This document shows positions 1-64,000 of a stretch of 64,000 nucleotides of DNA, piece by piece. The first letter of the stretch is position 1, and every line of letters starts with the position of its first letter. This stretch comes from Neobacillus piezotolerans (GTDB lineage: Bacteria; Bacillota; Bacilli; Bacillales; Cytobacillaceae): NCBI RefSeq assembly GCF_003362805.1, contig NZ_QNQT01000002.1, positions 620,001 through 684,000 of the forward strand, given 5' to 3'. Position numbers and translations under genes: made by a program. The notes beneath the pieces are model-generated. The model saw nothing but the letters and a program-made list of their open reading frames with translations, made no database searches and was not told where the DNA came from.

Positions 1-260
1 GTCAGCGGCGACTTCGTTACAACCGCAAGGCGTCCGCTCATTGAGGAACGTGAGCCTGTCACCGGCCCGGTCATAATGCAGAGGATGTTTTCCTCCGAAA
101 GCGGTTCCACTTCCGGCCCGTTGTCAAGGACATACTTGACGCCAAGGCCGCGCCCGCCGATATACTTGCGCGCATCTTCCTCATTGATGCTCCTGTACTC
201 CACTGTTCCACTGGTCAAATCAACAATTGCTTCCCTGTTTTTGAAACCGCCAAGTTTCAT
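1..260 (-). CDS. Aldehyde ferredoxin oxidoreductase, N-terminal part
   Basis: The gene starts at 260 on the minus strand and runs off the window. The 86 visible residues contain GGRGLGVKYVLDN and later ILCIMTGPVTGSRSSMSGR, then VVTKSPLT, the arrangement at the N terminus of tungsten- or molybdenum-pterin aldehyde ferredoxin oxidoreductases. Family knowledge: these cytoplasmic enzymes oxidise aldehydes to acids, pass electrons to ferredoxin and carry a bis-pterin metal cofactor plus a 4Fe-4S cluster. The start is supported by AAGGGGG eight to nine bases upstream. The neighbour moeB, transcribed divergently, makes a pterin cofactor, and a tungstate importer lies at 17-20 kb, so the metal is probably tungsten. 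The catalytic C-terminal part is outside the window, so activity cannot be judged. Confidence 0.85.
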   Translation of the reverse strand, partial: MKLGGFKNREAIVDLTSGTVEYRSINEEDARKYIGGRGLGVKYVLDNGPEVEPLSEENILCIMTGPVTGSRSSMSGRLAVVTKSPL

Positions 261-435
261 TGATTCGGAGCCCCCTTAAATGGATTGAATTATACGCAAA
301 AAAAGCATGTACCTGTTCTATATTCTTCTAACCTGCTGCATATTCCTTCCTTTTTTAAAAATTATTTAAAATTTTTAGTTAATTATAAGTTATCTTTTAT
401 AATAGAAGGAAGATGAAACGAAGGGGGGCTGGCGG
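261..435. promoter_or_regulatory. Divergent promoter region between AOR and moeB
   Basis: This 175-base, very A+T-rich stretch separates the two divergent starts. A clear TATAAT at 398-403 faces moeB; its -35 partner (TTAGTT, 375-380) is poor, which may mean activator dependence. No inverted repeat long enough to name as an operator was seen. Confidence 0.4.
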
Positions 436-1458
436 ATGGAACGTTATTCACGCCAAATACTGTTTAAGCCGATTGGGGAAGAAGGGCAGAGGCGGCTGCT
501 AGAAAGCCGGGCGGCGGTTGTCGGAATGGGCGCGCTCGGTACGGTGATTGCCAACCACCTTGTCCGCTCTGGTGTCGGATATGTCCGGCTTATCGACCGC
601 GACTTGGTCGAACTTTCAAATCTTCAGCGCCAGACGCTTTATACAGAGGAAGATGCGCGCAAAAATTTGCCGAAAGCGGTTGCGGCAGCTGACCGGCTGC
701 GGGCGGTGAACTCGGAAATCACGATTGACCCGGTCATAGCCGACCTGAATCTTGATAATGCGGAGGATTTGCTGGCGGGGTTCGATGTCATCGTGGACGG
801 CACCGACAATTTTTCGGCGCGGTATCTGGTCAACGACATTTCCGTGAAATTCGGGATTCCGTGGGTGTACGGCGGCGCGGTCAGCTCGCGCGGCATGTTC
901 GCGGTGATTGTTCCCGGTAAAACGCCGTGCTACCGCTGCCTGTTTCCGGATGCGCAGACCGGCCTAGGCGAGACATGCGACACGATTGGCGTCCTCTCCC
1001 CGATTACTGAAATTATCGGATCATTTGAAGCGATGGAGGCGATCAAACTTCTGGCGGGGGCGGAGCACAACCCGAATCTTGAACAAATCGACATCTGGTA
1101 TAACTCGACTATGCAAATGGACATTTCCAAGGGGCGGAATCCCGATTGCCCATGCTGCGGAAGGCGGCAGTTCGATTTCCTGGACCGCTCCTCCGACCGG
1201 CAAGTGGCCTTCACCGCGCTATGCGGGCGTGATACCGTCCAGATCAATCCTCGTAAAAAGAAGCCTGTCGAGCTTGAAAAGCTGGCTGGCGTCCTGCGCG
1301 AAGCGGGAACTGTTACCGCCGCGAACCCGTTTTTGTTAAAATTCTCGCCGGATGAGCGTATCACCATGGTCTTTTTCAAGGACGGACGCGTTTTGGTGCA
1401 CGGCACAAACGACCTGGCAGAAGCCAAATCGTATTTTGCCAGATATGCCGGGGCGTAG
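436..1458 (+). CDS. moeB: MoeB/ThiF-family adenylyltransferase
   Basis: At 340 residues it matches the length of the Bacillus MoeB protein. The N-terminal E1-like fold has the nucleotide-binding motif GMGALGTVIANHLVRSG (about residues 31-47), then RDLVELSNLQRQ, DGTDNF and two zinc-ligand CxxC pairs (CYRC and CPCC). The last 90 or so residues are the extra C-terminal segment seen in Bacillus homologues. Known role: adenylation of the C-terminal glycine of the small sulfur carrier MoaD so that it can be thiocarboxylated for molybdopterin synthesis. The start has AAGGGGGGCTGGCGG upstream. Being beside an aldehyde oxidoreductase fits pterin cofactor supply. A ThiF role in thiamine synthesis cannot be excluded by sequence alone. 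Confidence 0.85.
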   Translation: MERYSRQILFKPIGEEGQRRLLESRAAVVGMGALGTVIANHLVRSGVGYVRLIDRDLVELSNLQRQTLYTEEDARKNLPKAVAAADRLRAVNSEITIDPVIADLNLDNAEDLLAGFDVIVDGTDNFSARYLVNDISVKFGIPWVYGGAVSSRGMFAVIVPGKTPCYRCLFPDAQTGLGETCDTIGVLSPITEIIGSFEAMEAIKLLAGAEHNPNLEQIDIWYNSTMQMDISKGRNPDCPCCGRRQFDFLDRSSDRQVAFTALCGRDTVQINPRKKKPVELEKLAGVLREAGTVTAANPFLLKFSPDERITMVFFKDGRVLVHGTNDLAEAKSYFARYAGA

Positions 1459-1495
1459 GGGGGCATTAAACAGGAAGTGGATTTTGTGATTTAGC

Positions 1496-1527
1496 CGCAA
1501 AGGAGGGGATTCACCCTCCTTTTTGCG
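1496..1527 (+). terminator. Intrinsic terminator of moeB
   Basis: CGCAAAGGAGGG and CCCTCCTTTTTGCG form a 12-base arm pair around a six-base loop. The T-run is inside the 3' arm, as is common for extended A/U-flanked terminators. Confidence 0.75.
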
Positions 1528-1558
1528 TTAACAAAGAGTAAAAGCAACGTGTATCAAC

Positions 1559-1811
1559 TTTATCGGACGGTTTATCAGCAATTGCCCACGTTTATCAGCA
1601 TTCGAACGGGTTTATCAGTAAACGCAACCATTTTATCAGTAAACGAACGAGGTTTATCAGTAAACGCACCCATTTTATCAGCATTCGAACGGAGTTTATC
1701 AGGAAACGAACGGAGTTTATCAGGAAACGAATGGGGTTTATCAGTAAACGAGCGGGGTTTATCGGTAAACGAACGGGGTTTATCAGTAAACGCAGGCGGT
1801 TTATCAGTATC
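1559..1811. repeat. Intergenic array with 21-bp period (TTTATCAGTAAACG type)
   Basis: Thirteen TTTATC cores were counted, starting at 1559, 1571, 1591, 1611, 1632, 1653, 1674, 1695, 1716, 1737, 1758, 1779 and 1800. From 1611 onward every step is exactly 21 bases. The best unit is GTTTATCAGTAAAC followed by GAACGG; the first 14 bases are an inverted repeat (GTTTA, TCAG loop, TAAAC). Because 21 is a multiple of three, several frames stay open on both strands and read as heptapeptide repeats, but none has a ribosome binding site. It fills most of the gap between moeB and cls. Confidence 0.9.
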
Positions 1812-1950
1812 CTTCGCCACGCGGAGCGAGCACCGAAATCCGCCGGCTGCCCCGTCGCTTTGGCTGGCATTTCTGTTAACAAAAAGCTGGATCGACATGA
1901 TGCCTGGGCTAGGGGATGTTTTTTTTCCAAAAGGAGAAGGGTATAGATAA

Positions 1951-2010
1951 ATGGAAGAGAATTTGGCTGCGGCTGACTTGGGGAGTATGTATGTTGAAAC
2001 GGAGAATTGA
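1951..2010 (+). CDS. Possible 19-residue leader ORF overlapping cls start
   Basis: ATG at 1951 opens 19 codons ending in TGA at 2008-2010, in a different frame from cls and overlapping its start by 20 bases. GAAGGG at 1936-1941 is at a plausible distance upstream. This would allow translational coupling to cls, but the peptide has no recognised family and the ORF could be chance. Confidence 0.3.
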   Translation: MEENLAAADLGSMYVETEN

Positions 2011-3502
2011 GTTTTTGTTTGTGATTGTGCTGACCATATCTTTGTATATGGTGTTTTTTACAGATGCTGGGCCGTGGCTGAAGCTGATGTTCGGGCTACT
2101 GTATGCCGGGATTATCCTGGTGAGCGTGTGTTCGCTTATTCTTGAAAATCGGTCGGCGCAGCATACGCTGTTGTGGATTTATGTGCTGGTGTTCATTCCG
2201 CTGCTGGGTTATATTTTTTACTTGTATTCTGGGCAGCTTTATTTGAAGGGCTATTTGTTCAAGTCGAAGCGGCAGCTGAACCGGGACCAGTGGGAGAGGA
2301 TGATGCGGTCGGAAGTTACGCCGGATTTGACATTTCTCGTCGGCAGCCAGGAGAATTTCGCGCAGTTTGCCGGCAAGGCCGCAAAGACGCCGATTAGCAC
2401 GGCTTCCAGATCGGTTGTTTTAAAAAATGGGAAAGAGACGTTTGGCGAAATAATGGATTGGCTTCGGAAAGCGGAATCCTATATCCACATTGAATATTAT
2501 ATTTTCCGGTCGGACCGGCTGGGAAAGGAAATTATTGATATCTTGATTGAAAAAGCGCGTTCCGGCGTCGAGGTGCGGTTCATTTTCGATGCGGCCGGGA
2601 GCAGGACGCTTTCGGCGGCTGACCTTAAGGCGATGAAGGAGTCGGGAATCAATGCCATCCCGTTTTCACCGCTGAAATTCGGGTTCTTCAACCAGAAGTT
2701 CAATTTCAGGAACCATCGGAAGATTGTTATTATTGATGGGAAAGTTGGCTTTGTAGGCGGCCTGAATGTCGGCGTCGAGTATTTGGGCGAGGACGAAAAC
2801 TTCGGCTATTGGCGCGATACGCATATGATGCTGTCAGGGGAAGCGGTGTACACGCTGCATACGATTTTCCTGCTTGACTGGGAGTATGTGAGCGGGGAGA
2901 AGGTGCTTAATGAGTTTCCGCTCGAGAAGCACCCGATTGAGGACGGCACGCTGGACGGCGCGATCCAGGTGGTCGCGAGCGGGCCGGATACGCAGCAGGG
3001 GATCATGAGCGATTTTTATTATGCGATGATGGCGGCCGCGAAACAGTCGATTTGGATTGCGACCCCTTATTTCGTCCCGGATGAGTCAATCCGGACGGCG
3101 CTCAGGATTGCGGCGGCGAAAGGTCTCGAGGTCAGGATTTTGGTGCCGGAAATCAATGACAGTTTTCTGACGCAATATGCGACGCGCTCCTATTTTCCGG
3201 AGCTGCTCCGCAGTGGTGTCGAGATTTATTCGTATAAAAAAGGATTCCTTCATCAGAAGGTAATCATTGTCGATGGCAATCTTGCTTCAATCGGGACGGC
3301 GAATATGGATATGCGGAGCTTCCACCTGAATTTCGAGGTGAATGTGTTCCTGTACGGGACAAGCTCGATCCGCGACCTTGTCGCCCATTTTGAAGAGGAC
3401 ATGAAGGATAGCGAAAAAATCGGCGCCGTGGACTTCTACAAACGTGGCTTGTGGAACAGGATGAAAGAATCATTCGCCCGCTTGTTTTCCGGAGTGCTAT
3501 AG
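1991..3502 (+). CDS. cls: Cardiolipin synthase (phospholipase D family)
   Basis: The 503-residue protein has two N-terminal membrane segments (about residues 6-55, the second ending before YLYSGQ) and two PLD catalytic motifs: HRKIVIIDGKVGFVGG near residue 240 and HQKVIIVDGNLASIGTAN near residue 420, each giving H, K and D of the HKD signature. Known reaction: two phosphatidylglycerol molecules give cardiolipin and glycerol at the membrane. Length and layout match Bacillus ClsA. The ATG at 1991 was chosen because GGGGAG lies five bases upstream and the hydrophobic segment starts directly after; an in-frame extension to 1916 would add a charged, non-conserved leader. Confidence 0.9.
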   Translation: MLKRRIEFLFVIVLTISLYMVFFTDAGPWLKLMFGLLYAGIILVSVCSLILENRSAQHTLLWIYVLVFIPLLGYIFYLYSGQLYLKGYLFKSKRQLNRDQWERMMRSEVTPDLTFLVGSQENFAQFAGKAAKTPISTASRSVVLKNGKETFGEIMDWLRKAESYIHIEYYIFRSDRLGKEIIDILIEKARSGVEVRFIFDAAGSRTLSAADLKAMKESGINAIPFSPLKFGFFNQKFNFRNHRKIVIIDGKVGFVGGLNVGVEYLGEDENFGYWRDTHMMLSGEAVYTLHTIFLLDWEYVSGEKVLNEFPLEKHPIEDGTLDGAIQVVASGPDTQQGIMSDFYYAMMAAAKQSIWIATPYFVPDESIRTALRIAAAKGLEVRILVPEINDSFLTQYATRSYFPELLRSGVEIYSYKKGFLHQKVIIVDGNLASIGTANMDMRSFHLNFEVNVFLYGTSSIRDLVAHFEEDMKDSEKIGAVDFYKRGLWNRMKESFARLFSGVL

Positions 3503-3536
3503 AATGCGCGGAGTGAAGCGAAAGATATGCCCATGC

Positions 3537-3565
3537 TTGGACATTTTTCCGGGTAGGGGTAAAAT
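3537..3565 (+). promoter_or_regulatory. SigA-type promoter of nadE
   Basis: TTGGAC at 3537-3542 and TAAAAT at 3560-3565 are separated by exactly 17 bases, 35 bases before the nadE start codon. Confidence 0.6.
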
Positions 3566-3599
3566 AAATACAGTGTAATTTAGGCTAGGAGGGATTGCG

Positions 3600-4424
3600 A
3601 TGGGTATGCAGGAGCGTATTATCGCGGAATTGCATGTGAAGCCGGAAATCAACGCGGAAGAGGAAATTAAGAAGCGGGTTGGCTTTTTGAAGGAGTATTG
3701 CAAGAAGGCTAGGGCGAAGGGGTTCGTGCTCGGGATTAGCGGCGGCCAGGATTCGACGCTGGCGGGCAGGCTGGCGCAGCTAGCCGCAGAGGAACTCCGC
3801 GAAGAAGGCTACACAGCCAAGTTCATTGCCGTGCGCCTTCCGTATGCGCTTCAAAAAGATGAAGACGATGCGCAGCTTGCGCTTGATTTTATAAAGGCAG
3901 ATGAAGAATTTACCTTTAATATCAAGGATGCCGTCGATGCGGTGAAGGCGGAGTACGAGCGGTCCGGCGAAGGCCAGGTTCTCGCTGATTTTCAAAAAGG
4001 GAACGTAAAAGCGCGGATGCGGATGATCGCGCAATATGCGTATGCCGGCATGAATGGCCTGCTGGTGATTGGGACAGACCACGCGGCCGAGGCGGTGACT
4101 GGATTTTTCACAAAGCACGGCGACGGGGGAGCGGATATTTTCCCATTGACCGGCCTGAACAAACGGCAAGGCCGGGCTTTGATGAAGGAGCTTCGCGCTG
4201 TCGAACGGCTGTATTTGAAGGAGCCGACCGCCGACTTGCTGGATCAGGTACCGCTGCAGGCGGACGAGACCGAGCTCGGGATATCGTATGATGAAATCGA
4301 TGATTATCTCGAGGGCAAGAAAATTTCCGAAGAGAACGCCGCGAAAATCGAGCAGCGTTTCATCATTTCGGAGCATAAGCGCCATATGCCCGCCGACCCT
4401 TATAGCGAATGGTGGAAGAAGTAG
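3600..4424 (+). CDS. nadE: NH3-dependent NAD+ synthetase
   Basis: This 274-residue protein matches the size of the homodimeric ammonia-dependent enzyme (Bacillus NadE is about 272). The PP-loop motif SGGQDST (near residue 47) binds ATP, and [22 protein letters not shown] near residue 155 is the conserved deamido-NAD and ATP pocket. There is no glutaminase domain, so ammonia is the nitrogen donor. It adenylates and amidates nicotinate adenine dinucleotide in the last step of NAD synthesis. AGGAGGG lies seven bases before the ATG. It stands alone with its own promoter and terminator. Confidence 0.95.
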
Positions 4425-4475
4425 GGTTTGGCAAGGCAGGATGGGCTTAGAACATTGAAACGAGTGAATTAAACG

Positions 4476-4506
4476 AACACAGCCTTTTACAGAGGCTGTG
4501 TTTTTT
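4476..4506 (+). terminator. Terminator of nadE
   Basis: AACACAGCC and GGCTGTGTT pair perfectly around a nine-base loop and are followed by a T-run. Confidence 0.85.
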
Positions 4507-4686
4507 GTATAGGGGAGTTTTGCGGAATAAGGGTTTCATGCCAACATGCACAGTTCCAATTTTCTTTGAATTTTCACAGTTTCGGTCCTGGCAAACCTTT
4601 ATACTTAAAGGCAGATAAGGATTCCTCTGAATCCTGGGGTTTGACTGTCCCGAAAGTGGGATCGTTTATACGGAAAGAGGTGCGGG

Positions 4687-5205
4687 ATGAGAAAGTATGG
4701 TTGGATAATAGTGCTGTTTTTTGTGGCTGCGGCAGGGGTTTTTTATGTTAAACAATTTACCATGCTGCTGGATTTTAAACGTTCAGCGGAAACGGTCAGC
4801 CGAAGGTTTGAGTTCGAAAAAGATTTTTCGGACACGAAAACGCTCGTTGATGGAGCGGACCGGATTTTCATTGGCGAGGTCCTTGAGGAAAAAGGCCGCG
4901 GAACACATGCTGGGAATCCTGCCACCTTTTTTGAAGTGAGGGTCACCCAAAATATTAAGGGCGCCCTGCTTGGCGGTGTTACCGTAATTCAGGACGGAGG
5001 GTATTACAAGGAAAACGGCAAACTGTACCTATTGAAATACGAGAATGATGAGCCTTTGAGAAAAGGCCAAATGTACCTGTTCATAGTTAACCTGGATAGG
5101 GACGGCATGTACTGGGCAATGCCGAGATACGGCCTTACCCCATTGGATACCGAGGAACAGAAGCACCGGTTAATCGAGGAAATCCGCGGTGTCCTTCAGG
5201 AGTGA
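4687..5205 (+). CDS. Membrane-anchored hypothetical protein
   Basis: The 172-residue product starts with a single hydrophobic segment (residues 5-23) preceded by MRKYG, typical of an uncleaved anchor or signal sequence. The outside part contains ADRIFIGEVLEEKG and FEVRVTQNIKGALLG, a pattern resembling secreted beta-barrel proteins of the TIMP/NTR-like type; a related layout (signal, then a beta-rich domain) is seen in the damaged gene at 54.0-54.6 kb. No cysteines support that assignment, so the family is unsettled. AAAGAGG lies upstream of the ATG. No operon partner is evident. Confidence 0.7.
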   Translation: MRKYGWIIVLFFVAAAGVFYVKQFTMLLDFKRSAETVSRRFEFEKDFSDTKTLVDGADRIFIGEVLEEKGRGTHAGNPATFFEVRVTQNIKGALLGGVTVIQDGGYYKENGKLYLLKYENDEPLRKGQMYLFIVNLDRDGMYWAMPRYGLTPLDTEEQKHRLIEEIRGVLQE

Positions 5206-5332
5206 ATCCCACTGCCCTTCCCAGCCACAGAATGTTGCAGGAATATTCATAATTCTGCTATATTCGCCCAGGCCCAAGCTCCCGCATTGCTTTTATAATG
5301 GAGAAAAACAGCTTGGAAATGAGGGGAGTAAG

Positions 5333-6505
5333 GTGAAGGATACGATGACGGAAGGGCGGTTTCTTATGTGGGTGATCGCGGCGATCATCTTGCTGATGGG
5401 CATCCACGTTTTCCACCCGCAGCTGGTTCAGTCGTACAATCCGATAAACTATGTTTCATTCCACGCGATTTTTGAATCCATCAGCATCATCATTTCGCTC
5501 GGGATTGTGCTGTTTAGCTGGAAAGCGTTTGAACGCCAGCGCTTCGTAAGGCTTCTGATGCTCCTTTTCATTTTTTCCACAGTGGGAATGGTTGATTTCC
5601 TCCACACACTCACCTTTAAAGGAATGCCCCACTTCCTCACCGAAAGTTCCGTCGCGAAAGCAACCTGTTTTTGGATTTTTGCCCGGATGGTTGAATCCGT
5701 CCTGATGCTGGCGGTGATGATTTTGCCCGACAAAATGGCGAAGCGGGATTTACGGGTGCCTGTGGTCGCCGGCGCGGCCCTATTCGGATTGGCAATCACG
5801 GCGGTCGTTTTCATTTTTGAAAAGCGCCTTCCCGTCCTTGTTATCGAAGGGCAAGGAACCACTCCTCTTAAAAATGGCCTCGAGTACTTCATCAGCTTCC
5901 TGCATTTCCTGTCGCTCGTTGTCTGCCTGTACTATTACTATCTTGAAAAACGCACAACGTATTTGAATCTCGCGCTCGCCTTTACGTTTCTGTTCCTGTC
6001 GGAAATGATCTTCACCGTCTACCAAAGCGTTTTCGATATTGACAATTTTATCGGCCACTTCTTTAAAGTGCTTGGCTATTATTTCATTCTGAAAGGCGTT
6101 TTCCTCCTCATAAAGAAAAAGGAACCCGAACCAAAAGGAAACGCGATTGTAAAACAAAGCCCGGGGGCCATTTTTTCTTTTACGGAAAAGGAAGGGGGCT
6201 TCGTTATCACTTTTATGGATGGCGGCCTTCTCGACGAGATCGGACTCCGGCCAGCCGCCCTTATCGGAACCGCCGTTGAGGACCTGCTTCCCCCATCGGA
6301 AGGGGATGCGCTCGACTGCTGCCGTGAATGCTGGGAAACCGGTACGGAACAGACTTTTCTGGCCACTTTTAACAAAAAGCATTTGGCGATTTCCCTTGCG
6401 CCGATCCGAAAAGGCGGAGAGGTGGCGGAAATCGCTGGCACGGCAATCGACGTTTCCAATTTTGTCCATTACGGAACGAGGGGGCGGCCTAAGTCCCCGG
6501 CTTAG
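5333..6505 (+). CDS. MASE3 membrane sensor with PAS domain, no output domain
   Basis: About 390 residues. Roughly residues 8-265 form seven or eight membrane helices with the MASE3 pattern (INYVSFHAIFESISIIIS, MVDFLHTLTFKGMP, FWIFARMVESVLML). Residues 280-385 are a PAS-like domain. MASE3 proteins normally end in a diguanylate cyclase, phosphodiesterase or kinase; here the frame stops after PAS and a terminator follows, so there is no obvious output. The start could be GTG 5333 (GAGGGGAG upstream) or ATG 5345 (AAGGA upstream); both keep the same membrane region. Confidence 0.75.
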   Translation: MKDTMTEGRFLMWVIAAIILLMGIHVFHPQLVQSYNPINYVSFHAIFESISIIISLGIVLFSWKAFERQRFVRLLMLLFIFSTVGMVDFLHTLTFKGMPHFLTESSVAKATCFWIFARMVESVLMLAVMILPDKMAKRDLRVPVVAGAALFGLAITAVVFIFEKRLPVLVIEGQGTTPLKNGLEYFISFLHFLSLVVCLYYYYLEKRTTYLNLALAFTFLFLSEMIFTVYQSVFDIDNFIGHFFKVLGYYFILKGVFLLIKKKEPEPKGNAIVKQSPGAIFSFTEKEGGFVITFMDGGLLDEIGLRPAALIGTAVEDLLPPSEGDALDCCRECWETGTEQTFLATFNKKHLAISLAPIRKGGEVAEIAGTAIDVSNFVHYGTRGRPKSPA

Positions 6506-6568
6506 AAATTATCGATAGGTATTCGAGCGCTTCCAAACCCGTCCGTCATAAATTTGATTGGAAAAGAT

Positions 6569-6608
6569 AAACCGTCCGGGATTCGGATTATCCCTGGACG
6601 GTTTTTTT
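6569..6608 (+). terminator. Terminator after MASE3-PAS gene
   Basis: AAACCGTCCGGG and CCCTGGACGGTTT form a long stem, then seven T. Confidence 0.85.
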
Positions 6609-6738
6609 CGTTAATTCTGTTCCCTTTCGGCAGTCTTGTCGGCAGGAGAAATGAAGCAAGAGGCACTTCCTTGCTTCTGCTTCAACTATTGGACGATTAA
6701 TCTTGGATAGGGAGGGTAAAATATACAGAAATTAATCT

Positions 6739-6768
6739 TTGACATAGCTGGTGTTTTTGTTCTATTAT
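6739..6768 (+). promoter_or_regulatory. SigA-type promoter of the tcy-like operon
   Basis: TTGACA at 6739-6744 and TATTAT at 6763-6768 with an 18-base spacer, 43 bases before the start codon. No S-box or T-box is visible in the short leader. Confidence 0.7.
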
Positions 6769-6811
6769 GTTTAATGTTGACCAAACCAATATGAATTAGG
6801 GGGTTTTAAAG

Positions 6812-7642
6812 TTGAAAAAGTTATCAATCCTGTTTGCGCTCATGCTTAGCCTTGTGCTGGTGGTTGCTGCGTGCGGTACGAATGACAAAAATAATGCAAA
6901 TAACAATACAAATAATGAAGAAAAGAAGACTGGCGGAAATGATGTCCTCTCCAAGGTAAAGGATGAGGGGAAACTTGTTGTCGGTACGGAAGGTACATAT
7001 CCTCCGTTCACGTTCCACGATGATAAGGGCAAGCTGACCGGCTTTGATGTTGAGATTGCCGAGGAAGTCGGGAAGCGCCTGGGAGTAGAGGTTGAATTCC
7101 TTGAGACCCAATGGGATGCGATTTTCGCGGGGCTGGATGCGAAGCGTTTCGACATGATTGCCAACCAGGTCGGCATCCGTCCGGACCGCCAGGAAAAGTA
7201 CCTGTTTTCCGAGCCGTACATCACTTCAGCGGCGGTGCTGATTGCGCGTGAAGACAATACGAAAGTGACAAAGTTTGAAGATATCAAAGGCCTTAAATCC
7301 GCCCAGTCGATGACAAGCAACTATGCCGATATCGCAAGGAAATACGGTGCGGAAATCGTTGGCGTTGAAGGTTTCAATCAGGCTGTCGAGCTTTTGAACT
7401 CGAAGCGGGTCGATGTGACAGTCAATGACAAGATTGCATTCCTTGATTTTAAAAAGAACCGCCCGGAAGCAAAAGTGAAAGTAGTCGCGACTTCGGATGA
7501 TGCTTCAAAGAGCGGACTGATGTTCCGCAAAGACAGCCAGCCGCTTGTGGATGAAGTGAATAAGGCGCTCAAAGATATGATCGACGACGGTACGTACGAC
7601 AAAATTTCAGAGAAATGGTTTGGTGAAAATGTACTTAAGTAG
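6812..7642 (+). CDS. tcyA: Amino acid (probably cystine) ABC transporter binding lipoprotein
   Basis: A 276-residue type 3 solute-binding protein. The lipobox ends LVVAAC with the lipidated cysteine near residue 21, followed by an Asn-rich linker. The mature part has EGTYPPFTFHDDKGKLTGFD, ANQVGIRPDRQEKYLFSEPY and QSMTSNYADIARKYGA, all typical of the TcyA cystine-binding subfamily. The start is TTG at 6812 with TTAGGGGG nine bases upstream; no nearby ATG fits. The permease gene begins inside its last codons and an ATPase gene follows. Cystine is inferred from subfamily resemblance; other polar amino acids remain possible. Confidence 0.85.
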   Translation: MKKLSILFALMLSLVLVVAACGTNDKNNANNNTNNEEKKTGGNDVLSKVKDEGKLVVGTEGTYPPFTFHDDKGKLTGFDVEIAEEVGKRLGVEVEFLETQWDAIFAGLDAKRFDMIANQVGIRPDRQEKYLFSEPYITSAAVLIAREDNTKVTKFEDIKGLKSAQSMTSNYADIARKYGAEIVGVEGFNQAVELLNSKRVDVTVNDKIAFLDFKKNRPEAKVKVVATSDDASKSGLMFRKDSQPLVDEVNKALKDMIDDGTYDKISEKWFGENVLK

Positions 7643-8327
7643 TATTTTCACAGATCCCGCCCGAATGGACAGGTTAGTTACGATTGCGAAAAGTTCCTTC
7701 CAGCCTTTGCTGGAAGGACTTGTTGTAAATACAATCCCTCTGACGCTTATTTCTTTCGCACTGGGATTGGTTTTGGCCATCCTGACGGCGCTGGCGCGGA
7801 TTTCCCACATGAAGGTACTCCAGGGCATCGCGCGCGTGTATGTGTCCGCGATCCGCGGCACGCCGCTTCTGGTTCAGCTGTTCATCCTCTTTTATGGGCT
7901 GCCGACAATTGGCGTGGTCATCGATCCATTCCCGGCGGCCGTCATCGGTTTCTCGCTCAGCGTGGGAGCATATGCTTCGGAAATCATCCGGGCCGCGATC
8001 CTGTCGATTCCAAAAGGGCAGTGGGAAGCAGGCTATTCAATCGGGATGAACTACCCGCAGCTTTTAAAAAGAATCGTCTTGCCGCAAGCGGCGCGGGTTT
8101 CGGTTCCGCCGCTGTCAAACTCGTTCATCAGCCTTGTAAAAGATACGTCGCTTGCCGCGATGATTCTCGTAACGGAAATGTTCCGCCGCGCGCAGGAGAT
8201 TGCGTCGACCAACTACGAGTTTTTGCTGCTTTACCTGGAAGCCGCCCTGCTTTACTGGGTTGTCTGTTTCATCCTTTCCATTATCCAGGGCAAGCTGGAA
8301 GCAAGGTTTGACCGGTATGTCAAATAG
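7629..8327 (+). CDS. tcyB: Amino acid ABC transporter permease
   Basis: The HisM/TcyB-type permease has about five membrane helices and the EAA-loop region SIGMNYPQLLKRIVLPQA, which contacts the ATPase. IRGTPLLVQLFILFYGLP is a hallmark of polar amino acid permeases. It overlaps the binding-protein gene by 14 bases. Starts at TTG 7620, GTG 7623 or ATG 7629 are all in frame; ATG 7629 is preferred as the usual codon, but no strong ribosome binding site separates them, suggesting translational coupling. Confidence 0.85.
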   Translation: MYLSSIFTDPARMDRLVTIAKSSFQPLLEGLVVNTIPLTLISFALGLVLAILTALARISHMKVLQGIARVYVSAIRGTPLLVQLFILFYGLPTIGVVIDPFPAAVIGFSLSVGAYASEIIRAAILSIPKGQWEAGYSIGMNYPQLLKRIVLPQAARVSVPPLSNSFISLVKDTSLAAMILVTEMFRRAQEIASTNYEFLLLYLEAALLYWVVCFILSIIQGKLEARFDRYVK

Positions 8328-8348
8328 TTGGAAAGGGGGTATTGATAG

Positions 8349-9149
8349 ATGGATACTGTAAATGAATCGGGCAGGCTCCAAGGTACAAGCACGTATGCTG
8401 GTGCCCCGATGATTTCCATAAAAGGTTTATTTAAGCAGTTTGGAGAGTTGGAGGTCCTGAAGGGGATCGACCTGGAAGTCGGGAAGGGTAAGGTGGTCGT
8501 TGTCATCGGCCCGTCTGGTTCAGGTAAAACAACGCTTCTCCGCTGCCTGAATGTTCTTGAAACGCCTACGAAGGGAAGCATCTCAATTGCGGGGCAAACG
8601 CTTGATTTCTCTGGCGGCGTTCCGAAAAAGAATATTGCTTCGTTCAGGCGGCTGACGGGGATGGTTTTTCAAAGCTACAATCTCTTCCCTCATATGACGG
8701 CGCTCGGGAATGTAATGGAAGGTCCGGTTACCGTCAAAGGCGAAAACAGAGAGCAGGCAAGGCAAAAGGCGGCGATGCTTCTGCAAAAGGTCGGGCTTGG
8801 CGACAAGCTGGATTATTACCCGCACCAGCTTTCCGGCGGGCAGCAGCAGCGGGTCGGCATCGCCCGGGCGCTTGCGATGGAGCCCGAGGTCATGCTGTTT
8901 GACGAGCCGACATCCGCTTTGGACCCCGAACTCGTCGGGGAAGTATTGAAGGTTATGAAGGACTTGGCGAACGAAGGGATGACCATGGTCGTCGTCACCC
9001 ACGAGATGCGATTCGCGCGGGAAGCCGCCAATGAGGTCATTTTCATGGACAAAGGCGTCGTCGTCGAACGCGACCACCCTGAGAACTTCTTCACCAACCC
9101 GAAGCACGAACGAACCAGGCAATTCCTCAACCTCATTCGGCCGGAATAA
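8349..9149 (+). CDS. tcyC: Amino acid ABC transporter ATP-binding protein
   Basis: Walker [10 protein letters not shown] (near residue 56), Q-loop [11 protein letters not shown], signature LSGGQQQR, Walker B VMLFDEP and switch histidine VVTHEMRFA are all present. The ATG at 8349 has GGAAAGGGGG ten bases upstream, which adds about 20 residues before the usual family start at MISIKGLF (8409). It energises import by the preceding permease and binding protein and ends the operon. Confidence 0.9.
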
Positions 9150-9229
9150 TGGCGCCAGGCGCATTCATGGGGCGATTATTGGCCCTGTTGGCTGCGAGGC
9201 GCCACTTTTTCGTTGGGAGTATGCTTTTT

Positions 9230-9258
9230 AAGCAGTCCGATTTTGATTGGGCTGTTTT
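9230..9258 (+). terminator. Terminator of the tcy-like operon
   Basis: AGCAGTCCGAT and ATTGGGCTGTT pair with two G-U wobbles around a short loop, then a T-run. Confidence 0.6.
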
Positions 9259-9539
9259 TTTGTGCTGTTTGGCCTTCACCTTTTGAATCGAGTGGTGTCC
9301 TCGTCCAAAGATGGATGCAGGCGCGGTATTTTGAAGGGAAATGGCGAAAAGGTCCCAGCCTTGGGCTCTTTCTTACAAAAAGCCATTCATAACTATGCTG
9401 GCTTGCCAGCCGGTTGATGTGTTTACCCCATTTTTGTGTATTGCAAAATATTTCCCAACTCTTGTAATCCTGGTTTTTTGCCATATTAATGGAAACGAGT
9501 GGTAAAATAGTAGAAAACAAATACAAAGGAGGGGGGAAG
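9259..9539. other. Intergenic, nothing recognised
   Basis: No gene, RNA family or long repeat was found. TTGCCA (9478-9483) and TAAAAT (9503-9508), 19 bases apart, could be a weak promoter for the next gene. Confidence 0.4.
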
Positions 9540-9917
9540 GTGGCAAGGTGGGGGAAGATTTCGCTTACCATTGTTGGTTTTATGGCGTGCATTTTACTGA
9601 TTATTGTCATCGGGGCGTACAATTATAACATCATAGAGGAAGAGTATGATAAACTGACGATCACAAAAATGGATAAGACGGCCGCCATTATAACCGAGAA
9701 ATCACAAATCGAGAGTATTATAGACAGGATTAATGACAGCCCGAGGAAGTTTATGCGGCGGACGGGATTCACATACGATTATCTGCCCTACGGCTTCCTC
9801 ATTTTTGAGAATAAGAAGGAAAAGGTTGAGCATGTTTTTTACATATTTAAAGGAAACACGGTTATCGGTTATTGGGACATAGATACGAGGTTCGAGTTTG
9901 CGAAGGATTTGGAATAG
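9540..9917 (+). CDS. Single-pass membrane hypothetical protein
   Basis: From GTG 9540 the product has 125 residues. AAAGGAGGGGGG ends four bases before this codon; the longer in-frame ATG at 9489 has no ribosome binding site. Residues about 8-27 are a membrane segment, followed by a short charged extracytoplasmic domain with SQIESIIDRINDSPRKF and YGFLIFENKKEKVEHVFYIF. No family is recognised. A strong terminator follows, so it is probably monocistronic. Confidence 0.7.
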   Translation: MARWGKISLTIVGFMACILLIIVIGAYNYNIIEEEYDKLTITKMDKTAAIITEKSQIESIIDRINDSPRKFMRRTGFTYDYLPYGFLIFENKKEKVEHVFYIFKGNTVIGYWDIDTRFEFAKDLE

Positions 9918-9930
9918 CAGTTAAAATAGG

Positions 9931-9960
9931 AAAAGCTTAGAGAAATTCTAAGCTTTTTTT
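9931..9960 (+). terminator. Terminator after the hypothetical gene
   Basis: AAAAGCTTAGA and TCTAAGCTTTT are perfectly complementary around a five-base loop and followed by T. Confidence 0.85.
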
Positions 9961-10001
9961 GTTGAAATGAAAGTTTACTCCTGATTTTGGAGGTCAGTGC
10001 G

Positions 10002-10136
10002 TTATTTATGGTAGTCCTGTCTTTTAAGTTTGTCAGTGAGGTAATTCGGTTTTTTCGCAACGGCTATTAATGAAGCGATGAAGGAGATGCCAAGTACTGT
10101 TGTTACGACCCATGCCAGATGGTCAATCGGTTCCAT
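10002..10136 (-). CDS. Small membrane protein (44 residues)
   Basis: ATG at 10136 on the minus strand, preceded by AAGGGAG nine bases upstream, opens 44 codons ending in TAA. The peptide starts MEPIDHLAWVVTTVLGISFI, one hydrophobic helix, and ends in a basic tail (KKPNYLTDKLKRQDYHK). It is divergent from the flotillin operon. The combination of a good ribosome binding site and a single helix with a positive C terminus supports a real gene; no family is recognised. Confidence 0.6.
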   Translation of the reverse strand: MEPIDHLAWVVTTVLGISFIASLIAVAKKPNYLTDKLKRQDYHK

Positions 10137-10259
10137 GGCGATGCACTCCCTTCTACTCATGGTCTTATGCGCTATTATTCATATACCCTGTTTGGGAAAA
10201 GGGGAAACGGATAGGCCTTTTCCAAATTTTTTAAAAATATTTACAATTTTTGCAGGAAA

Positions 10260-10287
10260 TGAAACTTTACCTGTCAATTGCCGTATA
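10260..10287 (+). promoter_or_regulatory. SigW-type promoter of the nfeD-flotillin operon
   Basis: TGAAAC at 10260-10265 and CGTATA beginning at 10282 are separated by 16 bases, the extracytoplasmic sigma W pattern (TGAAAC, 16 bases, CGTA). In B. subtilis the orthologous yuaF-floT operon is SigW controlled, so sequence and context agree. Expected inducers are cell-envelope stresses. Confidence 0.85.
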
Positions 10288-10335
10288 CCTTACTGTAAAA
10301 TAAAAGGGAAGACGACTAAACGGGGGTGATGGCAA

Positions 10336-10878
10336 ATGGAAACGATTAATGGCGTGCCAATTGAGACAATTTACCTGTACAGCCTTATCATAGCCGGCGC
10401 GTTGACGCTGCTGTATGTGCTGTTTAGCGATCTTTTGTCAGGCCTGTTGGACAGCTTTGATTTTTTAAATCCCGTCCTTTTATTTTCGTTCATAACCTTT
10501 TTGTCGGCCGGTGGGTTTATTTTGGAAAAGGTGACGGCTCTTTCGTCACTTGTGATTCTTTTGATTTCCGCGGGAATTTCCGCCATACTTGTAACCTTGT
10601 TGAATGTTTTTGTCCTAGTGCCCCTATCCCAGGCGGAAGCGTCGCTTTCCTACAATGACTCCGATTTACGGGGCCGGATTGGAAAAGTGATCACGTCCAT
10701 ACCTGTGAACGGGTACGGCGAGGTAATGATTGACAGCATCAGCGGAAGGATCGCAAAGCCGGCTTCAAGCTATGACGGCACCGAAATCGGTTCCGGCAAG
10801 GATGTATTGGTTGTTGATACGGCCAACGGAGTGCTTCAGGTCGCTGTAAAAGAAAAATTAGAACAAGAGTGGATTTAG
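10336..10878 (+). CDS. yuaF: NfeD-like membrane protein
   Basis: The 180-residue protein has three to four membrane helices in residues 12-110 and a C-terminal OB-fold domain (DLRGRIGKVITSIPVNGYGEVMID) typical of NfeD partners of flotillins. GGGGGTGATGGC lies before the ATG. It is the first gene of the operon, 11 bases before floT. The family associates with flotillin and influences lipid-raft-like membrane domains and fluidity. Confidence 0.88.
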   Translation: METINGVPIETIYLYSLIIAGALTLLYVLFSDLLSGLLDSFDFLNPVLLFSFITFLSAGGFILEKVTALSSLVILLISAGISAILVTLLNVFVLVPLSQAEASLSYNDSDLRGRIGKVITSIPVNGYGEVMIDSISGRIAKPASSYDGTEIGSGKDVLVVDTANGVLQVAVKEKLEQEWI

Positions 10879-10889
10879 GAGGAGATTAG

Positions 10890-12416
10890 ATGATTGATTT
10901 GACGTTGATTGCAATAGGGATAGCGGTATTCGTCGTTGTAGCGCTTTTGGCTGTTTTCGTTACAAAGTATAAGACGGCCGGCCCGGATGAGGCGCTGATT
11001 GTGACAGGCAGCATGCTTGGCAACAAGAACGTCCATGTGGATGAGTCCGGCAATAAAATCAAGATTATCCGCGGCGGCGGTACGTTCATCCTGCCGGTTT
11101 TCCAGCAGTCACAGCCGCTGAGTTTACTTTCGAGCAAGCTTGAGGTTACGACTCCGGAAGTTTACACTGAGCAGGGCGTTCCGGTAATGGCGGACGGCGT
11201 CGCGATCATTAAAATCGGCGGTTCGATTTCCGAAATCGCCACCGCTGCAGAGCAGTTCCTCGGCAAAGCGACATCGGACCGCGAGAACGAAGCGAAGGAA
11301 GTCCTTGAAGGGCATCTCCGTTCCATCCTCGGTTCGATGACTGTTGAAGAGATTTATAAGAATCGTGACAAGTTCTCACAGGAAGTCCAGCGTGTCGCTT
11401 CCCAGGACCTTGCAAAAATGGGTCTTGTGATTGTTTCATTCACAATTAAAGATGTCCGTGATAAAAACGGTTACCTTGACTCGCTTGGTAAACCGCGGAT
11501 TGCCCAGGTAAAGCGTGATGCGGACATTGCGACAGCCGAGGCGGAAATGGAAACACGCGTCAAAAGGGCGGAAGCCGCCAAGGAAGCGAAGCGAGCCGAG
11601 CTTGAGCGTGCAACTGAAATCGCTGAAGCTGAAAAGATCAACCAACTGAAGGTCGCTGAATTCCGCGCCGAGCAGGACAGCGCGAAAGCCCGTGCCGACC
11701 AGGCATACGACCTTGAAACTGCCCGCTCAAAGCAGCAGGTAACCGAGCAGGAGATGCAAATCAAGATCATTGAGCGCCAGAAGCAAATCGAGCTTGAGGA
11801 AAAAGAAATCCTCCGCCGTGAGCGCCAATACGACTCCGAGGTTAAGAAGAAGGCGGACGCAGACCGTTACTCTGTTGAGCAAGCTGCTGCCGCTGAAAAG
11901 GCAAAGCAGATAGCTGAAGCGGAAGCGAACAAATACCGTATTGAAGCGATGGCAAAAGCAGAAGCGGAGCGCATTCGCCTCGACGGTCTTGCGAAGGCTG
12001 ACGCTGTAAGGGCACAGGGTGAATCTGATGCTGAAATCATCCGCCTGAAAGGTCTTGCCGAAGCGGAAGCGAAGCAAAAGATCGCCGAAGCGTTTGAACA
12101 GTTCGGCCAGGCAGCCGTTATGGACATGATCATGAAAATGCTTCCTGAGTACGCGAAGCAGGTTGCCGCTCCACTTGCGAACATTGACAAGATTTCCATC
12201 GTCGATACTGGAGGCGGCGGTGCCAACAGCGGCGCGAACCGAGTGACCGGCTACGCGACCAACCTGATGGCCGGCCTTCAGGAAACACTGAAAGCATCCA
12301 GCGGCATCGATCTGAAGGAACTGATTGAAAGCTATGCAGGTAAAAACACCCTTCGCCAAAATGTTATCGAAACAGTTATGAAGGATGATTCCCAAAAGGA
12401 ACCTGTAAAGCTGTAA
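10890..12416 (+). CDS. floT: Flotillin
   Basis: The 508-residue protein matches YuaG/FloT of B. subtilis (about 509). A membrane hairpin or helix spans residues 3-24, then the SPFH/PHB domain (about 30-210) and a long coiled coil rich in Ala, Glu and Lys (about 210-400, repeated EAEA motifs). It oligomerises in membrane microdomains and affects membrane fluidity and signalling complexes. TAGGAGGAGATTAG precedes the ATG, 11 bases after yuaF. Confidence 0.93.
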   Translation: MIDLTLIAIGIAVFVVVALLAVFVTKYKTAGPDEALIVTGSMLGNKNVHVDESGNKIKIIRGGGTFILPVFQQSQPLSLLSSKLEVTTPEVYTEQGVPVMADGVAIIKIGGSISEIATAAEQFLGKATSDRENEAKEVLEGHLRSILGSMTVEEIYKNRDKFSQEVQRVASQDLAKMGLVIVSFTIKDVRDKNGYLDSLGKPRIAQVKRDADIATAEAEMETRVKRAEAAKEAKRAELERATEIAEAEKINQLKVAEFRAEQDSAKARADQAYDLETARSKQQVTEQEMQIKIIERQKQIELEEKEILRRERQYDSEVKKKADADRYSVEQAAAAEKAKQIAEAEANKYRIEAMAKAEAERIRLDGLAKADAVRAQGESDAEIIRLKGLAEAEAKQKIAEAFEQFGQAAVMDMIMKMLPEYAKQVAAPLANIDKISIVDTGGGGANSGANRVTGYATNLMAGLQETLKASSGIDLKELIESYAGKNTLRQNVIETVMKDDSQKEPVKL

Positions 12417-12436
12417 TTGCATACAATAGAGAATCG

Positions 12437-12472
12437 AGAAGCCATTCCAGTTAGCTGGAGTGGCTTTTCTTT
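12437..12472 (+). terminator. Terminator of the flotillin operon
   Basis: AGAAGCCATTCCAG and CTGGAGTGGCTTTTCT form a 14-base stem with a TTAG loop. Confidence 0.8.
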
Positions 12473-12567
12473 GTTTTAGGGAGGTTTTGTTTGGGGTTTA
12501 TTGTGGGGGGAGGATAGGCTGCTAGCAGTTAGGTAGCGGTGTGCTAGCGATTCGTTGAGTTTTTTGG

Positions 12568-12644
12568 TTTTATCGTGAGATATTGGAGTTTTATCGTGAA
12601 GTTTTGGATTTTTTTCTTGAGATTATTCTGTTTTATCTTGAAGT
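12568..12644. repeat. Second 21-bp-period array (TTTTATCGTGA type)
   Basis: TTTTATC-like cores start at 12568, 12589, 12610 (TTTTTTC, degenerate) and 12631, each exactly 21 bases apart; the units continue GTGAGA or GTGAAG or TTGAGA. It lies in the otherwise empty 12473-12683 stretch between two convergent terminators and shares period and TATC core with the array at 1559-1811. Confidence 0.75.
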
Positions 12645-12682
12645 TCACCAAAGTTACATCCGGAAGTTTCTAAGTCACTGAT

Positions 12683-12711
12683 CAAAAAAGGGTACCCAAT
12701 TAAGGGCACCC
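12683..12711 (-). terminator. Terminator of the orphan kinase gene
   Basis: On the minus strand GGGTGCCC, a six-base loop, GGGTACCC and then six T, directly after the kinase stop codon. Confidence 0.7.
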
Positions 12712-12717
12712 GGTATT

Positions 12718-14082
12718 CTATAAGATAATTTCAAATTCAGTTCCATGGCCTTGCTGGCTTTTGGCGGAGATTGTCCCGCCGTGGGCTTCGACGAGTTGTT
12801 TGGCGATGGCGAGGCCGAGGCCGCTGCCGCCGAGCGCACGGGTCCGGGATTTGTCAACGCGATAAAAGCGTTCAAATATCCTTGGCAGGTCTTGTTCGGG
12901 AATGCCCCATCCAGTGTCGCGGATTGAAATTCGTACCCTTCCGCCATCCAATGGAGCCGCTTCCACTGTGACGGCACTTCCCGGATCGGAATACTTGCGG
13001 GCGTTGTCCAAAAGGTTGACGATCACTTGCCCGAAGCGCGTAGGGTCGATACAGGCGCTCAGCCCCGCCGGGCAATCGAGACGGAGGTCGATTTGCCGTT
13101 CCCTGAAAACGGGGGCCAATTTTTCAAAAAGGGCTTTGAAAAAGGGCTTGAGCTCGACGCCGGTTTTTTCGACGGTGAAGATGTTTTCGTCCATTTTGGC
13201 GAGGTTGAAGAGTTCCTTGATGAGCTGTGCGAGTTTGCCGGATTCTTCATGGATGATTGAGAGATAGTTGTCGCGTTCAGCAGCTGTGAGATCGGGACGC
13301 CGGGCGATTTCCGCGTAGCCTTTAATGTAGGTGAGCGGGGTCCGGAGTTCGTGCGAGATGCTCGCGAGAAATTCGTTGCGTTCTTTTTTCAAAAGCTCGA
13401 GGTCCCGGGCGAGGATTTCAATCGATTGGCCGAGCTCGCCGACTTCATCGCGGGACAGTTTTGGCAGAGTGACCGAGAAATCCCCTTTGCTGATGCGCTT
13501 CGTTGCCTCGTTCATCCTGACCAGCGGCAGTGTGAGGAAGCGGGATAGGAAGGCGACGACCCCAATCATGAACAGGATCGAAAACAGGCCGGCTATAAGG
13601 AAATGCCGGTTCATGTTGGCGATAAGCTCCTTCAGCTTGCCGGTATCCTGGAACATGTAAATATAGCCCTTCAAGCCGCCATCAATCTTGACAGGGGTGA
13701 CGGAGGCGATGAATGGACGGTTTTCCCAGTCGTCCTCAAGAATCATGCCTTGGCGGGGAACGCCATCGGGCCGCATGCCCATAAGTGTCTTCATGGCCGG
13801 GGTAACGGTGTTTGACGACATGAGGATCGAGCTGTACGTATCGGTCAGGATGACCATCGTGTCGGTTCTTGATTCCATGAGGGCGATGTGGCGAATGGTT
13901 TCCTCATGGAAGCTTGCTTCGAGGATTTCGCGGTGGTTATTGCCGCGTGTCATCAAGGCTGAGAGTTCATCGTGGACCCGGGAGTGAATGATGTTGCTGT
14001 GAAGGAAAACCATAAGGACGATTTGAAGCAGGATGATGGCGGCCAAAAAGACCAGGCCGATTTTGAAGGATAGTTTGTTCAT
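12718..14082 (-). CDS. Sensor histidine kinase (orphan)
   Basis: 454 residues from ATG 14082, which has TTGGAGG nine bases upstream. Two membrane helices (about 7-27 and 155-180) flank an extracellular sensor domain; HAMP follows (LTLPLVRMNEATKRISKGDF), then the DHp phosphoacceptor SHELRTPLTYIKGY, N box NLLDNARKYS, G1 DTGWGIP, F box FERFYRVDKSR and G2 GGSGLGLAI. All key catalytic residues are present. It has no adjacent response regulator in its operon; the divergent regulator at 14803 already has its own kinase downstream. Signal unknown. Confidence 0.88.
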   Translation of the reverse strand: MNKLSFKIGLVFLAAIILLQIVLMVFLHSNIIHSRVHDELSALMTRGNNHREILEASFHEETIRHIALMESRTDTMVILTDTYSSILMSSNTVTPAMKTLMGMRPDGVPRQGMILEDDWENRPFIASVTPVKIDGGLKGYIYMFQDTGKLKELIANMNRHFLIAGLFSILFMIGVVAFLSRFLTLPLVRMNEATKRISKGDFSVTLPKLSRDEVGELGQSIEILARDLELLKKERNEFLASISHELRTPLTYIKGYAEIARRPDLTAAERDNYLSIIHEESGKLAQLIKELFNLAKMDENIFTVEKTGVELKPFFKALFEKLAPVFRERQIDLRLDCPAGLSACIDPTRFGQVIVNLLDNARKYSDPGSAVTVEAAPLDGGRVRISIRDTGWGIPEQDLPRIFERFYRVDKSRTRALGGSGLGLAIAKQLVEAHGGTISAKSQQGHGTEFEIIL

Positions 14083-14802
14083 GGGACTCGGCCTCCAATG
14101 CGAAAAGTAAAGTATTCGGGAAGTAAAGAACATGATTTTTATGTGTCGGCTTAGTTGAAACGCACGCCAGCCCCGAACGGATAGTAAATCTTATAATTGG
14201 ACCGCATTTGCGGAAGTGGTTCTTAATGGAGATAAATTTAGGATACATCATTTCGCGGGTTTTTTGTGATGGTGTTTTTATGAATGTTGTTGGTTTGTGC
14301 CGGCGGGGAGGTTTCGCGGCTATCGCAAGCGGCCAGGCTGCCGCAAACGAGTGGTTTCCCGGGTGATTCATTAAACCAGGGGGTCCGTCACCTGCTTCAA
14401 AAACGGCAAAAAAAAGTGGGCCCTGCGTCGCAGGCGCCCGTATTATTAAAGGGAGGTTAATTAAGGTAAAGCTAGATAGTTCAAACAAAAAACTGGGTAA
14501 AACAGATGTTCAGTCAGTGTTGCGTATTGAGCAATCTGATTTGCCTTGTCGGTTTAGGCTTCATGCTGTCATGGCCCCACCATGTGCATTCTGCTTATTT
14601 CCTTACGGCATTTCAGGATCGATTCCTGAATTTTGGGTTCGTCTGGGGCTTTTTCATCCCCTTCCTTACCACATCTTTATCATAAAAAAAGGGAATGTAG
14701 ATGGTATGAAGAAGTTGTGTGGTTTTTGTGAAGATGAAAATTGTTCAAATTTGCCGTGCGTTTTAGATGGTATGATGGAGGTGGCGGAAGGAGTGCATAT
14801 TT
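14083..14802. other. 720-base divergent intergenic region
   Basis: This gap between the orphan kinase and the response regulator is unusually long. It holds a G+C-rich, hairpin-rich stretch (about 14300-14440, including an imperfect hairpin with arms GGGCCCTGCG and CGCAGGCGCCC around 14417-14440) and a short hydrophobic ORF described separately. I recognise no named RNA family. Confidence 0.4.
14506..14685 (+). pseudogene. Possible fragment of a spore germination permease
   Basis: A 59-codon hydrophobic frame without a ribosome binding site. It contains LICLVGLGFMLSWPHH and FLNFGFVWGFFIPFLTT, which resemble the last two helices of GerAB-type permeases. The open frame extends about ten codons upstream of the ATG to a TAG, with no start. 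It may be a decayed remnant rather than a gene; chance resemblance is possible. Confidence 0.25.
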
Positions 14803-15501
14803 ATGGCGAAAATTCTCATTGTTGACGATGAAAAAATGATAATTGAAGTGCTCGAGGCCTACCTGGAACGGGAAGGGTACGCCATTGCGAAAGCCGATAA
14901 CGGGGTGGATGCGCTTAAGATGGCGCGGTCGGAAAACCCTGATTTGATTATATTGGATTTAATGCTTCCGGACATTTCCGGGGAGGAAGTGTGCCGGCTT
15001 GTCAGGAAGGAGTCGGAGGTCCCGATTCTCATGCTTACTGCGAAATCGGGTGAGGATGACAAGATCAATGGAATTGTTATGGGGGCGGACGATTATGTGA
15101 CTAAGCCTTTCTCGCCCAGGGAAGTTGTCGTCCGGGTCCAGGCGATTTTGCGCCGGGCCAAAAAATCAGTTGAAAAGTCCAGCAAGCTTCAATTCAAAGG
15201 CGGCCTCTCGATTGATACCGGGAAAAAAGAAGTGACCATAAATGGGGAATTGGTTAACTTGACCCCGATTGAATACAAACTTTTGACGAATATGGCCGAG
15301 AATCCGGGACGGGTGTATAGCCGGATGGATTTGCTTGAAAAGATCCAGGATGAGGGCATGTTTTATGAAGGCTATGAACGGAGCGTGGATACGCATATTA
15401 AGAATCTACGCAAAAAAATCGAACTCGATTCAAGGCAGCCGCAGTTTGTTGTGACAGTGTTCGGGATGGGCTATAAATTCGGGGGCATCCCCAATGCTTA
15501 A
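14803..15501 (+). CDS. OmpR-family response regulator
   Basis: 232 residues: receiver domain (residues 1-118) with acidic pocket DDE near 8-10, phosphoacceptor Asp in LIILDLMLPD (about 52), and Lys in DYVTKPFSP (about 102); then a winged-helix DNA-binding domain (about 135-230) with LTPIEYKLL and RSVDTHIKNLRKKIE. GGAAGGAG precedes the ATG. It overlaps the kinase gene by eight bases, so the two form a two-component system. Target genes are unknown. Confidence 0.92.
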   Translation: MAKILIVDDEKMIIEVLEAYLEREGYAIAKADNGVDALKMARSENPDLIILDLMLPDISGEEVCRLVRKESEVPILMLTAKSGEDDKINGIVMGADDYVTKPFSPREVVVRVQAILRRAKKSVEKSSKLQFKGGLSIDTGKKEVTINGELVNLTPIEYKLLTNMAENPGRVYSRMDLLEKIQDEGMFYEGYERSVDTHIKNLRKKIELDSRQPQFVVTVFGMGYKFGGIPNA

Positions 15502-16867
15502 GACGCTGAGGGCGAAACTGTTATTTTACATCCTGTTCGTGTCCATGGTCGGGATTGTGCTCGTCAGCCTTTTTATCCAGTGGGGGTTCGACAAGAGTTT
15601 CAACAACTACCTTGAGCGGAACCGCGACCAGAAGATCGAGAGGGTTGTCAATCTTGTAAAAGCCGGGTATCAGCGTGAAGGGAAATTGGTAGATGACCAG
15701 ACTCTGAGATTGATGAATGAATACGCACTGACAGAGCAGCTTTATTTTCAGGTTTACGATGTTGCCGGCCATACTCGGCGGGATACATCTGCGATCAGGG
15801 CCGTAATGAACAATATGGGGATTGCCGTGCCGGAAAATACGGAAGGCTGGCTCTCCAAGTCATATCCGCTCATTGTCACCGATAAGGCGGTTGGAGAGGT
15901 GGTCGCGATTTATCCACGGGGATTTATTAAGGATCAATCAACATTCCTGCAGACGATCCAGCTGTATATATACGGGGCGGTTTGCCTAACCGTCGTTATC
16001 GCAATCATTTTTTCGATGTTTTTTTCAAAAACACTGACGTCCGGGCTGAAGAAGCTCCAATTTGCCGCAAATCAGCTCCAAAATCATGACCTGGAAATCC
16101 GGATTCCACTCAGGGGGCTGCCTGAAGAGGTAAAGCAACTGGCGATTTCGTTCAATAATCTCGCCGAATCGCTAGCGAAAGAAGAAATGCTCCGCAAGCA
16201 GTTCACGGGGGATCTCGCTCATGAGCTGCGAACCCCTCTCGCTACATTGAGGAGCCAGATCGAGGCGTTTCAGGACGGCATCTGGGAGCCGACACCGCAG
16301 CGGCTTAAAGCAAGCCATGAGGAATTAATGCGGCTCGTCCGGCTTGTGAACGAACTGGAAAAATTGCTCGCGGCAGAAAATCCGCAAATCCAATTGCAGA
16401 TGGCGAGGCTTGAAGCGGGCGCTGTCCTATCCCTTTTACGGGAAATGATTTCGCCGTCCTTTGCGAATAAGGGCGTGGAGCTTGTTTGCAGCCTTCCTGA
16501 CAGGGAAGAATGGTTTTACGGTGACAAGGACAAGGTGATGCAAATCCTCTCGAATGTGATTAACAACGCGCTAAAATACACGCCTGAGGGGAAAAGAGTG
16601 TCCATTTCCGTGGCTGGCGGCAATGAATACTCGGTCGGCTTCATTATTCAGGATGAAGGGAGCGGGATTGCCGAGGAAGATATCCCGCATATATTCGAAC
16701 GTTTTTACCGCGGTGACAAGTCGCGCGACCGGAAAACGGGCGGCGCCGGAATCGGCCTTTCGATTGTGAAGGCGCTCATGGATGCCCATAAAGGCAGCAT
16801 CCAAGTGAAGAGCCGGTTGAAAAAAGGTACAAAGATGACGCTTTGGTTTCCACGCGAAGAAGAATGA
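15494..16867 (+). CDS. Sensor histidine kinase, partner of the upstream regulator
   Basis: 457 residues with two membrane helices (about 9-29 and 155-178), an extracellular sensor domain between them, HAMP (SGLKKLQFAANQLQNHDLEI), DHp motif AHELRTPLATLRSQI, N box NVINNALKYT, G1 DEGSGIAEED, F box FERFYRGDKSR and G2 GGAGIGLSI. The BaeS-like layout suggests an envelope signal, but this is inference. It is translationally coupled to the regulator by an overlap. Confidence 0.92.
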   Translation: MLKTLRAKLLFYILFVSMVGIVLVSLFIQWGFDKSFNNYLERNRDQKIERVVNLVKAGYQREGKLVDDQTLRLMNEYALTEQLYFQVYDVAGHTRRDTSAIRAVMNNMGIAVPENTEGWLSKSYPLIVTDKAVGEVVAIYPRGFIKDQSTFLQTIQLYIYGAVCLTVVIAIIFSMFFSKTLTSGLKKLQFAANQLQNHDLEIRIPLRGLPEEVKQLAISFNNLAESLAKEEMLRKQFTGDLAHELRTPLATLRSQIEAFQDGIWEPTPQRLKASHEELMRLVRLVNELEKLLAAENPQIQLQMARLEAGAVLSLLREMISPSFANKGVELVCSLPDREEWFYGDKDKVMQILSNVINNALKYTPEGKRVSISVAGGNEYSVGFIIQDEGSGIAEEDIPHIFERFYRGDKSRDRKTGGAGIGLSIVKALMDAHKGSIQVKSRLKKGTKMTLWFPREEE

Positions 16868-16897
16868 ATTCCGGGAACTGGCCGCGTCCTGAAAAGC

Positions 16898-16926
16898 AAA
16901 CCACTCCTTGATTGGGGTGGTTTTTG
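16898..16926 (+). terminator. Terminator of the two-component operon
   Basis: AAACCACTCC and GGGGTGGTTT with a six-base loop, then T. Confidence 0.8.
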
Positions 16927-17052
16927 CGCGGTTTGGGCAGCGCGGCGAGGAATGGTGGAGAGGGGATATCCATTATCTTTCCGGAGACTGCTAGAGACGG
17001 CGGAAGCAACAGAAATATTTCTGTTCATTAGATAGAACAACCCGTTCAGATG

Positions 17053-17243
17053 TTATCCACAGGTCAGAAAATTAATTTTAAAAATTCGCCGAAAGTGCCC
17101 AATTCCAGCGGTTTATCCCCATTTCGCTCCTTACATGTCCACAATTCCACAGCCAATCCCCGGTTATCCCCAGAAAAATCAAAAATACCACCCGAAATCA
17201 AGGGGTGGTATCCACAAACTCATCATTATCCACATGTGGATGA
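17053..17243. promoter_or_regulatory. DnaA-box cluster
   Basis: Within 191 bases there are two perfect DnaA boxes TTATCCACA (17053-17061 and 17226-17234) and four one-mismatch copies: TTATCCCCA at 17113-17121 and 17164-17172, GTATCCACA at 17208-17216, and TCATCCACA on the minus strand at 17235-17243. Part of the stretch (17068-17090) is A+T-rich. No replication gene is near, so this is more likely a DnaA-binding or titration site than an origin. Confidence 0.65.
17174..17211 (-). terminator. Terminator of the tungstate transport operon
   Basis: On the minus strand ATACCACCC, a nine-base loop, GGGTGGTAT and then TTTTGATTTTTC. It lies inside the DnaA-box cluster, about 100 bases after the ATPase stop codon. 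Confidence 0.75.
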
Positions 17244-17308
17244 ACGAACTAGCCACGTGCATTAGACTATCCCTGGCAGCTGGAAGACCGCCTGTTAGAA
17301 TGCCCATT

Positions 17309-18043
17309 TCAAATACTATATTTCTTCCAAACCTCAAGAAATTCCGCGGCCGCTTCATTCGGTTCGGCCAATACGTCCAGGGTGGCACCGGACTGCTTGA
17401 TCTCCCCGCCAACCATGATTGCAAGACTGCTCGTCAAAAACTTCACTTCCATCAGGTCGTGGCTAACGAACATCGCGGTTGTCCCGGAACTGGCGAAAAT
17501 CTCCCGGAAATCCTCCATCAATTTGATTTTTGTTGGAAAATCAAGTGCTGAGAACGGCTCGTCCAGAAACAAAATCTCCGGCTCGATGATCATCGCACGC
17601 GCAAGCGACACACGCTGCGCCTCGCCGCCCGATAGGAAACGGGCGTTTTTCCGGGCCAGGTGGCTGATTTGGAACCGGTCCATCCACAAATCGACCCGCT
17701 TGGCAATCTCCATGCGTGGAATCTTCCTTAACTTCAGGCCGACCCCGATGTTTTGCGAAACCGTTGTATCAAGGAGCAGCGGCTGCTGGAGCGCGATTGA
17801 AAATTTTCTCCGCAGCCCAAGCGGCGCGCCGTTTTCCGGAACAGTTTCGCCCCTGTAGGAAATGGTTCCTTCCACCGGCGCTTCCAGGAAGGATGCAATT
17901 TTCAAAAACGTGCTTTTTCCTGCGCCATTAGGCCCCATTACGCCAAGAAAATCACCCCCAGAGATTGAAAACTCGGGGATATCAAGGACCTTCCTTTTTC
18001 CAAAATAATGCTTGATGCCCTGAAAGTGCAGATATGGATTCAT
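17309..18043 (-). CDS. tupC: Tungstate ABC transporter ATP-binding protein
   Basis: 244 residues with Walker A GPNGAGKSTF (near 38), signature LSGGEAQRVSLARAM, Walker B ILFLDEPFSALD and switch histidine VSHDLMEV. It overlaps the permease gene by four bases (ATGA) and belongs to the TupABC/WtpC type rather than the longer ModC type, since it lacks the C-terminal TOBE molybdate domain. Confidence 0.85.
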   Translation of the reverse strand: MNPYLHFQGIKHYFGKRKVLDIPEFSISGGDFLGVMGPNGAGKSTFLKIASFLEAPVEGTISYRGETVPENGAPLGLRRKFSIALQQPLLLDTTVSQNIGVGLKLRKIPRMEIAKRVDLWMDRFQISHLARKNARFLSGGEAQRVSLARAMIIEPEILFLDEPFSALDFPTKIKLMEDFREIFASSGTTAMFVSHDLMEVKFLTSSLAIMVGGEIKQSGATLDVLAEPNEAAAEFLEVWKKYSI

Positions 18044-18738
18044 AGCGGCCGCTTCCTTTGCTGAAGGGATGTTAGGATAAATGTAATCAAAAACGCCAGC
18101 GACATGAGGATAAAGGACAAGGCAATGGCAACATCGAAGTTGCCTTTTGAAACTTCCATAACAATCGAAGTAGTTAGTATCCGAGTGTCTCCTTTTATGT
18201 TGCCGCCGACCATCATCGCTGCGCCAACTTCGGCTATGACCCGGCCAAATCCGGCCATGACGGCGGCGAAGATGGCGATTTTTGCTTCTTTTAGCAGCAG
18301 CCAGAGCGATTGGGCTTTCGTAGCACCAAGGGCATTTATTTGTAAAAGAAGCTTCGGGTCAAGCGCCTGGAACGCTGATGCGGTAAGCCCGGTCACAATA
18401 GGCAGCGACACAAGGATTTGCGCCATCACGATGGCGGTGGGCGAATAAAGGAGCGACAAGTCGCCAAGCGGCCCCGAGCGCCAGAGCATGATTGTGATGC
18501 TCAAGCCCGCGACGACTGGCGGCAGCCCCATGCCGATATTGATGAACACCATCAAAAGGCTCCTCCCCCGGAACCGCGCGAGCCCGACGAGCATCCCGAA
18601 TGGTATCCCGATAAGCGTGCTGATCAGGATGGACAGAAAGCACACCCTGAGGGTCAGCAGTGTGATTTCGACTATTTCCCTGTCGCCGGACAGGATCATC
18701 TCTATTGCTTTTAAAAAACCATCAACAATCAAATCCAT
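18040..18738 (-). CDS. tupB: Tungstate ABC transporter permease
   Basis: 232 residues with about five membrane helices; the coupling loop is INALGATKAQSLWLLLKEAK. IGMGLPPVVAGLSITIMLWRSGPLG is characteristic of TupB. ATG 18738 has AAAGG at a suitable distance; a TTG 17 codons upstream is less likely. It works with TupA and TupC to import tungstate. Confidence 0.85.
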   Translation of the reverse strand: MDLIVDGFLKAIEMILSGDREIVEITLLTLRVCFLSILISTLIGIPFGMLVGLARFRGRSLLMVFINIGMGLPPVVAGLSITIMLWRSGPLGDLSLLYSPTAIVMAQILVSLPIVTGLTASAFQALDPKLLLQINALGATKAQSLWLLLKEAKIAIFAAVMAGFGRVIAEVGAAMMVGGNIKGDTRILTTSIVMEVSKGNFDVAIALSFILMSLAFLITFILTSLQQRKRPL

Positions 18739-18840
18739 CGCAGACAGGCCTTTCGTGTATGGTGGGGTTTGTTCAACCGATAGTTGCAAAAGAAGTATTC
18801 TATTCCATTAAACTACAAAACTTCCCCCGGATAAAATAGG

Positions 18841-18873
18841 GTTGCCCCCGTCCTTGGCGAAAACGGGGGCAAA
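18841..18873 (-). promoter_or_regulatory. Hairpin between tupA and tupB
   Basis: GTTGCCCCCGT and ACGGGGGCAAAT pair in a very stable stem in the 254-base gap between tupA and tupB. There is no good T-run after it on the minus strand, so it may be an attenuator, processing site or mRNA-stabilising 3' end that sets binding protein above membrane components. Confidence 0.5.
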
Positions 18874-18992
18874 TATAAGGGAACTCTATAGAAACAGGAA
18901 GGGAAGATCCTGTTTGCTACTGCTTGGATCCGCCCCGCGGCAAGTGAACCGATGGAGCGGCGCTGCTTCTGTTTTTACCAGAAGAAGGGCAT

Positions 18993-19859
18993 TTATTCGG
19001 TATACTTGAAGAACAGCGACTGGCCGTATTCTTCCTTGCCGAATTCTTCAATCATGTCTTGGGTTTTGCTGTCGACCATGAACTCGACGAACTGCTCGCC
19101 GCCATTGGCGTTGACTTTGTCGTGCTTTTCAGGGTTGACCTGCATGACATGATAAATGTTCTGCAGATCAGGGTCGCCCTCTACGATAATACCGAAATCT
19201 TGCAGATTTTTTTCCTGCGCAAGGTAGGTCGCCCTGTCAGTCAGGGTGTAGCCCTGTTTTTCAGAGGCGATTTGCAGGGTAGGCCCCATTCCCTGGCCGC
19301 TTTCAACATAATTGTCGCCGCCCGGTGTAGCGGAAATGGATTTCCAGATGCCCAGTTCTTTTTTATGCGTACCTGAATCGTCGCCGCGGGAAACGAAAAC
19401 GGCTTTTGACTCAGCCAGCTTCTTGAAGGCTTCCTTCGTTGGCACGCCCTTGATTCCGGCAGGGTCGCTGGTTGGACCGACGACGATGAAATCATTGTAC
19501 ATGACCCGCTTGCGGTTGACTGCGTCGCCGGCATCGACAACTGCCTGTTCGGCTTCAGGGGCGTGTACGAGCAGGACATCCGCTTCGCCTTTCGTGCCCA
19601 TTTCGAGCGCTTGGCCTGTACCAACGGCAATCGTTTTTACCTCTACGTTATACTTTTCTTCAAAGACAGGGATGAGCTCATCGAGAAGTCCGCTGTCCTG
19701 GGTACTCGTTGTTGTGGCGAGTATGACTTCCTGAGGCGGCTCCGCCGCTTTTTCCTTATCAGCCGGTTTCTTTTCGGAAGTTGTTCCAGAGCTTGAACAA
19801 GCCGATAACAAGAGCATGAATGCGACCATTACTGCAGATAGATAGCGATTTTTAAACAT
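18993..19859 (-). CDS. tupA: Tungstate-binding lipoprotein
   Basis: 288 residues. Signal and lipobox MLLLSAC (cysteine near 21), a Lys/Glu linker, then the TupA signature TTTSTQDSGLLDELIPVFE, with FVSRGDDSGTHKKELGIW and ESGQGMGPTLQIASEKQGYT further on. TTTS and the SRGDDSGTH motif line the tungstate site in characterised TupA proteins. ATG 19859 lies inside the end of the regulator gene, with GGAGGA eight bases upstream. Confidence 0.9.
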   Translation of the reverse strand: MFKNRYLSAVMVAFMLLLSACSSSGTTSEKKPADKEKAAEPPQEVILATTTSTQDSGLLDELIPVFEEKYNVEVKTIAVGTGQALEMGTKGEADVLLVHAPEAEQAVVDAGDAVNRKRVMYNDFIVVGPTSDPAGIKGVPTKEAFKKLAESKAVFVSRGDDSGTHKKELGIWKSISATPGGDNYVESGQGMGPTLQIASEKQGYTLTDRATYLAQEKNLQDFGIIVEGDPDLQNIYHVMQVNPEKHDKVNANGGEQFVEFMVDSKTQDMIEEFGKEEYGQSLFFKYTE

Positions 19860-20802
19860 TTGCAGATTCCTCCGGTTGAGTGGTTTCATAGATTTTTGCG
19901 CCAAGTTCGCTAATGTCATAGCCTTCGAGGTTTGAGAGGCTTCGTTTGAAATTTTCCGACTGGATGTAAGAAGCCAATTTGCCGAGTGTTTCCCGGTTTT
20001 CATCTGTCCAGCGGAAAACAAGGTCGAATTGCTCCTTCGCGACCGGAATGAAGTCAAGGCCAAGGTGGCTTGCGGCTGAACGGATTCCGAATGCCGCATC
20101 GGCGGCCCCCCTGCTGATGTGGGAGGCAGTCGAAAGATGTGTCCATTCCTCATTTTCATACCCATTAATATCGGCAGGCGCGATGCCGCTCGCCAGGAGC
20201 TTCGAATCGAGCAGGAACCGCGTCCCGGAACCCTTTTGACGGTTGATGAAACGGATATCCTTCCGGGTAAGGTCGCTGAATCCAATAATGCCTTTCGGAT
20301 TTCCTTTTGCGACAATGAAGCCCTGCTCGCGGGAAGCGAGCCGTATGACGGAGATTGTTTCATAGACGAACAGCTGATGGATGAACGGCAGGTTGTATTG
20401 CTGTGAAGTCGGGTCAAGAAGGTGCATCGCCGCTATATCCGCCTGTCCGCGGTATACCATCATCAAGCCTTCAAGGCTGCCTATGTAGGTTGGCTGGATT
20501 TGGAGTCCTTGGGCCGCCGCCGCTTCCTTAACAAGATGCTCGACGAGGAAGTCGTGGCTTCCGGCAAGACGCGCCTGGATTTGCCTGCTTGGCGCGGGTT
20601 GCTGTTGCTGCTCAGGGGCTGTCTTTCGGGCCGGCGCCTTCATGCTTTCCTTGTAGCGCTCGATTTCATCGTGCTCGATGCGCATCTTATTGCCGATTTT
20701 GAATGCTTGAAGCTCGCCGCGTTTGATCATTTCATACACGGTATGTTTTGAAATCTGGAAGATCCGCGCTACTTCATCGGGCGTATATGCTTTCAATTCC
20801 AC
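19852..20802 (-). CDS. HTH regulator with solute-binding (molybdate/tungstate-type) domain
   Basis: 316 residues: an excisionase/MerR-like helix-turn-helix at the N terminus (YTPDEVARIFQISKHTVYEM), a linker rich in Gln and Pro, and a PBP-like domain (about 80-305) with RQKGSGTRFLLDSKLL. This fusion is known for one-component regulators of molybdate or tungstate uptake. GTG 20802 is the start, with AAGGAGG seven bases upstream. It is the first gene of the tup operon and overlaps tupA by eight bases, so it probably senses tungstate and controls its own transporter. Confidence 0.85.
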   Translation of the reverse strand: MELKAYTPDEVARIFQISKHTVYEMIKRGELQAFKIGNKMRIEHDEIERYKESMKAPARKTAPEQQQQPAPSRQIQARLAGSHDFLVEHLVKEAAAAQGLQIQPTYIGSLEGLMMVYRGQADIAAMHLLDPTSQQYNLPFIHQLFVYETISVIRLASREQGFIVAKGNPKGIIGFSDLTRKDIRFINRQKGSGTRFLLDSKLLASGIAPADINGYENEEWTHLSTASHISRGAADAAFGIRSAASHLGLDFIPVAKEQFDLVFRWTDENRETLGKLASYIQSENFKRSLSNLEGYDISELGAKIYETTQPEESANV

Positions 20803-21115
20803 GAAAGAACCTCCTTTTCATTGTCGATTAATGGCTCTTTGAGAGGTTAATTAAAATAATCTGACACTTTCATAGTAAACCATTTCCAATGCAAGGGGAA
20901 GTGAGATATGTTACAGATTGTTTAATTTTATTTGGTTTTATTAAGTTTCGTTTGGAATTGCTTGGCTTTTTGGCCATCACGATGGCTTCGACCAGATGGA
21001 TTTTTGGGCGGCTTTCACATAATCTCCATAAACGTCACTGATTGTTCAACGACTCACAGATGATTTTTACTGTACTATGGAAGAGAGTCAATTCGTATAA
21101 AAGGAAGGGATGTTT
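20803..21115. promoter_or_regulatory. Divergent upstream region of tup operon and azoreductase
   Basis: A 313-base A+T-rich gap between divergent genes. It must carry both promoters, but I see no consensus -35/-10 pair or clear operator palindrome. Confidence 0.3.
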
Positions 21116-21766
21116 ATGGCAAAGCTTCTCTACGTTACCGCGACACCAAAAACCGACAGCAAACTTTCAAAAGGAATGCAGCTTGGCGAGGCGTTTATTG
21201 ATGCCTTCAAGCAGGAGCAGCCGGACGTTGAAATTACACATATGCACCTTTACGATATGGATATCCCGGTAATCGACATGGACATGTTATATGCCCGCGC
21301 GAAACTGAGCTTCATGGGGAAAAAGATAGAGGAATTAAGCGAAGGGGAGAGGAAACAAATCTCCGATATGCACGCACTTGCCGATCGTTTCATCGACAAT
21401 GATTACTATGTATTTGTGTCCCCGATCTGGAATCTTGGCTCGCCGGCAATTTTAAAATCGTTCATGGATAACCTTTTCATCGCCGGCAAGACCTTTGACC
21501 CCGATCCTGGCAACCGGCATGGGCTGCTGACAGGCAGGAAGGCCATCCACCTGCAGACACGCGGCGGGATTTATTCAGAGGGGCCGCTTAAGGATTTCAA
21601 CTTCGGCGACCAGTACTTGACAACCGCTCTCCGTTTCCTCGGGATAGAAGTCCTCCCGACCGTTTACGCGGAAGGCGTCGACCATTTTCCGAAAGAAGTA
21701 CCGGCCATCATGGCGGCAGCAAAAGAAAGCGCGGCCGAAGCCGCTCGTACGATGGCGAGAGGGTAA
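21116..21766 (+). CDS. FMN-dependent NADH-azoreductase family protein
   Basis: 216 residues, flavodoxin-like fold. PIWNLGSPAILKSFMDN and LQTRGGIYS are the conserved FMN-contact motifs of the AzoR/YocJ/YvaB family, which reduces quinones and azo compounds with NADH as part of defence against electrophiles. ATG 21116 was preferred over ATG 21110 because AAGGAAGGGA ends at 21110. A terminator follows, so it is monocistronic. Confidence 0.9.
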   Translation: MAKLLYVTATPKTDSKLSKGMQLGEAFIDAFKQEQPDVEITHMHLYDMDIPVIDMDMLYARAKLSFMGKKIEELSEGERKQISDMHALADRFIDNDYYVFVSPIWNLGSPAILKSFMDNLFIAGKTFDPDPGNRHGLLTGRKAIHLQTRGGIYSEGPLKDFNFGDQYLTTALRFLGIEVLPTVYAEGVDHFPKEVPAIMAAAKESAAEAARTMARG

Positions 21767-21817
21767 GAGGCGGCTGAATAGCCAGATCGGAATATTCATG
21801 GGTTGGTTCGAAAAAAC

Positions 21818-21848
21818 AAGGCCTGGAAAACGCTCCAGGCCTTATTTT
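21818..21848 (+). terminator. Terminator of azoreductase gene
   Basis: AAGGCCTGG and CCAGGCCTT with an eight-base loop, followed by ATTTTG. Confidence 0.7.
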
Positions 21849-21921
21849 GTCGTGGCCGGCCATGTGGAAGTGAAACACGATGTTGTATTTCCTAGGAAAT
21901 TGTCGAGGGTTCCATTTTCAT

Positions 21922-21956
21922 GAAAAACACCCGCCTGGAAGGGACGGGTGCAAAAA
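21922..21956 (-). terminator. Terminator of uppP
   Basis: On the minus strand CACCCG, a loop of about 12 bases, CGGGTG and a TTTTTC run, four bases after the stop codon. Confidence 0.7.
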
Positions 21957-21960
21957 TGAT

Positions 21961-22743
21961 TTAAAATTTGCCTGTAAATTGGAAGAAGAGGACGGCAACG
22001 CCCAAAATCCATACATAAATCGCGAATGGTTTCAGGGAGTGGTTTTTCAAATAGCCAATCATCCACCTAACCGCGATATAGCCGAAAATGGCTGAAGAAA
22101 TAATACCGACGGCGAGCGCGGAGAGGGAAATCGTTTCCGCACTGCCTTCCATCAAATCAAATGACTGAAGGACGACCGCTCCGACAATGGCCGGGGTCGA
22201 CAAAAGGAACGAGAAATAGGCGGCTGTCTCCCGGTCAAGCTTCCGCCATAGAGCGGCCACAATCGTAAAACCCGAACGCGAAATCGCCGGCATGATAGCC
22301 ACCGCCTGGAAGATCCCAATAATGAATGAATCCTTATAGGAGATATCCTCCATTTTCTTATGGCCATTTTTAATCGATTCGGCCATCCAGAGGAAAAGCC
22401 CGGTAATGAGGAATTCCCAGCCGATTGTCGAGCCTGTTTTTGAAATTTCGTCAATGTAATCCTTGAGCAGCAGCCCTACGACCACAGCTGGAATCGTACC
22501 GATAACTAGCAGCCATGTCAGCTTGCCGAACGGGTTCTTGAGTATTTTTAAAAATTCGTGCCTGTAAAAAACGAATACAGCTGCAAGGGTGCCGACATGG
22601 AGCATCGTATCGAGCAGAAGTCCCGCTTCCTGCAGGCCAAACAAGTTCCGCCCAAGATACAGATGGCCGGTCGAGCTGATCGGCAAAAACTCCGTCAATC
22701 CCTGGATCAGCCCCAAAATGAACGCTTCAATTTTCGTTAACAT
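21961..22743 (-). CDS. uppP: Undecaprenyl-diphosphatase
   Basis: 260-residue polytopic membrane protein of the BacA type. LGLIQGLTEFLPISSTGHL (residues 12-30) carries the conserved E and SSTGH of the active site; PAISRSGFTI near 160 is the second catalytic region. It recycles the lipid carrier by removing a phosphate from undecaprenyl diphosphate and can confer bacitracin tolerance. TGGAGG lies upstream of the ATG. Confidence 0.93.
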   Translation of the reverse strand: MLTKIEAFILGLIQGLTEFLPISSTGHLYLGRNLFGLQEAGLLLDTMLHVGTLAAVFVFYRHEFLKILKNPFGKLTWLLVIGTIPAVVVGLLLKDYIDEISKTGSTIGWEFLITGLFLWMAESIKNGHKKMEDISYKDSFIIGIFQAVAIMPAISRSGFTIVAALWRKLDRETAAYFSFLLSTPAIVGAVVLQSFDLMEGSAETISLSALAVGIISSAIFGYIAVRWMIGYLKNHSLKPFAIYVWILGVAVLFFQFTGKF

Positions 22744-23388
22744 CGCGTACCTCCAGATTTCATGAATGGCTCCGTAATGGAACCCGAAAATAGGATGATG
22801 CCCTTCTGGCGCATGCCCAATCAGTGGAAAACGGCCAGTCCATTAAATATGTATGCGTAAAATGAATCCAATAGCCCAGGCTGAAAACCTGTTAATAGGG
22901 AAAACTAAACAGGAAATTCCAGCATGCCCTTTCATTTTAGTAGCCCGCATGCACGGCAGTCAAGAACAAAACAAGGCAACGTGGCGACGGGTGGAAGGTG
23001 GCTTACGGGTTAGAGAAACATATTAAAAAGAAATTTGGGCAAGCCAATTTTACCCAGTACTCCCCTTTTAAGTTGAGATTTCCACCGGATGAAAATATAA
23101 TGAAGTATTGGAGCCGAATCGTATTCAGGGAAATTTGAATATACGATTTTGCACCTAAATAAGTAATCTAGAAGAATTTTAAAAAATGCCCTCATTAACC
23201 TAAAAATTTTCACCCTGTAATGAACTGCCACGCCATCAGGTAATTTCTGGACCATGGAACACGGGACACTTGATTAACGGCCCGGATCCAGGCGGATTTC
23301 CTGCATCACGCGGCGGGCAGCCCCGGAAAGTATCATACAAAACCCTTGCCGTACAACTGAGGACGGGACAAAGGAGAGCACCGCCCAA
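22744..23388. other. Long intergenic region, no gene supported
   Basis: This 645-base gap separates divergent uppP and the rodA-like gene. One 81-codon minus-strand frame (23010-23255) lacks a ribosome binding site and resembles nothing. No terminator, RNA family or repeat was recognised apart from short palindromes. Confidence 0.5.
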
Positions 23389-24549
23389 ATGAAAAATACT
23401 ACAAAAATAGATTATAATCTCGCACTGATCCTGTTGCTGCTTTTCCTCTCAAGCTGCATAGCCATCTACAGCGCGCAAAGTTCCGGCCAATACCAGGGGA
23501 ACTTCCTTCTAAAGCAAATACTATGGTACGCGGTTGGCAGCGGAATCATTGCCGCTGTTATTTCGCTTGATTCCGACCAACTGAAAAAAATAACCTGGTA
23601 TGCCTATGGTTTCGGACTCTTGCTGCTTTTGGCCATCATCCTCGCACCCGAGTCGATTGCCCCGCGCATTAATGGAGCGAAATCGTGGTTCAAGGTGCCG
23701 GGGATCGGATCGCTGCAGCCGTCTGAATTTGTGAAGGTCTTTATTGTGCTGGCCCTATCCAGGCTCATTTGGGATCATCACCAGAAATACCCGTCCAAAA
23801 CGATGGGAACCGACTTTATCCTCCTTGGAAAATTGGCCGCTGCCACATTTGCGCCTCTCATTCTTGTCATGAGGCAGCCCGACCTTGGCACATCCCTCGT
23901 CTTCATCGCAATCCTGGTTGGGATGATTTTCATCTCGGGCATTACATGGAAGCTGCTTGTCCCGATTTTTGCGGGAGGCCTGTCGCTTGCTGCGGGAATA
24001 TTGTATTTTGTCCTCTGGAAGCCGGAGCTGCTTGAGAAATACCTCGGCGTCCAGCCATACCAGTTTGGACGTATTTATTCATGGCTAGACCCGTACAATT
24101 ACCAAAGCTCGACTGGATTCCAGCTGACGCGCTCGCTTCTTGCAATTGGCTCCGGACAAACGGAGGGGAAAGGCTTCGGCAAATTGCAAGTGTATCTTCC
24201 TGAAAGCCATACGGATTTCATTTTCGCGGTGGTCGGTGAGCAGTTCGGCTTCGTCGGCGCGAGTATTTTGATTTCGCTGTTCTTTTTGCTTATTTACCAC
24301 ATCACCAAGGTAGGGATGGAAACAAAAAATAACTATTATACGTACTTGTGCGTCGGCGTCATTTCGATGATTACCTTTCACGTCTTCCAGAACATCGGCA
24401 TGACTATCGGGCTCCTTCCCATAACCGGAATCCCGCTGCCCTTCGTCTCCTACGGGGGCAGCTCCCTCATGGGCAACATGCTCGCCATCGCACTGATTTT
24501 CTCCATTCGCTACCATTACAAAAAATACATGTTCTCGACCAAAGAATAG
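23389..24549 (+). CDS. rodA: RodA/FtsW-family peptidoglycan polymerase
   Basis: 386 residues, about ten membrane helices. QPSEFVKVFIVLALSRL, MRQPDLGTSLVFIAI and the C-terminal ITGIPLPFVSYGGSSLMGNM are SEDS-family signatures. Length and short termini favour RodA (elongation) over FtsW or SpoVE. SEDS proteins polymerise lipid II into glycan strands with a class B PBP partner, which is not in this window. AAAGGAG lies about 12 bases before the ATG. Confidence 0.85.
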   Translation: MKNTTKIDYNLALILLLLFLSSCIAIYSAQSSGQYQGNFLLKQILWYAVGSGIIAAVISLDSDQLKKITWYAYGFGLLLLLAIILAPESIAPRINGAKSWFKVPGIGSLQPSEFVKVFIVLALSRLIWDHHQKYPSKTMGTDFILLGKLAAATFAPLILVMRQPDLGTSLVFIAILVGMIFISGITWKLLVPIFAGGLSLAAGILYFVLWKPELLEKYLGVQPYQFGRIYSWLDPYNYQSSTGFQLTRSLLAIGSGQTEGKGFGKLQVYLPESHTDFIFAVVGEQFGFVGASILISLFFLLIYHITKVGMETKNNYYTYLCVGVISMITFHVFQNIGMTIGLLPITGIPLPFVSYGGSSLMGNMLAIALIFSIRYHYKKYMFSTKE

Positions 24550-24577
24550 GTGCCTGGATGCCGGCCACCTATTCTTA
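24543..24577. terminator. Bidirectional terminator between rodA and gerC
   Basis: AGAATAGGTG and CACCTATTCT pair around a 13-base loop. The first arm includes the rodA stop codon. Confidence 0.6.
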
Positions 24578-24602
24578 TTATTGAATTTTAAAGCGCCCGG
24601 TT

Positions 24603-25682
24603 TTATTCGATAACGCCGCTTTCAACGATGTTTACGTGGGGCTTGATGTTGACTTTTAAGCTTTTATAGTCATACTTCCGCCAATGTTTGTAGTCGAAGC
24701 CGCGGATTCTTGAGTCGGCGTAGTGCCCGAAACCGAAAGGATCGACTCCTTTTTTTTGGAATTGTTTGACGAGTTCCCCAGCATTTGAGCGGATTTGTTT
24801 TTCTAATGTCCGCTCGACTTCGTGTATGATTTTCTGGTTGAGGCCGCGCCCTGTATATTGGTTGAGGTAGCCTTTCATTTTTATGTGGACGTCGATTTCA
24901 TATGGATTTCTGCGGACAATTTTCTTCTTTAGCCTGGAATTTATACTCTCAACGACTGCCTTATGTTTGCCAATGTCTACCCGGATTGACCCCCCGCTAT
25001 GTTTTTGGGCCATGAGTTTAAAATAGAACATTTTGTTTCGGGGAATCTTGTCAACCATCTTCCCGTTGTTCAGCAAAGCGAGGCCGGCGATTTCAACTGC
25101 GGTCTCGCTTTTCTTTTTGATGATCGGCAGGAAGGAGGTTTTGCCCGTCTGGTAAAAATCGGACATAAATAGATGTAAGTTTGTTTTTGGCATATCCCTT
25201 GTTTTAATATTATGGTCGAGCAAATCCGCAATGTATGATGAGTTTCCCCGTTTCCCATATTGCCCCTCCAGGAGTTCCCGCGCTTCGCCATCAACAACCA
25301 CCAAAAACATTTTTGTTCCAACACCGGGATCGCGCCCGAGTGAATCAACCACTTGATAAATCCCGTTTTTCGCAAAATCCATCCCGAACAATACCACCTC
25401 CAGTGCGCCCCCAACGATCGGATCTGAAGACATTTGCTGATAATTTTTAAATAGGTCCCGGGTAGGCGAGGCGGAAGACGTCAGCGTATTGTTCTCAATC
25501 TTTTGGTCGGGCAAATAATAGGGGATTAATGCTGTGCCGACAACCTTATCGCCTTCACCTAAATCGTAGCCAATCCCTGTCACAAGCCGGACATCATCGA
25601 TGATTTCAGTATTCACGCAGCCACCCAATAGAAGCAGCGAGGAAATAACAATATGACAGCCAATCCATTTACGTTTTTCCAT
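24603..25682 (-). CDS. gerC: Ger(x)C-family spore germination lipoprotein
   Basis: 359 residues. Lipobox LLLLGGC (cysteine about 22) and TEIIDDVRLVTGIGYD are typical of GerAC proteins. The conserved C-terminal region holds YKHWRKYDYKSLKVNIKPHVNI. It is an inner-spore-membrane lipoprotein needed with the A and B subunits for nutrient response. AGGAGGG lies nine bases before the ATG; it overlaps gerB by 14 bases. Which nutrient is sensed cannot be read from sequence. Confidence 0.9.
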   Translation of the reverse strand: MEKRKWIGCHIVISSLLLLGGCVNTEIIDDVRLVTGIGYDLGEGDKVVGTALIPYYLPDQKIENNTLTSSASPTRDLFKNYQQMSSDPIVGGALEVVLFGMDFAKNGIYQVVDSLGRDPGVGTKMFLVVVDGEARELLEGQYGKRGNSSYIADLLDHNIKTRDMPKTNLHLFMSDFYQTGKTSFLPIIKKKSETAVEIAGLALLNNGKMVDKIPRNKMFYFKLMAQKHSGGSIRVDIGKHKAVVESINSRLKKKIVRRNPYEIDVHIKMKGYLNQYTGRGLNQKIIHEVERTLEKQIRSNAGELVKQFQKKGVDPFGFGHYADSRIRGFDYKHWRKYDYKSLKVNIKPHVNIVESGVIE

Positions 25683-26766
25683 TTCTTTTTACCCTCCTGG
25701 CGATAAGCACTCCAATAAAGAGAAGGGGGATATATCCAAAATTAATAACGAACCCGGTTCTCCCTGTAAAAGTATTAAGAAAGTCGTCTTGTTCCCTGCC
25801 CCTTAATAAAACCGTTGAAACCAGCATGAGTACAGCAAATACATACACACTGTATTTTTGTTTTATTTTGTAGGTCCGTTTTAATAATCTTGTAGCCGCC
25901 CACATGCCAAGGCAGATATTTGGAATAATGATTAACAGCCACGTGGCAATCCCTATATATTCAAAACGTTCGACAAAAGGCATTTCAACAATCTTGAACA
26001 TCGAAAGAGTTGCCCAAATGTTCCGCTGCAGCTGCCCTTCGGAAAAATAGCCGAAAGAAATGACGGCAATGTAAACATAGGCAAGGGTTGTGAACAAAAT
26101 TCCTCGTTGCGCCCATTTATGGGAGGCCTGGGGATTTTTAATAAAAGGATAATAGGCAAGTATAAGCTCCCAGCCATTAAAAGTAAGGGACATGTTAAAC
26201 GCCGCGATCCCGATTTGCTTAAAGGAATGATTGAAAATAGGGAGCAGGTCCGAATAATCGGAATAGGGTATTGTGTAAATAAAAATCAACATTAAATAAA
26301 GTGTCAGGATGATTCCGAAAAAGACCATTCCAGTAATCGTCCTGAAACCTCCCTGGATTACATAAAGCGCAAGAAGGATTAACCCAAGCCCCAACCAGAA
26401 CGAACTGATTTCAGGGAACATCCAGACCTGGACGATTTGTATGAAGGTCCTTAATGTAACAACGCTGTACAGCAAAAAATAGACGACAAAAGGCAGTGTG
26501 ATTAATTTTCCAAGCATTTTCCCATAAGTGAATTCATGAATAGAAACAATGTCCCCGCCAGCAATTCCCGCCATTTTATAAATCATCCAAAGAAAAGGGT
26601 GGATGGCAAGCCCGCCAATCAGGATGGCAATCCAGGCGTCATAGCCCGCGTTTTTCGCGATAATCCGCTGAAAACCGAGGACGCCGACCCCAAATTGCGA
26701 TGAGTGGATAAGGAAAAAGACGAGGAATGGGGAGACCTTATATTTATCGGGAACCAATCCTGCCAT
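25669..26766 (-). CDS. gerB: GerAB-family germinant receptor permease subunit
   Basis: 365 residues, ten predicted membrane helices of the amino acid-polyamine-organocation superfamily (FLIHSSQFGVGVLGFQRI at the start). ATG 26766 has AAAAGGAG eight bases upstream and is better than the GTG three codons earlier. Middle gene of the gerABC operon; this subunit is thought to bind the germinant. Confidence 0.9.
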   Translation of the reverse strand: MAGLVPDKYKVSPFLVFFLIHSSQFGVGVLGFQRIIAKNAGYDAWIAILIGGLAIHPFLWMIYKMAGIAGGDIVSIHEFTYGKMLGKLITLPFVVYFLLYSVVTLRTFIQIVQVWMFPEISSFWLGLGLILLALYVIQGGFRTITGMVFFGIILTLYLMLIFIYTIPYSDYSDLLPIFNHSFKQIGIAAFNMSLTFNGWELILAYYPFIKNPQASHKWAQRGILFTTLAYVYIAVISFGYFSEGQLQRNIWATLSMFKIVEMPFVERFEYIGIATWLLIIIPNICLGMWAATRLLKRTYKIKQKYSVYVFAVLMLVSTVLLRGREQDDFLNTFTGRTGFVINFGYIPLLFIGVLIARRVKRNGKT

Positions 26767-26780
26767 TTTATCCACTCCTT

Positions 26781-28259
26781 TTACTCATCGATATCTTCCT
26801 TTTTCTTCAACTTTTTCATGTTCTTTGGATTGAAACGGATTGGGTTTTTCGTTCGTAAAAAGAGGGGCCTTGTTTTCTGGGCAGTGAACGGAAGCCGAAT
26901 TAGAACATCCTTGTTATCTGTCAGCCTGGGAGGATAAATCGGCTCCATGAACGGCCTGTTCATTGATGTAAGCCTAATTAAATGGGTAAGCATGATGCAA
27001 AAGCAAAGGGTAATCCCAAGCAATCCCCATAGTGAAGCGAATAGTAAAAACGGGAAGCGGATTAGCCGGATTGTATTGCCCATTTTATAAACTGGCGTTG
27101 TAAATGATGCCAGCGCGGCCAGGGCTATCATAATAAGCAATACATTGCTCGTCAGGCCGGCATCTACTGATGCGGTCCCGATGACAATACCGCCAACGAT
27201 GCCGATTGTCTGGCCAACCTTTGTGGGAAGCCGCGCGCCAGCTTCGCGGAGCAGTTCAATCACCAGTTCAAGAAACAACGCCTCGAGAATTGGGGGCAAT
27301 GGGATCAACCTCCGGGAACTGACCAGCGTAGTCAGCAAGTCCTTCGGAATCAATTCGTAGTGAAAGGTCAAGACCGCGACATAAATGGGTGTAATTAATA
27401 CTGAAAATGCAATTGAAAAAAAACGGACAACCCTGAAGAAGGATGCCACCACCCAATTCAGGAAGTAATCATCAAATGAGCTGAAAAACTCGCTAAGTGT
27501 TGTCGGACCAATCAGCGCATGCGGTGATCCATCGACAAGGACTGCCACTTTTCCTTCAGCAAGTATGGCCGCAACCCGGTCGGGCCGTTCGGTATCCAGC
27601 AGCTGCGGGAAAGGGGAGTACCTATTATCGGATATAAGCTGGACAATAAAGGAACTGTCGATGATTGTGTCAAAATCAATCGCCTTAATCCGGTCGGTAA
27701 TCGTTTTAACATTGACCGGATCTGTGATGCCCTCGATATGGAAAACAGCCACCCTTGTTTTTGTCAAAGACCCGATAATAATTTCCTCTGACACGAGCTC
27801 TTTTATCGGCAGCCTTTTACGGATAAGGTTCGTATTGGTCACCAGTGATTCAACAAATGCTTCCTTTGGGCCAATTACGCTGAATTCTACTTCAGGCGCG
27901 GTAATCGACCGGACATTCGCCTCGACCGTTTCAAAAAGGGCGAACTTTCCGGGATCTGAACTGACGGTTAAAAGTAGAAAGCCCCTTAGAACCTTTTCCT
28001 CAAGCTTATCAGGTTTGTCGAGGATTTCGATGCCGGTCATCGGCACAACCGCGGTCACATCGTCAATGAACTCAAAATGCTTCTCGAGCAGGTAGGGAAG
28101 AATGTCTTTCTGTACAACTTTCTCATCGACTAGGGTTGAATAAAAGGAGAGATGAAACAATACCCCCGTCTTCCGATTCGAATATTCTTGCTGCACAAAG
28201 TCGTTCGATCGCAAAATAATTTCCGGCAGCGGCACCTCAACCCCAGCCTTTCGACCCAT
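26781..28259 (-). CDS. gerA: GerAA-family germinant receptor subunit
   Basis: 492 residues: a soluble N-terminal half (DGSPHALIGPTTLSEFFSSF at its end) followed by five or six membrane helices (PLPPILEALFLELVIELLRE is the conserved loop). ATG 28259 has GAGGAGG eight bases upstream; the frame extends eight codons further but without a site. First gene of gerABC. GerAA proteins form pentameric channels that release ions on germination. Confidence 0.92.
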   Translation of the reverse strand: MGRKAGVEVPLPEIILRSNDFVQQEYSNRKTGVLFHLSFYSTLVDEKVVQKDILPYLLEKHFEFIDDVTAVVPMTGIEILDKPDKLEEKVLRGFLLLTVSSDPGKFALFETVEANVRSITAPEVEFSVIGPKEAFVESLVTNTNLIRKRLPIKELVSEEIIIGSLTKTRVAVFHIEGITDPVNVKTITDRIKAIDFDTIIDSSFIVQLISDNRYSPFPQLLDTERPDRVAAILAEGKVAVLVDGSPHALIGPTTLSEFFSSFDDYFLNWVVASFFRVVRFFSIAFSVLITPIYVAVLTFHYELIPKDLLTTLVSSRRLIPLPPILEALFLELVIELLREAGARLPTKVGQTIGIVGGIVIGTASVDAGLTSNVLLIMIALAALASFTTPVYKMGNTIRLIRFPFLLFASLWGLLGITLCFCIMLTHLIRLTSMNRPFMEPIYPPRLTDNKDVLIRLPFTAQKTRPLFLRTKNPIRFNPKNMKKLKKKEDIDE

Positions 28260-28560
28260 CGCCCACACCTCCTCAAACTTCACAAACTTATTATTGCCGG
28301 AAAAGGCAGGATTATGAAAAGGAAAATAGAAAGGGACTGTCCAATTTCAAACATAGGTTATGGAGACATTTTTATAGGGGACGGCCAGAAGGAAAGGTGA
28401 GGGAAGTGGATTCCGGGGAGAGACAACAAAAATAGAGGCGCCGCAGCAGCCTCTATTTAACAATGAAATTAAGCGTTTTTAAACCAGCCTAAAGGAGGGA
28501 CGCACAATACAACGGGTGCATAAATGGATAGGCTGGAGACGGATTGAAGCGTTAAGTAAT
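28260..28560. other. Intergenic region between gerA and the siderophore locus
   Basis: It contains the gerABC promoter, not identified with confidence, and an inverted repeat AAATAGAGGC / GCCTCTATTT at 28431-28459 with a T-run on the minus strand that looks like a second terminator. No gene was supported. Confidence 0.5.
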
Positions 28561-28587
28561 AAAAAGGCATCCACAAAAGCGGATGCC
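28561..28587 (-). terminator. Terminator of the siderophore-binding protein gene
   Basis: On the minus strand GGCATCC, an eight-base loop, GGATGCC and then TTTTTATT. Confidence 0.85.
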
Positions 28588-28653
28588 GAAGCGATTTTAT
28601 ATAGAAAAGGGGAGGGGGACATGCAAAAGGACATGTATTGCGACCGTTCAAAT

Positions 28654-29619
28654 TTACCCGGCAAAAATCTTTTCAATATCGTCAAGCATCAAGTTTGCGG
28701 CGATGACTCCGCCGGCAGTATTCCAGATTGTATCACTGACTTTATGGACATTGCCGCTTTTGGCAACCTCAAGATTTTTGAAAAGAGGGTCTTCAATCCA
28801 TTGCTTTTCGACCTGTGAAGCTTTTCCGTCGCCTTCTTCATATGTGAAATAGAAGAGGATGTCGCCATCCATCGCCGGGATACGTTCCTTTGTTACATTC
28901 TTTTCGGCAAAATCGTCCACATCCTGGCTTTCCGGCCGGGCAAAACCAATTTCCTCAAGGATAACACCGGAGAATGTATCCTTATGGTAAATGCGGACAT
29001 CGCCAGCCATGAAACGGACCATTGAAACCTTCATGTTGAGCTTATCGCCTAGGGTTCCTTTAATGTCCTCGATTCGCTTGCCGTAATCTGCAAGCACTTC
29101 CTTGCCTTTTTCCTCTTTGTCGACAGCCTTCGCATAAAGCTCAAAGTTTTGCTTCCAGTCGCCGCGGAGCGTCTCCGCGAAAACAGTTGGCGCAATTGCG
29201 TTCAGCTGCTCATAAATGGCTTCCTGGCGCATTTTGTTGCCGATGATCAAATCCGGCTTCAATGCGGCAATCGCCTCGACGTTGACCTGGCTTTCGACGC
29301 CGACTACTTTGGTGTCCTGCATATCTTCCTTAATGTGATCGTACCAAGGGTCGCCAGTCCAGGACTGGACAGCGCCGACAGGCTTAACGCCAAGGGCCAG
29401 CAATGCTTCGGTACCTTCGTTTGTTAAAATCACAACGCGCTCGGGAGTCTTTTCAAGGGTGGTTGTTCCCATCGCATGTTCAACTGTATAGCTTTGATTC
29501 TCCCCGGTTTTAGGCTGTTCCTTGCCCTCCGAATTGTCTTTGCCGTTTCCTCCGCAAGCCGCCAGCAGCAGCACAGCGAAAATCGCCATAATCGAGAATA
29601 TGTACTTTATGTTTTTCAT
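28654..29619 (-). CDS. yfiY: Iron-siderophore ABC transporter binding lipoprotein
   Basis: 321 residues. Signal peptide ends in LLLAAC (about residue 22). The FhuD/FecB-type fold begins with MGTTTLEKTPERVVILTNEG and has IAALKPDLIIGNKM. Closest recognised type is YfiY of B. subtilis, which serves hydroxamate/citrate siderophores with the YfiZ-YfhA permeases and YusV ATPase, all present here in order on the other strand. AGGAGG lies before ATG 29619. Substrate identity is inferred. Confidence 0.85.
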   Translation of the reverse strand: MKNIKYIFSIMAIFAVLLLAACGGNGKDNSEGKEQPKTGENQSYTVEHAMGTTTLEKTPERVVILTNEGTEALLALGVKPVGAVQSWTGDPWYDHIKEDMQDTKVVGVESQVNVEAIAALKPDLIIGNKMRQEAIYEQLNAIAPTVFAETLRGDWKQNFELYAKAVDKEEKGKEVLADYGKRIEDIKGTLGDKLNMKVSMVRFMAGDVRIYHKDTFSGVILEEIGFARPESQDVDDFAEKNVTKERIPAMDGDILFYFTYEEGDGKASQVEKQWIEDPLFKNLEVAKSGNVHKVSDTIWNTAGGVIAANLMLDDIEKIFAG

Positions 29620-29657
29620 GATAGGCGTGCCTCCTAAAAAAAAGTGATAGTTGGTAT

Positions 29658-29672
29658 TGATAATCATTTTCA
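29658..29672. promoter_or_regulatory. Fur box
   Basis: TGATAATCATTTTCA matches the 7-1-7 Fur pattern TGATAAT-n-ATTATCA with one mismatch. It lies about 40 bases upstream of the binding-protein start. Confidence 0.8.
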
Positions 29673-29720
29673 ATGACATCACCATCATAGAATGATAAAA
29701 TAGACCTGTCAATATCTAAT

Positions 29721-29735
29721 TGAAAATAATTCTCA
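29721..29735. promoter_or_regulatory. Fur box, second copy
   Basis: TGAAAATAATTCTCA, two mismatches to the 7-1-7 consensus, in the middle of the divergent promoter region. Confidence 0.65.
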
Positions 29736-29795
29736 AGTATAAGGCGGAAGTGTGAACGGCTGTTTGGCTGTTTTGTGAAAAGTCGAACTTTCAAA

Positions 29796-29816
29796 TGAAA
29801 ATGATTCTCAGAATCA
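29796..29816. promoter_or_regulatory. Overlapping Fur boxes upstream of the permease operon
   Basis: Two 7-1-7 sites overlap by nine bases: TGAAAATGATTCTCA (29796-29810) and the perfect palindrome TGATTCTCAGAATCA (29802-29816). They abut a TTGACA at 29817. Confidence 0.8.
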
Positions 29817-29845
29817 TTGACACTCATATGGAGCCCCTTTAGACT
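29817..29845 (+). promoter_or_regulatory. Promoter of the siderophore permease operon
   Basis: TTGACA (29817-29822), 17-base spacer, TAGACT (29840-29845). The overlapping Fur boxes directly upstream would block RNA polymerase under iron-replete conditions. Confidence 0.55.
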
Positions 29846-29890
29846 AGAATGTAATGATTGCAGAATGTTAATGTGGGAAAGGTTTTTGCT

Positions 29891-30898
29891 ATGGTCCTCC
29901 TGAAAAATAAAGGCATGAAATGGCTTGGCCTATTAGCCGCTATTTTAATGCTGCTTGCCCTGATGGCGGCAAGCATTGTGTTCGGCTACACCGACACAAC
30001 AATTAAAATGGCCATCGATACATTTACTAATTTCAATGGATCCAATGAACATATAATCATTGAATCGGTCCGTCTGCCGCGCGCGCTCATCGCCGCAGCG
30101 GTCGGGGCGAGCCTTGGCGTGGCGGGGGTGCTCCTCCAGACCCTGACGAAAAACCCCTTGGCATCGCCGGACATTTTTGGCGTCAATGCCGGTGCCGGAA
30201 TGATGGTCGTCATCGCTGTCACACTTCTTAAAGTGGACAGCATCCAGGCATTCACCTGGCTGTCTTTTTTCGGAGCCGCGGCTGCCGCAATCGGCGTATA
30301 CGCGGTCGGATCATTTGGGCGCGAAGGGCTGACGCCGATGAAGCTGACACTTGCTGGTGCCGCGCTTACCGCTATGTTCGCGAGTTTTACCCAAGGGCTG
30401 CTCGTCCTGAACGAAGCGGCGCTTGAACAGGTGTTATTCTGGCTCGCCGGCTCCGTTGCCGGACGAGAACTGGACAACCTCGTTGCCGTGCTTCCTTACC
30501 TGGCTATCGGCTGGATCGGTTCACTGCTGATCGCATCGAAAATGAATGTCCTGTCGATGGGCGAGGATGTGGCGAAAGGCCTTGGCCTGAACACGGCTTT
30601 TGTTAAAATTGGCATCGGGATTCTTGTCATCCTGCTCGCCGGCGGGGCGGTCGCGGTTGCCGGGCCGATCGGATTTATCGGCATCGTCATACCTCACGTA
30701 ACCCGCTCGATCGTGGGCATTGACCACCGCTGGGTCATCCCGTACGCCGCGCTTCTTGGAGCCATGCTTTTACTGGCAGCGGATATCGGCTCTCGGTACC
30801 TGCTCATGCCGCAGGAGGTTCCAGTCGGCGTCACAACCGCAATCATCGGCACCCCATTTTTCATTTATATCGCGAGAAGGGGGTTTAACAGCCGATGA
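29891..30898 (+). CDS. yfiZ: Iron-siderophore ABC transporter permease 1
   Basis: 335 residues, FecCD family, nine to ten membrane helices. LPRALIAAAVGASLGVAGVLLQ, NPLASPDIFGVNAGAG and GPIGFIGIVIPHVTRSIVG are family signatures; the last lies at the ATPase contact loop. ATG 29891 has GGGAAAGG eight bases upstream; an in-frame TTG at 29858 lacks one. It pairs with the next permease through an ATGA overlap. Confidence 0.88.
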   Translation: MVLLKNKGMKWLGLLAAILMLLALMAASIVFGYTDTTIKMAIDTFTNFNGSNEHIIIESVRLPRALIAAAVGASLGVAGVLLQTLTKNPLASPDIFGVNAGAGMMVVIAVTLLKVDSIQAFTWLSFFGAAAAAIGVYAVGSFGREGLTPMKLTLAGAALTAMFASFTQGLLVLNEAALEQVLFWLAGSVAGRELDNLVAVLPYLAIGWIGSLLIASKMNVLSMGEDVAKGLGLNTAFVKIGIGILVILLAGGAVAVAGPIGFIGIVIPHVTRSIVGIDHRWVIPYAALLGAMLLLAADIGSRYLLMPQEVPVGVTTAIIGTPFFIYIARRGFNSR

Positions 30899-31950
30899 GC
30901 CAATTTAGGAATATGCGTATTTTCAAAGGAAAAGTTTCCTTCCTCCTTGATAAAAAAGCACTGTTAATCTTTTCGGGTCTTGCGCTTGCCGCTTTCGCCA
31001 TTTTCGTGGCCAGCACGGCAATGGGAGAAATGAAAATTAGCCCGCTTACGGTACTCCAGGTATTTTTTGGCGGCGGGACCGAAATGGACCAGCTAATCAT
31101 AAAATCGTTCCGCCTGCCGCGCATCATCATCGCGCTTACAGTCGGCATGGGGCTCGCCGTTGCGGGGGGCATCCTGCAGGGAATGATCCGCAACCCGCTG
31201 GCATCGCCGGATATCCTTGGGATAACGGGCGGGGCTTCGGTCGCCGTCGTTGGCTTCCTTGCTGTATTCAGTGATAGAAGCAACGCCCTGACCGTCAGCA
31301 TTGCCTGGCTCCCGGTCGCCGCGTTCATCGGCGCCGCGGCAGCTGCCTTCCTTGTTTACATTCTTGCATGGAAAAACGGCGTCTCGCCAATCCGCCTCGT
31401 CCTGGTTGGGATTGGGCTGATGGCGTTAATGAAAGCATTGACAACCCTAATGATGATACTCGGGCCTATTTATCAGGCCAGCCAGGCAAATATTTGGATT
31501 ACCGGAACCGTATACGGCTCGACATGGGCGAACGTTTCAATCGCAATGCCGGCCACGGTCATATTAATAGTACTAGCCATTATTTCCGCGAGAAACCTGA
31601 ACCTTCAGGAACTTGGTGATAATGTCGCGACCGGGCTTGGTTCACGTGTACAGAAGCAGCGATTTGCCCTCCTCGCGATTTCGACCGGACTGATTGGGAC
31701 ATCCGTTGCGTTCGCGGGCGGCATCGGATTCGTTGGCCTCATGGCTCCGCACATGGCGCGCAGGCTTGTCGGATCATCCTTCGGGGCACTGATTCCTGTA
31801 TCAGCCCTGCTTGGCGGAATACTCGTCATGGCCGCGGATCTAATCGGAAGAACGATGTTTTCCCCACTCGAAGTACCAGCCGGTGTCTTCACCGCGGGAA
31901 TCGGGGCGCCATACTTCATCTATCTTCTTTTTAAAACAAGGAACCAGTAA
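30895..31950 (+). CDS. yfhA: Iron-siderophore ABC transporter permease 2
   Basis: 351 residues, second FecCD-family subunit with LPRIIIALTVGMGLAVAGGI, NPLASPDILGITGGASV and GGIGFVGLMAPHMARRLVG. Forms a heterodimer with the preceding protein; the two genes overlap by four bases, which supports equal synthesis. Confidence 0.88.
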   Translation: MSQFRNMRIFKGKVSFLLDKKALLIFSGLALAAFAIFVASTAMGEMKISPLTVLQVFFGGGTEMDQLIIKSFRLPRIIIALTVGMGLAVAGGILQGMIRNPLASPDILGITGGASVAVVGFLAVFSDRSNALTVSIAWLPVAAFIGAAAAAFLVYILAWKNGVSPIRLVLVGIGLMALMKALTTLMMILGPIYQASQANIWITGTVYGSTWANVSIAMPATVILIVLAIISARNLNLQELGDNVATGLGSRVQKQRFALLAISTGLIGTSVAFAGGIGFVGLMAPHMARRLVGSSFGALIPVSALLGGILVMAADLIGRTMFSPLEVPAGVFTAGIGAPYFIYLLFKTRNQ

Positions 31951-32078
31951 GTAAGGGCGCGAAAGAAATTCTAAATAAAGCAACTTGGTCATATTAAAAA
32001 ACAAGGCAAATAAAATAAGCGATGCTACAAAAAGCCATTGGAACAAAACGCGATAACGTGTAAAGGAGCTGTCTGAAA

Positions 32079-32906
32079 TTGACGCAAGCGCAAGCGATTG
32101 AAACGAAAGAACTGTCCCTTTCCTACGGAGATACATTGATCATAAAGGAACTCGACCTGAAAATCCCAAAAGGAGAAATCACTGTTTTCATCGGAGGGAA
32201 TGGCTGTGGGAAATCGACGCTTCTCCGTTCAATTGCGCGACTGCTGAAACCAAAATCAGGGACAGTCCTGCTGGAAGGAAAGGCGATTTCTAAGCTATCA
32301 ACCAGGGAAGTCGCCAAAAATATGGCGATCCTCCCGCAGACGCCTGTCGCGCCGGAAGGATTGACCGTCCTCCAGCTAGTAAAACAAGGCCGCTATCCGT
32401 ATCAATCCTGGCTGAAGCAATGGTCCGAAGAGGATGAGCAGAAAGTCAACGATGCATTGAAGGCAACGGGCCTTGCGGAATTGAAGGACCGCCCCGTCGA
32501 TTCTTTGTCAGGCGGCCAAAGGCAGCGGGCCTGGATTGCGATGACACTCGCGCAGGACACGGATATCCTGCTTCTTGACGAGCCGACGACTTACCTCGAC
32601 ATGACTCATCAAATTGAAATCCTTGATTTGCTTTTCGATTTGAACGAGCGTGAAAACCGGACAATTGTCATGGTTCTCCACGACCTGAACCTTGCCTGCC
32701 GGTACGCCCATAACATCGTCGCCATCAAGGACAAGAAAATTTATGCGCAGGGCCGTCCCGAAGTCGTCGTCAACTGCTCTCTCGTCAAAAACGTATTCGG
32801 CATGGAATGTGAGGTCACGATGGACCCGCTTTTCGGAACGCCGCTCTGCATACCATACGGTAAAGGCCGCTGCATTTTTAAAAAAACCGTCGCCGCCAAT
32901 GGCTAA
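32079..32906 (+). CDS. yusV: Iron-siderophore ABC transporter ATP-binding protein
   Basis: 275 residues, very close to YusV: Walker A GGNGCGKST, TVLQLVKQGRYPYQSWLKQW, signature LSGGQRQRAWIAMTLAQD, Walker B ILLLDEPTTYLD and VLHDLNLACRYAHNI. Start TTG 32079 with AAAGGAG upstream. YusV is known as a shared ATPase for several siderophore systems; here it sits beside the permeases. The C-terminal 30 residues (MDPLFGTPLCIPYGKGR) are the usual YusV extension. Confidence 0.9.
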   Translation: MTQAQAIETKELSLSYGDTLIIKELDLKIPKGEITVFIGGNGCGKSTLLRSIARLLKPKSGTVLLEGKAISKLSTREVAKNMAILPQTPVAPEGLTVLQLVKQGRYPYQSWLKQWSEEDEQKVNDALKATGLAELKDRPVDSLSGGQRQRAWIAMTLAQDTDILLLDEPTTYLDMTHQIEILDLLFDLNERENRTIVMVLHDLNLACRYAHNIVAIKDKKIYAQGRPEVVVNCSLVKNVFGMECEVTMDPLFGTPLCIPYGKGRCIFKKTVAANG

Positions 32907-32916
32907 AATTAGTTCA

Positions 32917-33015
32917 GTGCCCGAACAGCAGTGTTCAGCGGATCGTTCGGTCACTAAAGGAAGATTTGGTGCCCGAACAGCAGTCGGCAACCTGTCGTTC
33001 GGTAACTAAAAGACG
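32917..33015. repeat. Tandem 52-bp hairpin repeat
   Basis: GTGCCCGAACAGCAGT occurs at 32917-32932 and 32969-32984, exactly 52 bases apart. Each unit also carries TCGTTCGGT and ACTAAA, so each folds (AGTGCCCGAAC with GTTCGGTCACT in unit 1; CCGAAC with GTTCGG in unit 2). It lies between the ATPase gene and the reductase gene and could affect read-through or mRNA stability. Confidence 0.8.
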
Positions 33016-33056
33016 GTATAGTGCCTTGCACTCTTATTTAGGAAGGGGGAGTTTGT

Positions 33057-33866
33057 TTGGCAGTTGATTCGCATTTTTTCGTGAGTGCTGGCGAAAAGGC
33101 GGTCCTCGAGGGATTCCGTTTTTCGGACGAGCCGATGGAAGGAATGATTTCCGCAAATAGCCTGCTGGATCCGGAGGAGATGCATTCGTTCATTCAACGA
33201 CTAAAGTTGACGTTCCAGACGGATTCAGATAAAGTGGCAGCATCGGTTTTCATGAAGCGGTATGCGTTTCTAGCAGTGATTGCCCTTTACACGATGAGTG
33301 CTTGGAACAAAAAGCTCGATGTCCGTCCAGAAAACATTTTTTTCGAGCCGCCCGCGGATGAGCCGAAGTGGCTTCCGAAGTTTTACCTGAAAAACACCCA
33401 GTCAGTGGCATGGAACTCCGAAGACCGCCAAACCCTTTTCCAGAAAGGAATTGCAGATTTGTTCACCAGCCACATTAACCCGGTTATCGAAATGCTCGCG
33501 AAAACCACTGGAGTGTCAAAACTAATCCTCTGGGAAAACGTGGCCATATACATGTTATGGCTGTATGAATCAAAGCTTGAAAGTACGCCAAATGCCGCCG
33601 ACGACCTGGACTTTATCTTCAAAAAGGCGGAAGGGAAGTTGTTCGGCCGATATAACCGGAACCCGATCAACAAATTTTACACCGAAAAAACATATGTGGA
33701 CGATTTGGACGAACTGATCCGGATCCGCCAGACATGCTGCTTCTCATATTTAACAGGCGAAAAGGCCGCGCGCTGCAAAACGTGCCCGTGCCGGAAACTT
33801 GAAATGGAAGGGAAATGCTCAAATGGACCAGAAGACGTTTGCGATGCAGTTCGAAGCCTTACTTGA
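33057..33866 (+). CDS. FhuF-like ferric siderophore reductase
   Basis: 269 residues. The C terminus contains RQTCCFSYLTGEKAARCKTC, a CC-x11-C-x2-C motif close to the CC-x10-C-x2-C 2Fe-2S ligand set of FhuF. FhuF-type proteins reduce ferric siderophores in the cytoplasm to free iron. TTG 33057 has GGAAGGGGGA upstream. Position after the siderophore importer supports the role. The spacing of one extra residue within the cysteine motif is a small departure from the E. coli protein. Confidence 0.75.
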   Translation: MAVDSHFFVSAGEKAVLEGFRFSDEPMEGMISANSLLDPEEMHSFIQRLKLTFQTDSDKVAASVFMKRYAFLAVIALYTMSAWNKKLDVRPENIFFEPPADEPKWLPKFYLKNTQSVAWNSEDRQTLFQKGIADLFTSHINPVIEMLAKTTGVSKLILWENVAIYMLWLYESKLESTPNAADDLDFIFKKAEGKLFGRYNRNPINKFYTEKTYVDDLDELIRIRQTCCFSYLTGEKAARCKTCPCRKLEMEGKCSNGPEDVCDAVRSLT

Positions 33867-34080
33867 AAAATATGCCGAACTCCTCGTCGGAACCTCAGAC
33901 AAGGACATTACCGAAAAAGTGAAAATGTATGCCATCTACACTCACATCGCCAAAACGATGCCGGCCCTCGCCAAGCATTGGAACGCTCTCTATCCGGATG
34001 CGAAGGATGGCATGAAGGCGATTATGGAGGAAATAAAAAAGCTGAACGAAGAGCATAGGAACACAAAGCCCACTCCCTGA
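33823..34080 (+). CDS. yusU: YusU-like DUF2573 protein
   Basis: 85 residues, helical, starting MDQKTFAMQFEALLEKYAEL. This matches the YusU family, whose gene also neighbours yusV in B. subtilis. GGAAGGG lies about 12 bases before ATG 33823, inside the reductase gene (44-base overlap in another frame). Function unknown; conserved linkage suggests a part in iron-siderophore handling. Confidence 0.75.
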   Translation: MDQKTFAMQFEALLEKYAELLVGTSDKDITEKVKMYAIYTHIAKTMPALAKHWNALYPDAKDGMKAIMEEIKKLNEEHRNTKPTP

Positions 34081-34108
34081 ACCATAGGGTGTGGGCCATT
34101 TTTTTTTA
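34068..34108 (+). terminator. Terminator of the siderophore locus
   Basis: GCCCACTCCCT and AGGGTGTGGGC pair around the YusU stop codon and are followed by nine T after a short CAT. Confidence 0.85.
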
Positions 34109-34340
34109 AAAAGAAGAAGGTCTTAGGTATACAACTCGCAGAGTAAATGGTAAAATTAGGTAATTGTTGAATGTGACAGTGAAAAGGATCCCGTATGCCG
34201 ATCATTTGCTGGACATCGAACCGCGAAATACGCGATTGTCGCTTTTCTGAAATGGAATAAGCGATTGAAACGCCGGTGGATTTTTTAGGGTAAAACGTCA
34301 AGCATGTATGTACCCGGCATTTTAAACAAAGGAGCGGATT

Positions 34341-34574
34341 ATGAGAATTTTTTTAATTGCTGTATTGATGAGCTTTGTCGGCGGAGCCCTATTGCTGCTA
34401 GGACCGATTGGAGGCATCATCGCGTTCGGCATCGTTACCGCACTGTTGATTGAGCTGCTGATTATTTTAAAAGACGTAGAATTCAGAGTATCTAGGCTGG
34501 GCCCAAAACGGGATAAGGTAAAGGAATTTGTGGAGGAAATCCTGCTGAAAAAGGATGACGTTGATTTAAACTAA
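34341..34574 (+). CDS. Small membrane protein (77 residues)
   Basis: Two hydrophobic stretches (residues 3-20 and 22-42) followed by a charged coiled tail (KRDKVKEFVEEILLKKDD). AAAGGAG precedes the ATG and a terminator follows. No family recognised. Confidence 0.7.
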   Translation: MRIFLIAVLMSFVGGALLLLGPIGGIIAFGIVTALLIELLIILKDVEFRVSRLGPKRDKVKEFVEEILLKKDDVDLN

Positions 34575-34595
34575 CCCGGTCTAATAACCATCCAA

Positions 34596-34629
34596 TTGAA
34601 AAAGCCCCCAACCGGAGGCTTCATTTTTT
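34596..34629 (+). terminator. Terminator after the small membrane protein
   Basis: AAGCCCCC, AACC loop, GGAGGCTT (one mismatch), then CATTTTTTT. Confidence 0.65.
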
Positions 34630-34657
34630 TGCCCATCGTACGGTGGGGGCATCCGCA

Positions 34658-34719
34658 CTATTGCACATTATCGCCGTACCCCATTGGTATTCCAAAACTA
34701 TTGCACATTACCGCCATAA
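34658..34719. repeat. Direct repeat duplicating the 3' end of a coat gene
   Basis: CTATTGCACATTA, C or T, CGCC occurs at 34658-34675 and 34698-34715, exactly 40 bases apart. The second copy is the last codons and stop of the CotF-like gene; the first is a near-copy of the same tail (YG-G/D-NVQ stop), suggesting a remnant of a paralogue or slippage. Confidence 0.6.
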
Positions 34720-35030
34720 GGAAGCTGGTCGCGGTAGCCGGAGAATTGCTGGGCCTTCTTTTGCAGCGACTGTGCCTGGGCCGGCTCAACCTTGTACCAG
34801 CCTTCCTGGAACATCAAATTGTACAAATGGCGCTGCAAATTTTGCGTCTCCGTGTACATATCGAGCACGTCCTTGTACAGGCCCATGTGGCTCGCCTCGT
34901 TCAAAAATACATCATAGCCGTGGGTCATATACTTCTCGGTCGCAAGCAAATCGTTGATAAAATCGCGGTCGTTCATTGATGGATTCTTTTCGACCTGTGT
35001 CGGCTGGTTTGAAATCGAATTATTGCTCAT
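34698..35030 (-). CDS. CotF-like spore coat protein
   Basis: 110 residues. MNDRDFINDLLATEKYMTHG and LYKDVLDMYTETQNLQRHLY are typical of the ferritin-like CotF family of spore coat proteins. AGGAGGAGCGGACG precedes ATG 35030. It is the second gene of a pair with a related protein 12 bases upstream. Expected expression is late in the mother cell; no promoter was identified. Confidence 0.85.
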   Translation of the reverse strand: MSNNSISNQPTQVEKNPSMNDRDFINDLLATEKYMTHGYDVFLNEASHMGLYKDVLDMYTETQNLQRHLYNLMFQEGWYKVEPAQAQSLQKKAQQFSGYRDQLPYGGNVQ

Positions 35031-35042
35031 CGTCCGCTCCTC

Positions 35043-35324
35043 CTATTGCTGCATATACTGCTGCGCGTTTTGGTTTTCATGGGCGCTCAAATGGCCAAGG
35101 ATTTTCTCATAATGCCGCTGGTGCATCTGCCCAACCTTTTCAGCCTCTGCCCGCATCGCCTCAATCTGGCAATGCTGCGCGTAAAAATGCGCCTTTTTCG
35201 CCGCCAGCAAATTCCATGTCAGCATATCCGTCAAATACAGCTCATCCTTGCCCGACAACACATTCGGCGGCTGCTGCATATACCCCTGCTGATTCTGCAT
35301 ACCCTGATTCTGCTGCTGTTGCAT
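35043..35324 (-). CDS. CotF-related spore coat protein
   Basis: 93 residues. Gln-rich N terminus (MQQQQNQGMQNQQGYMQQ) then LSGKDELYLTDMLTWNLLAA and YAQHCQIEAMRAEAEKVGQM, the CotF-type helical bundle. ATG 35324 has AGGAGG eight bases upstream. First gene of the coat pair. Confidence 0.82.
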   Translation of the reverse strand: MQQQQNQGMQNQQGYMQQPPNVLSGKDELYLTDMLTWNLLAAKKAHFYAQHCQIEAMRAEAEKVGQMHQRHYEKILGHLSAHENQNAQQYMQQ

Positions 35325-35583
35325 AACTAAAACCTCCTGAACAAAATAATCCCGCATCCGTTAACATCCCCAATGGCTTGGGAAATATTCGGGGAATGAG
35401 AAATTCATAGAAGCGAGATCAACTGTTCCTTTGTGGTTTTGAAAAGGAAGAATGAGGTTTTATTATGTGTTGAAGTTGAAAAACTCCTCCTTTAAAGTAC
35501 AAGGAATAGTTCGAGGAAAGTGGAATCGATTGATATGGGTTTTCCCAAGTGCCATTTTTCGGCAAGTTATTGTATAATTAAAT
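35325..35583. other. Intergenic upstream of the LexA box
   Basis: It contains the promoter of the coat pair on one side and TATAAT at 35573-35578 on the other. The latter has no good -35 at 17 bases (TGCCAT). Nothing else recognised. Confidence 0.4.
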
Positions 35584-35597
35584 CGAACATATGTTCT
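35584..35597 (+). promoter_or_regulatory. LexA (SOS) box
   Basis: CGAACATATGTTCT matches 13 of 14 positions of the Bacillus LexA consensus (CGAAC, four bases, GTTYC). It begins five bases after a TATAAT, so bound LexA would block transcription of the downstream micro-genes. Confidence 0.75.
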
Positions 35598-35628
35598 ACT
35601 TGTGTTTTTGAATGGAGGATAAGGATCG

Positions 35629-35710
35629 ATGATGAATTCTTAGTGAGAATCTTCAGCTAGACTCCAAAAGGCTGATTGGAGAATTCAACCCTATGAAAGG
35701 AGGAGGATAA
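35629..35710 (+). pseudogene. SOS-box micro-gene with frameshift
   Basis: GGAGGATAAGG precedes ATG ATG at 35629, but the frame ends after four codons. Removing one T at 35638-35641 would join it to SENLQLDSKRLIGEFNPMKG and a few glycines, ending in TAA at 35708-35710, a 26-residue peptide. Either a single-base insertion has broken a tiny gene, or the real product is a four-residue leader. No homologue recognised. Confidence 0.35.
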
Positions 35711-35713
35711 AAA

Positions 35714-35870
35714 ATGCAATATGCTTAATCGAGGAACTTGTGGGGACAGGGGATTCCATAAAGTAAAAAAAATTCTGATCATTATATTAAGCACCAGGTT
35801 CTTGGGAAAATGCCAAACTGGTTCGGAAAGGGGGGATAGGAATTTAACATGGAAATCATATACGCCATGA
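35714..35870 (+). other. Strong ribosome binding site with micro-ORFs
   Basis: AAAGGAGGAGG at 35697-35706 is followed by ATG 35714, which gives only MQYA and a stop, and by ATG 35721, which opens 49 codons overlapping the next gene. An interrupted hairpin (CCAG, TTGG, CCAA, CTGG, 35794-35821) sits just before the next ribosome binding site. This looks like a translational leader, not a standard gene. Confidence 0.35.
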
Positions 35871-36046
35871 CCTTTATTATTAGTTGTGTGGTCTTGGGAG
35901 TACTTTTTCGCCAAATAGATATTCAATTAAAAATTACTAACATATTGGATCTGCATCTTAAAGCGAATAAAGAGGAGAACGATGATGAAAAAAAAGAGGA
36001 CTCAACCCTTGGGTTGAATCCTCCCCCTGAAAAACATGATAAATAG
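35849..36046 (+). CDS. Small membrane protein downstream of LexA box
   Basis: 65 residues: one helix (MEIIYAMTFIISCVVLGVLF) then a charged tail rich in Glu, Lys and Asp. AAAGGGGGGA is 12 bases upstream. The nearest upstream promoter is the LexA-controlled one, so it may be SOS induced; small SOS membrane proteins in bacilli (such as the division inhibitor YneA) make a role in growth arrest conceivable, but there is no sequence match. Confidence 0.6.
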   Translation: MEIIYAMTFIISCVVLGVLFRQIDIQLKITNILDLHLKANKEENDDEKKEDSTLGLNPPPEKHDK

Positions 36047-36067
36047 GGATGCGCCCCTGTTTATCAT
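36036..36067 (+). repeat. Inverted repeat at the 3' end of the small membrane gene
   Basis: ATGATAAATAGGG and CCCCTGTTTATCAT pair across a short loop and include the stop codon. No T-run follows, so it is a weak terminator at best. Confidence 0.45.
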
Positions 36068-36106
36068 ATCTAGTATACCGAAAAAACAAAAAGGGAGGAA
36101 TCCATT

Positions 36107-36257
36107 TTGCTTGAAAAATCACTAACGATTTGGGAAAGATTTGGAACAGGAAATTAAACTTAAAGTTATTGAAGCCGAAATTTATAACAAAATGGGGTAT
36201 TCACCCCGGTTTTTGGGAGTTTTGTTGAAAACACGAAACAGCAAGCAGTTAGCATAG
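36107..36257 (+). pseudogene. Small frameshifted gene
   Basis: AAGGGAGGAA precedes TTG 36107, which reads MLEKSL and then hits a stop after 16 codons. Dropping one A at 36124-36125 moves into RFGKDLEQEIKLKVIEAEIY and NKMGYSPRFLGVLLKTRN to TAG at 36255-36257, a 48-residue helical protein with coherent composition. A single-base insertion or a sequencing error is likely. Family not recognised. Confidence 0.5.
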
Positions 36258-36306
36258 GCTACTTGCTTTTTTAACAAAATGAAAAACTGGGGCAGGCGGC
36301 AGGGCG

Positions 36307-36501
36307 TTAACGGCCAGCCGCCATTTCTTCCTTGAACTTCAACAAACATTTCCGGCAAATGCAGACCTTGTGTAAAAACTCGGTTGGGATAACTTCAAAG
36401 ATGTCGTTAGGGAACTCTTCATGCGTGCACCAGCAAGCTTCGTTTTTCCCCGACATGCACCCGTTCTCCTCCCCGCAAAGCGGGCAAATATTCCCGGCCA
36501 T
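36307..36501 (-). CDS. Cysteine-rich CWC-type protein
   Basis: 64 residues with CPLCGEENGC, EACWCTHEEFP and VCICRKCLLKFKEEM: eight cysteines in the CWC family pattern, probably a zinc-binding protein of unknown role. GGAGGGG lies before the ATG. Confidence 0.75.
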   Translation of the reverse strand: MAGNICPLCGEENGCMSGKNEACWCTHEEFPNDIFEVIPTEFLHKVCICRKCLLKFKEEMAAGR

Positions 36502-36572
36502 CGCCAGCCCCTCCTTATCGCTTTTCTCTATTTTAAGCTTTTTTGGCGAATAGTCCCACTCAAAAACAAAGA

Positions 36573-36593
36573 AGGCACCCGCTTTGGGCGCCT
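36573..36593 (-). terminator. Terminator of the YuzL-like gene
   Basis: On the minus strand AGGCGCCC, AAAGC loop, GGGTGCCT, then TCTTTGTTTTT. Confidence 0.7.
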
Positions 36594-36598
36594 CCGCT

Positions 36599-36733
36599 TT
36601 AGTCCTTTTTAAACTGATTGTTTTGGCTGTTCACCTTATTCTTCCGATGCCGAATATTATGTGGTCCAGCATTCCCCTTCACACTCGCGGCACTAACCCC
36701 GGCCTCGGAAGGATTCTTTTTTAACCTCGCCAT
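36599..36733 (-). CDS. YuzL-like small protein
   Basis: 44 residues starting MARLKKNPSEAGVSAASVKG and ending in NSQNNQFKKD. This is very basic, Asn- and Lys-rich, with the SAASVKGNAGP core that I associate with the YuzL family of small bacillar proteins. GGGGTGA lies six bases before the ATG and a terminator follows. A spore role is suspected from family context only. Confidence 0.65.
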   Translation of the reverse strand: MARLKKNPSEAGVSAASVKGNAGPHNIRHRKNKVNSQNNQFKKD

Positions 36734-36810
36734 CAACCATCACCCCTTACTTTAACATGCCCAGTTTTCAAAGAATTTATGGCGGTAATTAAGGTGATCA
36801 CTATAAATGA

Positions 36811-36895
36811 AAAAAAAATCCCGGCACCTGGCCGGAAAATAGGGTGTCTATAGTAAATAGAGAGGGGAAAATGAAAAGTGGGGTAACTTTCCATG
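36811..36895 (-). ncRNA. Candidate small RNA A (three-member family)
   Basis: A transcript of about 85 bases is predicted from a TAGGAT -10 at 36906-36901 to a terminator (CCGGC, five-base loop, GCCGG, then A or T followed by nine T, ending near 36811). Its body has a 5' hairpin GAAAG / CTTTTC with ACCCC in the loop, then TTTTCCCCTCTC. The same parts in the same order occur in B and C. No conserved reading frame exists. Confidence 0.6.
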
Positions 36896-36900
36896 CCTTC

Positions 36901-36954
36901 ATCCTATCCATTCAATATGAACACAATATGAACTTAATGTTAAGATTTCCTAAA
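36901..36954 (-). promoter_or_regulatory. Promoter of RNA A with PhoP-like repeats
   Basis: Reading 5' to 3' on the minus strand: TTTAGG, TTAACA, TTCATA, TTCATA, starting every 11 bases (top-strand positions 36949, 36938, 36927, 36916), nine bases, then the -10 TAGGAT. The B. subtilis PhoP box is four TT(A/C/T)A(C/T)A copies spaced by about five bases, so this is a close match. Confidence 0.6.
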
Positions 36955-37030
36955 GATCCCGGATGTTTCAAATAATATAACATGAGGCCAGGTATCGAAG
37001 TGTGGGATGCCTGGCCATTTATGCAGAGCA

Positions 37031-37207
37031 TCAGACTTCCTTTTTTGCCATCCTTTGGTATAGGAGGATGTAGTAGTCGAGTTCCTGGCTGGCATGGAGG
37101 GTCGCATGATGGTCGATTCCGTGTCGCAGGCTTTTTTCAAGCATATCACTCCGCAACAATTCGATGTAAGCAGACAATCCGTCCAAGTCAAACAGCCGTT
37201 TGCACAT
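37031..37207 (-). CDS. Spo0E-family aspartyl-phosphate phosphatase
   Basis: 58 residues, starting MCKRLFDLDGLSAYIELLRS and containing HASQELDYYILLYQRM, the SQELD core of Spo0E-like phosphatases, which dephosphorylate Spo0A~P and delay sporulation. GGAGG lies eight bases before ATG 37207. It sits 34 bases downstream of the terminator of RNA B on the same strand, so B may serve as its leader. Overall length and helix-turn-helix layout fit the short members of the family. Confidence 0.85.
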   Translation of the reverse strand: MCKRLFDLDGLSAYIELLRSDMLEKSLRHGIDHHATLHASQELDYYILLYQRMAKKEV

Positions 37208-37240
37208 CGCGAGTCCTCCTGTCGGGATTAGTCTAGGTAA

Positions 37241-37322
37241 AAAAAGATCCGGCTAAAAAGCCGGATATGGACTCTATATTAAAAGAGGGGGAGTATGAAA
37301 AAGTTGAGGGGTTCCTTTTCAC
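37241..37322 (-). ncRNA. Candidate small RNA B (three-member family)
   Basis: About 82 bases from the -10 TATGAT (37334-37329) to a terminator ATCCGGC / GCCGGAT followed by CTTTTTTT. The body contains GTGAAAAGGAACC, a hairpin GAAAAG / CTTTTTC, then CATACTCCCCCTC. It is the copy directly upstream of the Spo0E-like gene, so it could be an attenuated leader as well as an independent RNA. Confidence 0.6.
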
Positions 37323-37328
37323 AAACCC

Positions 37329-37382
37329 ATCATACCGCGTGAAAATGAACAAACTATGAACAAACCTTTAACATTCCCTTAA
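37329..37382 (-). promoter_or_regulatory. Promoter of RNA B with PhoP-like repeats
   Basis: On the minus strand TTAAGG, TTAAAG, TTCATA, TTCATT start every 11 bases (top-strand 37377, 37366, 37355, 37344), then nine bases and the -10 TATGAT. Spacing is identical to promoter A. Confidence 0.6.
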
Positions 37383-37542
37383 ATCTGGCACCTATTAAAA
37401 GTTGCGGGAAAGTGAAAAACTCCTTGCTAAAATCCAACAAAAAAGTGCAGGAGAAGCGCGATTGATTTTTTATAAAAGAATTAAAAAGGATTTCCTGCTT
37501 AAATATCGAACCTTAAAGCAAAAGAAAGTGGGGGATTTCGAG

Positions 37543-37998
37543 ATGTACGAATACTTTAATGGGCTCGTGATCAGGGAAGGCACGGAAGGTGTTCCGGCCG
37601 GCAAGGTCGAGGCACTTTTCGAAGATGCAGGATGGGCCAGGAACACGCCCGAATGGCAAAAAGAAAAGTTCACACTAATTTTCAAAAACTCGACATGGGC
37701 CTTCACCGTCTGGGACAGGAATGAAATGATCGCCATGGTCCGCGTGATCTCGGACCAAATCATGGCAGCGACGATTATGGACCTTATTGTCCGCTCAGAC
37801 TACCACGGCAAAGGCGTCGGCCAAAAACTCGTTTCCCTCTGCCTCCAAAAACTCCCGCACGGGGACTGGTTCGCACATACTTCCGCCAACAACTTCCCAT
37901 TCTATGAAAAATGCGGCTTTGAGGTAAAAGACCCCGCCAAAAATGGCACATGCGCCTACTACGGATATATACAAGCCAGAAAGGACGGGCACCGGTAG
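37543..37998 (+). CDS. GNAT-family N-acetyltransferase
   Basis: 151 residues from ATG 37543, which follows GTGGGGGATTTCGAG. Acetyl-CoA binding motif VRSDYHGKGVGQKLVSLCL (about residues 86-104) and NFPFYEKCGFEV near the end are GNAT hallmarks. The frame stays open 47 codons upstream, but that stretch is basic, lacks homology I recognise and has no site. Substrate unknown. Confidence 0.82.
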   Translation: MYEYFNGLVIREGTEGVPAGKVEALFEDAGWARNTPEWQKEKFTLIFKNSTWAFTVWDRNEMIAMVRVISDQIMAATIMDLIVRSDYHGKGVGQKLVSLCLQKLPHGDWFAHTSANNFPFYEKCGFEVKDPAKNGTCAYYGYIQARKDGHR

Positions 37999-38173
37999 GA
38001 AAAGGTGACACGCCTAACCAAAGCGGACACCAAGTGATGTTGGAGATATGCTTCACTTTCCCTATCCACATGATTCTCCAGTTGGATTCTGCTTGAACCC
38101 CAGCACATGAAAAGAGGGGGAGCCATTCCCCCTCCAAACCCGCAACGTAAACTCAGTTATCATCCCTCGCAGA

Positions 38174-38998
38174 TTATTCCTTCGTTTCAGTCCCTGTAAT
38201 CAGCCAAGACCCATCAACATAAGTTACTGTCACACTTATCGTATAATTCGGCCCATACATGATTGAATCAATCTTTTGGACAAGCTGGTACTCCGTATCG
38301 CTTATTTTAGTTGTTTCATACGGTTCATCAGGCAGGAAAAACAATCCCCGGCCCTGCGGCAATAAATAAAGCCCATCGGAAGTTTCCTTAAAAAGCCGGT
38401 CAAACTGTTCATAGACACCCCGTGTAGCCAATCCGGCAAGCTCCCCATACAGCTCCTCTTTCGTTGAGAAGTCTCTGTATTTATAATCTGAATTCGGGAT
38501 AAAGCGGTCTTGTTCAAAAAGCGAATTGAGCTTATCGCTAAAAGTTACGAGAATAGCCATCACATCAGGCTGTGCGGGTGCCTCCGGTGGAAGGTGATCA
38601 GACGGGTTCGAATTGTCGCCTTTAGAGTCATCCACTCCAGGTTCAACGTCAGGCACGGGTTGTTCAGTATCCACATTTTCACTGTCCTCAGGTAATTTTT
38701 CGTTATCGTTAGCCTCTTTGTCATCAGGAATAACGCCTTTATTGCCTGGATTGGCAGCCGGCCCGTGATTGTTACCGCCGAAATGTGGAACGAGTACGAA
38801 TTCATACATACCTCCAAAAAACAAAAGAATGAGCGCCGCACTAATAAGCGATGGGATAATTTTTTTACTTAAAACAGGTCCTTTCCTTCCCGGGCGGACT
38901 TTACGCAGTACATTCTGTTTCATCTCCCCGGTAAACTCTAATTCAGCCAATTCGCCCTTGAGCATCGCTGCCTTTGCTTCCGTTAACCGATTTTCCAT
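38174..38998 (-). CDS. Membrane anti-sigma factor
   Basis: 274 residues: cytoplasmic N-terminal part (about 1-45), one membrane helix (IIPSLISAALILLFFGGMY, about 47-65), a disordered linker rich in Asp, Glu, Pro and Asn, and an extracytoplasmic domain of beta-sheet type. The gene overlaps the end of an ECF sigma gene, the usual sigma/anti-sigma arrangement. ATG 38998 follows GGAAGG; a GTG three codons earlier is possible. Confidence 0.75.
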   Translation of the reverse strand: MENRLTEAKAAMLKGELAELEFTGEMKQNVLRKVRPGRKGPVLSKKIIPSLISAALILLFFGGMYEFVLVPHFGGNNHGPAANPGNKGVIPDDKEANDNEKLPEDSENVDTEQPVPDVEPGVDDSKGDNSNPSDHLPPEAPAQPDVMAILVTFSDKLNSLFEQDRFIPNSDYKYRDFSTKEELYGELAGLATRGVYEQFDRLFKETSDGLYLLPQGRGLFFLPDEPYETTKISDTEYQLVQKIDSIMYGPNYTISVTVTYVDGSWLITGTETKE

Positions 38999-39505
38999 GG
39001 CCGCCACTTCCTTCCAAAAGAATTTGTTTTAAAAGAACCTTTGCCTTGGCCGTGCGTGATTTCACTGTATTTACGTTGATTTCGGTAACGCTCCCAATTT
39101 CGTTCATCGTCAAATCGTGGAAATAGGCCAACACGATCACTTCCCTGTATTTAACTGGCAGCCGGAAAACCGCATTGACCAAACCTGTTCAGCCTTCGCG
39201 AAGTATTGCGTTTCCGCCCCGTGCTGCTGGCCTTTTAACAGACTCGAGAAATATTCGCTTACATGGACTTTTCGGTAATGCCAGCTTTTTATGTGATCCT
39301 TGCAATGGTTCACCGCAATCCGGTACAGCCATGTATGGATTTTAGATTCGCCGCGGAAGCTGTCAGCTTTTTCATAGCATTTGATAAAAATCTCCTGTGC
39401 CAAATCCTCGGCGGTTTGCCGATTCCTGACAAACGAATAAGCGAGATGAAGAATAGATGTCCCATACTGGTCCATAAACCCGCCCAACCAATCATTATCT
39501 TTCAC
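38943..39505 (-). pseudogene. ECF RNA polymerase sigma factor with frameshift
   Basis: Sigma region 2 is intact in the first frame (AYSFVRNRQTAEDLAQEIFI, YRIAVNHCKDHIKSW). Near 39181-39183 the frame runs off; the next frame continues with VNAVFRLPVKYREVIVLAYF and EINVNTVKSRTAKAKVLLKQ, intact region 4. Adding one T to the TTT run on the minus strand would fuse both into a normal protein of about 187 residues. GTG 39505 follows GGGAGG by eight bases. A sequencing error in the homopolymer, a true mutation or slippage are all possible. Confidence 0.8.
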
Positions 39506-39537
39506 ATTCCACACCTCCCAGCCATTCCCTATATACA

Positions 39538-39566
39538 TTTAGACGAACTAAAACCTGGAATGGTTG
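39538..39566 (-). promoter_or_regulatory. ECF-type autoregulatory promoter
   Basis: On the minus strand TCAACC and CGTCTAAA are separated by exactly 16 bases, matching ECF promoters (AAC, 16 bases, CGTC). It sits about 35 bases upstream of the sigma gene, as expected for self-activation. Confidence 0.6.
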
Positions 39567-39645
39567 AAATTAAATGGAAAAAAGAAGGGTTTTTGCGAAA
39601 ATTGGAGAATAAGAGAAATATATATGAGGAAAGGACGAAAAAGAA

Positions 39646-40065
39646 ATGGAGAAGAAACTTTTAAGGGTTGGAACAATGTATTTGCCTGTTTCAGATGTAG
39701 AGGCTGCCACAAAATGGTATACAAGCAAACTCGGGGCGCAGATTAGCTATAAGGACGGGGACAAGGCAATCGCCAATTTCGCCAACCAAAGCTTTTTCCT
39801 TGTAAAAGCGGAAGAGGGGCAGAGCGCGAATTTCCGTGATTCCTACGGCAACGAACGTTTCTCCGTCACATTTGAGGTCGATGGGCTTGAGGCGCTTGAA
39901 GCCATACAAAGCGATTTCCTTGAAAATGGAGTTACGGTAGGCGAAATCGAGAACCGGGGCCACACAGGCAGAAATTTTGTTTTCCGTGATCCTGACGGCA
40001 ACGCATTCGACGTCTGGAGTGAACTCAGCCCAACCTTCAAGGAATACCTCGCGCATGTGAAATAA
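39646..40065 (+). CDS. VOC-family (glyoxalase-like) protein
   Basis: 139 residues, two beta-alpha-beta-beta-beta modules starting MYLPVSDVEAATKWYTSKLG and ending FRDPDGNAFDVWSE. Family members are metal-dependent dioxygenases, isomerases or antibiotic-binding proteins; substrate unknown. AAAGGA precedes the ATG. Confidence 0.8.
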   Translation: MEKKLLRVGTMYLPVSDVEAATKWYTSKLGAQISYKDGDKAIANFANQSFFLVKAEEGQSANFRDSYGNERFSVTFEVDGLEALEAIQSDFLENGVTVGEIENRGHTGRNFVFRDPDGNAFDVWSELSPTFKEYLAHVK

Positions 40066-40276
40066 TGCTGTTGTCCCAGGGATCACCACCGCGAATGAAA
40101 ATATCCAACTGAGTGCCGAACATGAATAGAAAGCGGTCTTTTTTGTGATGAAAAAGGCCTCTTTTTCAATTTAATGGGCAGATTTTTTAAGAAGGATTGG
40201 GTTATAGTGTTGATTTTGGAACTAGTTGGGAATTTATCTGTGTACCAAATAGTTGTTCTATAGTGGTTTTTAAAGA
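40066..40276. other. Intergenic, nothing recognised
   Basis: A+T-rich stretch between the VOC gene and the repeat array. A short hairpin near 40130-40170 (AAAAGGCC region) may end the VOC transcript; nothing else is seen. Confidence 0.3.
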
Positions 40277-40382
40277 TATCCGGAGAGCGTATCTGGGATT
40301 TTTAAAAATATCCGGGAATTTCGATAGATATCCGGGTTTTTAGAGCAAATATCCGGGTTTATAAAGCAAATATCCGGGTTTG
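40277..40382. repeat. Third 21-bp-type array (ATATCCGGG)
   Basis: TATC cores start at 40277, 40290, 40309, 40329, 40350 and 40371; steps are 13, 19, 20, 21 and 21. The clean units read ATATCCGGGTTT followed by A/T-rich bases. Its position is just downstream of the terminator of RNA C on the minus strand. Period and TATC core match the arrays at 1559 and 12568. Confidence 0.75.
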
Positions 40383-40493
40383 TCACATTTTCGACTAATT
40401 TAACCTTCGAAAAAACTCTAAATGTTGCCCGCACTTAGAGCTTCCAACCGATTCTATTATGAGCCTGTTTTGAAAATGGCTGCATCCCAAACA

Positions 40494-40567
40494 AAAAAAG
40501 GTCCGGCACAAGGCCGGACAAAAAAGAGAATTTTAAAGGGGGTATGAAAAAGTTGGTTCCTTTCCAC
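40494..40567 (-). ncRNA. Candidate small RNA C (three-member family)
   Basis: About 74 bases from the -10 TATGAT (40579-40574) to a terminator GTCCGGC / GCCGGAC followed by CTTTTTTTG. Body: GTGTGGAAAGGAACC, AACTTTTTCATACCCCC, TTTAA. No gene follows on the minus strand for 400 bases, so C at least cannot be a leader of a downstream protein gene. Confidence 0.65.
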
Positions 40568-40573
40568 ACACCT

Positions 40574-40627
40574 ATCATACTGCCCAATTATGATAATTCT
40601 ATTACCGTCAGATTAAAAATTCGGTTA
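40574..40627 (-). promoter_or_regulatory. Promoter of RNA C with degenerate PhoP-like repeats
   Basis: On the minus strand TAACCG, TTAATC, GTAATA, ATCATA start every 11 bases (top-strand 40622, 40611, 40600, 40589), then nine bases and TATGAT. The repeats are more degenerate than in A and B, but the geometry is the same. Confidence 0.5.
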
Positions 40628-40691
40628 AAATTGATTACAGCGAAGTAATATTCCCTCTATTTGGGATATCGACTAAAAAACTGGGGGAGAA

Positions 40692-41072
40692 ATGATGGCG
40701 AAACCACTTTTAAAAGGAATGGAAGGGGTATTTATCCCTGTTAAGGATCCGGCTGATTCAGCGAAATGGTACGAGGAGATACTAGGATTTTCACTTCTTT
40801 ACATGGAGGCGGAGGCTGCGGTGATGAAAATTTCCGAACAAGCGCAAACCGTCGTTTGCCTGGTAAAAACGGACAACCACCATCCGATGAAATTTCCGGA
40901 GAACAATTTCGGAGTCGGGAAGTATTATAATTTCATCCCAGAGGACATCGAGGAGACCTACAACCTTTTAATCGAGAAAAAGGTAAAAGTCAATCCGATT
41001 GGAGGGGAAGGCTCAACAAGATTTTTCACGTTTTATGACCCGGACGGAAATCCACTTGGCGTATGCCAATAA
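40692..41072 (+). CDS. VOC-family protein
   Basis: 126 residues: GVFIPVKDPADSAKWYEEIL at the start and FYDPDGNPLGVCQ at the end, a single glyoxalase/bleomycin-resistance-like domain. GGGGGAG lies upstream of ATG 40692. It is a different subfamily from the VOC protein at 39646. Function unknown. Confidence 0.8.
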   Translation: MMAKPLLKGMEGVFIPVKDPADSAKWYEEILGFSLLYMEAEAAVMKISEQAQTVVCLVKTDNHHPMKFPENNFGVGKYYNFIPEDIEETYNLLIEKKVKVNPIGGEGSTRFFTFYDPDGNPLGVCQ

Positions 41073-41079
41073 CACGAAA

Positions 41080-41104
41080 GGCTGCCGAGGCAGCCGTTTT
41101 TTTA
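41080..41104 (+). terminator. Terminator of the VOC gene
   Basis: GGCTGCC, short loop, GGCAGCC, G and then seven T. Confidence 0.85.
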
Positions 41105-41208
41105 TTTATATAAAATAGGCATTTGGAAGGAATTGGTGGGTTGGTTGCCGAATAGTAAAATAAGGAAAGCAACTTTCAGTACCTAAAATATTTTGAGGGA
41201 GGTCTACA

Positions 41209-41541
41209 ATGCCGCGAATTGAAATGTTCATGAAAGTTCTTCAATACCTTACTATTCCCTTTGTTATTGCCGTACTCATTTTTATTTTCTTAATTTTAAG
41301 AGCTATTTTTGCCATCCTTATCCCCCGCAAAACACGCCTCGTCCAGTGCACGAATTGCATTGAACTGATTGACGAGACCGCACTTACATGCAAGTATTGC
41401 AAAACGGTTATTAATAGGCCAGAGAAAAAGCCGAACATATTCATAAGAATGGTAAATTATAAAACCTTTGACAACCGGCATGACAGGTTTCAGGCTATGA
41501 TCAAGGATTTCCACCGAAAAAACAATGATCCAAGGGTTTAG
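41209..41541 (+). CDS. Membrane protein with zinc ribbon
   Basis: 110 residues: one long membrane helix (YLTIPFVIAVLIFIFLILRA, about 13-32), then CTNCIELIDETALTCKYC, a CxxC-x11-CxxC zinc-ribbon, and a basic tail. GAGGGAGG precedes the ATG. Function unknown. Confidence 0.7.
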   Translation: MPRIEMFMKVLQYLTIPFVIAVLIFIFLILRAIFAILIPRKTRLVQCTNCIELIDETALTCKYCKTVINRPEKKPNIFIRMVNYKTFDNRHDRFQAMIKDFHRKNNDPRV

Positions 41542-41581
41542 GAGGCACTCGAACCTGCTGGCCTATTTTTCAAAAAGGCTA

Positions 41582-41610
41582 TTGCCATCGATGCATAAAT
41601 AATGTAATAT
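41582..41610 (+). promoter_or_regulatory. Promoter of the thrS leader
   Basis: TTGCCA (41582-41587), 17 bases, TAATAT (41605-41610). Confidence 0.55.
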
Positions 41611-41616
41611 GTGGAA

Positions 41617-41937
41617 ACAACAATATGAACTCTGATTTCAAAAGCGATGATGAGGGCATGGGGTACTTTTTCGGTTTCCAGAGAGGGAAGGAAAGCTGGG
41701 ACTTCCTAACGCAGGAAAGTATCTTACCACCTACTGAGCTGCATTGGGGAATTGAAGTATCCAATGCCGTTTTTGCTACGTTACAGCGCCAAAGCCGTAA
41801 GCAGCCGTCCCTTTACACGGGAATGTTCCGCATTTAAAAGCGGAACACATGGTCAGGTTTGCGTATGGGAAATTGGGTGGAACCACGGGTAACACACTCG
41901 TCCCTTGCCAAGGGATGGGTGTGTTTTTTATTTTTCA
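41617..41937 (+). promoter_or_regulatory. T-box riboswitch 1 (threonine)
   Basis: Stem I region with AGAGAGGGAAGG and a candidate specifier ACC (in TCTTACCACC, about 41725), the T-box sequence GGGTGGAACCACGGGT (41876-41891) that reads the tRNA 3' end, and a terminator with arms ACACACTCGTCCCTT and AAGGGATGGGTGTGT followed by T. Uncharged tRNA-Thr binding would favour the antiterminator. Confidence 0.9.
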
Positions 41938-41944
41938 AAAAATA

Positions 41945-42228
41945 CAAGTACCGCGATGAAAAGGACATGAATTGTTTTTCCGGTTTCCAGAGAGGGAAGG
42001 GTGCTGCGAACTTCCTAACGCAGGAGAACAATTTACCGCCTTTGAGCCGCATCGGGGAACCATAGTATCCGATGCCGTATATGCTGCGTTAAAGCACCAA
42101 AGCCGTAAGCTACCGCCATTGTACATGGAAATGTTCCGAACAGGTGAGGTTGACTTACGGGAAATTGGGTGGAACCACGGGTTATTCGCACTCGTCCCTT
42201 GTTTAGGGACGGGTGTTTTTTTATTTTA
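41945..42228 (+). promoter_or_regulatory. T-box riboswitch 2 (threonine), tandem
   Basis: A second complete T-box, similar to the first: AGAGAGGGAAGG, candidate specifier ACC (in ATTTACCGCC, about 42032), GGGTGGAACCACGGGT, and a terminator CACTCGTCCCTT / AGGGACGGGTG plus seven T. Tandem T-boxes make the response to threonine starvation steeper, as known for B. subtilis thrZ. Confidence 0.9.
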
Positions 42229-42246
42229 AAAAAGGAGAGGAAGACC

Positions 42247-44184
42247 ATGATTAACGTAAAATTGGCTGATGGAAGCGTTAGGGAATTTCCAAAAGGAGTA
42301 TCAGTCGGGGAGGCGGCGATGGCAATCAGCGCAAGCCTTGGGAAACAAGCGATTGCCGGGAAGGTGGACGGCGAGCTCGTCGACCTGAGCTTCATACTTG
42401 AAAACGGCGTGGAGCTTCAGATCATTACGCTCGATTCCGAAGATGGGCTGCACATTTTGCGGCATTCTTCGGCGCACATTTTGGCGCAGGCAGTGAAGCG
42501 GCTTTTTAGCGAAGTGAAGCTTGGCATCGGGCCTGTCATTGAAGACGGATTTTACTACGACATGAAGCTTGAACGGAGCCTGTCCCCCGAAGATTTACTC
42601 GCGATTGAAAAAGAAATGGAATGTATTGTCGCAGAGAACCTGGAAATCAAGCGCCATGAGGTTTCCTATCAGGAAGCGGAAAGAATTTTTTCGGAAAAAG
42701 GCGAGCCGTTCAAGCTGGAAATTCTGAAGGACCTGCCTCCCGGCGGAAAAATAACTCTCTATGAGCAGGGAGAATTCGTTGATCTTTGCCGCGGCCCGCA
42801 CCTTCCGTCTACTGGCTTCGTAAAAGCGTTCAAATTGACACGCGTTTCCGGCGCTTACTGGCGCGGCGACAGCGAAAAGGAAGTGCTTCAACGAGTCTAC
42901 GGCGTTGCTTTTAAAAAGAAAAAGGAACTGGATGAGTACTTGAATTTCCTTGAGGAAGCGGCCAAGCGCGACCACCGGAAGCTTGGGAAGCAGCTGGAAC
43001 TGTTCATGTTTTCCGAGGAAGCGCCGGGAATGCCGTTCTATCTGCCGAATGGGCAAATTATTCGCAATGAACTGGAGAATTTCTCGCGCGAGCTCCAATA
43101 CGGCGCCGATTACAGTGAGGTCCGGACTCCGTTCATGATGAACCAGCGGCTCTGGGAGCAATCGGGCCACTGGGACCACTACCATGAAAACATGTACTTT
43201 TCAGAGGTCGACGGGACAAAATTCGCGATGAAGCCGATGAACTGCCCCGGCCATATGCTGATTTTTAAAAACAATCTATACTCCTATCGCGATTTGCCTG
43301 TGCGTTTATCCGAGTTTGGCCAGGTCCACCGCCACGAATACAGCGGCGCGCTGAATGGCATGCTGCGCGTCCGGACTTTTTGCCAGGACGACGCCCACAT
43401 TTTCGTGCGCGAGGACCAAATCGAGGATGAAATCAAGAAAGTGTTCAAGCTTGTTGACCGGGTGTACAGGACTTTCGGATTCGATTATTCGGTGGAACTG
43501 TCGACTCGCCCGGACGACTCACTCGGCGAAGATGCGCTCTGGGAAGTTTCCGAGGCCGCTTTGAAGCGGGTGCTTGAAAACTTGCAAATCCCGTATCATT
43601 TGAACGAAGGCGATGGGGCGTTTTACGGACCGAAAATCGATTTTCATATAAAGGACGCCTTGAAGCGGAGCCATCAATGCGCGACAATCCAGCTTGATTT
43701 TCAGATGCCAGAGAAATTTGATTTGGCGTACATCAACGAAAAGAACGAAAAGGTGCGGCCCGTCGTCATCCACCGCGCAATTTTCGGCTCCATCGACCGC
43801 TTCTTCGGAATCCTCGTCGAACATTTCGCCGGCGCCTTCCCGGTTTGGCTCGCTCCGGTCCAGGCGCAAATCATCCCTGTTTCAGGAGTCCACCTGGATG
43901 CCTGCTTGCAGATCCAGTCAGAATTGAAGCAGCTAGGGGTTAGGGTAAAAGTGGACGGAAGCGGGGAGAAGCTTGGCTACAAAATCCGCCAGGCACAAAT
44001 GCAGAAACTCCCGTATGTGCTCGTGATTGGCGACAAGGAAGTGAACGATAACGCCGTGAATGTGCGGAAATACGGTGAGCAAAGCTCCGAAAGCCTTCCG
44101 TTCGAAGTGTTTAAAGAAAACATTGTCCGGCAAATCAAGGAACGCTCCCTCAGAAATGAAGAGCCAGCGGGTGAACTTGTATAA
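42247..44184 (+). CDS. thrS: Threonyl-tRNA synthetase
   Basis: 645 residues. TGS domain (1-63), editing domain with HSSAHILAQAV (Hxxx H motif), class II core with motif 2 RLSEFGQVHRHEYSGALNGM and motif 3 HRAIFGSIDRFFGIL, and the anticodon-binding domain (about 535-645). Zinc ligands are present (MNCPGH, HRHE, and H of the motif 3 region). GGAGAGG precedes ATG 42247. With its tandem T-boxes it may correspond to the inducible ThrZ-type copy; whether a second synthetase exists elsewhere is unknown. Confidence 0.95.
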   Translation: MINVKLADGSVREFPKGVSVGEAAMAISASLGKQAIAGKVDGELVDLSFILENGVELQIITLDSEDGLHILRHSSAHILAQAVKRLFSEVKLGIGPVIEDGFYYDMKLERSLSPEDLLAIEKEMECIVAENLEIKRHEVSYQEAERIFSEKGEPFKLEILKDLPPGGKITLYEQGEFVDLCRGPHLPSTGFVKAFKLTRVSGAYWRGDSEKEVLQRVYGVAFKKKKELDEYLNFLEEAAKRDHRKLGKQLELFMFSEEAPGMPFYLPNGQIIRNELENFSRELQYGADYSEVRTPFMMNQRLWEQSGHWDHYHENMYFSEVDGTKFAMKPMNCPGHMLIFKNNLYSYRDLPVRLSEFGQVHRHEYSGALNGMLRVRTFCQDDAHIFVREDQIEDEIKKVFKLVDRVYRTFGFDYSVELSTRPDDSLGEDALWEVSEAALKRVLENLQIPYHLNEGDGAFYGPKIDFHIKDALKRSHQCATIQLDFQMPEKFDLAYINEKNEKVRPVVIHRAIFGSIDRFFGILVEHFAGAFPVWLAPVQAQIIPVSGVHLDACLQIQSELKQLGVRVKVDGSGEKLGYKIRQAQMQKLPYVLVIGDKEVNDNAVNVRKYGEQSSESLPFEVFKENIVRQIKERSLRNEEPAGELV

Positions 44185-44193
44185 TTGGTTGTG

Positions 44194-44226
44194 TGCGCCG
44201 ATCCTTTGGGATTGGCGCATTTTCTT
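44194..44226 (+). terminator. Terminator of thrS
   Basis: TGCGCCGATCC, four-base loop, GGATTGGCGCA with one wobble, then TTTTC. Confidence 0.75.
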
Positions 44227-44349
44227 CAAGATCGTTAGGGCATATTTCAAAACTTGGCAAACCATTAGGCGAAATGTGATAATTTGAGTATCCAATAATA
44301 TGGAAACGAAGAACGCGAATATGAGAAACAATGAAAGGCGGCGGTCTCT

Positions 44350-44883
44350 TTGAAAAAATGGCTCCTGTCCAGTATAGGGATTGCGGCCATAATCGCGGTT
44401 CTTTTTACTTTTTTGAAAAATGGGCCCACAAACCCTGTGAGTCTAGGGGAACACATCAACCTGCTTGCATCCGGTAATAGTCTCCCCGCCAATTTCGAAG
44501 AGATCTCCTTTCAGAACGAAAATCATCCAGGTAATAAATATTTGGTGAAAAAAGTAGGCAATCAAATTGGCTACCAAAAGATGTGGAGCTATTTCGGGCT
44601 AGATTCAGCTAGAATTCCGGCTATCGATTTTTCAAAGAAAGCTGTCATTTTCATTGGCACCTATGAATCAGGCAGCTGCCCTTATAAGTTTGAAGAAGCC
44701 GCTATCCGGGCTGCGGGAGAAGAGTTAGCGATCAGGCTTGCGGCCGCAAGTGGAGTCTGTACAACTGATGCCTCACCAAGAACTTTTGTGATTGGAATTG
44801 AAAAAGATGCTTCGGAGAACATGAGAAATTTCGTTGTCTTGCAAGGCAGAAAAGAAATCTCGGTGCCAGTGTTGGAGGAGTAA
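44350..44883 (+). CDS. Secreted or anchored hypothetical protein
   Basis: 177 residues. One N-terminal hydrophobic segment (residues 4-21). The rest has SKKAVIFIGTYESGSCPYKF and TFVIGIEKD, which resemble protease-inhibitor-like PrcB domains, with two cysteines placed to form a disulfide. Start TTG 44350 with AAAGGCGGCGG upstream. Function unknown. Confidence 0.65.
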   Translation: MKKWLLSSIGIAAIIAVLFTFLKNGPTNPVSLGEHINLLASGNSLPANFEEISFQNENHPGNKYLVKKVGNQIGYQKMWSYFGLDSARIPAIDFSKKAVIFIGTYESGSCPYKFEEAAIRAAGEELAIRLAAASGVCTTDASPRTFVIGIEKDASENMRNFVVLQGRKEISVPVLEE

Positions 44884-44915
44884 GTTGTTTAGGAAGAATA
44901 GGGGATGGATAGTAA

Positions 44916-45479
44916 GTGAAAAAGTGGAAAACCATAGCGTCTGAGTATTTTTACAAAACGCCATTCGGCAATTTGCGGAAGGACACATGTCAGCTTTCAA
45001 ACGGAATTGTTATCAAAGATTATTATGTAAATGAATACGCCGACTGGGTGAATGCCGTAGTTATAACCGAGGACAACAAAATCGTCCTTGTTAAACAATA
45101 CCGCCACGCGGGGAATGACTTCTTCCTGGAGATACCCGCCGGCAAAGTTGAAGAAAACGAAACGCATGAAGAAGGAATCCTTCGGGAAATTAGGGAGGAA
45201 ACCGGTTTTGCATCAAAATCCGCGCCTGTTAAGTTAGGGGAATACATGGTCAATCCCGCAACCCAAACAAATAAAATAATAACCTACCTGATCCAGGGCG
45301 CCTATCAAGCATCCGTACAAACCTTGGATAGCACAGAAGAGATCCAGGTTATGCTCGTTGATTTAAACGATTTCGGCAGGCTGATCCGAGCGGGGGAAAT
45401 CAAAACCCAGCTATTTACCGCGAGTGCCTATTATATGGCGATGGATTATATTGCAAGTCCGAGGTTAGTGTCTTCATAG
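44916..45479 (+). CDS. NUDIX hydrolase (ADP-ribose pyrophosphatase type)
   Basis: 187 residues. The Nudix box GKVEENETHEEGILREIREE plus TGF is complete (G-x5-E-x7-REVREE-type). YRHAGNDFFLEIPAGKVE is typical of ADP-ribose pyrophosphatases. GTG 44916 start, 32 bases after the previous gene, GGGGATGG upstream. Confidence 0.82.
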   Translation: MKKWKTIASEYFYKTPFGNLRKDTCQLSNGIVIKDYYVNEYADWVNAVVITEDNKIVLVKQYRHAGNDFFLEIPAGKVEENETHEEGILREIREETGFASKSAPVKLGEYMVNPATQTNKIITYLIQGAYQASVQTLDSTEEIQVMLVDLNDFGRLIRAGEIKTQLFTASAYYMAMDYIASPRLVSS

Positions 45480-45507
45480 ATTAAAATACATAGAGGTGGC
45501 AAAGGAT

Positions 45508-46113
45508 ATGTTTCTCTCAAAATTAGATGCGGGAACGCTGACGGATAGTCAGTTGACGAACGTGCTATTCGGGGGCATTGAGGATGATGGCGAACGAGGA
45601 GACTGCATTTTTGTGGCTGGGAGCAATAAGGCTGTCCAGTACAGGCTGCCAAAAGCGGTGCAGCTTTATAATGAAGGCAGGGCCGGCAAAATTCTTTTTT
45701 CGGGAGGGGTAACGTGGCCGGGCACCGACTTTCCGGAAGCCATTATGCTGAAAAATGAAGCACTCGCGCTCGGGGTTCCGGAAGAGGATATATTGGTTGA
45801 GGACCAGTCGCTCCACACAAAGGAAAACGTGCTCGCCTCATTGGTAACATTGGATCGTACGTTTTACCTGCACAAAATAAACCGGCTCCTGGTTGTCACG
45901 ACCGCCTACCACATGCGGCGGATGCACCTGACGTTGAAAACATACATGCCGCCGTGGATCGGTTATACGTTGTGCCCCGTTAAGGATAACAATACAAATG
46001 ACGATAACTGGTTCCTCAGTGACATCGGGAGAAACCGGGTCGAGACCGAAGCCCAAAAACTAATACACTATGTAAAACTCGGGGTTCTGAACGATGAAAA
46101 CGTGGATTTATAA
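45508..46113 (+). CDS. YdcF-like (DUF218) protein
   Basis: 201 residues, Rossmann-like. CIFVAGSNKAVQYRLPKAVQ, FSGGVTWPGTDFPEAIMLKN and VTTAYHMRRMHLTLKTY follow the DUF218/YdcF pattern. ATG 45508 is preferred because AAAGGAT and AGAGG lie upstream; the GTG at 45496 has no site. These proteins are thought to bind nucleotides or act in envelope metabolism; the role is not known. Confidence 0.8.
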   Translation: MFLSKLDAGTLTDSQLTNVLFGGIEDDGERGDCIFVAGSNKAVQYRLPKAVQLYNEGRAGKILFSGGVTWPGTDFPEAIMLKNEALALGVPEEDILVEDQSLHTKENVLASLVTLDRTFYLHKINRLLVVTTAYHMRRMHLTLKTYMPPWIGYTLCPVKDNNTNDDNWFLSDIGRNRVETEAQKLIHYVKLGVLNDENVDL

Positions 46114-46145
46114 AATTCGTTTAAAAAATATCCTACATTAATAGA

Positions 46146-46397
46146 GTGGAGTGGACAAAAATTAAAAGGTACATTGCATTTCTTATTAGCTTTATTCTCT
46201 TGTATATGTTTTTCGAGGTGATCTCAGGTTCTGTCCTAACAGCGCTTTACACGCCTGATTTATATTTAGTAAGCAACAGCCTAAACGGGGAAGTGCTGTT
46301 TGCGAGACCGTCCAGTTTCTTTTTTCTAGGCATCCTGTTTATTGCCACATTAGCTTATTTCTTTTCGCAAAAGTTGTTTAGGGAGCCATCAAAATGA
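46146..46397 (+). CDS. Small membrane protein (83 residues)
   Basis: Two helices (residues 9-27 and 57-73). GTG 46146 start with a weak site (AGAGTGG). No family recognised. Downstream an imperfect hairpin AACCAGCC / GGCCGGTT (about 46412-46436) may end its transcript. Confidence 0.55.
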   Translation: MEWTKIKRYIAFLISFILLYMFFEVISGSVLTALYTPDLYLVSNSLNGEVLFARPSSFFFLGILFIATLAYFFSQKLFREPSK

Positions 46398-46552
46398 CTG
46401 TTCTTGAAAATTAACCAGCCAAAAAGAAGGCCGGTTCTGTATGGCCAATCTTTTTTAAAAAAATGTTGGAATTTGCGGGAAAAATCGGTTTAGCATCTTG
46501 GTATGTCGGGTAAATAGGACTGAATGTGAGAAACTTCAGTGAGGCGAGCGAC

Positions 46553-46696
46553 ATGCACGAACATGAACAACAATTGCTAAGAAGAGAAATCAGCAGGCTG
46601 TCACAAGACCTTGAAAGGTGCTCCGACCCTCAGTACAAAGAGCTGATACAAGAATATATTATGTTTTTAGGTACTGTCATAGACGATAATAATTAA
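46553..46696 (+). CDS. Small helical protein (47 residues)
   Basis: Reads MHEHEQQLLRREISRLSQDL and ends QEYIMFLGTVIDDNN, an acidic two-helix design. GTGAGG lies about ten bases upstream and a clear terminator begins right after the stop codon, which supports a real gene. It loosely recalls short Spo0E-like proteins but lacks their SQELD core, so it is left unnamed. Confidence 0.6.
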   Translation: MHEHEQQLLRREISRLSQDLERCSDPQYKELIQEYIMFLGTVIDDNN

Positions 46697-46720
46697 TCCC
46701 CGTTTAGGGGGTTTTTTTGT
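46697..46720 (+). terminator. Terminator of the 47-residue gene
   Basis: CCCC, GTTTA loop, GGGGG and seven T. Confidence 0.75.
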
Positions 46721-46876
46721 GAGCAAAAGTTTTGCGGAGAGAATTTTTCAGGCTGGCTAAAATGCATAAACTTTAAATTAGCCGTTTCTATCTTTGAAAC
46801 GGTTTTGTGTGAAGGTAACTACATATTATGGTAAAATTAGGATAAATGAGTAACCTCGGTTAAGGAGGTTTTAAAA

Positions 46877-47341
46877 ATGGACTCCATTCAAAGAAGGTTC
46901 GTGATTTCAAACAAAATTAGGAATGTCCTCACAGTTCTTCTTGTAGGCTATTTCACTCTGGGGGTAGTTTTTTATGTTGTGAAGATTCCTATATCAGCTG
47001 CGGGTTTACTCTTCAAGGTGGAACCGCCCGCCTATCTCCCAATTGAGGCGGAACAATCGTATGCCAAGGTCATCGGCTTCAACAGGGTGCAGCTGATCTA
47101 CGAAAATCAAAATGAGTCCATTATTGTTTGGGCGACAAGCAAACTAGGGTGGAACAATGTAGCGGGCTGGGATGAAACCCTTTCATTACCGGATGGCACT
47201 CCCGCCTATTTCACCGTCGGCGCAGATGACATCCAAATGTTCAGCTGGACAAAAGGCAAAGTGGAATACTCAATTGACTATAGAGGAACAAGGGACCTGG
47301 GGAAAGAAGAGTTCATTAAGACTGCTTTAAGTATGAAGTGA
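46877..47341 (+). CDS. Membrane-anchored DUF4367-like protein
   Basis: 154 residues; one membrane helix (NVLTVLLVGYFTLGVVFYV, about 17-35) and an extracytoplasmic beta-sheet domain with GFNRVQLIYENQNESIIVWA. Similar domains occur in anti-sigma factors and lipoproteins of bacilli. TTAAGGAGG precedes the ATG. Role unknown. Confidence 0.65.
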   Translation: MDSIQRRFVISNKIRNVLTVLLVGYFTLGVVFYVVKIPISAAGLLFKVEPPAYLPIEAEQSYAKVIGFNRVQLIYENQNESIIVWATSKLGWNNVAGWDETLSLPDGTPAYFTVGADDIQMFSWTKGKVEYSIDYRGTRDLGKEEFIKTALSMK

Positions 47342-47349
47342 AATTTAAG

Positions 47350-47390
47350 ACTGCCGGCAACCCTCCAACAAGGTTGCCGGCAGTTTTTTA
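47350..47390 (+). terminator. Terminator of the DUF4367-like gene
   Basis: ACTGCCGGCAACC and GGTTGCCGGCAGT pair perfectly around nine bases, then T-run. It may also end the convergent MerR gene. Confidence 0.9.
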
Positions 47391-47429
47391 TTGTGGGGAG
47401 TCTCTCAGAAAGCTTGTTGGAAACATCCA

Positions 47430-48197
47430 TTATCCTTCCCCCGCCAAAACGGGAATCATATACCGAAATGTAGGTGCATAGGGAGATTCGAATTTCTCCA
47501 ATTTGGCCCCTTGGGTCTTGAACCCGAACCGGTAAACCTGCCTCATGAACTGGAAACAGATGAACGGATCATTGACACTGCAATCCAATGTGGCAAAGAC
47601 CGTTGGCTTCAGTTTTTCAACATATATGTCTCCGCCGTAGGGCGCGAGGGAAGGCACTTTTGTTAAAATAAACCCTACTTCTCCCGTCATGGAATCGCCA
47701 ATGGAATCGAGTGTCCGAAGGTAGATTCCAGGCCGAACGTTAAGTCCAAGTTGCTTTATTTTATCCATATCGGAAAGCATGGCAGACTGGAAAGGGTTCG
47801 TTTGCCTTTTGACAGTATGCCGGAACCAAATGAACGTCGGCTGCTCGTCCCACTTCACCAACTGCATATGCTGCTCCTTGGCATTCATTCCATGCAAATA
47901 TTGTTTTGCAACCTGCAGGGAAGCAAGCTTCTCATCGACTTCCAACCTCCATCCGGAGAGCAAATGCTGTCTTTTTTCCTCATCCGCGTCCATGTACGTA
48001 TGAATGTCCTCAATGCTGATATCAGCAAGGCGGAGGGAATGGATAATGTGGGCTTGATGCACCTGTTCCTCGGAGTAAACCCGATAGCCATTCTCGAGCC
48101 GCCCGGCAGGCACGAGCAACCCTTTCTGGTCATAGAACCGGAGTGTGCTCGGTGAAAGCCCGGTCCGCTCGGAAAATTTCCGTATGGTTATCGCCAA
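47430..48197 (-). CDS. MerR-family regulator with GyrI-like effector domain
   Basis: 255 residues: MerR helix-turn-helix (IRKFSERTGLSPSTLRFYDQ), wing (ENGYRVYSEEQV), coiled-coil dimer helix, then a C-terminal GyrI/BmrR-type small-molecule domain (about 100-255). TTG 48197 follows GGAGGTGAACGGGT. Such proteins sense hydrophobic or cationic compounds and activate efflux or detoxification genes. It lies 99 bases after a two-domain VOC gene on the same strand, a possible target or partner. Confidence 0.82.
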   Translation of the reverse strand: MAITIRKFSERTGLSPSTLRFYDQKGLLVPAGRLENGYRVYSEEQVHQAHIIHSLRLADISIEDIHTYMDADEEKRQHLLSGWRLEVDEKLASLQVAKQYLHGMNAKEQHMQLVKWDEQPTFIWFRHTVKRQTNPFQSAMLSDMDKIKQLGLNVRPGIYLRTLDSIGDSMTGEVGFILTKVPSLAPYGGDIYVEKLKPTVFATLDCSVNDPFICFQFMRQVYRFGFKTQGAKLEKFESPYAPTFRYMIPVLAGEG

Positions 48198-48295
48198 ACC
48201 CGTTCACCTCCATCAAGGTATGCATCCAAGTTATCTCTCGCAAAATGGCCGCAACATTCACTTGTCGGGCTATACATTGAGAACAGCAGATGGAC

Positions 48296-49114
48296 TTAGG
48301 CAGGATACGACCAAATATTGATCCGGTTTCCGTCCGGATCAAAAAAGTGGAAGCCAGCCCAGCCTGAATTCGGATTACCGGCGATTTCCGAGGGTTCCAG
48401 CCCTTTTTCCTTCAGCTGATTATACGTTTCGAAGAACAATTCAGGACGGACATCAAAATAATTCCGTACGGAAGGGTTTGCTTTTTCAAAAGAAGCGTCC
48501 TCAATGCGCTCAAGCCAAATATTATCGTAAAACACTTCAGAAAGCTGAATCCAATCATAGGCATCCTCTACTTGTAGGTGCGCATAATCACAGCCATATT
48601 GTTTTACAAATTTCAACCCCAGGTTCTCTTCATACCAGGCCACCGCTTTCTTTATATCCCTGACTCCAATCCTCAGGTTCACATCGCTGAAACCTGTAAT
48701 CCGCGCTTCTAGGAATTGACCTTCAAGGGAAGGGTTATGTACAGCGGTTATCCTTGAGTTCTCAAAGCCGAAAATATCAAAACTTATCTGCCCCGTCGGC
48801 AATTCTGTCATTGATGAGACCTTAATTCCTTCCCTTTCGAAATATGCCAAGGTTTCCTTCAGATTCACAACTTCAAACCCAATCCTTGTATGCCCTTCAA
48901 AGGAACTGTCTGATTTAAAATGCTCGAAATCAGCCTCAAACGATTTAAGCGTTACAACCCCAAGCCGCGGCATTTTAAGAAAGGCTTTTTTCCCGACTGG
49001 GCTCACAACCTGGTCCAGGCACGTCCACCCCATATGTTTGGTATACCAGGTAACACCGTCCTCAAAACTATCCCACGAAACCATAATAAACCCGCCATCC
49101 CATCTAAAAACCAT
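48296..49114 (-). CDS. Two-domain VOC-family protein
   Basis: 272 residues with two glyoxalase-like modules: residues 1-125 (WDSFEDGVTWYTKHMGWTCL) and 135-272 (VNLRIGVRDIKKAVAWYEEN, ending FHFFDPDGNRINIWSYP). AGGGGTTGAAG precedes ATG 49114. Possibly co-transcribed with the MerR regulator that follows. Substrate unknown. Confidence 0.78.
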   Translation of the reverse strand: MVFRWDGGFIMVSWDSFEDGVTWYTKHMGWTCLDQVVSPVGKKAFLKMPRLGVVTLKSFEADFEHFKSDSSFEGHTRIGFEVVNLKETLAYFEREGIKVSSMTELPTGQISFDIFGFENSRITAVHNPSLEGQFLEARITGFSDVNLRIGVRDIKKAVAWYEENLGLKFVKQYGCDYAHLQVEDAYDWIQLSEVFYDNIWLERIEDASFEKANPSVRNYFDVRPELFFETYNQLKEKGLEPSEIAGNPNSGWAGFHFFDPDGNRINIWSYPA

Positions 49115-49233
49115 CACTTCAACCCCTTATAAGTGTATCGGTAACATCTTCCAACTCCTATTCTAAAGGTTAAAGTTACTTTAAGGTCAAGAAGTTTTAA
49201 GAAATTTCAAGCCAATCTACCAGGAATTTCATC

Positions 49234-49261
49234 TTGTGTAAAATTGATAGGTATGTATAAT
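49234..49261 (+). promoter_or_regulatory. Promoter of the guanidine riboswitch transcript
   Basis: TTGTGT (49234-49239), 16 bases, TATAAT (49256-49261). Confidence 0.6.
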
Positions 49262-49286
49262 GAAAACTAATTGTATAAAAAATGTT

Positions 49287-49407
49287 TTCTAGGGTTCCGT
49301 AACATCATGTTAGCCTGGTCCGAGAGAAAACTCACAGCCAATGCTGTGCCACGGAGGGACAAAAGCCTGGGAGATAACTGTTTACAGTAAATCTCTCGGG
49401 TTTTTTG
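49287..49407 (+). promoter_or_regulatory. Guanidine-I (ykkC) riboswitch
   Basis: The conserved ykkC blocks occur in order: CTAGGGTTCCG, GGTCCGAGAG, GCCACGGAGGGAC, AAAAGCC. They are followed by a terminator CCTGGGAGAT / ATCTCTCGGG with T-run (49366-49407). Guanidinium binding stabilises the aptamer and prevents terminator formation, switching on the two exporters downstream. Confidence 0.93.
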
Positions 49408-49444
49408 TGTTTCTGAACTAAATGCTACAAGGAAGGTGAGAAAG

Positions 49445-49786
49445 ATGAATTCAAACTGGACGAAAGTTATTATTGCCGCCATATTCGAGGTAGCATGGGT
49501 GATTGGATTGAAACATGCGGATGGATTCCTGGAATGGACAGGAACCGTTGTGGCGATAGCGATAAGTTTTTACCTCATGATCGAGGCGAGCCGGAATCTG
49601 CCCGTGGGAACGGTTTATGCTGTGTTCGTCGGCCTTGGGACCGCGGGAACGGTTATATCCGATATCGTAATCTTTGGAGAGCCATTTAAGGTGGCTAAAA
49701 TCCTATTGATTGTCATTTTGCTTGCCGGAGTCGTTGGCTTAAAGTTGGTCACAGGCGGCAGCGGGAAAGAGGAGGCGGAATCATAA
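49445..49786 (+). CDS. ykkC: SMR guanidinium exporter subunit
   Basis: 113 residues, four helices, EmrE-like. [18 protein letters not shown] contains the essential membrane glutamate (about residue 14), and [20 protein letters not shown] is the central SMR motif. AAGGAAGGTGAG precedes ATG 49445. With YkkD it forms a paired guanidinium/proton antiporter (also called GdnC). Confidence 0.92.
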
Positions 49787-50100
49787 TGGCATGGATTTCA
49801 TTGATTTTTGCGGGGCTTTTTGAAATGTTTGGCGTTGCCATGATGAATAGGCTTAACCAAAAACGGAACTGGCAATCGGTGGTCTTGTTGGTTCTAGGGT
49901 TCGGTGCCAGCTTCCTGTTTTTATCGTATGCGATGAAAACCTTGCCGATGGGGACGGCTTATGCGATTTGGACTGGAATCGGCGCGTCAGGCGGGGCGCT
50001 CTTAGGGATGTTCTTTTACGGGGAATCAAAAGACTGGAAGCGGGTTGTCTGCATTTCAATGGTACTAGGATCCGCAATAGGGCTGAAACTCATTTCATAA
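49786..50100 (+). CDS. ykkD: SMR guanidinium exporter subunit
   Basis: 104 residues, four helices: FAGLFEMFGVAMMNRLNQKR with the conserved glutamate, and KTLPMGTAYAIWTGIGASGG. It overlaps ykkC by one base (TAATG), the usual stoichiometric coupling of paired SMR proteins (GdnD). Confidence 0.92.
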   Translation: MAWISLIFAGLFEMFGVAMMNRLNQKRNWQSVVLLVLGFGASFLFLSYAMKTLPMGTAYAIWTGIGASGGALLGMFFYGESKDWKRVVCISMVLGSAIGLKLIS

Positions 50101-50182
50101 TCGTGGAAAATAATTCCTCCATATGGTTAGATAGGATTATCTGAAAATTCCTTAATAGATAGCTAATGGAGGGATGATTTCA

Positions 50183-50548
50183 ATGGGCCACGAACAGGCT
50201 TTGGAAAATTATATCCGGGCAACAAACACGCATGACTTTAGCCAGGTTGAGAAACTTCTGCATCCAGGAGCGGTTTATTGGTTCTCGGATAAAACCTGCA
50301 CATCGATAAGCGATATACAGGCATATTTTGAAAATTCATGGAATCTAATCAAGGATGAGGTATACTCCGCGTCCGATATCAATTGGCTCGCCGTTGACGC
50401 CAACTCAGCCACCTGCATTTACCGGTATCACTACGAGGGATATTACAACGGAACCTTTGCTTCCGGCAGCGGCCGGGTAACCAATGTTTTCGTAAAAGAT
50501 GCCAACCAGGAATGGAAACTAATCCACGAGCATCTTAGCCCGAACTAA
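50183..50548 (+). CDS. NTF2-like (SnoaL/DUF4440-type) protein
   Basis: 121 residues starting MGHEQALENYIRATNTHDFS with VTNVFVKDANQEWKLIHEHL at the end, the cone-shaped NTF2-like fold of small enzymes and binding proteins. GGAGGG lies nine bases before ATG 50183. Function unknown. Confidence 0.75.
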   Translation: MGHEQALENYIRATNTHDFSQVEKLLHPGAVYWFSDKTCTSISDIQAYFENSWNLIKDEVYSASDINWLAVDANSATCIYRYHYEGYYNGTFASGSGRVTNVFVKDANQEWKLIHEHLSPN

Positions 50549-50615
50549 AGCTTTTTTAAAAAGCGGTTTTCGTTTACACCTGGTTTAAGTAGTTATAGAG
50601 TGCCAACCTGATTTC

Positions 50616-50710
50616 AAGACCGTTTTGAAAGATTTTAAGAGGTGAAACGGTTTTTATCCAGGTTCTAAAGACCGTTTCTATAGATTTTAAGAGGTAGAAC
50701 GGTCTTGCTC
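50616..50710. repeat. Tandem 52-bp hairpin repeat (second locus)
   Basis: AAGACCGTTT begins at 50616 and 50668, and GATTTTAAGAGGT at 50631 and 50683, both exactly 52 bases apart. Each unit folds: ACCGTTT with AAACGGT, and GACCGTTTCTA with TAGAACGGTC (one bulge). Period and hairpin-plus-spacer design equal those of 32917-33015, though the sequence differs. Confidence 0.8.
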
Positions 50711-50766
50711 TGGGTCCTTTTGTAGGCCATCCAAATTATCAAACTAGCAAATGAGGAAAACGAGCC

Positions 50767-51168
50767 ATGAGTATTCAAATTTTAACTAACTCCGAAAAGT
50801 CAATTAAGGCTGCGGACGTGATGCGGCTCTACCGGGATGCTGGATGGTGGCGGGAAAGGGAAGAGGGCGATATTGAGCTGATGCTTGCGAGCGGGCCATC
50901 CGTGGGAGCATGGGACGGGGAAGCACTCATTGGGTTTGCCCGCGCCGTCGCGGACGGGAAATTCAGGGCGTATATCGAGGACGTTGTTATCCATTCAGCC
51001 TATCAACGTGATGGGATTGGGACACAGCTTGTATCCAGGCTTTTGGAAATCCTCGCCCATATTGACGTCATCAGCTTATTTTGCGAACCACACCTCATTC
51101 CTTTTTATGAGAAAAACAACTTCAGGCACAGCAAATCGCAAAACGTCATGCATTTGATTAAAAGATAG
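50767..51168 (+). CDS. GNAT-family N-acetyltransferase
   Basis: 133 residues. VVIHSAYQRDGIGTQLVSRL is the acetyl-CoA loop; LIPFYEKNNFRHSK is motif B. GAGG lies about 12 bases before the ATG. The N-terminal RLYRDAGWWRE resembles a subfamily common in bacilli. Substrate unknown. Confidence 0.8.
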   Translation: MSIQILTNSEKSIKAADVMRLYRDAGWWREREEGDIELMLASGPSVGAWDGEALIGFARAVADGKFRAYIEDVVIHSAYQRDGIGTQLVSRLLEILAHIDVISLFCEPHLIPFYEKNNFRHSKSQNVMHLIKR

Positions 51169-51208
51169 ATTAGCCTAAACGCATTTTTTTAAAAGAAAGG
51201 AGGGTACG

Positions 51209-51793
51209 ATGAAGAGCATATTGATGAAGTATATTGCTGAATTTACGTCTCTCAGCGACGAACAACGACAGGAGATTTATGGACGTATCGAAACCAGGAA
51301 TTACAAAAAAGGCGCGTATCTTCTAAGGCAGGGAGACATGCCAAAGATAAAATGTTATTTCGTTTTAAAGGGATGCGTCCGGCAGTATTTGATAGACGAA
51401 ACAGGGAAAGAGGTTACAACGAATTTTTATATCGAAGAACAAGCCATTCCAATTTTTACTGAAGGAAACCAAGATGTGCCGTCGAAATACTCTTTAACGT
51501 GTTTAGAAGATTCCCTTTTCGTAGTTGGTGATCCGGCTGTTGAAAAGGAGATGTTCACCAGCTACTCGCAATTGGAGACATTGGTGCGCAAGATGATGGA
51601 GGCAAACCTAAGGGAAGCACAGGATGAATTCGCTGAATTTATGCATTCTTCTCCTGAAGAACGTTACAAAGCAATCCTAAGGAATCGGCCACAGCTGATT
51701 GACCGGGTAACCCAGCATCAATTGGCCAGCTTTCTTGGAATGACCCCAGAGTCGTTAAGCAGAATCAAAAAACGAATGAAAACAGATAAATAA
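51209..51793 (+). CDS. Crp/Fnr-type regulator
   Basis: 194 residues: cyclic-nucleotide-binding-like domain (15-125; KKGAYLLRQGDMPKIKCYFV) and a C-terminal helix-turn-helix (VTQHQLASFLGMTPESLSRI). The effector-site residues differ from Crp, as usual for this short subfamily. AAAGGAGGG precedes the ATG. Converges with the DUF4386 gene; stops are three bases apart. Confidence 0.8.
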   Translation: MKSILMKYIAEFTSLSDEQRQEIYGRIETRNYKKGAYLLRQGDMPKIKCYFVLKGCVRQYLIDETGKEVTTNFYIEEQAIPIFTEGNQDVPSKYSLTCLEDSLFVVGDPAVEKEMFTSYSQLETLVRKMMEANLREAQDEFAEFMHSSPEERYKAILRNRPQLIDRVTQHQLASFLGMTPESLSRIKKRMKTDK

Positions 51794-51796
51794 TTA

Positions 51797-52516
51797 TCAT
51801 CCACTCCTGGGAATTTTCCCGCCTTTCACCAAGAGCCATACACCGAAACTTATTTCTCCGAGAAACATTGGCACACTTAGAATCGATTCCATAACTTTTG
51901 TAATCCCGTTTAATTGCGGCAGGAACACATAATTAAAATGAATGCTTATATAAGCGATTGAAGCAACCAACAAGAGGATGCCAATGATTCTAGGCACAAT
52001 TCCTGATTTGAACGTTATGAAGCCCACTATCAATAAATGCCCGCCAAAAATAATTAAGCCAATCGACCACATCGATTGAAATGCTTTTAAAAATAGCATT
52101 ACAAATGCTTTGAGATGCTGAATGTCCAATGAGGAATAGGTAAGCGGACCATTTGTAAGAATCGAGATTTGCACCAAATTGGCAACCGCAATGCCCAATA
52201 TACCTGTGTAAATTAGCCTCAACAATAAGCCTAACAAGGATAGATGTTTATTTACTGGCTTTAGAAAAATATAAAAACCCCATGCTACCACGATGTCACA
52301 CACCAGAACGATGAGCCATCCCAATATCCCGTAATTGAAAAATGCATGTGAGGATATAATGTTCTGAAACGTTGCGCCGGCGTCTCCTTCGGACACCAGC
52401 TTTCCAAGAACAAGGCCATATGAAAAAAATGCAGCGAAACACATGATAATAAGCCCGGTGCCTGCAGCCAAAGCGGCTTTTCGCTGAGGCGAGCGTTCAA
52501 AAACACTATTATACAT
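51797..52516 (-). CDS. DUF4386 membrane protein
   Basis: 239 residues, six membrane helices; the layout (AALAAGTGLIIMCFAAFFSY at the start, ILLLVASIAYISIHFNYVFL near 185) fits the DUF4386 family. These genes often neighbour transcription factors; the regulator at 51209 is convergent. Function unknown. Ribosome binding site AAGGGAG lies upstream. Confidence 0.75.
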   Translation of the reverse strand: MYNSVFERSPQRKAALAAGTGLIIMCFAAFFSYGLVLGKLVSEGDAGATFQNIISSHAFFNYGILGWLIVLVCDIVVAWGFYIFLKPVNKHLSLLGLLLRLIYTGILGIAVANLVQISILTNGPLTYSSLDIQHLKAFVMLFLKAFQSMWSIGLIIFGGHLLIVGFITFKSGIVPRIIGILLLVASIAYISIHFNYVFLPQLNGITKVMESILSVPMFLGEISFGVWLLVKGGKIPRSG

Positions 52517-52671
52517 AGCATAAACTCCCTTTTATTCATTTTCACCTCATTTTAAGGGGAGAAAGTAAAACTTTCATTGACTTAAGTTAAGGACGAAAAA
52601 GGAAATCATCACTTTAAGGCAAACCAGTCATGCCGAGTCTGCTCATTCGAAAAATGAAAGGAGTGCCATCG

Positions 52672-53391
52672 ATGGAACAATCCAAACCCACTGTCCTTGT
52701 ACTTGGCAGTTTCCACATGAGCGAGCATGAAGAATTATTTTCAAAAAAACGGCAAGCTGAAATTGAGGACGTTGCAGCCAAATTAATCGAATTCCAGCCA
52801 ACGAAAATCGCAGTGGAAATGACCGCCGAAAAGAACGGCCTACTGAATCGACAATATCAGGAGTTTATGGCGGGGCAGTTTTCCTTGGAGCTGAATGAAA
52901 TTGATCAGATTGGCTTCCGGATTGCTTCGAGGCTTAGGCATGATCAGCTTTATGCGGTGGATTGGATGGGCAAATCGCGGATGGGCTATGGGGAAGTTGA
53001 TCAGTGGGGAAAAGAAAACCAGCCTGAACTGCATAAGGAAATTTACGATGGTATTTTTTTGCCGGAACTATCAAGCGAAAAGAGTGTCCTTGAGTATTAC
53101 CGGGAGCTTAATGACCCTGTATGGCTTGCCAAAGTACATAAGATGTATCTAAATATGGCGCGTATTGGCGAATTCAACAATTATGTAGGCATGAACTGGT
53201 TAAGCTGGTGGTATGAAAGGAACTTAATCATTTTTTCCAATTTAACCCGATTAATGAGTACCGACAGCGAGAGGATTTTGTTCATTGTCGGCTGTTCCCA
53301 TAGCTCGATCATCACCAAGTTTCTCGAAGAAAGCGGAATGTGCGAGATTGCAGAACCATTAAGGTATCTATCCTACAGGTACTTGGAGTAA
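52672..53391 (+). CDS. DUF5694-like protein
   Basis: 239 residues; PTVLVLGSFHMSEHEELFSK near the start and ERILFIVGCSHSSIITKFLE near the end follow the DUF5694/TraB-like pattern (two histidine-containing strands, possibly metal binding). AAAGGAG precedes ATG 52672. Cytoplasmic, no signal. Function unknown. Confidence 0.75.
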   Translation: MEQSKPTVLVLGSFHMSEHEELFSKKRQAEIEDVAAKLIEFQPTKIAVEMTAEKNGLLNRQYQEFMAGQFSLELNEIDQIGFRIASRLRHDQLYAVDWMGKSRMGYGEVDQWGKENQPELHKEIYDGIFLPELSSEKSVLEYYRELNDPVWLAKVHKMYLNMARIGEFNNYVGMNWLSWWYERNLIIFSNLTRLMSTDSERILFIVGCSHSSIITKFLEESGMCEIAEPLRYLSYRYLE

Positions 53392-53424
53392 TAAAGCAAT
53401 TTTGATTAGTGTTGAGGTGAACAG

Positions 53425-53997
53425 GTGATCACATATAAGGAGATAGATGAATCATATTTTGATAAATATGATACGATTCCAATGCTCGTCCATGTTAGAA
53501 GTATATTTAGCTTGGAAAAGATAGAAAATGGTTTGGGCGGAATATTGCTAAAAGAAACCCCGGTTGAAGAATATATAAAAGATTTAGGAGTATTTGAGAA
53601 AGCAACACAATATACGCAAGAATTTGACATAACAAATTGGGCGTTCTTCATGGCATTCGATAATGAACGGCCTGTTGGTGCAGTAACGGTTGCTTCAAAA
53701 ACAAAGGATGTCCATATGCTTGATGGCAGGGAGGACCTTGCTGTGCTATGGGATATAAGGGTGGAGGATCAATATAAGCAACAAGGTCTCGGCACAACCC
53801 TGTTTAACATGGCAGTTGAATGGTCCAAATCAAAAGGGTTTAGCCAAATGAAAATCGAATGCCAAAATAATAATGTACCAGCGTGTAAGTTTTACCAAAA
53901 ACACGGCGCGGAGTTAGGAAAAATAGACGAATATGCTTACATTCACGATCCTAACGTTAGAGAAGAAGTTCAACTTATATGGTATCTCAATCTATAA
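53425..53997 (+). CDS. GNAT acetyltransferase (SatA-like)
   Basis: 190 residues. LAVLWDIRVEDQYKQQGLGT and IECQNNNVPACKFYQKHGAE are close to streptothricin acetyltransferases of bacilli. The acetyl-CoA loop Q-x-Q-GLG-T is intact. Start GTG 53425 after AGGTGAACAG. Resistance function is an inference; other small amines are possible substrates. Confidence 0.75.
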   Translation: MITYKEIDESYFDKYDTIPMLVHVRSIFSLEKIENGLGGILLKETPVEEYIKDLGVFEKATQYTQEFDITNWAFFMAFDNERPVGAVTVASKTKDVHMLDGREDLAVLWDIRVEDQYKQQGLGTTLFNMAVEWSKSKGFSQMKIECQNNNVPACKFYQKHGAELGKIDEYAYIHDPNVREEVQLIWYLNL

Positions 53998-54011
53998 CTT
54001 TCCCAAACAAA

Positions 54012-54041
54012 AACCTTCGCGCGCATACGAAGGTTTTTTTC
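54012..54041 (+). terminator. Terminator of the SatA-like gene
   Basis: AACCTTCG, loop, CGAAGGTT and seven T. It can also serve the convergent gene. Confidence 0.85.
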
Positions 54042-54044
54042 TGA

Positions 54045-54605
54045 TTATTTTATACGAAGCCTTTTAAAAGAAACATATAGGATGGCGAGCAGCAATACAA
54101 GCCCGCTCCCCAGAATCCATTTGGATGTTCCCGCACCGCTATGTTCCAGATCAACTATTTTTGCAGGTGTTTTCCCCGGCCCAAGAATCTGCAGGTCCTC
54201 AGTGGCATTTTGTAAAAGTTCAGTCCGGTCACATAAGCCAGTTTTCAAGTCGCCCAGATTTCCTGATGCATAAACCATATATTCGTTTCCTTCAATTAAA
54301 TTCGCACCACAACTGGCAGTGCTTTTCGCAGTAGTCACAATCAATTGGCTCTCACTCGGGCCTTTCCAGACTGATTTTACTTCGAAAATAACGGTAAGCG
54401 GGTCAGCCGAGGACTGTGAAAGCAGGTTGAAGTTCCTGTCTTCAATCTTAAGTACCTTCCCTGAAAACACCGCGGTTTTGTTTTGAAATTCCGTTTCGAC
54501 AGGCTGCGGTCCTGCGCAGGAACAAGCCGCGACTTGAGTTGGCCCGCCAATCCAAAACGATCCCGCAAAAAGCAAAATAGCTATAAGTCAGAACAATCTT
54601 CTCAT
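54045..54605 (-). pseudogene. TIMP/NTR-like secreted protein with stop codon in signal peptide
   Basis: The frame from ATG 54605 reads MRRLF, then TGA at 54590-54588, then LIAILLFAGSFWIGGPTQVA and ACSCAGPQP. The rest (176 residues) is intact: CSC, VFSGKVLKIEDRN, a conserved later cysteine (TASCGANL), LCDRTE, and a C-terminal membrane helix. The layout resembles netrin/TIMP-like domains with CxC near the mature N terminus. AGAGGTG lies upstream. One base change would restore it, so recent inactivation or an error is likely. Confidence 0.7.
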
Positions 54606-54667
54606 CCTCATCACCTCTTACTAAATAGACGTTGTGATGAGTGAACATGTGGCAAAAATTTCCGAAC

Positions 54668-54976
54668 TTATCGATACAGCCGGAGCCAGCCTGGATAGTC
54701 GTATTGGCCTTCTGAGATTTGGAAAAAGTGGCCCATGAATCCCAAGTGGACGATACCGTATTCGTCTTTAGTGTTTTTTGGAGCTGGTGCGTAAGTAGAA
54801 AAGACAAAGAAATTAATCCGTTCAATCCGGATTGAGTCAGGGATTGGGATCCCGGTTTCCTGCCGGTCAAATGCAATGTAGTCCTTCATTGTGGGGTTTG
54901 TCAGCAATGATGCAATTAAAATGAGGCCAAAAACCAGCCCGAAAACCGAACCCTTTCCAACCTTCGTTTTTAACAA
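54668..54976 (-). CDS. DUF4359-like protein
   Basis: 102 residues: one membrane helix (VFGLVFGLILIASLLTNPTM) followed by KDYIAFDRQETG and a short outside domain, like DUF4359 proteins. TTG 54976 has AAGGAGG eight bases upstream; a GTG three codons before overlaps that site and is less likely. Function unknown. Confidence 0.7.
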   Translation of the reverse strand: MLKTKVGKGSVFGLVFGLILIASLLTNPTMKDYIAFDRQETGIPIPDSIRIERINFFVFSTYAPAPKNTKDEYGIVHLGFMGHFFQISEGQYDYPGWLRLYR

Positions 54977-55104
54977 AAAACACACCTCCTTCTCAACATA
55001 TTCGGTATTTGTAAAATAAATCCTTTCGTTCGCCTGTTTTTCTTCCGAATAATGTAAAATGAAGAGGCGGTTTACGGGAGTAATGTGAATTAGGGGGATT
55101 GCGC

Positions 55105-55569
55105 ATGCATGTTAGAAACTCAGCTAAAGCGGTAATTATCATGGATGAAAAGATTTTACTGATAAAGAAACACGATGAAGAGGGGAATTATTATCTCTTT
55201 CCCGGGGGCGGACAGGATCACGGTGAAACCCTTCATGAAGCACTAGTAAGAGAGTGTATAGAAGAAATTGGCCAGCCTGCCGAAATCGGGGAACTGCTGT
55301 ATATCCGGGAATACATAGGAAAGAACCATGAATTTTCTTCAAAGCATTCTGATATTCATCAAGTCGAATATTATTTCGCTTGTAAACTGGTAGATGGGGT
55401 ATACCTCAACCAATTGCCGGCGAACCCGGACGAAAATCAGATTGATGTCGTATGGCTGCCAATCGATGATATTTTCCACTATAACGTATATCCAAAAGAA
55501 CTTAGACATCACATAATCAAACTTGCCAGAAACGAAAAGTCTCCGGTGTATTTGGGGGATATAAACTAG
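55105..55569 (+). CDS. NUDIX hydrolase
   Basis: 154 residues. GGGQDHGETLHEALVRECIE plus EIG is a Nudix box with one Gly in place of the usual residue; VEYYFACKLVDG follows. GGGGGATTGCGC precedes ATG 55105. It probably hydrolyses nucleoside diphosphate derivatives; substrate unknown. Confidence 0.8.
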   Translation: MHVRNSAKAVIIMDEKILLIKKHDEEGNYYLFPGGGQDHGETLHEALVRECIEEIGQPAEIGELLYIREYIGKNHEFSSKHSDIHQVEYYFACKLVDGVYLNQLPANPDENQIDVVWLPIDDIFHYNVYPKELRHHIIKLARNEKSPVYLGDIN

Positions 55570-55581
55570 ATGAATTTATAA

Positions 55582-55616
55582 AGGGTTGAGGATAAATTTT
55601 TCCTCAGCCCTTTTAG
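55582..55616 (+). terminator. Terminator of the NUDIX gene
   Basis: GGGTTGAGGA and TCCTCAGCCC pair with one wobble around an A/T loop, then TTTT. Confidence 0.75.
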
Positions 55617-55622
55617 TTTCTC

Positions 55623-56420
55623 TCACTCTTTTAGCCGCGGTTTTGCAGGATCGCAATTTGGCCTTTCGAGATTTGCGGATTCGCTAAGTTTCGTTAAGTA
55701 ATAGCATTCTTCACGGAACATGTGGTCCGCCATCAGCGGGGCAAATGTTCCGAGTGCTTCCTTGGATAACCGGAGCTCCTCAATTTCCTCTAAAAATTGC
55801 TGGAATAAAACGATTTCCAGCTGTGCCTCCGAATTGAACCTGGCCAACGCGGGGAATTCCGTCAAGTTCGAACGTAAATAGCCAGCCATTTCAACTGCCT
55901 TTAGGTAAAACTGTTCAAAGTGCATCGTGAAGGTGTCGCTTGTCTTTTTAAGCCGTTTCTCGACGCTGTCCAAATTGGATGAAATCGCACCCGAGTGTCC
56001 AGCGGCGTCCAGCAGCCAAAGTAGGTGATGGTGAACTTCATGGAATACTGGAGGAACCTGGCCTGCCCTTAAATACTTAAGAATTCTCACATATTCCTCA
56101 AGTTCATTAACCATATGATTAATGAAGGTGGGGGAAAGGTGGATTTTTATTTTTCCGGCAAGATGTTCCCGCAATAATTCAAGTTTGAATTCCCGCAGCC
56201 TGAGCGCCTCGGCTTCAGCTGTGGCTGCAAGCTGCATTGGATCGGATGTTCGCGCCTGAGCGAGAAGGATATCAAATACCTGTATAAATCTTGAAGACTC
56301 TTCAATCTCCCTTTTTTGGACGGGCGCCAGCGCTTCGAATATAAACCGCGAATGATCGCCTAAGATTTGAAGCCAAAACAGATGTTCATCCATTGCTGAT
56401 ATTTGAAAATCAACAGCCAT
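55623..56420 (-). CDS. DUF2935 protein
   Basis: 265 residues, two similar helical bundles (1-125 and 135-260) with conserved metal-type ligands EHLFWLQILGDHSRF and VHHHLLWLLDAAGHSGAI near the starts of the halves. The duplicated structure and E/H placement fit DUF2935, known as a metal-binding bundle. GGGGGGACC precedes the ATG. Function unknown. Confidence 0.82.
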   Translation of the reverse strand: MAVDFQISAMDEHLFWLQILGDHSRFIFEALAPVQKREIEESSRFIQVFDILLAQARTSDPMQLAATAEAEALRLREFKLELLREHLAGKIKIHLSPTFINHMVNELEEYVRILKYLRAGQVPPVFHEVHHHLLWLLDAAGHSGAISSNLDSVEKRLKKTSDTFTMHFEQFYLKAVEMAGYLRSNLTEFPALARFNSEAQLEIVLFQQFLEEIEELRLSKEALGTFAPLMADHMFREECYYLTKLSESANLERPNCDPAKPRLKE

Positions 56421-56541
56421 TACGGTCCCCCCTTAAAAAATCCTAAGCCTTTTAAATGTGTATTCCTTGTTTTTAGGGGTTATGATTTTTCGGGGATTAC
56501 CCGTTTTTAATACAGTTACTGTCCTTCTGAAAGTAAAAACA

Positions 56542-56697
56542 TTATTTGTCATTTTTACTACGTAAAGCTCTTTGGAAAAAAATAATCGAACAGATTAATG
56601 GAAAAATTGCTGAATAGCTTTGGGCCTTGGCATTAAGAAAAGCCGTCCCTAACAAGATGAATCCAATCAAATAGAAAAAAACGGTTTTATAACCCAT
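56542..56697 (-). CDS. Small membrane protein in the GntR-ABC operon
   Basis: 51 residues, two helices, starting MGYKTVFFYLIGFILLGTAF. TGAGG lies seven bases before the ATG. It is 43 bases downstream of the ABC-2 permease gene on the same strand, so it is the likely last gene of that operon. No family recognised. Confidence 0.6.
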   Translation of the reverse strand: MGYKTVFFYLIGFILLGTAFLNAKAQSYSAIFPLICSIIFFQRALRSKNDK

Positions 56698-56739
56698 GCT
56701 CTGACCTCAGCCTCCCAGTCAATTAATCCCCTGAACTAA

Positions 56740-57390
56740 TCAAAAATCAGTCTTAGCAAAAATTTTCCCTGACAAAAAGTATGATAAAGAGGATACAGCT
56801 AAGGAAACAATTGCAATTGAAAGAATTGGATGGTTTTGCAGAACAATAGAAATACCCGAATTCGTGCCCAGTAGTTTGCCAAGGCTGCTTGTAATAAGGA
56901 AAAATAGTAAGATTCCAACTAAACTTGAAGTTCTGTACCCAAACTTAAAGTGAATGGGATAGAAAACGGATGACAAAAGATAGGCGAAGCAAAACGATAG
57001 AAGTGTACCATGAAGCCCAATCGAAAGTTGAGGTAAAAGATTGAAAACATAGTTTAAAAGGAAAATTAAAATAAAATAAGTAATATAGGAAATTACCCAC
57101 CACACAGCTATCATCAAATATTTTGCTTGGATGACTTCCCAACGGCTTACCGGAAGACTGAGGATCAACCTATTTTGCAGCCGTTCGCTTTCCCCTGTAT
57201 TGAAGTTAGAGTACATCGTCATAAAATAGGCAATAAAGCCAACACTTAAACCAAAAACAACATTTTCGATAGAAGCATTCCCCATGCTGACTTCCTTTTG
57301 TTTTGATAGGAAAAAACCAAGCAGAAGGAGCGGGGCAAAATAAGCACTTTTCTTTTGAATATAAAGGTCTTTTATCATTAGCTGAAGCAT
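56740..57390 (-). CDS. ABC-2 type transporter permease
   Basis: 216 residues, six membrane helices, of the ABC-2 membrane family: LSLPVSRWEVIQAKYLMIAV is typical of the permease class found with GntR and a single ATPase. GGAAGGGAG precedes the ATG. Works with the ATPase encoded 41 bases upstream. Substrate unknown; YtrBCDEF-like systems respond to cell-wall antibiotics. Confidence 0.82.
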   Translation of the reverse strand: MLQLMIKDLYIQKKSAYFAPLLLLGFFLSKQKEVSMGNASIENVVFGLSVGFIAYFMTMYSNFNTGESERLQNRLILSLPVSRWEVIQAKYLMIAVWWVISYITYFILIFLLNYVFNLLPQLSIGLHGTLLSFCFAYLLSSVFYPIHFKFGYRTSSLVGILLFFLITSSLGKLLGTNSGISIVLQNHPILSIAIVSLAVSSLSYFLSGKIFAKTDF

Positions 57391-57431
57391 ATTAAACGAT
57401 CTCCCTTCCTGGAACCCATTTGTTTGAACTA

Positions 57432-58292
57432 TTATCTGGACGACTTTACCAAGTAGTACATCAATTCTTCTAAAGAAGGCTGCTCAACTTTCCAGTCAAA
57501 ATCCAATTCCAATTCATTTAAGCTATCACTCTTTAAAAAGGCTTCAAATCCAAGGGGAGATTCTTTTACCATAATGGGCTGAAGATCTTTTATACTGCCA
57601 ATCAAACTTTTCGGTCCTTTAACTAAAACATAGTTCTCCAATAGAGTCTCAGTCTCTTCCGAGGCAATAATTTTACCATCCAGAATAAAAGTAATATAAT
57701 CAGCTACTTGTTCCAGGTCGGTTGTAATGTGGGTTGAGAAAAAAATGGCTTTACTCTCGTCCTGGATCACGTCCAATAAAATATCCAGTAATTCTTTTCG
57801 GAATACAGGATCAAGTCCGGATGTAGGTTCGTCCAATATAATCAACTCCGCTTGATGGGAAAGGGCGACTGCTAACGAAAATTTCATTTTTGTCCCTTTT
57901 GAGAGTGCTTTTATAGGCTTATCAAGTGGGACCTGAAAGTCTTTAGCGTAACGGTAAAAGGATTCATCATCCCATGAATCATAAAAGGAAGAAATGATTT
58001 TTTTGTTTTTTTCGGCAGACAAATCCTCAAAGAATACATCTGTGTCATAAACGAAGCCAATTCTCTTCTTTAGATTTTTCATATTTTCCCGATATGTAGT
58101 TCCAAACAGTTTAACCTCACCAGCATCAATATGGGCAAGGTCCATAATGCAACGGATTGTTGTACTCTTGCCTGATCCATTTGGCCCGATGAAACCCATA
58201 ATATATCCTCTTTTAAGCGAAAAACTTACCTCTTTTAAAGAAAAGTCATTATACTCCTTGCTAACCTGGTTCAGCTCCAAAATATTCTCCAT
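57432..58292 (-). CDS. ABC transporter ATP-binding protein
   Basis: 286 residues. Walker A GPNGSGKSTT, signature variant ALSKGTKMKFSLAVALSHQA, Walker B LIILDEPTSGLD and FFSTHITTDLEQVADY. The LSKG signature instead of LSGG is common in this subfamily. GAGGAGG precedes the ATG, four bases after the GntR gene. Confidence 0.85.
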   Translation of the reverse strand: MENILELNQVSKEYNDFSLKEVSFSLKRGYIMGFIGPNGSGKSTTIRCIMDLAHIDAGEVKLFGTTYRENMKNLKKRIGFVYDTDVFFEDLSAEKNKKIISSFYDSWDDESFYRYAKDFQVPLDKPIKALSKGTKMKFSLAVALSHQAELIILDEPTSGLDPVFRKELLDILLDVIQDESKAIFFSTHITTDLEQVADYITFILDGKIIASEETETLLENYVLVKGPKSLIGSIKDLQPIMVKESPLGFEAFLKSDSLNELELDFDWKVEQPSLEELMYYLVKSSR

Positions 58293-58296
58293 CGAT

Positions 58297-58671
58297 TCAT
58301 TCCTCCTCGTACAGCTTTTTGATCATTTCCAGCACTTCATGTAAGGGAATGTCATATTGTTTGCAGTCTTTGACAATCAGCTTCAATTTGCCATTGATTG
58401 TTTCGAACTGTTTTTGTTTTAGCATGTTTTTCCCCCTTACGGAGACGAACGTTCCTTTTCCGATAACCGTATCAATGTACCCTTCCTTTTCCAAATCATC
58501 ATAAGCCCGCTTTGTTGTAATGACGCTTATTTTTAACTCTTTGGCAAGGTTGCGTATGGAAGGCAACTGTTCTCCATCTTTAAGGTCACCTTTCATGATT
58601 TGTTGAATCATTTGATTTTTTATTTGCTGATAAATGGGTAAATCTGAGTTATTTGAAAGTATAATATCCAT
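58297..58671 (-). CDS. GntR-family repressor (YtrA type)
   Basis: 124 residues: winged helix (LPIYQQIKNQMIQQIMKGDL, then LPSIRNLAKELKISVITTKR) and only a short C-terminal helical part, the YtrA subfamily. Start ATG 58671 was chosen by fit to the family; the ribosome binding site is weak. First gene of a four-gene operon with ATPase, permease and small membrane protein. It probably represses the operon through the palindrome just upstream. Confidence 0.85.
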   Translation of the reverse strand: MDIILSNNSDLPIYQQIKNQMIQQIMKGDLKDGEQLPSIRNLAKELKISVITTKRAYDDLEKEGYIDTVIGKGTFVSVRGKNMLKQKQFETINGKLKLIVKDCKQYDIPLHEVLEMIKKLYEEE

Positions 58672-58690
58672 TACAACACCCAATCGTATT

Positions 58691-58717
58691 AACTGTATAT
58701 ATCCATTATATACAGTT
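58691..58717. promoter_or_regulatory. Operator of the GntR-controlled operon
   Basis: AACTGTATAT and ATATACAGTT form a perfect 10-base inverted repeat with a seven-base centre. A TATAAT on the minus strand lies inside it. Position, 20 bases before the regulator start, fits autorepression by a YtrA-type protein. Confidence 0.8.
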
Positions 58718-58799
58718 GTTTATTAAAAATCCTTGTCGAAATTGTGGATTTTTTAGAAAGGGAGGGGAGAGGCTTCATTTAAAAGCAGCTAAAGTAGAC

Positions 58800-59003
58800 C
58801 ATTAAAAAACGCTCCTAGTTTTAAGAGCGTTCAAGGGGCGAAAAATATAGAAAATTGCGGGGTAACTATAGGACAATGGCTTTGGAACCCCTGGCGGGTA
58901 GTGTCAACACAAATTTTTCTACTTCTATTTTACCACAACAAAAAATCAATTTTCAGACTGCAAATAGCCACCTATTCCAGTTACCATAAGGGAAAAAGGA
59001 GGG
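58800..59003 (-). other. Intergenic stretch with orphan minus-strand terminator
   Basis: On the minus strand GAACGCTC, a loop, GAGCGTT and six T (58831-58803) form a good terminator, but no gene precedes it. Between it and 58990 lies a run with short self-complementary pieces (ACCCGCCAGGGGTTCC, TTACCCCGC). This may be a small RNA or a mobile-element remnant; neither could be proved. Confidence 0.4.
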
Positions 59004-59009
59004 ATGGCT

Positions 59010-59546
59010 ATGAAACTGGGACTAAAATCGAATGAAGTACGAGTTGTGCCGTATGATCCCGAGTGGAAGAAGGAATTTGCCAAGGTGAAAAAGAACCTTA
59101 TGCAGCATACCAATCTACAAGACAATCAAATTGAGCATATCGGAAGCACAGCGATCACTGGAATCCACTCGAAGCCGATTATTGACATTCTCGTTGGGAT
59201 CGGCGACTATTCATCCGTTTCCGATTCGCTAGCCAAAGGCTTGCAGAACGCGGGCTTTTACCGGCTTCGTGTGGAAAGGCCGAACGAAATCGTCTTTGCG
59301 AAATTTACGGATAACAGCTACCAGGTAAAAACCCATTTCATCCATCTTGTTGATTTCGGCGGCGAGCTTTGGAACCACCTCATCTTTTTCCGCGATTATC
59401 TAAACTCGAACGAAGAGTCGAAAAGGGAATACGAAGAGCTGAAACTAGAGTATACCAAGCAGACTTCACAAGGAATCAACGAATACACGGACCATAAAGA
59501 AGCCTTTGTTAAAAAAATCTTTGCCATGAGCAATAGCACAAACTAG
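59010..59546 (+). CDS. GrpB-family (UPF0157) protein
   Basis: 178 residues. VVPYDPEWKKEFAKVKKNL and IEHIGSTAITGIHSKPIIDI are the GrpB family signature; the fold is nucleotidyltransferase-like (GS and D-x-D residues IGSTA...IDIL). AAAAAGGAGGG ends six bases before ATG 59010. Role: unknown, possibly a nucleotidyl transferase. Confidence 0.88.
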   Translation: MKLGLKSNEVRVVPYDPEWKKEFAKVKKNLMQHTNLQDNQIEHIGSTAITGIHSKPIIDILVGIGDYSSVSDSLAKGLQNAGFYRLRVERPNEIVFAKFTDNSYQVKTHFIHLVDFGGELWNHLIFFRDYLNSNEESKREYEELKLEYTKQTSQGINEYTDHKEAFVKKIFAMSNSTN

Positions 59547-59625
59547 ACTATTATAATCAGATATAAATCAACCAGGGGCTATTTGGGAGGCGAAGTAGTA
59601 AAATCGAAACAAAGGGGGAGCAAAA

Positions 59626-59826
59626 ATGGTCATACAAGCGAACATGTCACCGGTTGGAATTGTGGATGTTTGGGGAGAGATGGCATCTATTTTCAAAAAA
59701 CATAACATCCCTTTGACGAAACAAAGTTTAGAGGAAATCGTTGAAGGGAATGCCCTTTCTTTACTTCTTAAAGAATTAAACGCTGCGGTTGGAAGTTCAA
59801 CATCCACTTGTATCGAAGGCGGCTGA
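59626..59826 (+). CDS. Small hypothetical protein (66 residues)
   Basis: Starts MVIQANMSPVGIVDVWGEMA and ends AAVGSSTSTCIEGG, one helix-rich domain with a single C-terminal cysteine. AGGGGGAG lies six bases before the ATG. No family recognised. A bidirectional terminator lies 70 bases further. Confidence 0.65.
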   Translation: MVIQANMSPVGIVDVWGEMASIFKKHNIPLTKQSLEEIVEGNALSLLLKELNAAVGSSTSTCIEGG

Positions 59827-59894
59827 CAAATGCCAACCAACTAGGGGTAGTTTACTCCTTTTATAAAATGCTTCTTAATGAAATTGACCTGCAC

Positions 59895-59937
59895 TAAAAA
59901 AGGAAATGCTCAGAGCCACCTGAGCATTTCCTTTTTC
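59895..59937. terminator. Bidirectional terminator
   Basis: AAAAAGGAAATGCTCAG and CTGAGCATTTCCTTTTT are perfectly complementary around a six-base loop, with A- and T-runs on each side. It ends both the small gene and argS. Confidence 0.9.
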
Positions 59938-59942
59938 TAACC

Positions 59943-61628
59943 TTACATCTCCTTCGGCGCCTCAATCCCCAGCAGCCGAAGCCCTTCTTTCAGGACAATC
60001 GTGACGGAATAGGCCAGCGACAGGCGAGCCTGCTTCTGGCTGCTTTCCTCCAGGAACCGGACCGAGGCGTAATATTTATTGAACGCACGCGATAATTCAA
60101 TGACGTATTTGGCGATTTGCGAAGGATCGTATTCAGCGAAAGCGCGTTTCACCGCTTCCGGGAAGGCCATTAAGGCTGTAACGACCGGCCATGCTTCCGG
60201 GTCCTCAAGCTGAATATCCCCGCTGCTCCCGGCAAACTTCCCTTTTCGTAAAAGCGAGGCGGCGCGGGCATGGGTGTATTGGACATACGGCCCGGTTTCG
60301 CCTTCAAAGCGTAGCATGTCTTCCAATGAGAACTCAATATCATTCATCCGGAAATTTTTCAGGTCGTGAAAAATCACAGCCCCGGTGCCAACCTGGCGGG
60401 CAACTTTCTCCTTCGCGGGTAGGTCCGGATTTTTCTTCAGGATGTCCTCGAGTGCCAAGGAAATGGCTTCATGCAAAACCTCCTCCAGCAAAACGACTTT
60501 CCCTTTCCGGGTCGACATTTTCTTACCATCCTTCAGCATCATTCCAAACGGAATGTGCACCAATCCGCCTGCGCATGTAAAGCCCATCTTCTCCAGAACG
60601 GAAAACAATTGTTTGAAATGGAGTGACTGCTCATTCCCGACCACGTACAGCGACTGAACGGATCCGTACGTTTCGTGGCGGTAAATGGCAGCAGCCAAAT
60701 CACGTGTTGCGTAAAGGGTCGTGCCGTCCTTCTTTTTTATTAGGCAGGGAGGAAGGTCCTCGAGCTGAACGACCTGGGCGCCATCCGATTCGATGAGAAG
60801 CTTCTTTTCTTTAAGCAGCTCGACAACGCGGTCCATTTTATCATTGTAAAAAGCTTCGCCATTCGTCGAATCAAACCTAATTCCAAGCAAATCATAAATC
60901 TTGGAGAACTCCTTGAGCGATTCTTCCCGGAACCATTTCCATAGCGAAAGGGCTCCGCCGTCCTCGTCCTCAAGCTTTTTAAACCATTGGCGCCCCATAT
61001 CCTCAAGCTCCGGATTAGCTTCGGCCTCCTCATGGAATTGGACATACAGCTTCAATAATTCCTTAATTGGCTGCTGTTTCACTTTTTCCTCATTGCCCCA
61101 CAGCTTGTAGGCGACAATGAGCTTGCCGAATTGGGTTCCCCAGTCGCCGAGATGGTTGATCCGGATCGCCCGGTAGCCGCATTTTTCGGAAATCAGCGCA
61201 AGGGCATTCCCGATCACCGTCGAGCGCAGGTGGCCCATCGAAAAAGGCTTCGCGATATTGGGCGAAGACAAGTCGATCGTTATCGCCTGTCCGTTGCCCA
61301 AATTTGCATCCCCGTACGCTTCTTTTTCAGTAAGGACCTGCCGGATGACACTTGCTGTAACGATTCCCTTTTCGAGGAACGCGTTAACGTATCCGCCCGC
61401 AGCTTCAATCTTTTCAAAAAATGGCGAGCCATTTTTTCCAGCCAAATCTGCAGCAATGCCTTGCGGCGATTTTCGTAAAATCTTTGCCAGTTCGAAGCAA
61501 GGGAACGCCAAATCACCCATATGCTCGAACTTCGGCTTCTCAATCATCAAACTGATTTTCTGCTTATCCAAATGTCCGTCCAGCGCTTCAAAAAGAACAT
61601 CCGCAAAACTGTCCTTAAAATTTTTCAT
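59943..61628 (-). CDS. argS: Arginyl-tRNA synthetase
   Basis: 561 residues, class I. N-terminal Add-1 domain, then SPNIAKPFSMGHLRSTVIGN (the HIGH motif appears as GHLRST in this family), KMSTRKGKVVLLEEVL (KMSKS-like), and the DALR anticodon-binding domain at the end (IELSRAFNKYYASVRF). GGGAGGGG precedes ATG 61628. A T-box leader controls it, which is less common for argS than for other synthetase genes. Confidence 0.94.
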   Translation of the reverse strand: MKNFKDSFADVLFEALDGHLDKQKISLMIEKPKFEHMGDLAFPCFELAKILRKSPQGIAADLAGKNGSPFFEKIEAAGGYVNAFLEKGIVTASVIRQVLTEKEAYGDANLGNGQAITIDLSSPNIAKPFSMGHLRSTVIGNALALISEKCGYRAIRINHLGDWGTQFGKLIVAYKLWGNEEKVKQQPIKELLKLYVQFHEEAEANPELEDMGRQWFKKLEDEDGGALSLWKWFREESLKEFSKIYDLLGIRFDSTNGEAFYNDKMDRVVELLKEKKLLIESDGAQVVQLEDLPPCLIKKKDGTTLYATRDLAAAIYRHETYGSVQSLYVVGNEQSLHFKQLFSVLEKMGFTCAGGLVHIPFGMMLKDGKKMSTRKGKVVLLEEVLHEAISLALEDILKKNPDLPAKEKVARQVGTGAVIFHDLKNFRMNDIEFSLEDMLRFEGETGPYVQYTHARAASLLRKGKFAGSSGDIQLEDPEAWPVVTALMAFPEAVKRAFAEYDPSQIAKYVIELSRAFNKYYASVRFLEESSQKQARLSLAYSVTIVLKEGLRLLGIEAPKEM

Positions 61629-61639
61629 CCCGATCCCCT

Positions 61640-61905
61640 CCCGGAAAAATAAAAAACTCCCGCCTCTACTAAAAGAGACGGGAGTTGGAATCAAACCCGT
61701 GGTACCACTCTGCTTGTTTTTTCAATGAAAAAACCACTCAACTTTGTAACGGGGCAATCCCCGGCCATCCCTACTCGTTTTCAGGAAAGCATCTCCGAAG
61801 TGCGATTCATTATCCGCCTCATGCCAGGCTTCCACCATCCCCGGCTCGCTTCTTTCGGCAAAACAACTACTCTCTTCATCATCGATTTTATATTTTGTTA
61901 TCAAT
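61640..61905 (-). promoter_or_regulatory. T-box riboswitch of argS
   Basis: On the minus strand the T-box sequence AGAGTGGTACCACGGGT (about 61713-61697) is followed by a terminator AACTCCCGTCTC / GAGGCGGGAGTT plus T-run (61686-61647). Upstream AGAGAGTAG and paired G-rich segments form Stem I. CGC in AATCGCACTTCGG is a candidate specifier for arginine, uncertain. Confidence 0.88.
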
Positions 61906-62018
61906 AGTATAGCCAATTATTTGAAATTTGCAACAGGTTGATTTCCTTTTATTTGATTCTTTGTTAGAAATATCGTAGTATAAGATATATTCTGAAAGAG
62001 CGATATATAGAGGTGAAT
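61906..62018. promoter_or_regulatory. Divergent promoter region of argS leader and marR
   Basis: A+T-rich; TATCG and CGATA copies (about 61971 and 62000) near the MarR start may form part of an operator, but no clean palindrome was found. Confidence 0.35.
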
Positions 62019-62444
62019 ATGGATATGGAAATTAAAAAGATAAATGAACTATGGACGGATATATACTATCTGTTGCGCTATAACCACCAGGAAAAACTTA
62101 CCCACCAAAATATCAGAATTCTGCAAGTGATTCAAAAAGAAAATGAAGTGGGGATTAAAGAGATAGCAACTGCCATACAAGTGTCCCATAACACGGCTTC
62201 TGAACATATTAAACGATTAATAGAAAAGAAGTATGTGTACAAAACCAGAAGCACTGAGGATGAGCGGAAGGTGATTTTGAGGCTTACTGACCTAGGAATG
62301 GAGTTATTACACCGGCACTCCAGCCTTGACGAGGAAAAGCTTGAGCAAATATTATTTGACCATATGAATAGTGACGAAAGGCAACTCATCCTTGAGGCAT
62401 TTTCATTATTAAAGGAGAGAACAGCTGATGTTTACCATCGTTAA
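62019..62444 (+). CDS. MarR-family regulator
   Basis: 141 residues, winged helix with VGIKEIATAIQVSHNTASEH (recognition helix) and TEDERKVILRLTDLGMELLH (wing and dimer part). GAGGTG lies upstream; ATG 62019 or 62025 are both possible. It overlaps a DUF3147 gene by 17 bases, which is probably its regulated partner. Confidence 0.82.
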   Translation: MDMEIKKINELWTDIYYLLRYNHQEKLTHQNIRILQVIQKENEVGIKEIATAIQVSHNTASEHIKRLIEKKYVYKTRSTEDERKVILRLTDLGMELLHRHSSLDEEKLEQILFDHMNSDERQLILEAFSLLKERTADVYHR

Positions 62445-62769
62445 GATTTTTGTTTCAGCTGCTATTATTGCTGTAATCACGGAAATATCGAGAAGATATC
62501 CTGTTCAAGGGGGGATTATTGCCGCATTGCCTATTGTAAGTGTTTTGAGTATTTTCTGGTTATATCTTCAGGGCGAACACATTGAGAAACTAAGCAAATT
62601 TGCATTAGGGGTAGTATGGGGTATTCCATCGACAGTTGTCATGTTAGTCATTATAGGACTAGCGTTGAAAAACTCGATTCATTTATTCGTTTCACTAGGA
62701 CTTGGAGTGGCGGGCTGGCTGATTTTTCTTTTGGCTCAAGAGTTAGTCGTAAAACACTTTACTAGCTAA
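62428..62769 (+). CDS. DUF3147 membrane protein
   Basis: 113 residues, four membrane helices; EISRRYPVQGGIIAALPIVS and VVWGIPSTVVMLVIIGLAL fit DUF3147. AAGGAG precedes the ATG, inside the MarR gene. Role unknown; pairing with MarR suggests response to a toxic compound. Confidence 0.8.
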   Translation: MFTIVKIFVSAAIIAVITEISRRYPVQGGIIAALPIVSVLSIFWLYLQGEHIEKLSKFALGVVWGIPSTVVMLVIIGLALKNSIHLFVSLGLGVAGWLIFLLAQELVVKHFTS

Positions 62770-62886
62770 GGCAACGAGACAAGATGGTTCCTTTGGGCTG
62801 AATGCATAAAAAAAAACGGTGATACAATTAATTATTTGCCATATGTATGAATAAAACGTCGATTTTAAAGAAGGGGAATCACCATT

Positions 62887-63153
62887 ATGATGAGAATTAA
62901 ATTTATGCTGAAGCAATTCTTAAAAGAGCCGTTTTGGTTTAAGGTGTTGATCATTGCAACTTTAGTAAGTTCAATCCTTTTTAGCAGCTCGTTTTTTTCA
63001 GGGAATGTATTTTACCAAAGCCTATCCAAACTATCGGCGGCTATATTTTTCACCGCTTATGGATTAAAGTTCTGGTTTAATCGTTTAACTTCCGGCATCT
63101 TTGTCGCTGCAGCCGTTCTATGTATCTATCTCTCCATTAATGTGTTTTTCTAG
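62887..63153 (+). CDS. Small membrane protein (88 residues)
   Basis: Three hydrophobic segments (about 18-36, 46-60, 68-88) with a basic N terminus. AAGGGGAA lies before ATG ATG at 62887. No family recognised. Its end is close to the next gene (55 bases), which may be co-transcribed. Confidence 0.65.
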   Translation: MMRIKFMLKQFLKEPFWFKVLIIATLVSSILFSSSFFSGNVFYQSLSKLSAAIFFTAYGLKFWFNRLTSGIFVAAAVLCIYLSINVFF

Positions 63154-63208
63154 AGTGGATACTGGCTATACTGCGAAGGAAGTAGAGCAAAAAGAGGAGG
63201 GTCGCTGG

Positions 63209-63802
63209 ATGGCAAATGTCAAATTGAATCTTAAGGTGGATGAATTTTTACGCAAAGCAAATAAGTGGAAGGAAGAATATAAGAAGTTAAGGGGAATCGC
63301 GCTTGACTGTGAGCTGGACGAGGACTTTAAGTGGATGCATCCTTGCTACACATTCGAGGGGAAAAACATCGTCTTAATCCATGGTTTCAAGGAATATTGC
63401 GCGCTTCTTTTTCCAAAAGGAGCGTTGTTAAAGGATACGCACGGGATTTTAATTCAGCAAACGGAAAATGTTCAGGCTGCGCGCCAAATTCGTTTTACCA
63501 ATATCCAAGAAATAATTGAACTGGAACCCATCCTGAAAGAGTATATTATTGAAGCGATTGAGGCGGAAAAAACCGGGCTGGAAGTGAATTTTAAAAAGAC
63601 TGAAGAATACATCATCCCGGAAGAACTCCAGCATAAATTCGATGAAATGCCTGCCTTGAAAACAGCTTTTGAAGCGTTGACGCCGGGAAGGCAGAGGGCA
63701 TACTTACTTTATTTTTCACAGGCGAAACAGCCAAAAACCAGAGTGGCTCGTGTGGAAAAATACACGCAGCAAATTCTGAACGGAAAGGGTTTAAATGATT
63801 AG
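63209..63802 (+). CDS. YdeI-like (DUF1801-type) protein
   Basis: 197 residues: MANVKLNLKVDEFLRKANKW, then FKWMHPCYTFEGKNIVLIHG and C-terminal LTPGRQRAYLLYFSQAKQPK with TRVARVEKY, the YdeI/OmpD-associated family. ATG 63209 follows AGAGGAGGG by six bases. Cytoplasmic, function unknown. Its stop overlaps the stop of the next convergent frame. Confidence 0.85.
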   Translation: MANVKLNLKVDEFLRKANKWKEEYKKLRGIALDCELDEDFKWMHPCYTFEGKNIVLIHGFKEYCALLFPKGALLKDTHGILIQQTENVQAARQIRFTNIQEIIELEPILKEYIIEAIEAEKTGLEVNFKKTEEYIIPEELQHKFDEMPALKTAFEALTPGRQRAYLLYFSQAKQPKTRVARVEKYTQQILNGKGLND

Positions 63803-64000
63803 TTCCTGAAGGAATTGTCTGGAAAGTGTTGAAGGAATACATAGAGGATCGTAAAAATTCCTAAAAGTATCACATATATTTCGGACCCGATTCCCAATGG
63901 TGGAAAAAGGACACTAAAACATTGGAACCTACGCCGTTCCTTTAAAATTTCTCTAATTCCTTTGCTGCCAACCGGCGGCTTTTTGTTTATTCTTAAAGTA
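63799..64000 (-). CDS. Partial membrane protein, C-terminal part
   Basis: An open minus-strand frame enters at the window edge and ends in TAA at 63801-63799. The 66 visible residues are basic at first and end with one helix (LGIGSEIYVILLGIFTILYV) and FLQHFPDNSFRN. The stop codon overlaps that of the convergent YdeI-like gene. The start lies outside, so the frame could also be chance. Confidence 0.45.
   Translation of the reverse strand, partial: TLRINKKPPVGSKGIREILKERRRFQCFSVLFPPLGIGSEIYVILLGIFTILYVFLQHFPDNSFRN

Follow-up and report, generated by a model that had tools for sequence, protein, structure and literature searches.

What do three similar minus-strand units in the window (the whole 64,000-nucleotide stretch of DNA analysed) encode? 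The first-pass annotation had described small transcripts of the minus strand as one family with a common promoter geometry, and the parts of the three sites, here called s1, s2 and s3, do lie on that strand and in the places it described. On balance we favour the view that s1–s3 are genes for paralogous, trans-acting, PhoP-activated C-rich small RNAs that pair with G-rich Shine-Dalgarno sequences. The features are as follows.

36911..36954, minus strand: four 11-bp PhoP-type repeats of s1 (22/24 repeat matches; register also seen in relatives)
36901..36906, minus strand: -10 element of s1, TAGGAT
36810..36894, minus strand: predicted small RNA of s1, predicted 5′ end 36894
Parts of the s1 RNA, minus strand: 5′ hairpin 36871-36894, C-rich stretch 36861-36870, terminator stem 36819-36837, T-run 36810-36818
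37339..37382, minus strand: four 11-bp PhoP-type repeats of s2 (19/24 repeat matches)
37329..37334, minus strand: -10 element of s2, TATGAT
37239..37322, minus strand: predicted small RNA of s2, predicted 5′ end 37322
Parts of the s2 RNA, minus strand: 5′ hairpin to 37294, C-rich stretch 37285-37294, terminator stem 37247-37266, T-run 37239-37245
40584..40627, minus strand: four 11-bp PhoP-type repeats of s3 (18/24 repeat matches, the weakest of the three sets)
40574..40579, minus strand: -10 element of s3, TATGAT
40493..40567, minus strand: predicted small RNA of s3, predicted 5′ end 40567
Parts of the s3 RNA, minus strand: 5′ hairpin to 40543, C-rich stretch 40538-40545, terminator stem 40501-40519, T-run 40493-40499
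37031..37207, minus strand: spo0E-like gene of 58 aa (PF09388, E 9.1e-9), adjoining the s2 terminator downstream

The units share a single order of parts: the four 11-bp repeats are followed after nine bases by a -10 element, and then come a 5′ hairpin, a stretch rich in C and a terminator of the CCGGC/GCCGG type. The repeats, four per site and of the type TTHAYA, which we take to be the PhoP hexamer consensus, start exactly at 36954, 37382 and 40627 and proceed in 11-bp steps; the gap between the last hexamer and the -10 element (TAGGAT, TATGAT and TATGAT in s1, s2 and s3, respectively) is nine bases, as had been claimed. A promoter rule with a maximum of 30 scored s1 at 28, s2 at 25 and s3 at 24. 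Since 20 Markov-simulated windows yielded a mean of 0.35 sites at a score of at least 24 (and 0 at 25 or above), s3 is not distinctive when taken by itself; its promoter is supported by its homologues. Two further sites in the window reach at least 25, one of them s1 in a shifted register and the other at 14679-14732 (minus strand, score 26). A strict three-box TTHAYA pattern was discarded, having recovered only s1 and one site that by eye has no suitable -10 element.

The Pho regulon is recognized by tandem 11-bp PhoP-type direct repeats at a fixed distance from the -10 element, and this is what the three sites display. In the same genome, the 4 x 11 + 9 + -10 layout also occurs upstream of three genes, pstS (score 28) and two for alkaline phosphatases (24 each), which makes PhoP control of s1–s3 very likely and supports the phosphate control proposed earlier for these units; a second pst-like operon (L124) does not have the layout. 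Computation shows the family, its structure, its promoter geometry and its distribution; PhoP binding and transcription are what we infer from them. A PWM was trained on the RNA promoters with the exception of the window's own three copies, of L030, which scoring had put out of register, and of L008, a near copy of L006; it gave s2 the top score of the window (51.1). At the pstS promoter it scores only 2–3 in the right orientation, with a reverse-strand match of 10.2, and thus the PWM alone does not recover pstS, whereas the simpler consensus rule does.

The three units are members of a genuine RNA family. R1, a covariance model built without promoter sequence, scores s1 at 76.4, s2 at 66.5 and s3 at 77.4 bits, values that are not independent of the model, these being training copies. 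Run on the 193 genomes of the bacterial family, R1 had matches in 61, with one to seven copies in each matching genome, and homologues occur in two GTDB families; plasmid records gave no match to the units. Outside the window's own genus, 24 of the 25 copies examined carry the four-repeat promoter, with no more than 1 of 300 shuffles as good, while in one copy 41/300 shuffles did as well; the loci inspected are among the matches listed, with the hits of G011, G015 and G068 and many Neobacillus hits lying outside this inspection. One match of 41.9 bits (L088, in G300) was judged to be due to chance, promoter and hairpin being missing by eye.

The RNA can also be reached from its promoter. A promoter-only pattern run on 84,980 species genomes found 38 stretches, 36 of them in Neobacillus and its kin; the other two (Thermodesulfovibrio and a Lachnospiraceae MAG) were taken as chance. 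The RNA lies directly downstream in 34 of the 38 at E <= 0.1, three of these 34 being contigs of training genomes, and in 31 at E <= 0.01. The promoter alone was the basis for choosing 22 further copies; CCCC occurs where expected in 20 of them (8.8% at random), and 15 have a CCGGC-type hairpin (1.9% at random). This reciprocal recovery of promoter and RNA backs the family further, as does the covariation given below. The statement that this is not a named family also held, as s1–s3 have no Rfam match at gathering or above chance up to E 10; the top score was 22.3 bits, for SorX (gathering 46.6). Soil bacteria of the Neobacillus group thus have this short RNA in several copies, and its switch resembles that of phosphate-starvation genes.

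In sequence and folding, the units have the features of an independent small RNA, namely a hairpin, an unpaired C-rich stretch and an intrinsic terminator, and their folds beat shuffles (z of -2.85 for s1, -4.38 for s2 and -3.19 for s3). The C-rich stretch is present in all three at the positions described, and by eye the T-run behind the terminator hairpin exists only on the minus strand. The hairpin loop ACC stood in part: ACC or ACCCC is typical of the window's own genus, but Neobacillus copies mostly have GGACA. Downstream of the C-run the sequence is U-rich, often followed by AUAUAGA or AUAUAUA, and a run of four C is missing in 3 of 67 copies. Over 41 copies both sides have changed in 12 of 18 pairs, with a covariation score of 0.260 versus 0.168 for shuffled and at most 0.079 for slid alignments; in the first alignment, of 14 sequences, 41 of 500 shuffles reached as many pairs with changes on both sides. 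Covariation in the 5′ hairpin comes from few sequences, most of this hairpin being invariant.

The gene adjoining s2 suggests another role, that of a cis-acting leader or attenuator of a downstream gene, chiefly the spo0E-like one, in which read-through of the terminator on a signal would couple phosphate starvation to delayed sporulation. A spo0E-like gene (PF09388) does lie on the same strand 3′ of s2 in five of the eight genomes of the window's own genus (G000, G002, G004, G005 and G007), and by eye a similar protein comes after the Neobacillus copy L079. However, none lies 3′ of s1 or s3 in the window nor, by eye, 3′ of s2 in G001, G003 and G006 or behind most of the 36 named loci, and locus L019 is a tandem cluster in which four copies, each with its own promoter and terminator, fit within about 1 kb. 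No constant downstream gene, as expected of such a leader, was found, and we regard this role as unlikely, the spo0E-like gene being possibly linked to s2. The sole pointer to sporulation is the presence of this gene 3′ of s2 in those five genomes.

It is quite unlikely that the RNA acts by titration, its hairpin with GGA near the loop binding an RNA-binding protein such as CsrA. Although 56 of 67 copies have GGA in the first 20 nt, and CsrA helps SR1, a different small RNA of Bacillus, to pair (excerpts of PMC8501984), GGA is missing in 11 copies including four of s1, each RNA has a single such motif, and a decoy would leave the C-run without explanation.

Coding capacity offers a further alternative. 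The earlier claim that no frame is kept was borne out: landmark distances are not constant modulo 3 among the copies in which landmarks were recognized (15 of 16 of the window's own genus and 24 of 25 others), no reading frame persists throughout the homologues as in a protein-coding gene, and codon-type conservation on the plus strand, which had been named as a sign against the RNA, is absent among them. Plus-strand coding was rejected, since the frames from ATGAAAAAG do not stay in register across the copies of s1 and s2; a plus-strand frame of 34 codons is retained in three closely related s3 copies (G000, G004 and G006) and ends after 14 codons in that of G001. A minus-strand leaderless frame, retained for three or four codons only, was likewise set aside. 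Its start could nevertheless mark a micro-ORF, with the transcript beginning at or next to RUG and encoding a short peptide (M-K-R-T-), whether or not the RNA has a function as well. The distance from the -10 element to AUG or GUG is nearly constant; MKRT is read in 32 of 63 copies, a three- or four-codon start that recurs; codon 3 is arginine in 47/63, in four spellings, and its A to C change is silent for arginine yet disrupts an RNA pair; and the distance from the start to the 3′ arm is divisible by three in 17 of 24 copies outside the window's own genus. Within that genus, however, the same distance modulo 3 is 0, 1 and 2 in 6, 2 and 7 copies, arm-to-terminator distances scatter evenly modulo 3 over all copies, RUG also base-pairs with CAU in the hairpin, and 14 of the 63 frames end after four codons, the others running from 1 to at least 50 (some of those of 1–3 codons wrongly registered). 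We hold a micro-ORF to be very unlikely. That the units are small mobile or repeated elements containing promoter and terminator by chance is extremely improbable, for although the copy number per genome and the cluster in L019 would suit it, compensatory changes and fixed geometry are found in divergent copies, s1 and s2 lie side by side in five genomes of the window's own genus, and by eye no ends are conserved outside promoter and terminator.

Under the favoured reading, paralogous trans-acting RNAs of about 75–90 nt would arise from the three sites. PhoP~P on the four 11-bp repeats would recruit RNA polymerase to a promoter with a -10 element but without the usual -35, as at pstS, and because PhoP~P drives these promoters the RNAs would be made when phosphate is scarce. 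In the predicted layout a C-rich stretch, typically CCCCC then U-rich, stays unpaired between the 5′ hairpin and the intrinsic terminator. Target pairing and direction of effect are what we infer next: the C-rich stretch could plausibly pair with the G-rich Shine-Dalgarno sites AAGGGGG and GGGGGAG on chosen mRNAs, and in the window's own genus the hairpin 3′ arm may prolong this pairing into AUGAAAAAG start regions. Blocked ribosome binding would reduce synthesis of dispensable proteins, and at phosphate exhaustion the RNA probably dampens protein output from selected messages. Excerpts of PMC8334554 and PMC8464778 describe Bacillales RNAs whose C-rich motifs act on ribosome-binding sites.

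Shine-Dalgarno cores here are commonly the complement of the C-run: AAGGGGG stands before ATG 156 times, and its reversed pattern 56 times. In G001, GGGGGAGT is no more frequent before ATG than its reversed control (27 versus 29); the sites of this kind examined were 24 in G000, 33 in G006, 32 in G003 and, in G001, 11 of 27, with the 23 of G007 left aside. Duplex energies single out no target, rocF (arginase) ranking 6th of 24 G-rich sites for s2. As a family-wide target rocF was rejected, its pairing not being kept in Neobacillus; within the window's own genus it is a lead. Only tentatively do we propose a phosphate-sparing regulon, in which PhoP would drive one to seven paralogous C-rich RNAs from one hard-wired promoter, jointly silencing a wide range of mRNAs whose Shine-Dalgarno sequences are G-rich and, in the window's own genus, reaching across the start codon into AUG-AAA-AAG, as in arginase; in this proposal the RNAs may also open with a translated leaderless AUG and would then be dual-function. 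The covariance models, together with the exact promoter rule, put the RNA within easy reach of searches and tests, and they raise the question of why copies have multiplied in Neobacillus.

Several known systems invite comparison. S1326 of B. subtilis is a small RNA seen after phosphate stress (excerpts of PMC8464778), but has a sigma-B promoter, is antisense to cwlO and is heterogeneous in length. The Pho regulon promoters of pstS and the alkaline phosphatases share the tandem 11-nt direct repeats (excerpts of PMC4415409) and, in this genome, equal spacing to the -10 element; known Pho promoters drive protein genes, whereas that of s1–s3 is predicted to drive a short non-coding RNA. RoxS/RsaE (RF01820; B. 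subtilis and S. aureus) is also a small RNA, is under a two-component system and uses its C-rich regions on ribosome-binding sites, with rocF among the RsaE targets (PMC8334554 and PMC8464778, in excerpts). It differs in its 115 nt with four C-rich regions, against about 75–90 nt here, and in a ResD rather than a PhoP-type promoter, and s1–s3 gave no match to RF01820 at gathering (79 bits) or at E <= 10. FsrA of B. subtilis, compared by description and not by sequence, is closer in size (84 nt), has a C-rich single-stranded region proposed for ribosome-binding-site pairing and is produced in nutrient shortage (excerpts of PMC8464778), but belongs to the Fur-controlled iron response, whereas s1–s3 have PhoP-type repeats. 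In the Bacillales, iron shortage (FsrA) and redox stress (RoxS) thus have one C-rich RNA arm each, and no phosphate arm was found in the literature searched. By analogy, the s1–s3 RNAs are best read as the phosphate counterpart of FsrA and RoxS/RsaE, which, if true, would explain how PhoP could reduce the synthesis of many proteins together.

On re-examination of the sequence, s1, s2 and s3, the three minus-strand units with predicted RNA starts at 36894, 37322 and 40567, have the arrangement stated in the first-pass annotation: four 11-bp repeats, nine bases, a -10 element, a 5′ hairpin, a C-rich stretch and a terminator. We scored promoters by a rule of four hexamers at 11-bp steps, nine bases and a -10 hexamer (maximum 30), with TTHAYA as the presumed consensus of PhoP-type repeats; s1, s2 and s3 score 28, 25 and 24. 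The s3 promoter alone is marginal, because 20 Markov simulations of the window average 0.35 sites scoring at least 24 (none scored 25 or more). A PWM trained on 36 promoters from relatives, window copies excluded, places the promoters of s1–s3 as the top three in the 64-kb window (s2 highest at 51.1, the others at 41.0 and 22.1; runner-up 7.7). Each RNA is predicted to fold better than shuffled sequence, with one hairpin at the 5′ end and another at the terminator. Two glyoxalase-fold proteins (PF00903) are encoded on either side of s3, at 39646-40065 (+) and 40692-41072 (+).

The same promoter layout is found upstream of phosphate genes in this genome. The best site upstream of pstS scores 28 (TTTACA, TTTACA, TTAAAA, TTAACA, nine bases, TATTCT), and those upstream of two alkaline phosphatase genes score 24 each; no such site was found upstream of a second pst-like operon (L124). 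One review describes Pho boxes, those of B. subtilis included, as direct repeats of 11 nt in tandem (PMC4415409). Together, the layout shared with pstS and the alkaline phosphatase genes and these known repeats argue strongly for PhoP control of the RNA family. A further set of four PhoP-type repeats, followed by an identically spaced TATGAT (score 26), lies at 14679-14732 (-), and a G+C hairpin with a T-run is visible by eye beyond it, near 14399. This site may drive a phosphate-controlled transcript of about 270 nt between two sensor-kinase operons, in which no minus-strand ORF of at least 20 codons lies wholly between start and terminator.

The family was recovered by a covariance search, as the first-pass annotation had proposed. 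R1, a model built from 14 copies without promoter sequence, matches 61 of the 193 genomes of the same GTDB family at E ≤ 0.01, with one to seven copies each: all eight of the source genus, 48 of genus g18, which as a whole we take to be Neobacillus, and five others. BLASTN with s2 likewise finds a match in 8/8 genomes of the source genus, own included, and s1 and s2 are adjacent in five of them (G000, G001, G003, G004 and G006). A second model, R2, matches 10 of 397 genomes sampled from the order, namely our own, two of g18, six of g100 (a genus of another family) and one that was taken for a chance match. The promoter is visible by eye at all six g100 loci, and in the family of g100 the seven matching genomes (of 17) are all among its nine g100 members. 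The seven copies in N. massiliamazoniensis include four within about 1 kb (L019:855-1842).

Promoter and RNA also predict one another. Among 41 copies aligned with R1, 16 come from the source genus (14 being training copies) and 25 from outside it; 24 of these 25 have four repeats, nine bases and a -10 element in the same order, and no more than 1 in 300 shuffles is equally good. For the remaining copy, 41 of 300 shuffles match the promoter score. In the opposite direction, a pattern made of the promoter geometry and the RNA's first RTGRRRNG was sought across 84,980 species genomes, yielding 38 stretches, 36 of them from Neobacillus and related Bacillaceae (including one titled Paenibacillus sp. 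BSR1-1). Immediately downstream of 34 of the 38, R1 recovers the RNA at E ≤ 0.1 (31 at E ≤ 0.01); three of the 34 are training-genome contigs, and several others had already been matched in the family search. It recovers none at loci L049 and L065 or in two unrelated records. A further 22 copies were picked by their promoter only: four or more consecutive C occur in 20 of them, a CCGGC-type hairpin in 15 and a T-run in 21, as against 8.8%, 1.9% and 21% of random stretches from the same loci.

Covariation is consistent with the two hairpins. In the first alignment (14 sequences, built without a model), paired cells and covariation exceed all 500 shuffles, and the count of pairs changed on both sides is matched by 41 of 500. 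In the 41-sequence alignment, whose pairing counts are biased toward the model because it was fitted to it, 91.5% of cells pair versus 85.8% when shuffled, 12 of 18 pairs show double-sided changes, and the covariation score is 0.260 versus 0.168 shuffled and at most 0.079 slid. RNAalifold returns the same two hairpins from this alignment (16 pairs, 10 changed on both sides). Only 63% of cells are paired at the two outermost positions; the 5′ hairpin is mostly invariant, and its double changes come from few sequences.

There is some room for a cis-acting role at s2, where the RNA could be a leader controlling read-through into a spo0E-like gene (PF09388). Such a gene lies directly behind s2 in five of the eight genomes of the source genus, but by eye not behind s1, s3 or most Neobacillus copies. 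A protein gene read from the RUG at the RNA start would fit the near-constant distance of this RUG from the -10 element, an MKRT start that would arise in 32/63 copies, an arginine codon at position 3 in 47/63 and, outside the genus, a distance from start to 3′ arm divisible by three in 17 of 24 copies. However, distances from 3′ arm to terminator in those copies fall evenly modulo 3 (8, 8 and 8), both distances take all values modulo 3 within the genus, and we do not take the RNA for a protein gene because the frame stops after four codons in 14/63 copies. Three near-identical s3 copies retain a plus-strand frame of 34 codons, which is lost in G001. The best-kept 5′ stretch outside the genus is RUGAARMGGACA (first 12 nt), in which A/C variation is silent for arginine yet breaks an RNA pair.

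As trans-acting small RNAs, the units would pair through their C-rich stretch. Among the unpaired elements, CCCC(C) with U-rich sequence behind it varies least; 64 of 67 copies have four C in a row (41 of the 67 found with a model rewarding such a run). Shine-Dalgarno cores here often read AAGGGGG, the complement of this element, with 156 occurrences before ATG versus 56 for the reversed pattern. The s2-type sites GGGGGAGT before ATG exceed the reversed control in four of five genomes and are not in excess in G001. Grouping 88 proteins downstream of 100 site stretches from four genomes gave sites common to what we read from the sequences as HMG-CoA lyase and a MoaD-like protein in four genomes each, SmpB in three, arginase in two of those sampled, and others. 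Arginase (rocF) is our best lead to a target of s2: in this genome s2 could pair over 12 nt with AUGAAAAAGUUG and over 9 nt with AGGGGGAGU, and the five genus genomes computed would each allow 8 to 12 uninterrupted Watson-Crick pairs. Its duplex energy ranks only 6th of 24 sites, and the Neobacillus rocF site, often AGGGGGA or AGGAGG, does not track the local RNA.

Other structured RNA elements of the window
41947-42202, plus strand: T-box leader
49278-49375, plus strand: guanidine-I riboswitch
61671-61891, minus strand: T-box leader

R2 finds s1–s3 and one weak candidate in this genome, at 28560-28638 (-) (29.1 bits, E 0.235; RsaE model 17.9 bits versus a gathering threshold of 79). It consists of a hairpin, CCCCCUCCCCUUUU and a terminator immediately behind a siderophore-binding-type protein gene (28654-29712), and may be a C-rich RNA derived from a 3′ UTR.

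No PhoP-controlled small RNA of Bacillales was found in the open-licence literature searched, which is weak evidence of absence. In the available portions of a review of B. subtilis small RNAs, the only phosphate-linked RNA found was S1326, which is sigma-B dependent and cis-antisense (PMC8464778), and neither "sRNA" nor "small RNA" occurs in the text of the Pho review (PMC4415409). Precedents for the proposed pairing exist. C-rich motifs act on Shine-Dalgarno sequences in many staphylococcal RNAs, and RsaE blocks rocF in S. aureus (PMC8334554, in part); excerpts of PMC8464778 describe RoxS targets as bound by C-rich regions and C-rich pairing of FsrA with Shine-Dalgarno sequences as a proposal. 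We see in this family a variant of the C-rich small RNAs already known, its new element being the input signal.
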